Positions 1-64,000 of a DNA stretch of 64,000 nucleotides are shown one piece after another. Position numbers and translations under genes: made by a program. The stretch comes from Sphaerolaimus hirsutus (taxonomy: Eukaryota; Nematoda; Chromadorea; Monhysterida; Sphaerolaimidae). The notes under the pieces were generated by a model. It searched no databases. It was given only the letters and a program-made list of their open reading frames with translations, and was not told the DNA's origin. The stretch's first letter is position 1, and every line of letters begins with the position of its first letter. Location: assembly GCA_964036195.1 (NCBI GenBank), contig OZ038452.1:21649785-21713784 (forward strand), read 5' to 3'.

Positions 1-316
1 CACTTTTCTGGCATCCAACAGTGTTTTGAGACCTTTATGAACAACTGTGAATGCCAGAAAAATGGCCAAAATATCTATCCCTCGAACCCAATCCCGATCC
101 CGGAAAAATGCCTATCCCAATCCCGATCCCGATCCCGTGACCCCAATCCCGGCCAATCCCGATCCCGATCCCGATCCCGAAATCTCAAAAAACCAATCCC
201 GATCCCGATCCCGATCCCGAAACCCCAATCCCGATCCCGATCCCGATCCCGAAATCTCAAAAAGTGAATCCCGATCCCGATCCCGATCCCGAAAAGTCAA
301 TCCCGTTTGAACCCTA
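1..316. repeat. Hexamer (CCCGAT)n arm and right end of a hAT-like MITE
   Basis: From about 90 to 305 the sequence is a degenerate tandem hexamer CCCGAT. It stops at 304-316 in CGTTTGAACCCTA, the same 13-bp end carried by the element at 8844-9565. The left end lies outside or is unrecognisable. Serine-arginine-rich ORFs read through this stretch are translations of the hexamer and not genes. Confidence 0.6.
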
Positions 317-781
317 ATTATAAGTGGTGATTTGTGTCAAAAATATCCATTTTTTCGTCGACATATCGTTCGTATATCGCCTTATAGTCAAATGTTCGTG
401 ACTTCAGGTAAAGTTTGGCACGGAATAGTGATCAAACAAGGTTATAAAAGGAGGTTGTTACTTTGGGAGTGAAGTTACACACTGTTGAGGTACCTGGAAG
501 AACATTACCTCAATTGTATATAGTACAGCAACATATGATGGCTTATTAACCCATGGTAGCACATAGAAATGGATACTTTGATACTAAAAATGCCACAAAA
601 CCAATGAAAACAACCACCAATGTCAATTTGTGTGTGAAATTGCGCGCTTGCGCGCAAAAATTTTGCAGAATACCTAGTGCTTAGTACTAAAAATTTCGGT
701 CGATGTTTTTTTTTATAAAAAAACATTTCGGACGTCATGTTTAAAAAAAAAACGTTTAAAAAAAAACATTGGCCAACCCTA
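317..781 (+). mobile_element. hAT-like MITE, family 1, left-truncated copy
   Basis: This is similar over its length to the complete copies at 5362-6026 (opposite orientation) and 47108-47771 (same orientation). The right end is CCAACCCTA at 773-781, after poly-A blocks containing AACGTTT. The left terminus is missing; it abuts the hexamer element directly. Confidence 0.7.
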
Positions 782-2290
782 GTTACAAGTGAGATAAGAT
801 TGGTCTGGGGGTGGTTTGTTTGGTATACAGCATCATTGTGGTGGACGTTACTTAAAATATACCACCGTGTTCCAGTTACAGTAGCATGCATTTAACTGGT
901 ACCGTATGGTAGGGTTGAAAACGGGTTCACTTTCCAAATTTGCGCTACGGTAAATTCCGGGGATACCCGTTATAAAAAGGTGGCCACCGGCCAAAAATTA
1001 CAAAAAAAAATTGGAAATCCCTTCAAATGCGTCAGGCTGATAAAACCCGATCCCAGTCAATAAAAAAACCAACCGCTGACTCGATCACGCTGTCAGTGGG
1101 CGCCGAGCTGGCGCCACTGTCATCCGCGATGAGTGACTCGAACAGGCGCGGCACCGGCGGCGAGGACACGGACCTGCGGCACAACGACATTGTGCAGTGC
1201 GGACTGAACGTGGACAGTTGGTGTGAGACACGTACCCAGGCGACTGTGTATGGTCCATCTGCACATTCTTTGCCTTGTTAGACATAGCTCGCTTCGCAGA
1301 ACCGACAACCGGCGCACCCTTTTTTTCGTATTTTCAATTATTTTATTCCGAAATAATTTTTGGATACCTTTGGACTTCGACAGCGGCAGACAACCCCGCC
1401 AGAAAATGAATCATTTGACGCATCGCATCCGTTTGGCGGCAGCTTCGTTTCGACAACGCATGGAAGCTGCATTCTCAAGCTGAAGCAAGCTACATTTAAG
1501 CTCACATTAAAGCATCCACCATTATGCAAGAATTGACTATATCGGCGACGAACCCTCACAAATGCAACAGAGAACAATGCGGCCTTGTCTATAATCTTGA
1601 CAAAAAGTGAAAAGTTTGCGAAAATGGTTCGGAAGGTGGGTATCGTCGGCCAGTCTCACTGCACGTGAAATTGAGTATCACAACTTATCTGTCAAGTGTC
1701 ATGCCAAACGTCAAGTGCCGATAACTTTCCTTCGCATCCGAGAATACATTCCACACGACACTTCAAGAATTTTGCTGATATTTTATACACGAAATTTCGC
1801 AGATTTCGGAAATAGAGTCGTTGTTATCGATATTTTTCCCGGAAAGCAGCATCCCACATGCGGCTACAGTCAATGTCGATGTTAAAACGATGATCAAAAA
1901 TTCGAATTCCCATTTATAGCACTGCCAAAAAACTCGATGATCAATCGACCACAAACAGTTGAGTCGACTTCATTTGTGCATGAATCGATGGGTGCCACAA
2001 AATCAGAACCGATGCGAAATGAGTAAATAATGCTAAGCTTGCGTGAGACACGAAAATAGTAAAACGACTGAAAATTGCTTGGACAAAATCGAATACAGCA
2101 CCTAGATAAATACATAAATATTGGACGAGACAACTGAAGAAATTGTCAAATGACTCAAAAGCACAATTCACACAAATAAATCACTCATAAAAAGGTGTGG
2201 TGCTACTCGGTGGTACGGAAAAACGGCGCATCTGTGCAGAAAATGAATCATACCCGGAAACATTTCGATTGTTGAGAAACGGCGTACAAT
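782..2290. other. Intergenic, no gene recognised
   Basis: Several ORFs under 95 codons occur on both strands, but none resembles a known family and none has splice-site support. Part (1080-1300) is GC-rich. I see no RNA gene here. Confidence 0.5.
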
Positions 2291-2514
2291 GGCGGCCCAC
2301 ACAGTAGTTGACACACGTGTGTCAACTGGTCTGTGTCAACTCAGATTTCGGCTTCACGTTACAGAGCGATCTTCCAGTGCACTTGCTGTAATGTTTATTT
2401 TTCAACATTGCCGCATGTGCATTTGGAGATCGCTCTGCCTGCGACACGTGAAGATGGAAACTGAGTTGACACAGATCAGTTGAAACACGTGTGTCAACTA
2501 GTGTGTGGGCCGCC
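2291..2514. mobile_element. ACACTAGTT-family MITE (Harbinger-like)
   Basis: The ends are inverted (GGCGGCCCACAC... and ...GTGTGGGCCGCC), followed inside by GTTGACACACGTGTGTCAAC. The element is flanked by AAT on both sides (2288-2290 and 2515-2517). The whole unit is nearly self-complementary. Close relatives lie at 25199-25420 and 30484-30665. Confidence 0.8.
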
Positions 2515-3799
2515 AATAATTTACTTCTACGACATAAGCAAACGTTCCCCTAAAACGTCGCGCATAAATACTACATAATCGTAAATAAATATAAACGTTC
2601 TGGAATCATGCAAAGGTGTGAAATAAACGTGTGCGTCCGTGACAATGTTAAGTAGAGCGTGTATTAAAGTGACATCAAACGTTCACACGGCTTCTTGTCA
2701 CCGGGCCGTTTCACAGACAATTTATGCTCAGTGTCATCAAAGGCTTAACGCACTGGCGCCAAAAAATAACAGATAAATTAATATTTACCTTTAATACCCT
2801 AAAAAACATAAAACAACCTAAAGGTATTTACGTAAATACATGTACTCATTTATATTGTAAATCAAGTGATTCAGTGTTCAAACTGGGTTTTTGAGATAAA
2901 AACTTTTATTTTGAATTTACGTCTGGGAGGTTGTTGTACTGGCGGCATGGCATATGGCGGCACTGGTATTTACAATACAAAAAAACTATTGGCGCCAGTG
3001 CGCGTCGCGAAAAATGCCTACATACAAAAAACGTTTGCAGAATAAATACATCGATGTCGGAAAGACCCAATGGCTTTAAATTATTTATAAGTACCTCAAA
3101 AAAACTAGTAGCGCGGTCAATATTTCCAGAGGGAGTAAACAGATTTAATGGCTTCAGTTACAACATAAAAAGTGTTTAATCATCATATCAGCTCTGTCCA
3201 GAAATGTGAGTGGATTCTACCGCACTGTTGACAATAGTTTAGATTATATGTATCTTTTTACAATTATTTAGAATACGGATTCCGGACAGAGTGAATACAG
3301 TTTTTAGGCAAGTTCTCACATCTGCATGTAAAAACAAACAACAAAATAGTAATCACAGAAAATAATGTGGACAAAAATGTACTTTTAAGTCTTAAACTTT
3401 ATACACCAGAAAGTAAGTGTTTAAATCTGGCAATTGAAATATCTCTCTGCAATTTTTTACTTATTTGCATGACAGTGCACGAGCTTGCCTAGCACTCAAA
3501 ACAGTTAAGATTAACACCAGGACGAATGAACACATATAACGATAATTATCAAAATCAAATGTGAAATGGTTAATAATAGATAAATAAATATTCTGCGTAC
3601 AAATAACCTTTTAAACTAAATCTGAAAAGTCTGTCAAAGGGAACAAAGGAATATATTTATGTGCGCACCACAGATTCGCTTGAAATGTCATCAAATTATT
3701 GGGCAATATATTGTATCATTTTTAATGAAGGATGTTCCCCTAAGTACTTCTCAAACTGAATAAGAAAGGAGTTTTTGTAATGCCAACAGGAACGAATCT
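2515..3799. other. AT-rich intergenic DNA, nothing recognised
   Basis: Only short ORFs are present and there is no recognisable coding, RNA or transposon-end signal. Confidence 0.4.
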
Positions 3800-3819
3800 G
3801 TGGTCCACCCTGTATACCA

Positions 3820-4165
3820 GTCAAGCAGGGGGCTCAAATGGGGGGGGGCAGGGAAAGGGTTAACCTGCCCCATCAGGGGTCTCCAATGGAGGAAGTATAT
3901 AAGGAAGAGTTTAAACCCCTCGGCTACCCTTCTATATCAGAACACGCTATCTATCTATGCGGTGAAATTTTTTTCACAAAATAAATCATGAACAGTGAAC
4001 ATTCCAGTGGGTGATCCCACCACCCCCAATCCACCAGCTCAGGGGTCTCGAATGGGGGGGGGTTACCCCCCCCCCAAACCGCCCAGCTATCTATCTATCC
4101 CGGAGGCAAAATTTTGGTCTACTACCTCCTAAACCCCCCCCCCAAATCGCCCAGCTATGCAGTTG
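3820..4165 (+). repeat. CTATCTATC / GGAGGCAAAATTTTGG repeat family
   Basis: The copy carries G-runs and C-runs around CGCCCAGCTATCTATC and CCCGGAGGCAAAATTTTGG. The same module recurs at 4735-5235 (inverted), 11360-11815, 12170-12282 with 12737-13080, 36608-36900 and 49675-50160. No ORF or terminal inverted repeat was resolved. Confidence 0.55.
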
Positions 4166-4270
4166 TGTGCTTCAACGTAACGTCAATTTTTGGAGTAGCC
4201 GCTAAAAACGCTCAAGTACCACTTTTTGACGCTACTACATTTTCCGGCATGAAATTGAACCGAAACAATA

Positions 4271-7200
4271 CTACGCCTTACTCTTATTTTTCTTCAATCT
4301 CAACTCTCGCACGGCCTCAATATAAGGTATCAAACTAGAGAGCTTTTTCGCCTTGGCTATGAAAGCGTGCTTGAGCAGATCGTCCGCACTGGCGCGCAGT
4401 TCCGGCCGCGGCTCGAGACACCGGTCGATGAAGTCCTGCAGCTCGACGCTTAACTTGCCACGCTGCTTTATGTCCGGCTTGCCGTTCTGCGCGATCAGGT
4501 AGATGGCCTTGAGCGGCTGCTCGTGCAGGTAGGGCGGCTCGCCGTCGATCATCTCCAGCGCCAGGATGCCCAGCGACCAGATGTCCACCTGAGGATATTT
4601 TCGAAGATGGTATCATCAACAGCATCAGTCGATTCAATTATACGACATGGCCCCCCACTAGGTAGTTGACACCTGAAATTCGCGTCAACTGAATTCAATT
4701 GACAAAATTGGCGTACAGGGGTATCTTGAATTTTGACCCTCCGAGTGGTTGGATAGATAGCAAATCGCTCCTCCGGAGGGATAGATAGCTGAAAAATTTT
4801 CTGGGGGGGGGTTGGGGGGGGGTTTGGGGGGGTTGTGGTGGTTCGATATATAGGCTTTTTCGGGGCATAGAAGGTAGAAAAGGGAGAAAAATCGCTAAAA
4901 GTAGGTGTAAAATAGCTCAAAATGGGTATACAAGAGCATATAGTACTTAAAATAGCTGAAAATAGGCAGTTATACGCATGAACCAGTGATTTTGGAGGTG
5001 AAAATCTATATATAGGTATGAAAAATAGCGATTTTGAGCGAAAATTAGGGTATAATTTCTGAAAAATCGCTCCAGATAGGTAGATAGCTGGGCGATTTGG
5101 GGGGGGTTTAGGGGGTAGTAGCCCAAAATTTTGCCTCCGGGATAGATAGATAGCTGAGCGGCCTCCGGGATAGATAGATAGCTGGGCGGTTTGGGGGGGG
5201 GGTAACCCCCCCCAACCCCCCCCATTCGAGACCCCTGTTGGCGTAAATACGCGCTAAATACTTCCAAAAGAGAAAAGTTGTTACAAAAGAGAAATTGGTA
5301 TGAACTACATGTAAATAAGAACCACTCTGTAAGAAAAATTTTATTCATTGTGTGGTAGATCTAGGGTTGGCCGATGTTTTTTTTTAAACGTTTTTTATTA
5401 AAAAAAAACGTTTTTTTTTAAAAAAAAACATGACGTCCGAAATGTTTTTTTTTAAAAAAAAACATCGACCGAAATTTTTAGTACTAAGCACTAGGTATTT
5501 TGCAAAATTTTTGCGCGCAAGCGCGCAATTTCACACACAAATTGACATTGGTGGTTGTTTTAATTGGTTTTGTGGCATTTTTAGTATCAAAGTATCCATT
5601 TCTATGTGCTACCATGGGTTAATAAGCCGTCATATGTTGCTGTAGTATATAATATTGAGGTAATGTGCTTCCATGTACCTCCACAGTGTGTAACTTTACT
5701 CCCAAAGTAACAACCTCGTTTTATAACCTTGTTTGATCACTATTCCGTGCCAAACTTTACCTGAAGTCACAAACATTCGACTATAAGGCGATATACGAAC
5801 GATATGTCAACGAAAAATGGATATTTTTGACACAAATCACCACTTATAATGCTATCCCATGACTCCACAGACATTATATGGTCATATATAACATCACAGA
5901 GTATTGCCACTGTCTGATATACCTATATATGTTGACACAAGGTCATATCTGGGAGCTTTTAAAAAAAAACGTTTTTTTTTAAAAAAAAACATCGAGTTAA
6001 AAAAAAACGTTTTTTTTCCAACCCTAGGTAGATCGCTCTAATAATAAAGTTGCAGAGAAGCAATTCCTCTTAGAATATTTCACAACCGAAAAGCAGAAAA
6101 TAGCTAGCCGCAATTTTCCACCCCCGCTGAACCTATTGTCCAAAAAAACAACCGCACCTTGAAATTGTACTTTTCTCTGTTCACAATTTCCGGCGCCATC
6201 CAATAGGGCGTGCCGACCATGGTCTGCCTATTGCCGCGCTCGTTATTCAACTGGGCGCAGAAACCAAAATCGGTCAGCTTAACGGAACCGTCGCGACCCA
6301 GGAGCACGTTATCAGACTTCACGTCGCGGTGGATCAGACTGTGCCTGAATGTTTGAAAAGTAACTAAGCAAGTAAAAGAATAAAGTTACTATTAGGGATC
6401 GCACTTGATTTTTTCCGATCTGATTTTTTAATCACTGGGTGGAAAGTTATTTTTGTTATCAAAAGGGAAAATTTCCGATACACGTGCACTACGTATTTTG
6501 GAAATTTTTGAACTCAGCACTCCACACTAATAATATTACCACACTAGACACAGCAATACATTGTGACACTTAACATACACATATTTTTGATCTATACTCC
6601 CATGTTTAAAAAATTTGATTTTAAATGTTAAAACCCCCCAAGGCGTTTGTAAAAAAGTAGATTTTTCCAACCATCGTCACTATGACCAACTGCTGCAAAT
6701 CTTGCAAAAACAGGCCACACACCCGTGCATGAACTGCAGCGCCTTAAGTATCTCTTTACACACAGCAGCCATCTGACCCTCATCCATCTCTGTCTGCATG
6801 ACCACATCGGTGAGACTGCCGCCATTGAGGTACTCCATGACGATCCACAGGTCATCGTCGCCCACCAGGTAGCCCTCGATGTAGTTGACCAAGTTGGGGT
6901 GCTTGTACTGCTGCATGACCTTGATCTCGGTGATGAGCATCTCCTTCTTGGGCTGCGCGCTGAACGGTATCCTCTTGACGGCGACCGTGTGCGTCGACTT
7001 CCCGCTGCCGCGCAAGCGCGCCAGGTGCACCCGCCCGCTCGCCCTGATTGGGGGGGGGATTGGGGAATTGAATGGGGCACTTAGTGTGTCGGAAAGCTTT
7101 ATACGGAAAGCTTTATAAGTAAAGGTAAAACTATTTATCAGCCGGAAAACGGAAACATGAAATGCCGGGAAAAGCAAAGCGGAATTTGCATGGAAACGGA

Positions 7201-10200
7201 GAAAAAATTGCAGAAATTTTGCCAGAAAAATTCGTGATTGAAGAAAAATCTAGCCAGAAAACAGAACAAAATGGTCGGGAAAACGGAAAGGTAAAGTTTT
7301 TCAAATGCCGGAAAACGGAAAGGTAAAAAATTTCTGCTGTCGGAAATCGGAAAGGTAAAAACTACCAGAAAACGAAAAAGTAGAAGGTAAAGGTTTGCCC
7401 TGAAAACGTAAAGTGTACCCCTTACGCGGCACCGACAAAATGAGAGATAACAAAAGCAACAGACCCGACTCCGACTTGCTCTAAAATCTCAAATTTGCTG
7501 GTCGGATCCTCGCTGCAGACGATTTTTCTCAACTCAATTAGCACTTCCCCCTCGGCCATCTTTCTCTTCTCCTTATCCGCCTTATCCTCATTCTTCACAT
7601 TCGTTCTAACCCTGACATGGGGGGCGGGCGGCGCGGCAGCTTGAGGCGGCGCGTCTTTTTTCACGTCGCCACTTTCTTGCCGCTGCGGCTGCTCTGCGCT
7701 CAAATCGGCCGTCTGCAGCGGCTTGGCGTCATCGTCGGTGGCGGTGGCCAATCGGCGTACTTTCTCCGGCTGCTCGTAGCCGCCAGAGTTGGCAGTCTGC
7801 CAAGCCTCGGGCGTGTTACTGCGGAGGAAAAAGTCAGTGTCAAAGTGGCTAGTCAGCGGCAGGAAGAAATAGTGTTCGAACTAGTAAATACTATAGGCGT
7901 AACACACACTAAAATTTCGTTCGTTCGAACGTTTTTTTGGACGTGGAAGCGGAACTCGTATCTTCAAAACCAATTGGATGAAAAACAGGCCCACCAAAAG
8001 AGTTTGAAGGAATTTCATTGTCCTTTAAGCAATTCGCATGTATGGATAACTATTTTTTTCCGCGCACACGCTTCCGGTTTCCTCATACATATTTTTTTTA
8101 CTTCCGCATTTCAGCTCCGCTTCTAAAAAAAACGTTTGAATGAACAACTCAAAATTCCTGTGTGCGGTGAGTCACAGATTCAATAAAAATTCGTGTTTCA
8201 AAATCTCCGATGCCGATAAACGACATCGAAGCTCGCCAGGATATATCGTTCAAAGCACACAACGGACACGCACTTGAGCTCCATGTCGTTCTCGGTGGGA
8301 CTGTCGAAGGTGACCATCTTGTCCACGTCGGTGGGCGGCGCCGTGGTGCGCACCGGCGGTTTGGGCGGCACCAGCGGCGGCTCAGCGTCGCTGCTGCCCG
8401 CTGAAGATGAATGAGACCCTGTTCGCGCCGCTTGCAGTCTCTGCGTGGGGATCAAATTGTTAATCGTGCCAGTTGATTCCCTTCACGATGCATCCAAGTT
8501 GATGCAAAACCTTCAAGCACTAAAATCTATCTACCGTATATCCTAGAATAAGATCCCAGGGGAGTTATTTTTTCGTCGGTGTTTTTGAGGGGGGGGTTCA
8601 AGGGGAGCATTTATTCCTTTCCTGAGAAAATTTGGACTTAATTCATTGCATGAATGCATTCTGTTAACTCATGTGATCCAGGTATTTAACAATTAAACAA
8701 CAACAAAAAGGTGTGTATACACTACACTGCGTACACATTATGTATCTGCTATACGCTGCCATCGTAACATTCTTTTGCATTTTCATCAATTATTTTTGTA
8801 CATTTTGTAGCATATTTTTCACCCACAGGGGTATTCAAGAGGGTAGGGTTCAAACGATATATCGTATCGAATATCGGATATCGACCATTTTTTAATATCG
8901 AATATCGAATATCGATATCGAAAATTTTGAAAAAATATCGAATATCGACCATTTTTTCGATATATCGAACCTGTATTGTGTCCCCAAATTTACTTTTCAT
9001 TTTCATTTTGAGATGTTTATGGTTGATGTGATGTGCTTATAGTATTGTATTTAATGAGTAAAAGTACAGTATTTATAATGTCATTGTTGTTGGAGTGCTA
9101 AATTTGAAGCCAGAAAACGCTGTAATACTTTTTTTTGCAACATGCCCTTAAGCAATTAGGTTAGGATGAACTGTAATATCTACCAATTGTTATTTGTCTG
9201 ATACAGTTTGATTCATCATGTTTTGCTTCTATTTTCTACCATTGAGTAATGTAAAGCTTGTTAAAGTCACTTGCACCATTCAAATTTCAGTAAAGAGATG
9301 ATTAAACATGTGTGCAACCACATGAAAATACAATTTGCCACTTGAAATATGCCTTGCTATACCAAAAGCATATCGCAATATCGAATATCGAAAATATCGA
9401 AATATCGAATATCGAATATAGACCATTTTTCAATATCGAATATCGATATCGAGGTTCCATATCATATCGATATCGAATATCGAGTTTCAGAAAAAAATAT
9501 CGATATCGAAAATTTTGAAAAAATATCGAATATCGATATCGAAAAGTCATATCGTTTGAACCCTACAAGAGGGAGAGTTATTTTTCGCCATAGTTTTTGA
9601 GGGGAAGTTATTCAAGGTCAAGGGGGAGGTGTTATTCGAGCATATACGGTAACCAAAGAACTTACTGCAGGTTTCGGCGGGATGGGCGGCGGCGTAGCTC
9701 TGTTATTTCTATTTCCATCCAATCTCTGTAAGGTGGACTGTCTGGGCGGCAGTTCCGGCGGCGGCCTGCTGGATGAATGCAAAGCGGTAAAAGAGGCACT
9801 CGTGCCATTCATGTCGTGCGCTGGAGAATCGGCTACAGGTCTGCACAAAGTGAAATCGTTACAGTTGATCAAATAAGCTATCAAAGCCGAATGGGATCCC
9901 GATCCAAAATACCCGGAAAAGTCCGGGATTTGGCACTCCGATAAAGAAATCTCAAAAAAATCCGCCGACCCCAATCACGATCCCGGAAAAATTAGTTGAA
10001 ATGATTTTAAAAAAGTCGAAAAATAACATTTTTTCACTATGAAATGTGATTGTGAACGAAAACCTGCAGTGTCCAATTTATGCCACTTATGGCAACTTTA
10101 ATAGCAACCTTTAATATCAGAGCAATGTCCAAAATCCCGATCCCGAAACCATAATCCCGATCCAGAAACCCCAATCCCGAAAACTCAAAAAGCCAATCCC

Positions 10201-13200
10201 GATCGTGAAAACTCGATCCAGTCTGACCCATCACACAACAGCGAACAAGGCACCTGTGTACGGGCGTGACGGACGCGCTGTTGGGCGACAGGCTGTTGCC
10301 GCAGGTGCCCGACGTGGAGCTGGACGTGGCCGCCGACGGCTCGCCCCGACCCGACGTGGAGCTGGTCGACGACGACTGGTCTGCACGATGACACATTGTT
10401 ATTTAAGTGACAACTGTGTGTTGGGAAAACATCAATTTTTTCAAACGACTTGATTTTTTGCGAATTTTGGTGCCTTAAGTTCAAATATAGGCAAATTCGA
10501 TTTTCGCTCTCGGTTCTTTAGGCCATAACAAAAAATTTCTCCAGCAGTTTGGACCAAATTGAATAAATCATGATGCAAATGGAAAATGTGTACATATTTT
10601 GAATTTGTGTTTTTTGAGTTTTTGAATAAAATGTGTACATATTTAAGTATTTTCTTTAAACAAATCTTCTCAACCTCCCATCTATCCACCCAAACGTAAA
10701 CAACCCCCTAAAACCCCCTCAAAATGGTGACAAAAACCAAATAAAACATACCATCCTCATCATCATCGGACGGGCCAATCGACTGCGTGGGCAGCATGTA
10801 TTTCTGCTGCGGCGGTTTGACCACGGCGGCCGCGTACAGCCGCAATGCGTTCACCACCTTCTCGGGGTGCTCTTTTTGATCTGTTTCGCTGCGAGTGGAA
10901 GACATTCTTTCGGGGGACGTATCCAGGATTTTTGAGCGGGGGGGGCTGCTTGTTTACGGAGGCCGGCGAACGGGGGGGGGGGGCTCAGCCACCCCCCTAA
11001 AATTTTAGCTTCAGAGTGGCGGAATGGCGCTGGCGACATTAGTAGGCGCTGCGCCATGGCGCCATTGGCGCCAGCGCCATGGAACGCTGTATAAATATGT
11101 ATGTAAATATACATACAAAAACAGCAAAAAGCACAACATTGAGTGTATTTATAACGATTTGCGGCCACATGGAGCAAATCTGATGATAAATAATACCTTA
11201 TGTCTGGTGAAAAATGCGCGCTTTTAAATTTTTACGCTGACGTCGAAAAAGTCGCATTTTCCGGTCACTTTCTGGTCTCACCCCGGGAAGGGGGGGGGGG
11301 CTGCAGCCCCCTGGATACGGCCCTGATTCTTACAGTCAGAAAACGGACAGATCGTGCCTCCCCCAGGGGTCTCCTAAGCCCCCCAAAAATTCGCCAGCTA
11401 CCTATCTATCTATTCCGGAGGCAAAGTTTTTGGCTATCTATCCCCAAAATCGGCCAGTTATTTACCTATCTGGAGCGAATTTCGAAGGATTTTGTCAAAA
11501 TTTTCGCTCAAGGTTGCTAATTTTCCCACCATTTTATAGTTTATCATCTTCAAAATCGCGGCTTTCACCTATACACATGTTTATATACCTATTTTGGCCT
11601 ATTGTGGGTACTTTTAACCTGTTTTTGGCGATTTTCCCCCCTTTCTGCCTTCTATCCACTGAAAAAGCCTATATATTTTGCCCCCGGGAGCCCCCCCAGA
11701 AAATTTTTCAGCTATCTATCCCTCCGGAGGAGCGATTTGCTACCTATCCAGCCCCCGCGAGGGCCAAAATCTTGGAGACCCCTGGCCTCCCCAGCGGGGT
11801 TCAAATCTAGATAACCCGTGTAAAATAAACCCGTCTAGAGATATTGCGGTGAATTTTCTAATAGAAATGTGGTGAGTTTTCTAAATAGCTCTCCACCCTA
11901 ACATTCCAACCCTATCCACCCACCTGATTTGCGTGAGCAGAGTATCCAGCCACGACTGCGGCAGGCCGCTGTACTTCTTGGTTTGCTGGTCGAAGTCCAC
12001 GTGTATTCTGTGCACCGTGTTGTAGGGGCTGCTGATGCTGCCGCCGGACACGGGCGGGCTCTCCGTGTTCCCGTACCATTTCGAGTCCTTTTTGCTTTCC
12101 TGCGGTCGTTGAGATGTCGATTTGGGGAATGAAGTTAACGGCCGAACACATATGATGATAGGGTGAGGCAGGGGTCTCCTAGGGGGGTTTACCCCCTCCC
12201 AAACCGCCCAGCTATCTATCTATCCTGGAGGCCACTCAGCTATCTATCTATCCCGGAGGCAAAAATTTGGGCTACTATCCCCCAAGGACGTAGCCAGGGG
12301 GGGGGCGGGGGGGGCGGCCGCCCCCCCCCTTCCCGGGCCGGACCAAAAAATGTGCCAGAAATGGCACTTTCAGACGACGATTTTGTCGACAGTTTGAAAA
12401 ATTTTTGCGCGCAAGCGCGCATTTTCCCTTCACAACATATATTTTCGACTGATAGGTCTCCGCGGCATCAAAGCCAGTGAAAATGGACTCAATTCCTGTC
12501 CATGTCGTTCTAAATATATGCCTGTAAAATACAGACATATACGGCTGTTTTGGCGCCAATGCCAACGCCAGTGACGTCATGGCGTGGCGCCTACGAATGG
12601 CGCCAGCGCCATGGCGCCATTTCCCTACTACAAGGGTAAAATTTTAGGGGGGGGGCGCCGCCCCCCCCGTTCGCCGGGCTCCGTATACAATCCGCCCCCC
12701 CCGCTCAAAAATCCTGGCTACGTCCCTGCTATCCCCTAAACCACCCCCCCAAAAAATCGCCCAGCTATCAAGCTATCCGGAGCCATTTTTTAAAGGAATT
12801 TTGCCCAAATTGTTGCTCATAATTTTTATAGATGTTCACCTCCAAAATCGTTAGTACATGTTCATTATTGCCTTTTTTCAGCTATCTTGGCTATATATGT
12901 GCTTATATACCCATTTTGAGCCATTTTTCACCAACTTTTAGCTATTTTTCTCCCTTTTCTTCCTTCTACACCCCGAAAAAGCCTATACATTGAACCCCCG
13001 CGAACCCCCCCCCCCAAAAAAAAACCCCAGAAAATTTTTCAGCTATCTATCCGGCCGGAGGAGCGATATTTGATTTTTGATACCCCACTGAAATCGTTTA
13101 GAGGTATATCTCGAGCAGTTCTGATCTATACATAATGTTTATCTGCACATTTTTAGCTCGAATATGTTGAACCATCCACCAATTTTCTGCTAGTTTTTGC

Positions 13201-13464
13201 GATACATCCACCCCTATAAAAGACCTATACGAACCGACGAAACACTCCCCAATACAAAAACTGGATTGTCAACCACATTGGCAAAGAGCCAATAAAAGGC
13301 TACCAAAACACACAATAAAAAGCCGAAAACCTCACCTTTCTCTTTTGTTTCGGGAAAGGATTCCAGTCGCGGATGAATTCGACCACTTTCTGCGTAGAAC
13401 CGCGCCGTTTTATGTCGCCCGCACTTTCGCTGGCGACCAGACGAGAAGCCGGCGTATCGGCCAT
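4271..13464 (-). CDS. Pak: p21-activated serine/threonine kinase (PAK, group I-like)
   Basis: This is a Rac/Cdc42 effector kinase acting at membranes and the actin cytoskeleton. Coding exons, in transcript order: 13464-13336, 12099-11924, 10888-10752, 10380-10254, 9840-9666, 8440-8274, 7818-7465, 7043-6723, 6344-6158, 4588-4271. They total 2091 nt (696 aa plus stop), all with GT/AG sites and matching phases. An in-frame TAA lies 15 nt before the ATG. The CRIB motif ([15 protein letters not shown]) is at about residues 65-79, followed by an autoinhibitory-like stretch through the third exon. Proline-rich SH3-ligand motifs ([19 protein letters not shown]) lie between that and the kinase. The kinase runs from about 413 to 670: Lys445 (VAVK), HRD Asp536, DFG 554-556, activation Thr570 in [13 protein letters not shown]. 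All catalytic residues are present. The region before the CRIB is short and lacks the usual N-terminal Nck-binding proline motif, so Pak3/max-2-type orthology is possible. Confidence 0.93.
4735..5235 (-). repeat. CTATCTATC / GGAGGCAAAATTTTGG repeat, inverted copy
   Basis: This is the fuller copy of the module at 3820-4165 in reverse orientation, lying in the last PAK intron (4589-6157). It ends near 5235 in GTCTC with adjoining long G- and C-runs. Confidence 0.55.
5362..6026 (-). mobile_element. hAT-like MITE, family 1, complete
   Basis: The ends are TAGGGTTGG... and ...CCAACCCTA, with an 8-bp target duplication GGTAGATC at 5354-5361 and 6027-6034. Subterminal blocks are poly-A/T with AACGTTTT. 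It lies in the last PAK intron. No transposase is encoded. Confidence 0.9.
8532..9655. mobile_element. CCGTATATCCTCGAATAA-family element split by a later insertion
   Basis: It starts with ACCGTATATCCTAGAATAAG and ends with ATTCGAGCATATACGGTA, and is interrupted at 8844-9565 by a hAT-like MITE. Other members with these ends are at 16612-17361, 23500-23890, 24259-24567, 42257-42366 and 48664-49032. This copy lies in PAK intron 5 (8441-9665). Confidence 0.6.
8844..9565. mobile_element. hAT-like MITE with ATATCG tandem arms
   Basis: The terminal inverted repeat is TAGGGTTCAAACGATAT, with a perfect 8-bp duplication CAAGAGGG at 8836-8843 and 9566-9573. Both subterminal arms (8850-8970 and 9367-9550) are built from tandem ATATCG/CGATAT hexamers. 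The centre is AT-rich and non-coding. Confidence 0.92.
9880..10210. repeat. Degenerate CCCGAT hexamer tract
   Basis: Scattered AATCCCGATCCCGAAA units lie in PAK intron 4 and resemble the tract at 1-305. No clear termini were found. Confidence 0.5.
10912..11325 (+). mobile_element. hAT-like MITE, CAGGGACGTA family
   Basis: The ends are GGGGGACGTATCCAGG and CCTGGATACGGCCCTG. Near-identical 8-bp flanks are ATTCTTTC (10904-10911) and ATTCTTAC (11326-11333). Inside are G-runs and a GGCGCC-rich block (11020-11085). It is in PAK intron 2 (10889-11923). Confidence 0.8.
11360..11815 (+). repeat. CTATCTATC / GGAGGCAAA repeat copy
   Basis: This is another copy of the module described at 3820-4165, within PAK intron 2. 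Confidence 0.5.
12170..13080 (+). repeat. CTATCTATC / GGAGGCAAA repeat, interrupted copy
   Basis: The module is present at 12170-12282 and resumes at 12737. The gap is exactly filled by the hAT-like MITE at 12283-12728. It is in PAK intron 1 (12100-13335). Confidence 0.55.
12283..12728 (-). mobile_element. hAT-like MITE, CAGGGACGTA family, nested
   Basis: The ends are CAAGGACGTAGCCAGG and CCTGGCTACGTCCCTG, with a perfect 8-bp duplication CTATCCCC at 12275-12282 and 12729-12736. It carries GGCGCC-rich and G/C-run blocks like the copy at 10912-11325. Confidence 0.9.
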
Positions 13465-15467
13465 GCTCAAAGGTGAATGTTAGCGCTGCAGTTAATATCG
13501 CTGCCGCTCGCAAGTGACGACGTGCAGGATTAAAAGTCGGTGCCGCATCTGAGCCGGCCGGATCTGAGCGGATTTGTCTCAATATACGCAATGTGTAATC
13601 CATTGAGAAAACAGAACTACTCGCTTCAAGGCTGCCCGCAGCCTGTGGTATGTTTATGCAATTATTATTGCAATAAAACAACAGACACACCCACTCGTTC
13701 CTTGCTCATACTTTGAGAGCCACTAAAGCATCAATTGAATACAGCAGCTCATATAGTATGCATAAGCACCTACCGTCTGAAGAGCTGGCAGCTAGAGGCA
13801 ATACCACACAGCTTAAAACACTCTGATGCGGGGTGCGGCTATGAAACCAAGCAGAGAACTTTTTGCAATCATCTGATGAGAAAAAATCATTTTCAAAAAC
13901 CGGCTCGGTCTTACTTCCAGTGAATTTAGGTGAAATTTTTGAGTGGAAAAGAAACTTACTAAATGCTCTATTGTTTTGTTTTATTTACCAGCCTTGTCAA
14001 TGAAAAACGATCAGACGGCGATTTTCGAGAAAAAAATTGCATTGTAAATGAATTGCTAAGCAGGGCCGCGTTGAATCACAAATTCACTTTTGATTTAATT
14101 TATAGCTGTATTTTTGAAGGAAAAAAACACAAAGAAACGGAATGGAATGTGCACGTCAGCGCTGCAGCGTATGCAGCATATGTTTCTCAGATCCGGGAAG
14201 CTCATGCGATCGAACAACACATGGGGCCGCTAGCGCCCACATTGCCACACCGAGCGGCGGGCGAACTACGCACCAATAACACAATGCAAAGTGCGCAAAA
14301 AGTTCGCCGACTGCACGGTGCAGCGCACTTGGCCAGGGATGCGAAATATCGAACGGCACTGAAATTTGCGCTCGCAGCGCGGCGCGGCCACACTCGCCGC
14401 CAGTCGTTGTTTGCCGTGACTAAGCGCAGTGCACGAGAAAGCCGCCCCGATCGGCTGTAAGCAGCGCGCTGAGTCAGCGCCAAAACTTCGCAGCCGAAAC
14501 ACAGTTTTGGATACAGTCGTACGGGCTAGGAAAGTGGTCGCTATTGACTAGTTGATGGGCGGAAGGAAATCGCGTTGCAAACGACGTGTGTGACGGTTTT
14601 TTGTGGGAAATTTGTCCCATTCCTAGTGATTATGCTGTTATGTTGTAAAATCGGGCATAAAACGACGAGGTATTCATTTCACGATACAACGAATAAATCA
14701 CCGATGGGAACAAAGACCATTCGGACCAAAAACGTAGACGAGCATTATCTCCAATTTAGTCGCCCGTGTGTCGGTGACTGCATCCAAAAATTGTGCCTTC
14801 ACGTTTTGGCCCGCCGCCCTCAAAGTGCCCGATTTCAAAAATGAAAAACGGCTCGTCCTTGAAGTTGTCGCCGCGCATGTGGCGCCCGAGGTTTTTCGGC
14901 CGCTGCGGCGGCGCGCGTCGCGCGCGCGGCATGCATTCGCGCCGCCTAATATGGTCAGGAAACGGTGGCTGCAGTCGTTCGAACTTTGATGTGCCCCGTG
15001 CCATGCCTTGCCGCGCTCGATTTGCGTGTAGTGATGGGTAATCGATTGGGCGGGCGGGCGCGCGGGCGCCCCTGTCACCCCATCATTACAATGTTGGATA
15101 CGCTGCGGCCTGCCGCGCGGCAGTGTCCAATGAATGACGCATCTATGCGCTGATCGCTGCTACTTTCATAACAGTTAAAATACTGCCGCCGGCCGGTGTA
15201 AAATGAAATGTACACGCTACTGCGGAATGATAAACAAACGCCGTTGAACTGAACCTTGATTGTATTTGCCTAGATGCGTTAAAATCTGGGTATACACTGC
15301 CTAAAACACTGCCGTTGCTAGATTTCCATTCCGTGACTCATCTCGCCGATTTTTTTCTCACTAATATGCATGATTCGAGAGTAAAAATAAAAGTAAAGTG
15401 ATACGTTTGTGTGTATTATCACCCATACAATTTCACGAGCAAAACAATATTCACAACACAACCATTG
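13465..15467. other. Intergenic DNA upstream of PAK; probable promoter and 5' UTR region
   Basis: This lies between the PAK start codon and the elongase stop codon. The stretch 14150-15120 is GC- and CpG-rich, as expected near a housekeeping promoter of the minus-strand PAK gene. I could not identify a TATA box, initiator or 5' UTR exon with confidence. ORFs up to 165 codons here (13963-14460, plus) resemble nothing known and are probably chance ORFs in GC-rich DNA. Confidence 0.4.
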
Positions 15468-18400
15468 TTAATCAAGCTTTGTCCCTCCATTCTTCACGCG
15501 CACGTAACCGTTGTCAACGTGCCCATTTTGTATCCCATTCAATGACTTCCGGTCACTAAGCTGTGCGAATTTGCCACCCCGCACGTAGTAGGCGGTGTAG
15601 AAATAGTGCGCAAACAACGCAAAGTAGGAAAAGTACATGAGCAGTGAATAGAAAAGGTTATCATAAGGTTGGTCGCATCGGATGCCCTTGTTTTTGAGCA
15701 AATAACTCCACAGTGAGATTGCCGTGCCAACTATCATCTGCAGCAGTTGACACACCGTTATGCTGAAATGGTGGAAACGTTTTACAGACTGAATGGGACC
15801 ACACACACTAGTTGACATCAAAATTCGTGTCAACTGAATTTGGTTTATTATGTGATTTGAACTTTCCCATGTGATAGAGCATACCTAGTTGATTTTATAT
15901 CGTGCCACTTATTTAATTTTCATTTTTGATAATTAAGTGTTTTGCTCATGCTAATTCATTTGCTTTTGAAGAAAAAAGTTGTGTCATTTAGTTGACATTC
16001 AGTTGACATTTATTTGTGATGTCAACTAGTGTGCGTGGGCCCAATGTCGGTGTGCGTGAACGTGTTTTGCACATGAATTGAAATTATGTGGCGCTAACGT
16101 GTAGGGAATGACAGGTGGAAGCTTGTGACCCAGTGATCTGATGGCGTAGTAGGAATACATTGCGGAATGGACGGCGAAATTCATTGTAATAAACCATCTG
16201 CCGGAGGCGGTCACCTGCCCGAAGCTGTACCACGTGTAGATCAACACGGTGGCATGGTGATACCTGTGAATAAATAAAAAGCGCTTGAAGCGGAGAAGAC
16301 CTTGGCTAGGCATCATTATTTGCAACACGATTAATCGGGCATACTATTGCCTGAATAATTCTCTCTGTTAGGCGAGCGAGAGTTTTGATGAAACCTGAGC
16401 AACATTTCAATATCAGAGCATCAATTTGTAATTAAATATCAATATTTGAATGTTTTTTAACATTCTCACCATCTATTTTTGTGTTTTGGCACTCTTCCAA
16501 CGTAATTCCTACCTGCTGTTCTATTGGAGGTGCCGTTCTATTGTATGTATACCATTCTATTAGAAGAAATACGGTATGCTCAATTGTGTCGTATTTCGAA
16601 CTAAAATGGTACTGTATATCCTCGAATAAGACGCCAGGGGAGTTAATTTTTCATCAGAGTTTTTGATGGGGGAGTTATTCAAGGGGAGGGGGGTATTTAT
16701 TTACCAGAATTTTCAGTAAAATCCATGATCAATATACTACACAAATTGGGTAACATTGGTTACATAAATCATTTGTGGAATACAAATTCCATCATTCATT
16801 TCGTAAAGTGTCAAATGTCATGTAAAATGTCAATAAAAAACTTATTACTAAAATTTGCATGACAATTGACACTTTGCACGACATTCTACATGACATTTGA
16901 CACATTACTTTACACTTCACAGGGTCTTGGATTGGCACCAGAGTTGCGAAAGCATATTTACATTTACCCGAAACCCCTGTACATTCCAGGCATTTATACG
17001 TACGTTTGTATTGACACTTTCAAAAAAGACTATGGCGTTGTTACGTCTTCCTGGTACAATTATGTACCTGGATAGCAGAGAAAACGTAAAAACGTCATTC
17101 TGGTGTGGTTTTCTACGATAATTTTTGTCAGAAAGTGTATGGAAAGGTACTCTTCATTGTGAAGGAGCATTCTATAAGCCCCATTTCTATTTTCTAGTTT
17201 GAAAGTGCTCATTTTTTGCATGAACGGCACAATACATGCTTAAGGGGGTGGGGGGTGAGGTTCGAGGAGGGAGTTATTTTTTCCCCAGTCAGCTAACAGG
17301 GGGGAGTTATTCGAGGGGGGAGGGGTTCGAGAAGGAGGGACTTAATCGGGGATACACGGTAAATAGTGATGGAATCGCACCAAAGTCTGTCAACATTTTT
17401 TCTGTGGCGCCCTTGGCATATGGCGCACAATCCTAAAAGGGTGCCAAATGGTGCTAACGGGGTCTCAGCGGGAGTTTTGCAAAATGACAAAAAAAGTAAA
17501 AATGAGGCCATCGTAAATACCGTATTTCTTCTAATAGAACGGCATACCTCCAATAGAACGGCAGGTTTTGGCACGTTTTTGCATTCATGAAAACAATAGA
17601 ACGGCAGCCTCCAATTGAACGGCACCTCCAATTGAGCGGCAGGTTAAATTATGTTGGGAGTGTGCCAAAACACAACAATTAATCAAAAACGGATGTAGGG
17701 AACATTCAAAGCATAGAAATAAGTGTTGAATCTCAAATTGATGCTCTGATATTAAAATATTGCTCAAGTTTCATTGAAAAATAAGGCTATGTTGAAATAA
17801 GAAATCTCTGAAAAAATTGGTGAAAAAAATAGAACGGCACCTCTAATAGAACGGCAGGTAAAAAGGTTGACGAAAAAAATAGAACGGCGCTCTTCTATTA
17901 GAAGAAATACGGTATATGTTATGCAGAGTGTCAAAAGTCATGTAAAGTGTCGAACATTTTTTGCCAATCGTTTGACATTTTTCATGACACTCTACACGAC
18001 TTTTGAAACTTTGCATGACATTATGACACTTTGCATGCATTTACAGGTTATATTAGAGGGCCTTGGAAAGAGTGGCCCACGGTAGCGATAAACGTCAGGC
18101 TAGAAGCTGATAAAATTTGCAAAATTGCAAAATTTCCGGCGCAGAGTCCACAACCTACCAATGCAGGAATATCAGCTTCTGTTTTCTGAGAAGTATGAAG
18201 GCCGTGTCAAGCAGCTCGACCATCTTGCTCAACGCGAACGCCCAGGACCAGAACGCCGTTACGCCCACGGCATACGAATTGATGCACACGCTGCGATATT
18301 TGACAACCGTTTGACATCCATGAAGGTGGATTGAATCAAGACTGGCGCACTGCATCATAGTTGTTAAAACGTATTTACGTTTACTCGATAAATACGGATA

Positions 18401-19784
18401 CTCGAGTACTGCGCAAATACGTTTACGTTTTCCCCCGAAAAAAATACCGGTACGCACTTACTCGCGTACTTTTAGAAAGTACGCAAGTTCCGAAAACGTA
18501 TTTAAGCGGGACATAGAAGGTGACATTTTGACAGACAGAATGTGACAAAAATAGGACATTTTCCTAAGAAATACCTAAATAGTTATCGGGAGAAAAAACC
18601 CACATATTTAATGTATTCTAGAGTAAAAATTGACAAAATTTCTGATTTTTACGTTTTCTGTGAGAAAAATACTCACTTTAACATTTTGTATGGGAAAAAT
18701 ACTCAGTTTTACGTTTTCTGTGAGAAAAAAATACTCAGTTTTACGTTTTCTCTGAAAAAAGTATTTTACTCATGCTTTACGCAGTGTAAAAGTATTTAAA
18801 AAATACTTTACGTTTTCTGTACTCAGGGTTGCGTAAAAATAAAATACTTTACATTTATGTTTACTTTGAAAAAAGTTCAGTACTTTGAACAACTCTGCAC
18901 TGCATCACGGCAGAGTTAGTTAAAGTACTGAACATTTTTATAAAGTAAACGTAAACGTAAAGAATTTTTCTTACTCACCACTGAGTACAGAAAAAGTAAA
19001 AAATTTTTTACTTTTACACTGCGTAAACGCGAGTAAAATACTTTTTCCCAGAGAAAACGTAAAAACGAAATTGTTTATAGGGAAAACGTAAAAATTGGTA
19101 TATTTTCTTACAGAAAACGTAAAAGTGAGCGATTATATCACAGAAAAAGTCAGTATTTTTTCAAATTTACTCTGGTATACATCAAAGGTGTGTTTTCCTC
19201 TCGTGGTACGTATTTCTTAGGAGAATGTCTTATGTTTGTCACGTTCTTTTTGGCAAAATGACATTTTCTGTCCCCTAAAAATACGTTTTCTGTACTCGCG
19301 TACTTTCAAAAAGTACGCGAGTAAGTGAGTACCGGTATTTTTTTCGTGCGGAAACGTTAACATATTTACGCAGTACTCGAGTATACGTATTTATCGAGTA
19401 AACGTAAATACGTTTTAACAACTATGCATCACGGAGACGCACTAGATAGTCATCCGCTAAGCAACGACTGTTCTCGCCGCACCTGTACTGCAGTCCTCCG
19501 TTCACCAAAGAATCGTAAAACTCGGGCAACATTCGGCTCAATCCGACCGCGCTGAAAACTGCCAGCGCGGAATTCCACGCGAACATGGTCGTCCTCAGAT
19601 CGAAGGGCTTGTGTCGCTGGCGCATCACCCTTCTGCCGAGCAGCACGGCGGACAGGTACAGGCCGGCGGCCGCCCACGACAGCCACCAGTGCCGGCGCGC
19701 CCACGAGGTGTGCAGCCGCGCGTCGAAGTGCCGCTCGATGTCCAGCGCCCAGCCGTAGTCGTAGGCGTCGCTCGACGGGCGCAT
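15468..19784 (-). CDS. Elovl6: Very-long-chain fatty acid elongase, ELOVL6 type
   Basis: This is an ER multi-pass 3-ketoacyl-CoA synthase that adds two carbons from malonyl-CoA to long-chain acyl-CoA. Coding exons: 19784-19483, 18290-18159, 16263-16113, 15788-15468. They total 906 nt (301 aa plus stop). All elongase boxes are present: KxxExxD (KMVELLD, Lys123), HxxHH (HWYHH, 144-148, split by an intron), HxxMYxYY (HSAMYSYY) and TxxQxxQ (TVCQLLQ). Hydrophobic segments follow the family pattern. The size is close to ELOVL6 (about 265-315 aa). The third donor (CCT|GTCATT) is weak but keeps phase and is the least certain site. Intron 1 holds two inverted repeat elements, and most of intron 3 is a MITE. 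ELOVL3/6 subgroup assignment rests on motif similarity. Confidence 0.93.
15795..16042. mobile_element. ACACTAGTT-family MITE in elongase intron 3
   Basis: The ends are GGGACCACACACACTAG and CTAGTGTGCGTGGGCCC, with AAT duplicated at 15792-15794 and 16043-16045. It makes up most of the 324-nt intron 15789-16112. Its right edge is only 7 nt from the acceptor. Confidence 0.82.
16612..17361. mobile_element. CCGTATATCCTCGAATAA-family element
   Basis: The ends are TACTGTATATCCTCGAATAA and TTAATCGGGGATACACGGTA, with GGGGGAGTTATT blocks inside each end. It lies in elongase intron 2 (16264-18158). Confidence 0.55.
17517..17915. mobile_element. MITE with CCGTATTTCTTCTAATAGAACGGC ends
   Basis: Inverted ends TACCGTATTTCTTCTAATAG and CTATTAGAAGAAATACGGTA flank repeated AGAACGGCACCTCCAAT units. 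A second full copy is at 44016-44354 and a single end is at about 16495-16575. Confidence 0.65.
18358..18897 (+). mobile_element. TAAACGTAAATACG-family repeat, copy A of an inverted pair
   Basis: It starts TAGTTGTTAAAACGTATTTAC, contains runs of ACGTTTTCTGTGAGAAAAA units, and ends AGTACTTTGAACAACTCTG. It lies in elongase intron 1 and is flanked by ACTGCATCA on both sides. Relatives are at 18911-19424, 26646-27172, 35640-36245 and 44615-45095. Confidence 0.7.
18911..19424 (-). mobile_element. TAAACGTAAATACG-family repeat, copy B, inverted
   Basis: This is the mirror image of copy A, from CAGAGTTAGTTAAAGTACTG to ACGTTTTAACAACTA. It is flanked by ACTGCATCACGG on the left and ATGCATCACGG on the right, the same target that flanks copy A. 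Confidence 0.7.
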
Positions 19785-21267
19785 GGCGGCCGATCGCGTG
19801 CAGTCGCGCTGCGGTTGGAATCAGTGAAAAATATCATACACAGGAAATGAAAGAAGTCTTAACACGTGAATATTCACGATTCACATGTTAAGCGTGTGCA
19901 AATAGTAAATGCACGAGATTGTGGGTATTGACTTCGACGCACAAGAAAAGTTTTCACACGATCAGTGTGATTATGTAAGCTGAATGGAAATTTCGCTTAT
20001 TTCTGCACACTTTCACGATGGGTGAAAAATCAAGCTGATAATGCGGTATTTCTGATAAATAATGCAAAATTTAGATTATTACTGTGACAACAATATAAAT
20101 ATGTCTAGGTGATAAATTTAATATTCATCTTAATTTCCCGAAAGATTTTCCATTGTGGTGGCGTTTGGCACAAAACTGCGCACGTTACGTGATCTTGAAT
20201 GTAATATTAAAATAGACATTTACTTATTTATATAGGTACTTATTTAAAAACATAGGTATTCACTCAACCATAGGTATTTCCACGATATGCAAGCAGGGGT
20301 CAGATACGTATACGATTTTACGCTCAAGATCTAATAAATACTTTCAATGCCTAATATTTTCGTTCAGTAAAAACCTTGTCCCACTTTTTCCGCCTCAAAA
20401 CGCCGATTGAAATCTCTCCTTAAATTCGAAAGGCAACTCAATCAGGTGTTTATGCTTGACAGAATCAGATAAAATGACCAGTTTTTAATCAAATTTTGCA
20501 CGATTTAGTACTGAAGACGCTATGGCGTCAGCTTGAGTCGCCGCAACCCGCACTTGTACATACACATTGTCAGGTCTCATTCATAGGCATGATCATAATC
20601 ATACTTGGGAATTTTCCACGCGTGACGCTAGGGGATGCTGGAAAAGATAAAATGTAAGAACAGTAAATTCATGTTCAGCGCTCGTAATGGTGAAAATAAC
20701 GGGGCTTTCACAACAATAAATCGTGCCTTGAAGGCATGCGAACATGGATATCTCGTTTTAGCTCGTGCTAGTCCATCGCGGGTGAAAATAATACTGAAAA
20801 ATGTTTGTTGAAAGTGATATTTATGTATGGATAGATAAAAGACAGCTGCTGATCGAATACCAAAAGCAGCGGAGCAATTTCCACGCGCCGGCGCCACATT
20901 TCCCAGAGCATACCGGTGGGAAACGCCGCCAAAACATACCTTAGCAGAATTATTACGCAGAACAGCGTCTAGTGCGGATAAGCCACGTCAAAAACTATGT
21001 ATCTCTAACAAATTCTGACGTGTAGCGCACAACAATAAACTAAGCGTAGACGCGTAAATCAACGGAAACCGGGCGGGGCGGCGCAGACGGCACGGGACCG
21101 GGGAGGGATCAATACGATCGCATGCTTTACAGCTCAACATGCGCGCGAGATGGTCCGGCGGCAGAAATGACGCGGCCGCTCTCAAACGCACACGCACCGC
21201 AGTGCGATGCAAAAGCGACCCGCAACGCAGCGCGCCAGTGGCAGGGGCATTGGCAGACTGAGGTCTA
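19785..21267. other. Intergenic DNA upstream of the elongase
   Basis: This should contain the elongase promoter and 5' UTR. GC-rich patches occur at 21050-21260. No gene, RNA or clear promoter element was identified. Confidence 0.4.
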
Positions 21268-21984
21268 GTACACATGTAAACCCATTACACATCTAGACCC
21301 GCCACCCATCTCATTCCACCCATTACCATCTAGATCCATTACCCCATAGATGGGTGATATAATGTAAACGTTATAAATTAAATTTATTATTGATTTATAT
21401 CATCATTAAGCATGGTATATTTATTAATTTATATACCGTATTTCCTCAAAATACCCCCCAGGGGGTGATTGTTTCAGAGTGAGAATTTTGAGAGAAAAAC
21501 GTGAAAAATGCAACAATAACCACCATTTATAAGTTTTTACAGCCTTATATAAGGATGTAGATGGTATAAACGATGTTCTAACATAACACAGTAAGTGTTT
21601 TGAGCATCTGTTATGCATTTCCCGGACCACAAATTCATAGTGCCGATTTTGAGGGGGGTATTTCGAGGGGGGGGTATTTCGAGGAAATATGGTATATATA
21701 AAATTTATTGAATGATTTAATAAATTAATGAACTTATAAATAAGTTGATTGATGTTAAATTAATTAATAAACTCATAAATACTGTATTTTCTCGAAATAC
21801 CCCCTCAAAATTTCCACTCTGAAAAAATAAACCCTCTGGAGGTATTTCGAGGAAATACGGTAAGTTAAAATACATAAATTTTAAAATTAAATACATAGGC
21901 TTAGATGTATAATGGGTCTAGACGGGTAAAGGGCAGAATTAGATTGGTACCGGGTCTAGATGTGTAATGGATTTAGATGTGTAC
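21268..21984. mobile_element. Foldback element with CATCTAGACCCG arms
   Basis: Inverted arms read ACCCATTACACATCTAGACC (left) and GGTCTAGATGTGTAATGGAT (right). The interior holds small palindromes with CCGTATTTCCTCAAAATACC ends at 21434-21693 and 21782-21862. These resemble the element at 27803-27908. Confidence 0.6.
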
Positions 21985-22498
21985 AGGCGCAGGGTCCATT
22001 GGCACTGCATTGCACAGGCAGAACATTGCCCACTGCCCGGCGGCACCGCACCGGGGGCAGACGAGGGAAGGGACGCGTCTGAATGGGGTTTTCTCGTCAC
22101 ACACGAACGGCGCACGAGCGCATGCGATGCAATTGCACCGCTAATGTTAAGCAGAATGCGAAGCCGGCCCACTAATCAATTCATGCGTTGGTCGCGTGCC
22201 CTTCGCGAGTACGCGAGTACGAACGGTACGCTTCTCATTACAAATGGCAAAATTGACGTTTTTCGTTTACTCGTGACCAACGTCACCAATCATCAATCGT
22301 AACGACACAATCGCCCATCGGCAACACTCGTCTACCCACCAATTTTCGCGGTTGAAAAAAACGTCGGAAACGCTAAATTACAAAACGTGATAATGAAATG
22401 CAAAAGAGCACTGCTCAAGAGAATCTCCTATTACAATGAACGTTCTCCTGTTTCAGCTCCCTGCCACGCATCACGATGCAAAACACATTCGTCAAAAT

Positions 22499-22725
22499 GG
22501 GCCCCCATTAGCTGGATATCAACTGAATTCATGTCAACTAAATTTTGGTTAATTACGTTATTTCAACTATGCTATGTCATAGAGCATAGTTAATTTTATA
22601 TAGTGACACTAAATTTTCATTGTTTCTGTTAACTGCGATGCTTTAAATCGTTTGTGTTTTTTAGTTGACATTAGTCCGCATTCAGTTGACAGGAATTTGC
22701 GATGTCAACTAGCTAGTAGAGGCCC
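22499..22725. mobile_element. ACACTAGTT-family MITE, diverged
   Basis: The ends are GGGCCCCCATTAGCTGGAT and AGCTAGTAGAGGCCC, with AAT at 22496-22498 and 22726-22728. The inner AACTGAATTC...GTCAACTA layout matches the copy at 15795-16042. Confidence 0.7.
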
Positions 22726-23128
22726 AATGACGCGACAATCTCGAAACGCTCATCAGAGAAAAGAATCTTCAGCGAGCATCTCACTTATAAATTATAAATC
22801 ATGCATCTTACTCTGTCAGCATTCCTATAGTGAGATGGTTCATAAAAAAATAACCGAGCAACGCGAACAACTGTACACATATTTGAATAAATATAAATAC
22901 TACGAACATACCCAATTAGTTTACCAACAACGAAAGGGAAAGGAACAATGGCAAAGATCGTCGTTTAGTGGAACGCGGTAAAAAAACGAAACGGTGAAGC
23001 GGTTTGAATGGTACAGAATTCATTGGTCGGAAGAATGATTGTTTTTTTAGAAGCCCTTAAATTACGTTGAAAATCAAATTAGTGCGGATTCTGTGATGGA
23101 ATTCACGCGGAAAGGAGGTTGCACCAAT

Positions 23129-23376
23129 GGCCCTACACACACTAGTTTTCACCGTGACTGATGTAAAAACTGAAATGGCGACATGGCGACAAACAGTACA
23201 GCCTGCTCTCATTGTATGCCATGTGTTTTCGTTTAAAAAAATTCAAATTTAAACTCTCATTGATGTAAACTCACATAACAATTTAATAAAATCATTCAAT
23301 AGTGTTGATGAATCTGCATTTGAAAAAAATTCAGTTTTCCCACGAAGTCACGGTGAAAACTAGTGTGTGTAGGCAC
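23129..23376. mobile_element. ACACTAGTT-family MITE, TTTTCACCGTGAC subfamily
   Basis: The termini CTACACACACTAGTTTTCAC and GTGAAAACTAGTGTGTGTAG are inverted. A related copy is at 52779-53003. The target duplication is not clear. Confidence 0.65.
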
Positions 23377-23499
23377 TTTTGTGATCATGACAACGCCAAG
23401 GGCCCGCCAACAAATGGTGCCAGCACCAATCACTACACCTGAGCACTGACAGGAAGTAGCCCGGTACTGATATGAAATTTTATCGTAAAAAGGGCATAC

Positions 23500-23890
23500 C
23501 GTATTTACTCGAATAATCCCCCCACTTTAATAATACCCCATCTGTTAAACGTGTGAGGAAAAAGGATCCCCTCAATGATGGAAGTAGGTAATAGGAACCT
23601 CCTAGCACATAAGTGCAAAGTTATCTATTAAAAACAATCGATGAAGCCAGTCCAAGCAAAATAGCTGTGTCTGGTTTAATTCATAGAATGGAAATGCAGC
23701 ACACCCGATGTGCAAATATGCAATGGAATGTGCACTACCAATGGAAACAGACATAATGTGTATGTAGCGTGATCGATACACGCCTGAAGATTTTGATGAA
23801 ATAATACATCTCCCCTTGAATAATTCCCCCCTCGAAAAAGTTCTGACGAAAAAAAATTCCCCAGGGGAATTATTCGAGTAAATACGGTAG
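23500..23890. mobile_element. CCGTATATCCTCGAATAA-family element
   Basis: The ends are TACCGTATTTACTCGAATAA and TTATTCGAGTAAATACGGTA, a near-perfect inverted pair. Confidence 0.6.
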
Positions 23891-24258
23891 AGTTGTATCT
23901 TCAGACATCCAGCCGACCAATGCACTCGGTAGCAACTTGATTAATAACCTGTAAAAACGCACGGGCGAGTGAAAGCATCTGCTGCGAAGCGTATTCTGCC
24001 TAAATTAGAAATGAAATCATCAGACTGGCACTGACATCCCAGTTTAACGCCATTCCTAAAAAATACACAAATCACGTAAAAAACGACATGATATTCATCA
24101 GCATAATGCCGAACCACAGTTCAGGGAATGATTTCAGCGAAAGCAGTGAACACGGACACTATTCGCCTCAACCACCAACTGCAAATAGTGTTGCGTTGAC
24201 GGAATTGTATACCTATTCTAGGATACATGCATACGTACCTGCGTGTACTTTAAAAGCA

Positions 24259-24567
24259 TTTACCGTATATACGTACTCGAATAAGTGTGCCCATGGGAGT
24301 TATTTTTCGTCAGATTTGTGTTTGACTGGGGAATTATTTGAGGGGAGGTTTTGTTCTTTCGTCGGAATAAATATAAAGTGATGATCAATATATTGTATGA
24401 ATAGAAAACAATTGTAAAGAAAACACACATAAAAAGGTCTTTTATACATGTCTTTGTCAGCCATTATAGAGGAGGGGGTTTCGAGAGGGAGTTATTTTTC
24501 CTCAGTCAACTAACAGGGGGGGGGGGAGTTATTCGAGTGAGGGGACTTTATCGAGGTTATACGGTAC
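24259..24567. mobile_element. CCGTATATCCTCGAATAA-family element
   Basis: The ends are TACCGTATATACGTACTCGA and TTATCGAGGTTATACGGTA, with GGGGAGTTATT blocks inside. Confidence 0.55.
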
Positions 24568-25198
24568 CTACCTCTTTGAATGCATAGGTATTGCAATGCA
24601 TACGTATTGTATATTTACATGCATAAATGTAAATGTTGAATATCATACAATGTTTGTGTAGCATTTTACGCTTCCATTTGGTGGGGGAATAGACGGTATA
24701 GTGTGCCATTGCAAACCGTTATATAAAATCGGAAAGCACTTTCAGTCTGCGCTACTGAGAAAAGCTGCACGGTGGAAAACTAGCAGCTGCAGTAAATAGA
24801 TGCCGAGAGTTGCGAAAAGTCGAAAATAGAATAAATTTGGCTGGCATTGGCACACCTCGCCTCCAACACTACTTGCAGAACATCGCATCTTGTAGAAATT
24901 GTCTTTTTATAAATACTTACGTTTCAATCGAATGCTAGTTTTCTCATAGATGATATCGTTGGGGGGAATTATTTCTCGCGGAACAGGTAAATTCAATCGG
25001 GAATTTCGGCCTTCACCGAGGAACGTTTGATAGAAAGATGGCAGGCAAACGACGATAAGCTTACACAGGATTTACGACGTTTTCTAAACTAACAAAAAAT
25101 GTGGGTTTGAGGTCGATTCTTGAGTCCTCAATGAGATGAAGAAAGGGGTTCAAAAAGTTGCTATGCACAAAACCGTCTCATATAAAGAACGGAACATT
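24568..25198. other. Intergenic DNA, nothing recognised
   Basis: AT-rich sequence without a supportable gene or transposon terminus. Confidence 0.4.
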
Positions 25199-25420
25199 GG
25201 CTGCCCACACTCTAGTTGACACACGTGTGTCAACTCGTCTGTGCCAACTCAGATTTCGGCTTCACGTGGCGCAGAACGATCTTCCAATGCAACTGCCCCA
25301 ATATAGATTTTTCAACATTGCCGCAGGTGTATTTGGAGACCGCTCTGCGACACGCCAAGCCGAAATAAGAGTTGACACAGACCAGTTGACACGCAAGTGT
25401 CAACTAGTGTGTGGGCCGCC
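25199..25420. mobile_element. ACACTAGTT-family MITE
   Basis: The ends are GGCTGCCCACAC and GTGTGGGCCGCC, with ATT at 25196-25198 and 25421-25423. The interior matches the copy at 2291-2514 closely. Confidence 0.8.
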
Positions 25421-26046
25421 ATTACAGTCACAGTAAGTGTCCAGTGTACGCTGTGCCGCTCGCAGAGAGCACATGAAACCCACGAAACCAAGGACTACAC
25501 ATTTAGAAACGGCAACGTTATGAAACGTCCTTTGCTTCGTGTGCTTTTCAAAACACTGCACAATGTCGATAATAGCTGGCTAGATGTCGATCAAACCAAT
25601 TTCGAGCTGGCCATTATCGAAGTGCACCAATCACAATTTACCTAAATATGTTAATATAAACATATTCAAAATAAAACTTTATGAATGTAAAAAAATACAA
25701 ATGCAACAAAATTGAGACAACAGTCGGGGGGCAATGACGGCCGCAAAAAAAATAGCCCTGAAAAAGGACGTTATTTAAAAAAACGCTACCGCGTTCCGCC
25801 AGTGCCAGAAAATAAAATTTTAAAAAAGAATTGAAAGAATCGGTTCTGATTGCAATTGGCTAAAGTCGGCCGAAAAGAGTGTGCAACAAGTCGCGTTCGA
25901 CTATCGCACTCAACTTGAGTTGTCGTTGGTCGTAAATTTTTCTAATTTAAAAAAAGCAAGTTTTAAACAAGCTTTTGTTTTCTTTCATAACGGTGGGGCG
26001 ACAAACTCAGATAAGAGTGCAAGCAGTCAACGCGGTTAACAACAAT

Positions 26047-26268
26047 GTTGCCGCACACACTAGTTTACCAAATAACAAAAGAAAAACCTAAATTGGATGC
26101 TCGTAAATCAGCCTTGAAAGTATTTCAGTTTACCAGAATGACTGAGCACATCTTCGTCAACTGCAGTTGACAGACACCTAATTCTGATAAACTCAAATGC
26201 GTTCAAAGCCGATTCACGTGTTTACCAAAATCCGGGTTTACTGGCAGTAAACTAGTGTGCGCAACGCC
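26047..26268. mobile_element. ACACTAGTT-family MITE, TTTACC subfamily
   Basis: Inverted ends CCGCACACACTAGTTTACC and AGTAAACTAGTGTGCGCAAC, with AAT at 26044-26046 and 26269-26271. Confidence 0.72.
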
Positions 26269-26521
26269 AATATGTAGGAACCCACGTAAACAAATATCTA
26301 CACAAATTACACCTACTTATTTCGATACACTTAAACACAAGAGTATCGACGAGCAAAGATAAAATACGCACGCAACAAACACATTTAGTAAATAGTTATG
26401 CAAGTCAAAATTGTAGCAGGTGAGTAGTCGGCGGTGAACCGACATAAGCCCGTCAGCGAAGTCGACTGAGTGAATGTAGTGAGAAGCGTCTCGGCCGCGC
26501 GCCGCCGCCCGCATCCGTCCA

Positions 26522-38625
<12,104 letters not shown>

Positions 38626-41600
38626 CAGCAATGCACGCTATCGACTGGTAACAAGCGCCCGTCGACTGGCTAGCCCGAGCTGGTGGCCAGGCCGTGGTCG
38701 AGCCTCGTGTCGCTCCTGTGTGGGGGTGAGATCGATTGAGAGCTGTGATGGGGGTGAAAGCGTGTGCACCGGGGGTGCCGAGTGAAAAGTGACTGAAAGG
38801 GCGGCCGATGCGAACCGCCGCTGTGCACGTGAATACATAGTTGTCAAAGGAATCACGCTCGTAAAATCGTGTAGTATTTATACGTAATACGGCATGAATA
38901 ATGTACTAATCCTACCTGCATGTGAATATTCACATGCAAACGGGCTGTCACAAATGGAAAAGGAATAATAATAATATGCATGTATTAATCCGGACCGACC
39001 GCTACTACATGCATGAGTCGGTGTTCGGAAAAAGCAAATGACTCAGCGACATATTTATTCAACACCACGCATCCGCGTACACGTACTTATGTTATATACC
39101 TACTCGTACCTAATGTCAACAAGGTAACCTAGGGCACAAAGAGTGTAAATTTGGCATAGAATCACTTTGGGGGCGACATTGATAACCGAATACTTCCCGC
39201 TGGCAATCATGCAAGACAAAGCCGGTAAGAAAAGGAAGTAAATGTATACTTTTGAGAAATTAAACCTCACACACAAACGGAGTAGTGATTTCATGCAATG
39301 GGGCGGTTTGGCATTTCGTGAAAATAAAATTAATTAATATTTATGAAAAATTGGTGCAATTTTACATGATCCATTTTTTTACTCTGTTCATCCGAGATCT
39401 TAGCTTGGGTCGGTATCATAATTACACCCACAATTAGTCATGTATAATTTACAATCAAGGGTCATTTCATTAGTGTAGCATATATTGTCGCAGCGTTGTC
39501 ATTCGTCAAAGATCATTTTTTACTGCTACTACAAATTTAAATTAGCACGACAATGTCAGCACTAATGTCAGCATCAATAGAGGGTATAAAAAATTCGAAC
39601 ATTGAACGAAGGGAAAATTTCCAACCAACACGAAGGCATGGACCACCAAAACTTTTCCCACCTAACACCGCAAATTTCAGCCAAAGCAGCATGCATAAAT
39701 ACACACAGAAACCAGGGGCCAGTTCCGCCAGTGGAGAAGTGAGGATTAAAACGGCAAAAGCGAAGTGAATTGAGAAGTAAAGTGGCAAAAGCGAAGTGAA
39801 ATTACTTACCATTTTTATTATGTTACTTAGCTTTGCCATTTTACTTGCCATTTCCACTTGCAGAACTGGCACCAGAATAAAAAATATAGATAAAACCGTC
39901 CCCCAACGACCGACCTGAGTCCGCCATATGAAAGCACAGGACAAGGGATTACTTTGCAAATTATCAATTAATAACAGCCATAACAAAGACAAGATGGTCA
40001 GGTAAATCGATCGAAAATTTGGACAGGAACCGGGTGCCGCCTGGCAATCAAAAAAACGATAAATTTAAAAATAGTTTATCGGCCTATTAATATTGTTTAG
40101 CCAAGCGTCTCCGTGGTAGAGCTATTTAAGTTCTGTTAAGGGTAGGGGTAACTTAAAAAACGGCTTCACTCGTGCTGGGTGGGCTGCGAGACGGCAGGTA
40201 ACCAGTGAAATGGCCAAAGCGCCTCCGGTGTGACTCGAGGCCCGCTATGGTGGCCCCTAACGACCGCTGCGGCGGCAGCGACGACATCAAGACGCCCGGC
40301 AAAAAATCGACGGCGGCGCTAACGCGACTGCACTGGCGCCGCCGGTCCTTCCAACCGCGCATTAGCACCGGCACCGGCGGCATTCGCGAAAAAAACTACT
40401 GCCGCCACGCCGAGACAAGCGCCCAAACGGGTAGAAATTGCGCCGAGTATATATACCTAGCGAGCGGCGCGCGAATGGCCACCGCGGCCGAACTGCGGAG
40501 GCAGAAAGAAATGTGTTGGAAGGCTGGCGGCGCGTCACCTGTGCGCGCAGGTGAACGCCGCGGTAGTGAAACGTCAATTTGCACGCACACTTATTTGGCG
40601 TCGGCGGCGGGCCGAGTCGGTCGCGTCGCCGCGGCGTCGACGACCTATTTCCGCGCGTTTTGTACGTTTTGCCGTGCGTCGCGTTACAGGAAAGTTTCGC
40701 CACAGTGAAAACGCAATTACCGCGGCGTGATTACTTACAGATGCTCTCGATTTCAGGTGCCGAATTGGTTCTCTGCGATAAGAATCTGTGGAGCCGCGCG
40801 GCGACTCTACCTGCCGCCGCGCAAACTGGCTTTTGGTCGCCTCGCGGATGCAATTTTCATAGGAAATTCTCAAGGTCGGTTCGATTGTGATAAAACGCCC
40901 AGCGCAGGCACACGAGATTTTTTCATGTGTTGATTTTGCGCGCAACCGCGGCGAAAGAATATTTTTCGACAATATTTTTTTACTCGAATGATACGCGAGC
41001 AGAAATGCCCCGTAGATCGGGTGAGATAAATCGCATTTGACGTTATTTCACACCTGAAAGAACATGATTTTCGCCAGTGTTCCAGAGCAATTTTTTGCGA
41101 CAAAAACTGTCGCAATTATAAATAAAAAATCCCATTAAATCTTTTGACTCAAAAGCAATTACCCAGCTCTAAGCCGATCCGAGCCACACAGAACAGCGGA
41201 AAGAATTCTCGAAAGACGGAATCAACTATTAAATGCTTACTGAACGCTCGCCGCGTTCCCCGCAGTGCATTCAGGATTGCCCTGCTAAAATGCGCATTTT
41301 CACCTACGCGAAGGCTGCAGGCGCACTACCGTTTGAGTACCCCAAAAAGTGCGGCCCACCCTCGGGCCGGCTGCAGCGGCAGCGGATAGATGGACGGGCG
41401 GCGCGGCGGCGCGTAGTGAAAAAGCCAGCTGCGGCAAATCGGTGAAGCTACAAACTGCGAGCGGCCGCCGGTCGAGAAGCGAGACCTTTGCGCCTCACAA
41501 CCGGGTCCGGCCGCGAATTGTACCCACAAACAACGCTCGCGCGGCCGCGGCGCGCACACACCGCGAATGTACCCACACTACACTTAGCAAATATGAAAAC

Positions 41601-41710
41601 CGGGCAGAGGCACGCACCGGGGAGAGAGAATATCGGCCGCGCTAGGGGGGGTGGGGCGCGCTGCAAGGCCACAATGTGTGGCAGATTGCAGATGTTCGGT
41701 TAACAAGAGC
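38626..41710. other. DNA upstream of DYRK2; probable promoter region
   Basis: A strong GC- and CpG-rich block at 40200-41660 is the best candidate for the DYRK2 promoter or 5' UTR exon. TATATATA occurs at 40448-40455 but is palindromic and cannot be oriented. ORFs of up to 167 codons in this block, on both strands, match nothing I recognise. Confidence 0.4.
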
Positions 41711-43429
41711 AATGAATTGTTGATAAACAGAAATGGACTCAGGCAACCATATACTGAGCATTTGATACCCCATTATCATTATTCAATCTTATACTGAGCA
41801 TTTCCATAATCCAAAATATACCAAGATATTTTGTTTGCATTATTGATACTTAGGTTAAAGGTGAATTTTTTGCACTTTTTGATGCACATGTCATTATTTT
41901 TTAAGTGGAAAGCAAAATTGATCTATTTTGATACTCCCATTTCACTTTGATGCATTGTAATTTACAAAACTGTATTTCACATAAAATCATCTGGTAGGTT
42001 CTTTTCAAACAGTTTGTGAAATATTCAGAAAATGTCCATCATATTCAGTATTACTAATTGAGAAGTTGTATTATCAACATAGTAAACAGAATTTGTGAAT
42101 GGTATTCCAAATGTTGCTAAAGCATGAGAATTGATTAAGCAAGCACTCCTTGGTATCTTGGTGTTTTTAGATTGAGGGGCGGGGTAAAATTTTTATTTTT
42201 GGAGTAATGGAATGACACCATAAGTGCTAGAGTAGGCTAAAATACCACAATATACTGTATATACTCGAATAATTCCCCCTTGAATAATTCCCCCCTCAAA
42301 TAGTTCCCCCTGGAAAAAGTCTGACAAAAAAATTACTCCCAGGGGGATTATTCAAGTATATATATAGTATTCATGTAATGAGACATACATGTATGGTCTC
42401 AGACCCCCTATTGAGGGCATCTTATAAACAAAAAGTACACCAATGAAAGCAAGACCTTATATGATGACAAAATATTACTCACTTGTGCACACATTTTTTT
42501 TGCAACAAAAGCAAACAATTATTTACATCTTTTTTATGTCTCCCCCAGAACATATCCTTGCGTTATGACAGTGGGATAATAAAGTTGAACTAGAATAATG
42601 GTGAATGAACACGATGTTAAAAGCTACCGCCAGTAGTGGCACCGGACAGCTCGGGCGGCGGAGCGGGGAGCCGCGCCCGCGTCTAGTGCGAGAGGCGGCA
42701 GTGGCAGTTATCGATCGGGTGGGGCCCCAGTTTGACATTGGACAACGCGCGAGCAGGCGAGCGCATGCGTGAGCACACGCAGCGACGGCCGCTCATGAGT
42801 GCACGCACAAAGGCGCGCGCACACAATTCGCATGGGATCCCGGCCCGACAGCCCCACGGCACAATGCGTACGCCTCCCGGCGGCCATGAGAAACGGCGCC
42901 ACGTGTTTCCAATTCATAAATTAACGAGTCGGGGGTCGGCCGCTGATTACGTCCTGGTGTAGGGACACGATATGTGCAGTTGAACGATAATGAACGATGA
43001 AATTAGCTCGCACATCTGCCGACAACATAGAATCGAATCGCTCAACAAAACAAACCCACAAAGTCAAGCATGCATGAAGGGTTCTTAAGGTATCATATGT
43101 AGATCTTAAGGGTGAGTTAATTAGTCTGGGTCAGCGGTAACAAATTGGAACAATTTGGAACGCTCTACAGATCGAAATTTCCGATACTGGTAAATCTGTT
43201 TGGAACACATTTGAATCGATCATATTTAATGATATAAATATTTTGGAACCACGTCAACAGTAGTGAACGGAATCCTCATTCCGGTGAGCTCAAACGCATT
43301 CAAAGCTGATTTAACCGTTTCTGCTGTAAACAAGTATGCTTTTGCTCATTAGCGCGAAGTACGAAGAAGCACGCTCGGCGTTTCCCATTTAGTTTCAGAG
43401 GGGTTCACCCACTCTAAACATACGGTTCA
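41711..43429. other. Intergenic DNA, no gene recognised
   Basis: AT-rich to 42250, then a short CCGTATATCCTCGAATAA-type palindrome at 42257-42366, then a GC-rich block at 42620-42950 with no identifiable exon. Confidence 0.4.
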
Positions 43430-43870
43430 CTCTGACATAACGTGAATCTGACATGCCACACGCCATGAAGTGTCAAGGCGAGTATCAAATCTCGTGTAAA
43501 AGGTTTAAATAAAATAATATAAAATTTCGTGTAAAATAGGTAATAAGATTTTATTAAAAAACTTTTGACATATGCATGACAATTGATGTGTGACATTTGA
43601 CACTTTACTTTATACTTTACAATATGCGGTAGTTGCACCAGGATTAATGACATTTTGAATTTGAATTTATGGCTAGATTTTTTATCTGCAAATGAAATTC
43701 AGTTTAGACTGGGTTTTGTCAAAAGAGGCATTACATAAATGCACGCCCGGTAGTTGCACTGGAGAAATGCATTGCTGCACATATGGCACATGCATCGGGC
43801 ATGTCAGATTCATGTTACCTATGTCAGAGTTGTCAGTTTCACGTTATAAATTCACGGTGGATGTATTTAT
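43430..43870. repeat. Diverged TGACAT/ACATG inverted repeat
   Basis: Arms TCTGACATAACGTGAATC and GTCAGATTCATGTTAC are imperfectly inverted and recall the foldback at 31139-31602. Confidence 0.4.
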
Positions 43871-44015
43871 GTCACACTCGTTCCAGAGTTAGGGCGCCCC
43901 GCGCGGGCCGCGCCGCAACGTAAATGCAATATGAGCACGGGCACATGAAGTTGAAAGAGGCAGAGCAGCAGCCTAGCTGAAGCCAAGCACATGACCAGTG
44001 CTGTGATAGACTAGG

Positions 44016-44354
44016 CATACCGTACTTCTTCCAATAGTACGGAATACCTCCAATAGAACGGCACCTCCAATAGAACGGCAGATAGAAATTACGTTGGAAG
44101 AGCGCCAAAACACACAAAAAATATGAAAATGGATGGTGAGAATGTTCAAAGTGTTCAAATAGATATGAAACTTCAAATTGATGCTCTGATGTCAAAATAT
44201 TGATCAAGTTAATTCAAAATAAATTAAATAATGTTCAAATAAAAAATGTGTGAAAAATTTCTACAAAATAGAACGCCACCTCCACTAGAACTGCAGGCAA
44301 AAAAGTTGACGAAAAAAATAGAACGACGCTCTTCTAATAGAAGAAATACGGTAT
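44016..44354. mobile_element. MITE with CCGTATTTCTTCTAATAGAACGGC ends
   Basis: The ends are TACCGTACTTCTTCCAATAG and CTAATAGAAGAAATACGGTA. This is the second full copy of the element at 17517-17915, in inverted order relative to the conserved GATGCTCTGATRTYAAAATATTG block. Confidence 0.65.
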
Positions 44355-44614
44355 AAGGAGGTAGCCTGCAGGGTGCCGCATTCGCTTTCCGCTGCCACGT
44401 AGATGACATGCTTCACGACGGGGTACTAAAAAATAAAATTAAAACATCAGGCAAGCAGCGAATTATCATTTTTGTTCCAACACGCCGCTGTGACGCCAGA
44501 TTACGCGGATAATCCCTTCTCAGCATATCTGAGAGATGTATTCTGTTCGCGTTCAGCCGTTCATGTGCCAAATCCTGACAAAGCCATGAACGTCACACGC
44601 AATTGCAACGCAGA

Positions 44615-45095
44615 GTTGTTTTAATTACTGAACTTTTTTAAAAGTATGTGTAAATGTAAGTATTTATTTTTTACTCACCAAAAAGTATAGAGAGCGTAAA
44701 ATACTTTTTGACTCGTACTCATGCGTAAATGTGAGTAGAATACTTTTTTCCGGGAAAATGTAAAAGTGAGTACTTTTCCCACGGAAAACGTAAAAAGCTA
44801 CTACTTATAGATGTAAAAGTGAGTTTTACAATGGAAGACATAATGGATGTCGTTTTTTATTTATTATTTAGTCTTTTTTCAAGAAAAATTATATGATTTC
44901 TTCAAAGTTTCTTATTTAAGCAACAGAAAGGGTGGTTAAAGCAACAAAAAATACATTTTCTCTGCGCGCGTGTACTTTTAAAGTGTACGCGTAAAAGTGA
45001 GTACATGACTTTTTATAAAAGTATATGTAAATTTATTTACCGCGTACTTGCGTACGCGTATTTTTCGAGTAAATCTATGTACATTTTAACAACTG
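44615..45095 (-). mobile_element. TAAACGTAAATACG-family repeat
   Basis: It runs from CAGAGTTGTTTTAATTACTG to CATTTTAACAACTGTG, with internal GAAAACGTAAAA units. The orientation is as in the 18911-19424 copy. Confidence 0.6.
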
Positions 45096-45165
45096 TGTTG
45101 CAACGTTGCAGGATAATCCCCGAAGTGGCCGTGGACAACAACAATGTCGCTGTAAATTAGCTTAA

Positions 45166-46342
45166 TAAACACCTTCCCGGTCATGTCCGGCACCCATTTT
45201 TTGATTTTACGCTTTACATCCTATCCACAGTTCTAGGGCGCCCCAGAGGCTGAAACTTGGGGTAGATATTGGCGCAACCCCCCTCTACTTCGCATGAATT
45301 GGAGGGGTCGCGGCGACCCCTCTCAGGGTGGGTCGCCCTAAGTGCAAATTTTTTTTTGGCTTTTTTGGTGTCCCACAGCAGGTCCGGCACCCGCTGATTT
45401 CTGAGCTGTGGGAGGAGTATAAATCTAAAATTTTGGGGATTTGTTACCAACACCACTCCCCTACTGTACACTATTCAAAAATGTGAAATTTATGTGAAAA
45501 ATTTCTCAAAAATTCGCTATTCTCTAAAAAAACACCACTCCCCAATAGATAGATGACAAAAAATTAACTTTTTGGAACTTTTTTATTCGACACTTGAAGA
45601 GATGGTTTATGATACTTTAAAGGGAAGGGCTTGATGTTTAAAGTTACGTAAAGAACCATACCTCTAAAATGCCTGCATTGCAAAATTTATTTGGGGGGAA
45701 TTTCAAAGTGTAAATTTTGTAAATTTTTGTTCCTGCAATGATGTCATTATGATGTCATTATGATGTCATAAAATTCGCCCTAAGTAAATTTTGTAATGCA
45801 GGCATTTTAGAGGTATGGTTCTTTACAAAACTTTAAACATCAAACCGTTCCCTTTAAAGTATCGTAAACCATCTCTTCAAGTGTCTAATAAAAAAGTTCC
45901 AAAAAGTGACTTTTTTCTCATCCATCTATTGGGGAGTGGTGTTTTTTTGCAAATTTTTGAATTATTGAATTTTGAATAATTTGCGAATAAGCGAATTTTT
46001 GAGGAAATTTTTCACATTTATGTCACATTATTGAATCGTGTATAGTAGGGGAGTGGTGTAGGTAACACATCTCCAAAATTTTAGATTCATACCCCTCCCA
46101 CAGCTCAGAAATCAGCGGGTGCCGGACCTGCTGTGGGACACCAAAAAAGCCAAAAAACATTTGGCACTTAGGGCGACCCACCCTGGGAGGGGTCGCCGCG
46201 ACCCCCCAAATTCATGCGAAGTAGAGGGGGTTGCGCCAATATCTCCCCCAAGTTTCAGCCTCTGGGGTGCTCTAGAACTGGGGATAGGATGTAAGAAGTA
46301 AAATCAAAAAATGGGTGCCGGACGTGACCGGGAAGGTGTTTA
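45166..46342. mobile_element. Large foldback element, 1.18 kb near-perfect palindrome
   Basis: Left arm AAACACCTTCCCGGTCATG and right arm CGTGACCGGGAAGGTGTTT extend inward as inverted copies for several hundred bases, around a centre near 45720-45770 with tandem ATGATGTCATT. A TA dinucleotide flanks each end. No transposase ORF. Confidence 0.8.
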
Positions 46343-46581
46343 ATACAGAAGCCGTCGCTTCGAATGACGTACAAGTAAGAAAAAATAAAACAAAATTTCC
46401 CTAAAGACAATCCTTTACTTTCATTGGGACTGCGATTTTCAACACGGTGTTCCGCGAAATTTGTCACGGGTACGTCAAACGTAACGGTCACATGTAATTA
46501 ACAATCATTGTCATGTCTGTCTATCGACCTGAACGCACCTGCCTATGGCGTAAACGAATCCCACAAATTAAATAAATACAT

Positions 46582-47990
46582 GGTCCGGCTGAAGTCCCCG
46601 GGCAGTGCTCGCCATTTGCGCTGGGGTAAGCTACGGTCATAAAATTTTGACAGGTTGAGATCTCAGGTGTTTTGAGTTTTCACCTAAAATTTTACCCCTC
46701 TAGCTCCACCCACTGCGGAACTGTGGCGGTTACAATTTCGATCATTTTGTACTGATGTACAACTGGTGCTCTAGCTGAATGCTGCTTTAAGTTGTGATCA
46801 TGAAACTTTGGCTAGTGTAAGCCACCAGTGTTGGCAATGTGCTGATAGTATTCAACACTTTCATCAACATCATTGCTATTAAGGTAAAATGAATATGCAG
46901 ATCAGGGTGATGTGCAAGAAACATGCAAAATGCATCCTGTATTAAGACTTGGCTATTTTGAGGATAGGCAGAAATGAATTTCGTAGTTAGAGTAGTGACA
47001 GTAATGACAATATGGACTAGGCTTATGATATCATAGCTAATGTTGGTTAGTGCTGGCACATTACCAACACTGGTGGCTCACACTAGCCAAAGTTTGATGA
47101 TCACAACTAGGGTTGGAACAAAAACGTTTTTTTAATAAAAAAACGTTTTTTTTTATTATGAAAAACGTTTTTTTTTTAAGCTCCCAGATATGACCTAGTG
47201 TCAACATATGACCATATAATGGCTGACAGGTATATCAGACAGTGGCAATACTCTGTGATGTTAAATATGACCATATAATGGCTGTGGAGCCATGGGATAG
47301 CATAATAAGTGGTGATTTGTGTCAAAAATATCCATTTTTTTGTCAACATGTTCGTATATCGGCTTATACTAAAAAGGTTTGTGACTTCAAGTGAAGTTTG
47401 GCACGGAATAGTGATCAAACAAGGTTATAAAAGGAGGTTGTTACTTTGGGAGTGATGTTACACACTGTGGAGGAAGCACGTTACCTCAATATTATATACT
47501 ACAGCAACATGACGGCTTATTAACCCATGGTAGCACATAGAAATGCATGAGTTGATACTAAAAATGCTACAAAACCAATGAAAACTACCACTAATGTCAA
47601 TTTGTGTGTGAAATTGCGCGCTTGCGCGCAAAAATTTTGCAAAATACCTAGTGCTTAGTACTAAAAATTTCAGCCGATGTTTTTAAATAAAAACAACATT
47701 TCGGACGTCATGTTTTTTTTAAAAAAAACGTTTGAAAAAAATACGTTTAAAAAAAACATCGGCCAACCCTAATCACAACTTGAGCAGCATTGAGCTTGAG
47801 CACCATTTGTACATCAGTACAAAATGACCAAAATTGTAACCCCCACAGTTCCGCAGTGGATGGGGCTAGAGGGGTAAAATTTTAGGCGAAAACTCAAAAC
47901 ACCTGATATGTGAACCTGTCAAAATTTTATGACCATAGCTTACCCCTAGCGCGAATGGAGAGCACTGCCCGGGGACTTTTCAGCCGGACT
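46582..47990. mobile_element. Foldback element with CCGGCTGAAGTCC arms, interrupted
   Basis: Arms GGTCCGGCTGAAGTCCCCGG and CCGGGGACTTTTCAGCCGGA are inverted. The flanks are AAATACAT (46574-46581) and AAGTACAT (47991-47998). A hAT-like MITE is inserted at 47108-47771. Confidence 0.75.
47108..47771 (+). mobile_element. hAT-like MITE, family 1, complete, nested
   Basis: The ends are TAGGGTTGG and CCAACCCTA, with a perfect 8-bp duplication ATCACAAC at 47100-47107 and 47772-47779. It is highly similar to 5362-6026. Confidence 0.92.
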
Positions 47991-47999
47991 AAGTACATA

Positions 48000-48660
48000 C
48001 ATCCATAAATGCAAGCGTGATAGATAAAAGAGCCAGCTAAGCTATGAAGCAGGATGCAAAGCCTGAAACTGGATAGCGGTGGCATAGTGTACAAAACATC
48101 TAATTAAAATACCTACATTTAAATATATGGCACTATGCACTCACAAAAACTACAATTGAACATGCCCACTGCTGCAAGCAGCACCTTCCCAATCTAAACA
48201 CGTTGGTAGCTTTAAGGATCCCACGCGAGTGTACACCATGTAGTAGGTTAAAACAGTTGGGTGGGCGTGGCTCCGTGGGCATCCCAGTCCGAGGCGGCCG
48301 GCTACCATGGCAACGGGCACGTGTGGTCCCCGTTCGACAGTTACACTCAGCCGCCATTGACGACCCATTAAACTCACTCTGTTGGTAACCCAGTGGGCTA
48401 GAGTGTACATTACGCGCACCTGCTTTACCTGCGTACGGGGAATGTCTTCACGCATGCGGCGCTGTGTGAGCTTTTAGTTTGAGGCATGCGCACGTGAAGC
48501 CTACACATGAAGCTTTCGAACATAAAAGCGATGTAATGCAACAGAAAGTAAATATAGAACTATTAAATAAGTATGAACATAAATACATAGCAACACACAC
48601 AATATTGATATGATGGCAAAATGAGTGATACAAAACACAGAACATGGAGATGAGAAGCCA
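48000..48660. other. Intergenic DNA, nothing recognised
   Basis: Short ORFs only, with no family resemblance or splice support. Confidence 0.4.
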
Positions 48661-48663
48661 AAT

Positions 48664-49032
48664 ACCGTATATCCTCGAATAAGCCCCACCTCGAATAAAA
48701 CCTCTTCTGATGGGTAAGAAAGATGTAAAATATACTTTTAAAAAATTACAAAATTTTGTAAAAATTCAGTTTTAATTTGCGGTTGGTATTCAGTAGTATT
48801 GATTTTATTGCATCAATTACCTATAGAATAATGTTTTATGAATCTTATCTTATTTTATCCCACCTTATGTTTTATGAATCTAATTGCCCCCATTTTTAAT
48901 TACGCAGTAAATCGATCATTAATTTTATGGAAAATTCTGATGGAAAAACTCCTCCCTCGAATAACTTCCCAGTCTAAAGTCTGACGAAAAAAAACTCCCC
49001 TGGAGACCTATTCGATGATATGAAGACGGTAC
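48664..49032. mobile_element. CCGTATATCCTCGAATAA-family element
   Basis: It starts TACCGTATATCCTCGAATAAG and ends CTATTCGATGATATGAAGACGGTA. The interior is AT-rich with CTCCCTCGAATAACTTCCC near the right end. Confidence 0.55.
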
Positions 49033-49269
49033 ATTCCAGAAGAAAATAAGTATTATTAAGAGAGGCGAGAGCAGGGTTGGATAATTTGTGAAATAGACCA
49101 GGATCAAATGAGGTATGATCCAGTTCCGAGTAAAATGTTTTCCCGTGAAATTTTACTTCAATAATATTTACTTCACACATAAATGAACGGGGTCGTATTT
49201 TATTTTCAAAGCCTTTTTAAATGATAACAGGATCGAATGCGTAAATCAGTTCACCCGATCTCGACATTC

Positions 49270-49590
49270 TAAGTGGTGATTACTGACAAAAACAAACAAA
49301 CAATTTTTATACGGACTTGAAGCATATACTAAATAGGTATCACGTTTTGTCAAATGTTTGTGACAAGTGAAATTGGACAAGGAACGGTGCTAAATAATTT
49401 CTGAAAAGGAGTTAAATACATTGAGAGTGATGTTCCCTACCCCATAAGCACGTGGAAGAAAGTTGGCTCATATCTTATATGCTGCACTAACATATCACAG
49501 CTTATTATTATGCAGTAGCAGGGATAAATGGAATATTGCCCACAAAAAATTGACAAAACCAATGAAAGCAACCCTCCAATGGTAATGTGG
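49270..49590 (+). mobile_element. Old, decayed copy of hAT-like MITE family 1
   Basis: Collinear but diverged matches to 317-781 (AAGTGGTGATT, TTCTGAAAAGGAGTTA, CATATCACAGCTTATTA, CAAAACCAATGAAAGCAACC). Termini are lost. Confidence 0.5.
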
Positions 49591-49674
49591 CATTAAATTC
49601 AACAAATATTATATGTTTTACAATAGGTTGTTAGCCCAAACAACAGGAAATGGTGATGCATGCTGTGCAGGGGT

Positions 49675-50160
49675 AGTCCAGATTTTGACCCTTAATGGAG
49701 TTAGATAAATAGCAAATCGCTCCTACGGAGGAATGGATGATTAAATTTTTTATTTATTTTTTTTGGGGGGGGGGTTTGCGGTGGTTTAAAGATATATACC
49801 TCTTCAAGGTGTAGAAGGCAGAAAGGTGAAAAAATCGCTAAAAATTGGTGTAAAATAGCTCAAAATATGCATAAAAAAGTACGTGTAGTACAAAAATAGC
49901 AAAGGTGAAAATCAATAAAAATGAATGAAAATTATTGATTTTGAGCAAAGATAGGGGTCAATTTTCTCCAAAAAAACCCACCTGATATATAGATAGCTCG
50001 CCGATTTGGGAGGTACAGGGGGTGGGGTTAAGGGGAAAGACGCCAAAAAAGTGCCTCCGGTATAGATAGATACATAGCTGAGCGGCCTCCGGGATAGCTA
50101 GGTAACTCGGCGTTTTAGGGAGGGGGTAACCCCCACCCAACCCCCCTGCCCTACCCCTAA
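49675..50160 (-). repeat. CTATCTATC / GGAGGCAAA repeat, inverted copy
   Basis: Same order of blocks as 4735-5235, with more divergence. Confidence 0.5.
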
Positions 50161-50164
50161 TGCT

Positions 50165-52350
50165 GCGCGCGAATAAATGCAAAAACGTAGTGGATCAGTA
50201 AAACTCCGGCCATCCCTATTTCTGATGGATTCGTACAATAAGAAAGCGTATATTTGCAGACACAATATAAATATCTGAAATATCCGAAATAAATTTCGCA
50301 TCCGAAAAATATGTCCGTATCCGAAATGCCCTAAATACGATGTCCGGCCAATTAAATGTCACGGAAGAAAGTATGGAACAGGGATGGGAGCCCCTGAGAG
50401 CTGAAGCATGGTTCCCATCATAAAATCTAAAACTTCAACCGAGCAGAACATTTTGAGTACGCAGTGCAATCTAATTGAAGTGGGGATGAAGCGAGCGCGA
50501 TTTGCCCAGCCCGTGCACATGGATGGAATTGACGGTTTTCATGGAAAAATGCTGCGGGCGTGTTGCCTTGTGGCACATGGGGAACGACCGCACCGGTGTC
50601 GCGAGAAAACACGGTAATGGAAACTAGGCCCGGAGATATTTGAAAGTTGAGTATTTACACGGTGGAAATTTTGGTGGACGTTCAAATAAAGGATACCTCC
50701 TATAAGGATAACTAGGATAACAGACACATCTCCTGGGTACTTACAAATCAATTCATCGACATTTTTGGAATTGTGGCACTACGCTGACATTATCACAGGG
50801 TGGGAAAAGTGTTTAGTCAGTGAAGGCATCCAGTGCTTCTGGAATTGAGTGAGATTATATTTAAGTCGGGTTGAAATTAGTCTTTGCACGGACAAAAATA
50901 TTAGCGGGAGAAACGGCAAAAAAACAACAAATACAAAGACAAAAAAATGTATCCTCCACAGTGAGCAATCGAAGACTCCAAAACTCGTGCAACACTTGTT
51001 TGCGACACGGGCGACGGCATGTGATGTGCATCGCAAGCAATCATGCATGTGGCGGCGGCGGCGCGCCAGTGTGCGTCGACCCACATGCGCACCCCGCGGC
51101 CGCCCGGCACGTAAATCGCATGATGCAGTCGAGGCGCCGTTCGTCGCCGAACACACGCGCCCGTCCGATCATAAAAACAACGACCGCCAGCTTCTCCTAG
51201 TCGAGTCGCATTTGCAAACTTCTTGGACGCTGCTTGATTACCGAAAGAGCCATGCTGCAGGGGGCAGTCCCGCACCCTGTCAAGCGACAAATTTTAGTCA
51301 CTTTTCAATAGTGCGTCAAGTGTTGCAAATAGTTTCAAGTGCCTTGTAGACGTTTTTTTGAGAATTTTAACTTGACTAGCCACTTGACAGGGCATATGAA
51401 ACTTTCGTTTGAAATTTGACACTTAACAGGCCACAGAATTGGGACCCGGAGCGGGTGGGCTGTTAGGCGAACAAAATAGGCCCCTGGCTTCACTATTCCG
51501 TGACCTCGTCGATAAAAATGGAAGAACGAACACTTATTTAAATGCAAATCTACATGCCTTAAATTCGATACATTCGAACGTGTAAAAATTGTCAACAGTT
51601 CAGTATATGCACCTCTTGAAGGTCGTGGAGCAGTAAGTAACGATGAAAAAACGTACGAGACCATGCAACGATCACATTAACTTATCCAGATATTTAGATG
51701 GAATACATAGGATAGTGGGACACAGACCAATGGGACACATGTAAAAGTAATCGTTTCGGGCATATCACATCAGACAATCGCACCAAAAACGTTCTTTGTA
51801 CAAAAAAAAGTGGTCCAAAATGAACATATTTTTTTTGTGAGATGGTTCACAGTCGCAGTTGCACATCATCCATCAACCATGTAAAAAATATAATTTGATG
51901 AAAATCGGGGAAGTACACGAAAATGTGTATAATATCACTGTGAAAAATTGGGATAAACAAATAGAATGGCAAAGTTTCAACGACAGGTATCACACAGTAT
52001 CCACATGCTCCAAACACACAAACAAACAAACAAACTAGAAAGCAAACCAATTTCATTTTTGGTCGGAATGAGATCTGTGAATACAAACACATGGGGAGCA
52101 CTTTTCGACAACAGATTCAGAATGCCCGGATAAAATTTGGTGTATTCAGAATGGCGTTATTAGCGAGCAACAATAATGAATGTAAAAATGCCAGCTGGTT
52201 TGCAATGCGCAAACACTACGAAAATTATATTCAGTACAGTGCGCAAAGGGTGTCAAACGCTATCAGAAACAGTTGAAATATTTGGACATTTGTAATAAGA
52301 AAGTAATATATTTACCTCAAATAATTATACTACAGTGATTGCCTACTGCA
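50165..52350. other. Intergenic DNA with a GC-rich patch
   Basis: The patch at 51000-51290 is CpG-rich. Overlapping ORFs of 166 (plus) and 129 (minus) codons there resemble nothing known. The remainder is AT-rich without recognisable features. Confidence 0.35.
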
Positions 52351-52358
52351 CACACCAG

Positions 52359-52755
52359 GGACGTATCCAGGATTTTTGAGCGGGGGGGGGGCTGTTTGTT
52401 TACGGAGGCCGGCGAGGGGGGGGGGCTCAGCCCCCCCCCTAAAATTTTAGCTACATAGTGAAGGAATGGCGCCATGGCGCTGGCGCCACTAGTAGGCGCC
52501 ATGCCATGGCCCCATTGGAGTTGGCGTCAGCGCCATGGAATGCTGTATATGTATGTAAATATACATACAAAACAGCAAAAAACACAACATTGAGTGTATT
52601 TATAACGATTTTGTGGCCACATGGAGCAAATCCGATGATAATACCTTATGTCTGGTGAAGAATGCACGCTTGCGCGCAAAATTTTTTACGCTGACGTTGA
52701 AAAAGTTGCGTTTTCCGGTCACTTTTTGGTCTCGCCCCAGGAGGGGGGGGGGGCT
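52359..52755 (+). mobile_element. hAT-like MITE, CAGGGACGTA family, right end lost
   Basis: The left end CAGGGACGTATCCAGG and the interior match 10912-11325. The right end is replaced by a (CA)n run. Confidence 0.7.
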
Positions 52756-52779
52756 GCACACACACACACACACACACAC
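52754..52779. repeat. (CA)n microsatellite
   Basis: About twelve CA units join the truncated hAT-like MITE to the following MITE, whose own end is CACACACTAG. Confidence 0.8.
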
Positions 52780-53003
52780 TAGTTTTCACTGTGACTTTGA
52801 TGAAAACTGAAAAAAATTAAATGAGGATAAAACAACATGGTTGAATGATTTAATTTAATTAAAATGTGAATTTAGATCAATGAAAGTTTTTATATAAAAA
52901 TTTGAAAGCCAAAACATATAGCATACAAAAAAAGTAGGCTGTATGTCGCCATGTTACCATTTCAGTTTTCACAGAAGTCACAGTGAAAACTAGTGTGTAG
53001 GCC
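52779..53003. mobile_element. ACACTAGTT-family MITE, TTTTCACTGTGAC subfamily
   Basis: Inverted ACTAGTTTTCACTGTGAC and GTCACAGTGAAAACTAGTGT, with ATT directly after the right end. Related to 23129-23376. Confidence 0.65.
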
Positions 53004-54070
53004 ATTACAAAGTTATCTACTGCATCCCGTCTAAATAAACACAAAATTTCCTATTTTCTCTGTCAGTATTATATATGCTGATAACATTGAATGGGTGAAT
53101 TTGGTGGATAACTGTTTCATGTGACATATTTCAAAATACAATAAAAAATTTGTATAGCGTGCAGTCAGGTCAGTACATATAACATGTAAAGAAACATGAT
53201 ATGCAAAATCAAACATTCTGATATCACCCAAGCATTATGTGGAAGTTTTTAGAACACTCCTACGCTGTATGAAACATGCAGTGATGGCAGGGGTGGCCAC
53301 ATCATAATGTATCACCATATATTTGACACACTGTGCAAAATATCATATACCACCTCACAAATGTCGGGGGTTTAGTGCATATAAAATGGGCCACACGATC
53401 GCAGGCAGCGAGGCCCATCGCTGTGACCTCTCGGCACTGTGTCGGAGGGAGGGGAAAGAACGCCGCCGCACTCAAACATCAAATCCAATGCAGTTGCCCC
53501 CACCCAGGCCGCAATTAGATGTTGATGCATTTGATTCAGCTGCTGCACTACGGAATCCGCGGGGAACCGCTTTATGGGAAATGTAAGGCAAGCTGGTTCC
53601 GAAAATTGGTCACGCGAAGAAACCTGGCTATGAATGATTCGTTCAAACTGTCATCAAACATTTTTTTAAACGTTTAAGACCGACCTGGGGAGATGGGTAG
53701 ATGCCAAAAGCAAAATTATCACGAAAATTATAAATTCGGTGATTAAAGCATTTGAAAATGCCTCTAACATAATAGAAAAAAAACTTGCTATGACAGACAG
53801 GCACGGAGGGGTTGGACGTACCCAGGGGTGTTCAACCTACTATCCCTAATAATTTAAATGCTCACGTTTTTCATTTAAAGTGCTCCACTTCACAAGCTAC
53901 AAGAACGTAGGGTTTCCAGCCCCAGACATGTCTTTACATGCTGGATCGGTATGTTTAACTTTTCATCCAAGAGTATTCCACTTATCGTGCTTAAGTATTA
54001 ACCGTTCACTCACAAGCCACAGGAAATCACAATAACATGGCACAGTCACAAAACTATACTCCTTTATATA
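53004..54070. other. Intergenic DNA before the LINE, nothing recognised
   Basis: Short ORFs (to 87 codons at 53323-53586) do not resemble a family I know. Confidence 0.35.
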
Positions 54071-54192
54071 TTGAAAAAAAAAAAAGAAAAACCGGGAAAA
54101 AAAAAAAGAAAAACCGGGGAAAATTTCTTCCTGGTGTGGGATAGCGTTACGACGCACTGCGGCGGTCAGGCATCGCTGCTTCGTGTGTGAAG

Positions 54193-54344
54193 GTGTGTTT
54201 GGTGGATGTTGAGCATAAAACGCTCAAGCTACAATTTGTAGCGTCCCAGATCAAAGCTTCGGCATGTTCTGTGAGACATATACTGTATCTGGCATTGTGC
54301 CAAACTTACGGTATAACCATACTACCAATATGGTCCCCTTACAG
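54193..54344 (+). other. Intron-like segment in the LINE 5' leader (152 nt)
   Basis: GTGTGTTTGG...CCCCTTACAG precedes the first in-frame ATG (54385). It is open in the downstream frame although its length is not a multiple of three. It contains the palindrome CTGGCATTGTGCCAA at 54289-54303. Confidence 0.5.
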
Positions 54345-54384
54345 GGGTGAACTCCTCTATGAGGAAGCTCATTTGTCGCGACTA

Positions 54385-57300
54385 ATGTCCGACGAACCAT
54401 CTACCATCGCATTTACTGCGTCCCAGTCGGACATGCGTCCGCGACAGTTTTTGGCATCGTGCCAAATAACTCTGGCCAAGTGCCAAGATTACGAATTAAT
54501 TATATACGTAAACTATTCATGTATTACCAAGTTAGAACTACATACATTGTTAACTTCCAGGCTAGAGCGCTATCGAGGCGACTCGCTGACGCTGATACAA
54601 CTCGGTTTTATCGATATGTCAGACGGTGACGTATTTACGGATGAAATTTCGGTGAGTATACTAGGGGTAACTTCTATAGAACCTACATACTCGTCCGTTG
54701 CTAAATTGTTGAACCATTGTCATTATGAACTCTACATGTTCACAATCGCAAATATACCATTATTACAGATGGCGAGTCAGGGACTGGTCGCTCGCGTGCT
54801 TGCTAGCGACGGTCAAGACGGCAACGTTGGTCCGAATGTAAGCGATGACTCGAACGTCAACAAAACTAGACGTAGCCGATTGGTAAAACCGGTGGCCATA
54901 ATTCAGACTAAAAATGAGGCGTCCACGCCGCATCGTGTCGAGACAGGTGTGTTAGATGACAGGGTAACCTGTGTTATACGTAATTATAACTTGATAGTAG
55001 GGGGTTACGTAGCATTATACATAGACATAGATTCACTCATAATGAACTACATCCATGCCGTGGTTGATTTGCATAATTATGGGATACTCAACTCAGACAA
55101 AAATCTGGAACCGGAGCGCCGCTCACACGACGGTGCAGAAATTGTTGGACCAGTGCCAAATCCAGACCCACAGCCTCAAGACAGGTCGCAAGATGACGGC
55201 GAAGGTGAAGAAGTGGTTGACGATTACAACTATGGCGTCGGTTTTGAGCCAGGATGCATTGTGGGCGGATATGCTGTATCGGGTCAGATACAGTTGACTT
55301 CGGGACGGGTTATGGAACCCGATTTGCGAGGGCGGTGCAGGTCGGCATCGAAAATGGCCGCTGCAATGGGTGAGTTATTTGATATGATTGTCGCATCGGT
55401 AAAGAAAACAGTTACAAACAGTAGACAATACAAAAATGTTGAGAAAAAACTTTGTTACCATCCTGCGGTTAATAACGTAAAATTAAATATTGACATCCAT
55501 TGCACATCGTCTACGGGGTCAGTCAAAGAGTTGCAAAATATTTGTCATTGTGTTACAGGCTTCGTCTCGGCTAAGGGTGTGATGGACTGGGAAACGGCTA
55601 CAGCTGATGCTTGCAACGGCTACTTGGTGGGGGGTTCAAAACTACACCCCTTTGAAATGGCGAGCTGTATGATAAAGTGCTTCAAAGACAACCCCCTGGG
55701 TACCCCAAATGCACTAGAACTAAGCTACTTGGCAACTATTGTGCGCGATTTAGAAGAGTCACGAAACTTACAGGGGGACTATATGAGACATGTGAGTATG
55801 GGGGGGTTGCATATATGCTATACGTTACAGTACGCACAATACTCTGTTTGCCTGCTTGAATTGCCACTAAATGAGAAATTTTGCATGAACATTAATAAGA
55901 AAAATGGTATTTTCATGAAAAACAAATTACTGTGTACGGTGACAGTGTTTTTCGCAGAACATGTTACGTTGTTTACTATCGGAATACTTTCGCAGCTCGA
56001 GGTGGAATGCGCTAATGCATGCGGTGCTTTGAAATTTGAAAATGCGGATATCCAAAGCCAGCTTACAGCGCTGTCGAATCGCATGACTGCGATTGAAAGC
56101 GGCATTAAGGAACTGCAAAATGTGAGCGCGGGGGAAACTTTAAAATGTAATACTGTTTTTTGGTGTGGGATAATTAAAAATAACTATTTCATGTTCACAG
56201 GGGCGTTATTACATGCCCTTCCTGCTGTAATGGTACCAACAAAATACACTGTAATCTTACGAGGTTTTGTACAATCAGGGTATATAAAGTTATGCACCCC
56301 TAAAATTCATATCGTTCATACTCAGAGTCATGCCACGCATGCGACGTTAATGAACCAATGCAAAAACCAGTTGGCACTTGTCCAGAACACGCAAATCTCG
56401 TCCCAGATGCCTGCGAAGGTGATCATGGCGGCGGACAGAACGTTGGCAGCGTGCCAAACGTCAACAGTCCAGCGGTCCGCCGCGCCAAAGCGCAGGATCG
56501 ATATGGGGGGCTCCCAATCGTCTACGCAACCGAAGCGGGTGCATACAGTTAGAGTTGGGACTGAGGTAAATTTACAAATTGTATTATTCATCAGGAGGTC
56601 AAAATCTGTATATGACATAGCACAGTTGAAAGACGTGGGTTCAGTAAAAACAAACGATATATCTTGGGTTGATAGCATATCGATATCTCTAGCTGGGTTA
56701 AAAAAGGCTACTATTTACCTTTTCATAGTTTTCGACTTAAATAAAAAATACATGTTACAGACCCCCCTGGCGACCCCGTGCTTGCCCCCCCAGCCGCAAA
56801 TCCCGTTCAAACCGAGCACCGCGGATATTGTGATCGCCTTGGATGACCCAAGCGATCCGTTCAGTGGATTTTATCCCTGGCAGGTGAACGTTCAAGGCGA
56901 GGTATTCGAGTGCATTATGAATGGCATGGTTTATGTGAGTGGGGGTTCCCAATTAGACAGTTGTGGGGGTTCAAACCAATGTCCTATGTATATTAATGGG
57001 GTTACCACAAATATACAAGCCCAAATTGCTATATCAACCAGAAGAGCGAAATACAGCGTAATAACGAATGTTTCTAATATATGGACAAGGCCGCAAATTG
57101 TTGTTTCGCCACTATATTCACGTTATGTGAAATTGATAACTGGGTTACAACCATCGCAGGCCGAAGCCCTCGCCTGTGCACCCCCCTACATGTCGAGCAT
57201 GGCGAAAGCATTGAATGGTAGATTTGCTCAGACAGACGGCACAAAATGGTGCCCAGAATTTCATGAATATAAGCGAGAACTACTGCGTGTCTGGCTCCAG

Positions 57301-59386
57301 GTTACGCGTCATGTTGATGGGCTAAAATTAGACGTGGCGGACAAATGGTTTAAAAGGGGCGATGGTCGAGATTCAGACACTGGCCATTTGTACGACAGCC
57401 TGGACGATGCCACAGACACCGTGGCATACGCAACTTTAAAGACAATCATCCAAAATGCGGTCGACAATAACGCTGGGCTACGGTTGGTGAATGGTATTTT
57501 GATATCCAGCTATTTTTACTTAAAGAACATCTCTGGACAACATGGTTGTCCTGGTACAAACGGTGGATATCTGTCGTTGCTGTGTGTTAGATACAACTTT
57601 TTGACATGGGGGTCGCTTTCTACCAAATTTTGGAATTGTCCCTCTAGACAACAAGGTGAACTCACTAGACAACAAATCTGTTACATTCTGACTACAGTTG
57701 TACAAAAAGGTAGATGTATAAAACACGAGTTCCCATATACGGATTTTTATAAGAAGGTCAATAGACATCTAAAAATTCCCAATAGACATCTAACAATAAT
57801 TACACACAGACAACTTCTTTGGTCGTCTGGCAACGCGTGCGGTCCGAACGGCTGGGTCAGAACCGATCGCGTAATTAGATGTGCTGGCGAGTTTCCCCCT
57901 TCCGGGTGGCAGGGCGCGCTGCTATGTGGAAGTATCAAGGGAAAACTTGAAGTAAGTCTATTTTTTAAAATCGTGAATAGGATAAAATTAAGATCTAGAG
58001 TGCTAGTAATATCGAATAAAATGTATGACACGATTGTCATAGAATTGGAATCTTTGTTTGTGTCAAACAGTTTAAGGTATGACATATGCTCCCACGTTTA
58101 CGTAATTTTACAAAAAAAACTGTTACTTACGCAGTGCGCCATACCTACGTCCCACGGCCCATACTTCCTGGCACCGTATATGAATTTATACGGTATGGCG
58201 TGGATGGAGGTACGCTCGACCATAAGCCAAGAAAGCGCGTTTTCACATAGAACAGACACGGGCGTTACGGAAGAATTGGCCGACGAAGGTTTGTTTGCTG
58301 CCTTCGACGATGCCAAACAGTGGGACGCGAGAGACAGTGCCAATGTCTACGCGAATGTCCAGGCCAATATGATCGCTCCGGAACCGTATCTTGAAAAGGT
58401 ATATATGGGGTCAAATGAATATTTTTTGTGTGAAAGTAACGTACATGAAAAACTGAAAGAGAATCACAAAACAGTCAGTGATTACGTTTTTATAAGCGAT
58501 TTTAAAAAATACCAATTAATTAATAATGTGTCAAAAAATTTTAGAACATCATCTAGTGTGCCAAATAATTTTAAAATATCATCAAGTAAGGTGTTATACA
58601 GTAGCATTATTAAAACGCCCCCCCCCACAGCAACGAAGCAATGCGACCCTGCGGCGTGGGTACATGCCCGCTATCCTCGAAAATGTTGCAAAACAGCAAA
58701 ATGCTAATGCCAACGGCGGCCAGCGTGTGGCGAGCCGCGGGAGGAATGGCAGGGGCACTGGACAACAACGGGGCGGAAATCGCAATGATCGCGGTGGCCG
58801 TGGAAATGCACGCGGCGGACAAAGGGGTTGGTTTATACTACCGCTGTTTATGGCTCTGTTAATACCATTAGTCAAGGTCTCATGGAGTATACATACATTT
58901 GGACAACTGCCAATTACAGGGCGCGGCGGTGGCCCGGTCCCCAAACAAAAAACGGCCTACCAGAAGACGCATCGTGTTTTCGCAGCGCTACGCGAGCCCA
59001 TTATCGAAAGTGACCAAGTTGTTGTGGCGCAAACTCAACACACAAACGGTTTGTTCGGATTTAGTTACTTGGAGGAATTAACTTGGTTGCATGATTCGAT
59101 ACTCATAAACTGTGCAAATGTACAGAAATGTAGCTATTTTTCTGCTGAACATACAGACTTTTCGACGGTTCTTGGCATCGTGCCAAACAACGATTACAAA
59201 ATAAATATAAACGTACACTATTAAACAATTATCAATTTAGAACCACATACACTGTTAATTATACGTATAACTTACAAACGTTATACGTTCGTACTTTAGC
59301 ACGTTTTACTTCATACGTAGAACGGCAGTCCCAGTTCGACGACAACTCTGCACAAGTCGATGCCGATGAACATGCCGATGGCGTAG
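54385..59386 (+). CDS. LINE ORF1 protein: coiled coil plus RGG box, with in-frame intron-like segments
   Basis: This is a probable RNA-binding ORF1 protein of the LINE. Without splicing, the frame from ATG 54385 stays open to TAA 58705-58707. The frame one base further on is then open to 59224. If the intron-like segments are removed, the exonic parts join in phase and end at TAG 59384-59386. Recognisable parts: an acidic linker near 55150-55230, a heptad-like coiled coil at 55996-56121 (NADIQSQLTALSNRMTAIES), and an Arg-Gly-rich nucleic-acid-binding box at 58730-58960 in place of CCHC knuckles. The rest matches no domain I recognise. Exonic parts are near 50% GC, and the GT...AG segments are clearly AT-richer (counted: 54% for 54769-54946 against 36% for 54652-54768). 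Confidence 0.65.
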
Positions 59387-59509
59387 ATGTAATTCTGTGC
59401 GATGGCGATGATGCAGAACAAGGTGACTTGCTTTTTCATAGTTTTTCGGTGTCTTATAACCAACTTACTTGGATCAACTTTGAATATACAAACTCCGCCC
59501 ACTTTCTAG
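54447..59509 (+). other. Set of 14 stop-free intron-like segments
   Basis: Segments (length): 54447-54560 (114), 54652-54768 (117), 54947-55096 (150), 55370-55558 (189), 55627-55773 (147, weakest), 55792-55995 (204), 56122-56325 (204), 56566-56760 (195), 56935-57159 (225), 57483-57809 (327), 57952-58134 (183), 58399-58630 (232), 58827-58919 (93), 59423-59509 (87). Donors include GTGAGT (four times), GTAAGT, GTGAGC, GTAAAT and GTATAT. Acceptors are pyrimidine...YAG. All are AT-rich. All but the 232-nt one are multiples of three, and none contains a stop in the host frame. A further segment, 59018-59320 (303 nt), does contain stops and separates ORF1 from ORF2. Confidence 0.65.
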
Positions 59510-62500
59510 GATTGGGCGGTGGTGCTAACGCGGGCGCTTCGCAACCGACAGATGGAACGTACGCGGGCCATGCGCAGGCTAGCGTTGCAACATCTTTACG
59601 TACTACACACCTTCACGCCAAACTAACCAAACAGGTTCGTGGTGTGGGGTGGAAATCGCTGAAGACGAAACTGTGCAAGGCGTTCGGATTGGGCCAATTA
59701 TCACCAGCGACCAGGCAAAAATGCGCGAAAAGTTTTGCGCATTATGTGGAGACTCCCCACGTATTTGATGATTGCACCCAGCTGACTGACCCCATACTTG
59801 GCAGGCGGCCAAAAAGTATGAGTGATGTGGTCAGAATGCTGAATAACGGGGTCAACATGGGGCCCACCTGCTCCTACCGCGAAAATGATTACACATGTGC
59901 CATTCGCGTGGAGCCACCTAGCTTCCCGCTGGCAAACAATGGCCCATATGATTATTTCTACACCGTTTTACTTTTTGGCGATAGTGCAGGTAGCTCACTG
60001 ACTAGTATGCTGTCTTGCGACTGTGCGAAGTACAATTTGCCGATAATTGTGCATTCTTCGAAAGCACTATTTAGCGGCAAAAGGCTTCCCACAATCGCTG
60101 CTGCGATCAGTGAGGTATCTTTGACCAGCTCGTATGACGCTTTGTTACTAAGATGTGTTCTCAACGCATGTGATGCAGAGAACATTTTTTCATCTGGACA
60201 CGGTGTAGATGCTGTGGAAACCTACTTTGTCTCTGGTGTGTCTCAATGTTTATCAGAAATTGTCAACGCTACGGGTATTTCCTTCCAGCCAACAGGCAAA
60301 GTGATTTTGAGTATAATAGGCCCAACCATGCCCCGCCACATGAAAAATGGGTGGAGCAGGGAACTTTTGGTGGAAACTTTCGAATTTTTCTTTAAATTAG
60401 AGTGTGCACTTGTGGATTTGGTATCGGAATCGTTTACTGATGTTGTAATTTTACCCGTGATGACGTTTTTACGCTGGAACCACAAGGACATACACTGTGA
60501 CAGCGAGACCGATGCATTACTTCAGATGGTCTGCAGGGACGGCCTGCATACCTCTCGTGTGGGGAATGCGGTCATTAGCCACTTGGTTCAAAAAGAGCTG
60601 TTAAAACTGTGGGTTACTGAAAAGTTAACTACTTTACACTGCAAAGCAACATACCCCCTTACCCCCTTCATAGGGCGCCGGAAAGGGCCGCAGCGGGGGA
60701 CAACAGAGCAACGTGATGCGTACCCCTGCAAACACACTCCCCCTGAGTCAACATTTTGCACGACAACAGTGAATACAGGCGGTTCCGAATGGTTATGCAT
60801 CATAGTTTTAACTTTTGTGGTATTTTTACTTTTTTGGATGTCAGACGCACATTTCTCATGTGGAACGTTCCCATGTTATGTTAGATGCGTACTTTATATG
60901 TTAAACTTGATCGTCCCATCTGGGGATACAATAATTGAACAAAGTCTTCAAATTCATAATTTAGCGGTTGAAAAGTACCTATCCATCATAACCCATCTCT
61001 ATTTCATGATTGTGGTGTTTTTAACTTTTCGGTCAATACTGCGCGATATACATGTGCATTTTTTGTCGCGATTTTGGCTAAGTGCCATTGTGTTACTTTT
61101 TTTAATCGAAGCAGTGCAGGGAATAAACGATTTCAGCAACTTTTATCCTGACAATGAGACGTACTTGGGATCTGGGTTTTCACTGCCCTTTACTATTTTA
61201 TATCAGAATGCACGACACCTTAAATGGAAACGTGAAGAAGTCCTGAGTGCGGTTCAAAATAGCTGTAGTTCCATACTGTGTTTCGTGGAAACACATTTCA
61301 GGTGTGCTACGGATGCCATCGTTATTCCGGGCTACGCGGCCTACCACAGCTACAAAACAGGTGTGGAGGCAGGGGGTATTTCAATTTATGTGAAAATGGG
61401 TATTCGACATAAAATGGTGGATTTTAGAAATGGTGACAATATAAAAGGTGTTACTTTAGAGTGTGCGGGTGTACGATACGTGCTATTAACCTGCTATCTA
61501 GAAAATAACAGTAAAAGTCGGAAATCTAGAGCAATTTTGAGGAAGAATATAGAAATACTCGATGAACTAGGAGCTCACTATGAGAAAAATACACAAATTG
61601 GGGATAAAATCATCATAATTGGTGATTTTAACGGGCATATAGGGAATGATATGCTTGGTATTGAGGGGAATGCCTCAGAAATCAATATCAACGGTAAGAT
61701 TATACGAGACTGGTTGGCTAAAATTGGTCCTTGTACCCTTAATAGGGCATTTAAGTACCTTTGGACATTTGAAAGGAAAAATTGTAAAACTATAATTGAC
61801 TTTTGCTTTACAAATATCCATGATGAGAGTCTGTGGGGAGAGATTGATCACACCGGAGAAATTTGTCCCTTAATGTCCGATCACCATGCTATTTTACTTT
61901 ACCTAAATAATCAAAAACCAGATTTAAAAGAAGTCTTGAAAATACAAAAAAAACCTAGGGGTGAAGAATGGGCAGCGTTCACCGAGGCGCTAATAGATCA
62001 AAATCCAACCAATTATGATGATTTCATCCAAACAATAAAAAATGCTGCTATGCATGCCACTAATTCACGTGTAGATAACCATGTAAATAAGATTACTGTG
62101 CCGACTTCTATAAAAAAATTGCATAGGAAAATAGGGAAATTGAGGAGAAAACAGAAAAAATCTCCTTCTGATGAAATAAATGGTGCGATATCACGATTGA
62201 AATGGGAGCTTAACAAGGAGAAGCGGCTCTTAAATAGAATACGTAAGGAAAAAAATCTAGATATTTTAGAATTGAATAAATGTAAGGAAATTAATGCAGT
62301 ATACAAACACATCAATCGTAATTGGAAGGTACGGGGCCCTGTGGCACAGATAAAAAATGCCATGGGGGAAATAGTTGATACTCCGAACAAAATGAATGTT
62401 GAAATGCGCAAAGTATGGGACATTGTTATAGCACCTAATCCTGGATCGTTAAACTTTGCTAATGTAGATCAAAAACTTTCACAGGATGACGGGAGTGCAA

Positions 62501-64000
62501 TGGTGGATCCATTTACAATGACGGAACTAACAAATGGGATAAAACAGCTGAAAAACAATAAATCAGCCGGGACAACAGATATATACCATGAATATCTGAA
62601 ACACATGCCTATCTCAGGTAGGGAAAGTCTTTTAATGATCTACAATGATTGGTTTTCAGGAAAGGAACTTCCTGACATAGCAAAAGTGTGTAAAATGGTG
62701 CTACTGCATAAGAAGGGGTGTAAATCCGATATGAAGAATTATAGGACCCTTGGTATAAGCTGTAATGTGAAAAAATTGTATATGCTTCTTTTGAACAATC
62801 GCTTAATGAGAATATGTGAGGAAATTGATCTATTTAGTGAGTTACAAGGGGGGTTTAGACCGAACAGACGAACTTGTGACAATGTACAAATTCTACGTAC
62901 ATGTCATAATTACGCATTATGTAATGGGAATAAGTTAGTGACATGTTTCGTCGATGCAGTAAAAGCATTCGACAGAGTTAATAGAGAAAAATTATGGTTT
63001 AAACTTGAAAAAGTGGGGATTCCACATAAGTTTACTAGGGCGATAAAATCTGCTTATGATAACATTTCAGTGAAAATGACATATGACGATTTTTTATCTG
63101 ATGAAATGGAATATCCGATTGGAGTAGCGCAAGGCTGTGCCTTAAGTCCCACACTTTACGCAATCTACATGCACGACCTAGCTTGTAAGCTACTCGAAAC
63201 AGGAAATGGTGCTAAGCTAGGGTGGGGCCAACCAAAACTGCCCGGCCTATTTTTTGCTGACGATATTATACTTATGGCAAATAATGATATTGAATTGCAA
63301 GACCTGATGAAATCCTTTACAGAATGGGCTTGGGATTGGAATATAGCCATAAATAAAGAAAAATCACATATTCTGAGATGGGGTAAAAGAGCAACCAATA
63401 AAGCTTGGTTTCTTGGATACAATTCTGAGAGAGAACTACAAACCATCAGTGAAGTAAATGAATCCAAGTACTTGGGGATAACCCTAACTAGTGATCCTGA
63501 TCCATATCATATACATAGAGAAAATGCTAGACTAAAAATGTTAAAACATAGCTCTCTAGCCATTTTATCTTCCTCAAACACCACGAAACCAGCCCTGTAT
63601 GGCAAAATGGCCTTTAAAAGCTACATAGAACCAGCCTCTATGTATGGGTTGGAAGTGACAGGGGCCCCTAAAAAATTATTGCTTGAACTAGACAAAATTT
63701 ATTGGCAAACAATTAAAAAATGTCTCCACTTGCCAATAAACACGAGTACTGCCAGTCTACTTATTGATATGGGTGGGGAATTGCCCTCAGATAGGTACCA
63801 CCAAATGACCATAACCTACTTTAATTATATGAATAAGTTAGATGACAACAGACTTTTGAAACGTGCTATAGGTGTGGAAAATGACATGAATTTTCTCTCA
63901 AAATTGGGTAAATCGGATAGGATCAAAGATCGTTATGTAGAAAGCTCAGGATTCTGCTCTAACCCCATCTCAGAGTTAAAATTGCTATCTAAAACAAATG
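59321..64000 (+). CDS. LINE ORF2 polyprotein: SGNH hydrolase, APE endonuclease, reverse transcriptase (3' truncated by window)
   Basis: One frame is open from 59149 to the window edge; the first ATG in it is 59818. An SGNH-hydrolase-like region spans about 59880-60612, with a GDS-type nucleophile motif (LLFGDSAGSSL) and a C-terminal DxxH block (RDGLHTSRVGNAV). The APE-type endonuclease starts at 61195 (TILYQNARHLKWK) and has GDFNGHIGND and MSDHHAILL. The reverse transcriptase runs from about 62500: NNKSAGTTDIY, GGFRPNRRTCDN, FVDAVKAFDRV, GVAQGCALSPTLYAIY, catalytic LFFADDII, then SKYLGITLT. The endonuclease-RT half is AT-rich and has no intron-like segments. The link between SGNH and endonuclease (60613-61206) is open but low-complexity, with hydrophobic runs. 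How ORF2 starts is unclear. Confidence 0.88.

Follow-up and report, generated by a model that had tools for sequence, protein, structure and literature searches.

A Sphaerolaimus LINE with putative stop-free introns through ORF1 and a likely splice-controlled ORF1/ORF1-ORF2 switch

The element and its copies

The window, the whole 64,000-nucleotide stretch of the 348-Mb Sphaerolaimus hirsutus genome analyzed here, carries one of many diverged copies of a LINE about 11.7 kb long, whose features are collected in Table 1. COX1 translation calls for TGA as Trp. An APE-like endonuclease (EN) upstream of the reverse transcriptase (RT), a simple 3' tail and the absence of LTRs, with no direct terminal repeats in a 17-kb self comparison at E 1e-5, identify it as an APE-type non-LTR retrotransposon. 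PF14529 reached E 1.2e-5, slightly under its cut-off, the PDB sequence matches were R2 and human LINE-1 ORF2p chains, and RT relatives are only 22-33% identical. A 3' end of the TTGTA type is common to the window copy and copy c2. Homologue searches with P0001 and with residues 1740-2569 of another copy's frame reported none.

Table 1. Features of the window copy, in window coordinates
Feature	Position	Strand	Remarks
Element 5' end, tandem AAAAAGAAAAACCGGG-type units	54075..54123	+	unit number varies among copies
Exon 1, proposed ORF1 start codon (MSDGDVFTDEIS)	54616..54651	+	start codon inferred
Intron I1	54652..54768	+	117 nt, 3n, stop-free in frame
Intron I2	54947..55096	+	150 nt, 3n, stop-free in frame
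Intron I3	55370..55558	+	189 nt, 3n, stop-free in frame
Intron I4	55792..55995	+	204 nt, 3n, stop-free in frame
Exon 5, heptad-like segment	55996..56121	+	coiled-coil-like, judged by eye
Intron I5	56122..56325	+	204 nt, 3n, stop-free in frame
Intron I6	56566..56760	+	195 nt, 3n, stop-free in frame
Intron I7	56935..57159	+	225 nt, 3n, stop-free in frame
Intron I8	57483..57809	+	327 nt, 3n, stop-free in frame
Intron I9	57952..58134	+	183 nt, 3n, stop-free in frame
Intron I10	58399..58630	+	232 nt, frame-broken in window copy
Exon 11, RGG-rich	58631..58826	+	composition
Intron I11	58827..58919	+	93 nt, 3n
Intron I12	59049..59320	+	272 nt, frame-broken in window copy
Intron I13	59423..59509	+	87 nt, 3n
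Large ORF1 exon, putative SGNH-hydrolase-like domain	59510..60612	+	60-84% identity to window in eight other copies
Intron I14	60613..60673	+	61 nt, 3k+1
Last ORF1 exon, two reading frames	60674..60772	+	+1 (spliced): GAGKGRSGGQQSNVMRTPANTLPLSQHFARQQ-stop; frame 0 (unspliced): on to EN-RT
Conserved GGAATAAA	61120..61127	+	window and 16/16 fetched copies covering the place (c6 stops short)
Endonuclease domain (PF03372/PF14529)	61270..61893	+	both below curated cut-offs
Reverse transcriptase domain (PF00078)	62710..63483	+	E 3.3e-30

Nine fetched intact copies represent eight families, with 45-55% protein identity between them, and in all nine a single open frame of 3253-3583 codons spans ORF1, the introns and EN-RT. 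These copies were selected through long open frames reported by the search, which makes them a biased sample for stop counts; the reported lengths matched our own scans for all nine. The frame of d5, given as 2890 in the search listing, was resolved by our scan into 1548 and 1040, and this interrupted copy was excluded from the intact set. Family totals (stop counts, last exon, Gln codons, acceptors and +5G) exclude d10, a near-duplicate of d8, and cross-family intron counts exclude c2-c8, which are frame-broken or partly fetched and were used in the gap-length and substitution tests. The cross-family counts also omit I1, I2, I12 and I13, whose edges are harder to place. When the joined exons were searched against the genome, no intron-less copy was confirmed among the matches listed.

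Exon-intron map and splice signals

AT-rich blocks alternate with GC-rich blocks in the window copy, and this mosaic of exons and AT-rich segments is real and family-wide. ORF1 appears to be split by fourteen GT-AG introns, I1 to I14, at conserved positions. The first-pass annotation had described fourteen AT-rich GT...AG segments with matching phases within 54385..59509, thirteen of which, I1-I13, could be defined there; the fourteenth is probably an AT-rich stretch upstream of the proposed start codon, at about 54475-54559. Those that it assigned to the start of ORF2 are exons and introns of ORF1. It missed I14, which lies outside its interval and whose frame-shifting removal would switch between ORF1 and ORF1-ORF2.

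The stop-free frame of the window copy comprises 1520 codons (54145-58707), its unspliced frame ending at 58707, and despite this break the spliced translation runs through 1205 codons without a stop. Two introns of this copy, and not one as first described, have lengths indivisible by three, I10 and I12, whose shifts cancel (232+272=504). I12 contains an additional copy of 54447-54553, and each of its three reading frames is interrupted by stops (4, 3 and 7), which contradicts, for I12, the claim that no segment holds an in-frame stop. Among the intact copies, I10 is 3n in 9/9, I3 is both 3n and stop-free in 9/9, and I8 ranges from 216 to 819 nt. At the 5' end, the proposed start codon is incompletely conserved across families, no clear I1 acceptor is seen in d4, d8 or d9, and the window copy has 157 further open codons ahead of the proposed ATG, all of which counts against the reading we prefer below. 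The heptad-like segment of exon 5 has no Pfam match, and exon 11 is likely to bind nucleic acid, as predicted from its composition. The AT-rich stretch at 60774-61119, which encodes a hydrophobic sequence in frame 0, is not counted among the introns because no conserved AG closes it.

Intron edges were chosen by a script within nine codons, with three donors reset by hand, and the alignments show fixed positions. I3-I11 and I14 start with GT and end with AG in 90/90 cases. Across the eight families, the donor carries +5G in 64/72 cases in I3-I11 and in 1/8 at I14. The branch-point motif CTRAY, whose stop triplet is necessarily out of frame, occurs only 13 times in 80 introns, too few for use.

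I14 is 3k+1 in 16/16 copies in which it was placed (the nine intact copies, the window copy, c2, c3, c4, c7, c8 and d5, but neither c5 nor c6), with a length of 58-70 nt, d5 having 58 nt. Its donor, TGG/GTT in eight families and TGG/GTA in c8 (the slash marks the splice junction), mostly lacks +5G and is weak by the U1 consensus, which also counts against our preferred reading. Because I14 is 3k+1, its removal would move reading into the frame that holds a conserved ORF1 C-terminus and stop, and unspliced RNA would continue into EN-RT. Identity in the last exon is 0.55 in the +1 frame versus 0.21 in frame 0, and variation falls mostly where the +1 frame has its third codon positions; the last-exon motif is only partly kept in d7, d8 and d9 (3/8 families), another point against our preferred reading. 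Farther downstream, the conserved GGAATAAA may serve the spliced ORF1 mRNA as a poly(A) signal; AATAAA is also found elsewhere, roughly at chance number.

Frame, stops and amino acids in the introns

In the ten introns counted across eight families, frame 0 contains 0 in-frame stops in 5167 codons, against 382 expected, and the other two frames hold 408 and 431. Greater weight belongs to the comparisons outside the intact set, which are less biased than counts in intact copies. Between the window copy and c2, 147 intron substitutions produced 0 stops, where simulation gave 5.9, and between the window copy and c4, 506 produced one, where simulation gave 15.4. Gaps in I1-I13 of c2-c8 and d5 are 3n in 78 of the 91 measurable cases, with a third expected; the remaining 13 count against our reading. 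The absence of intron stops is beyond chance, as the first-pass annotation had proposed. It had also held that stops in sister copies would speak against frame preservation, and this test did not refute it: among the intron codons compared, c2 shows 0 stops in 595 and c4 shows 1 beside 579, and the intact copies have none by definition. Stop-free introns are not a genome-wide trait, which is ruled out by host actin, where all 19 introns at four loci contain stops; long frames suggested for actin loci by the search listing were not borne out in L041 and L043-L045, where no frame exceeds 167 codons on the scanned strand. I1-I13 normally lie in frame and free of in-frame stops, such that the unspliced RNA of an intact copy would read as one ORF, from ORF1 through EN-RT.

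LINEs require ORF1 protein in large amounts and ORF2 protein in small amounts, both from an RNA that is also their template, and their known routes to ORF2 protein are reinitiation, an IRES and frameshifting. We consider it likely that pre-mRNA splicing acts as the ORF1/ORF2 switch of this LINE, with the unspliced RNA as both template and fusion mRNA. The fully spliced mRNA, perhaps ending at the conserved AATAAA before EN, would yield the ORF1 protein (1205 aa in the window copy), and the full-length unspliced RNA would be the retrotransposition template, translated in cis into an ORF1-intron-EN-RT fusion that would carry the intron-coded peptides along as passive ballast. Any intron that acquired a stop or a frameshift would separate RT from the RNA encoding it, so selection would purge these mutations while tolerating amino-acid changes; with unspliced RNA as the only form copied back, the introns would persist. 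The earlier proposal that unspliced RNA serves as template and mRNA, with spliceosomal-type introns kept stop-free in frame, is thereby supported at the level of sequence. Hundreds of residues in the fusion would lack conservation, which we count against the switch.

An overlapping reading holds that stop-free introns only let unspliced genomic RNA escape nonsense-mediated decay, EN-RT being translated otherwise. It equally predicts the absence of intron stops, but frame 0 is open also from the ORF1 stop to EN in 9/9 intact copies, which would be needless if EN-RT had its own start, and we regard it as improbable.

Selection on the introns polices frame and stops, not amino acids. This bears on the idea, slightly less probable again, that the segments are ordinary coding sequence, namely fast-evolving linkers of a giant, never-spliced polyprotein with incidental GT/AG edges, an idea encouraged by the single frame that stays open from end to end in nine copies and by splicing being predicted here from sequence. 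However, GC content is the same at each codon position in the ten introns of eight families, unlike in exons, so they carry no codon-position signal. Intron dN/dS is 0.72, 0.90 and 0.72 versus 0.19, 0.14 and 0.08 for ORF1 outside introns, where in one comparison the class "ORF1 exons" still includes I12 and I13; the part before I3, which includes I1 and I2, gave 0.47. Between families, exon blocks are mostly 50-75% identical and the adjoining segments have about 5% column identity. The donor is conserved as nucleotides while the encoded residues vary, CAG is the last intron codon at phase-0 acceptors in 48/48 cases (225/630 Gln codons outside masked introns are CAG), and reading must leave frame 0 at I14 to reach the conserved ORF1 tail. 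The check named at the outset, whether the segments are conserved in the manner of proteins, came out against ordinary coding sequence.

Programmed ribosomal frameshifting before the ORF1 tail, in place of I14 splicing, would suit a weak donor and a short segment, and is very unlikely given that I14 varies in length and internal sequence but keeps its edges, TGG/GT and YAG/G (YAG/GA in d8), and that its design is that of the thirteen other introns. Least credible is an exitron-like reading, in which functional ORF1 variants arise by retaining different combinations of introns: the frame would be kept whichever of I1-I13 were retained (counted for I3-I11), but the segments cannot be aligned as amino acids and are little constrained. 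An exitron both undergoes alternative splicing and codes for protein, and these segments, stop-free yet without codon-position signal and near-neutral in dN/dS, do not fit that definition. The comparison with exitrons made in the first-pass annotation fails accordingly, and the combinatorial set of useful ORF1 proteins it envisaged is not supported, since the absence of a codon-position signal, near-neutral amino-acid change and about 5% identity make it unlikely that ORF1 forms with retained introns are selected as proteins.

The proposed switch among known retroelements

We return to the splice switch. That it is a splice-controlled ORF1/ORF1-ORF2 switch in a non-LTR retrotransposon, convergent with that of copia-type LTR elements, with all introns kept translatable for the unspliced template RNA, seems likely to us. 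If so, splicing would be a new LINE route to ORF2 protein, with I14 as its hinge, and the only evident constraint on the introns besides their splice signals would be not to stop the ribosome, inscribing cis-translation of the template in thousands of nucleotides that are otherwise neutral. The presence of many introns in a retroelement would also be explained, as copying is confined to unspliced RNA and translation in cis keeps the introns open. Stop-free introns would be a natural record of template RNA translation (cis preference), offering near-neutral in-frame sequence for measuring it.

Penelope-like elements are retroelements known to keep introns; they belong to an RT class other than that of this LINE, and we know of none with frame-kept, stop-free introns and a frame switch. 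Titles and abstract beginnings in the open PMC literature yielded no intron-bearing LINE and no stop-free introns of this kind.

According to the accessible parts of the reports, the nearest parallels are LTR elements. The barley Ty1/copia retrotransposon BARE1 has a 104-nt alternative intron, U-rich between GC-rich flanks, at the end of gag; its splicing shifts the frame to a stop just after gag, and the unspliced RNA is one ORF (PMC3735527). Our LINE is alike at the sequence level, in that intron removal at the end of a gag-like ORF would shift the frame to a nearby stop and unspliced RNA would read into pol, but it has fourteen introns through ORF1, thirteen of them normally in frame and stop-free, where BARE1 has a single one. 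In EVD/ATCOPIA93 of Arabidopsis, likewise an LTR element with a single intron, splicing is coupled to premature cleavage and polyadenylation that gives a short GAG mRNA, and the unspliced full-length RNA encodes the polyprotein (PMC8892269); the conserved AATAAA after I14 would fit such coupling, its use being predicted here. Drosophila copia makes a spliced subgenomic RNA dedicated to Gag (described in PMC3735527) by deleting most of pol, whereas the LINE would lose segments inside ORF1 and shift frame at its end. Membership in the Copia/BARE1-type elements is ruled out by the LINE-type EN-RT and the absence of LTRs, which leaves the mechanism as convergent.

ZfL2-1 and other esterase-ORF1 LINEs combine a coiled coil and an SGNH esterase in ORF1, beside an EN-RT protein (PMC3905857). 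The accessible part of that account mentions neither introns nor a splice switch, whereas ORF1 and ORF2 here would form one frame in unspliced RNA. A PDB profile search gave no match, and PF19040 (SGNH) gave none with the window sequence alone. Any likeness to a CR1/L2-like esterase-type ORF1 would lie in a candidate coiled coil, judged by eye here, and in a weak similarity to SGNH esterases, PF19040 matching weakly in 3/9 members (best E 0.0013).

Structure of the element and its copies

The window carries a LINE of ~11.7 kb that runs beyond the window end, with AAAAAGAAAAACCGGG-type units at its 5' end and a TTGTA-type 3' end, and that encodes an APE-like endonuclease and a reverse transcriptase (EN-RT). 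In this copy, GC-rich blocks alternate with AT-rich ones, and the exons left after removal of the AT-rich GT-AG introns of ORF1 (I1 to I14) join into 1205 unbroken codons from an ATG that we infer to be the ORF1 start. The frame is already open for 157 codons upstream of this ATG, in a stretch weakly alignable between families. The unspliced frame (frame 0) is broken at I10 and I12; since the spliced ORF1 is intact, the faults of the long frame in this copy are intronic.

Coordinates of features in the window
Feature	Position	Strand	Remark
LINE	54075 to about 65806		
Single frame without stop	54145-58707		1520 codons
Open frame before the proposed ATG	54145-54615		
Proposed ORF1 ATG	54616		
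5'-end stretch (~100 nt)	54447-54553		
Its second copy in I12	59161-59258		71%
I10	58399-58630		frame-broken
Tandem duplication in I10	58527-58587		30 nt
I12	59049-59320		frame-broken
I14	60613-60673		frame switch
Stop of spliced ORF1	60770-60772		
Hydrophobic segment and GGAATAAA	about 61050-61130		unspliced frame
TTGGCA-NNN-TGCCAA	54451, 56443, 59172, 7789		
Protein kinase fragment (PF00069)	6680-7246	-	E 3.4e-17
Protein kinase fragment (PF00069)	27174-27734	-	E 8.3e-16
Long inverted repeat, MITE-like	351-742 with 5426-5817		89-96% complementary (both repeats)
Long inverted repeat, MITE-like	45163-46345		

The tandem duplication in I10 is absent from the genomic copy c2. I10 also shows single-base differences close to a C run, which would explain the frame loss there. 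The ~100-nt 5'-end repeat also lies in I12 of c2, at 90% to the 5' stretch of the window copy, and is missing from I12 of c3 and c4; its presence in I12 of the window copy and c2 is a recent internal copying event. The palindrome TTGGCA-NNN-TGCCAA lies close to the 5' end in the window copy and in each of the eight others inspected (d1-d3, d6-d9, c2); it may act as a binding site for a protein or as an RNA element.

The assembly (348 Mb, 762 contigs), in which the window occupies 21649785-21713784 (+) of contig C3, is eukaryotic, as shown by actin genes with introns and a COX1 that reads TGA as Trp. In it, a DNA query of 501 bp matched eight places, with a lowest identity of 68%, and a protein query gave at least 46 matches in at least 29 loci, with 29 of 1275 first-look candidates scored. 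Seventeen further copies were taken, whole or partial, and each was scanned for open frames. Nine of them (d1-d4, d6-d10; the intact set) each hold one open frame of 3253-3583 codons and share 45-55% protein identity, save the near-duplicate pair d8/d10; d5, c2-c8 and the window copy have frames interrupted to varying degrees or were partly fetched. Because the intact copies were chosen for their long open frames, a less biased test comes from comparing the window copy with c2 and c4 and from the other copies that do not belong to the intact set.

Introns open in frame 0 and their substitution pattern

In the alignment of the nine copies, stretches whose identity is mostly 50-75%, with some above and some below this range, alternate sharply with gap-filled blocks of ~5%, and intron positions are fixed. 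GT starts and AG ends all 90 introns (I3-I11 and I14 in nine copies), a script having picked the best candidate for each edge in a span of eight or nine codons, with three donors reset by hand; +5G occurs at 64 of 72 donors of I3-I11, and the I1 acceptor is clear in only five of eight families. The residues encoded at donors vary while the nucleotides remain donor-like, as at I3, where the codon after Met-Gly reads E, E, R, K, E, R, W, K. Introns with one of the six phase-0 acceptors end in the codon CAG in 48 of 48 cases; outside masked introns, CAG makes up 225 of 630 Gln codons.

Ten introns in eight families together comprise 5167 codons without a single in-frame stop, where composition predicts 382; the counts for the other two frames are 408 and 431. 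I3-I11 (69-819 nt) have lengths divisible by three in all nine intact copies, and I14 has a length of 3k+1 in all nine. Outside the intact set (c2-c8, d5), 78 of 91 measurable I1-I13 gaps are multiples of three, including 50 of 54 in c5-c8 and d5, none of which is closely related to the window copy. As a host control, four actin loci in the same genome gave 19 introns with the same site style, nine of them divisible by three and none stop-free (106 stops in 2345 codons).

The open introns are not protein-like. Their GC content is ~0.35 at all three codon positions, against an uneven ~0.55, 0.46 and 0.55 in exons. Between d8 and d10 (97% DNA identity; only two indels, of 162 and 6 nt), dN/dS is 0.72 in introns (63 nonsynonymous, 24 synonymous), 0.19 in ORF1 outside the ten introns (a class that still includes I12 and I13), 0.12 from I14 onward and 0.47 before I3 (a part that includes I1 and I2), with no intron stop observed against 3.8 simulated. 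For window-c2, compared across I1-I9, dN/dS is 0.90 in introns and 0.14 in exons; the 595 intron codons compared include no stop, against 5.9 under simulated substitution. For window-c4 the values are 0.72 and 0.08, with one stop beside 579 compared intron codons (15.4 simulated) and one in exons; eight of nine intron indels within I1-I9 are multiples of three, and lengths differ by 29, 1 and 1 nt in I10 and by 101 nt in I12.

A probable frame switch at I14 and a proposed mechanism

Removal of I14 leads into the +1 frame, where a peptide common to the copies, e.g. GAGKGRGGGQQPGVMRTPANTLPLSQHFARQQ, precedes a stop. In the window copy and eight families, mean identity over the last 19 residues reaches 0.55 in this frame, compared with 0.21 for frame 0 and 0.25 for the remaining one, and variation across +1-frame codon positions (0.35, 0.26, 0.67) is highest at the third; three families (d7, d8, d9) retain less of the tail motif. 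Outside the intact set, I14 could be located in c2, c3, c4, c7, c8 and d5, but in neither c5 nor c6; where located it measures 58-70 nt, again 3k+1, and the tail behind it closes with LSQHFARQQ-stop. The donor is TGG/GTT in eight families and TGG/GTA in c8, with +5G in one of eight families.

The ORF1 protein expected from spliced RNA would combine two segments, one heptad-like and one RGG-rich, with an SGNH-like domain. PF19040 (SGNH) matches three of nine members (best E 0.0013); the window sequence alone gave no match, nor did PDB profiles. Esterase-type ORF1 is known from several LINE clades (PMC3905857). Unspliced RNA would serve both as template and as the message for a fusion protein with EN-RT at its end, from which EN-RT is presumably released, and intron stops and frameshifts would be purged because they sever EN-RT from its own RNA.

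Directly before EN, the unspliced frame encodes a hydrophobic segment and then a conserved Gly-Ile-Asn/Lys (GGAATAAA), a candidate poly(A) signal or processing site. GGAATAAA is present in the window and in all 16 covering copies and could terminate the spliced mRNA; AATAAA occurs elsewhere in the frame at about chance frequency, and this role is therefore only a hint.

Intron retention and related systems

A joined-exon query (805 residues, up to I13) gave 245 matches in the genome. Among the matches listed, exon borders set the match limits and six run more than 20 residues beyond a border; five of these six fall in fetched DNA and an intron is present at the border, as measured gaps show for C16 (c7), d5 and d1 and inspection by eye for C14 and C7:27.61M; the sixth, C2:26.39M, lies outside the fetched DNA. 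No spliced copy was seen among the joined-exon matches examined. Every measurable site of I2-I11 and I14 in the 17 fetched copies has its intron; c3 lacks one exon together with portions of two introns, lost as a block. Since the copies keep their introns, unspliced RNA apparently acts as the template.

BARE1 splices out 104 nt at the gag end, giving a frame shift and a stop (PMC3735527), and EVD couples premature polyadenylation to splicing (PMC8892269). Both are LTR elements; the present LINE would work like them but is not a member. Judged from its sequence, the element is best described as a LINE whose introns are translatable and whose switch by splicing resembles that of copia; no LINE built this way appeared among the papers listed by the literature searches.

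Elsewhere, the window holds protein kinase fragments and MITE-like inverted repeats (table). In the assembly, the GC-rich contig C637 (locus L040) has an actin unlike those of the other actin loci fetched, and possibly comes from another organism.
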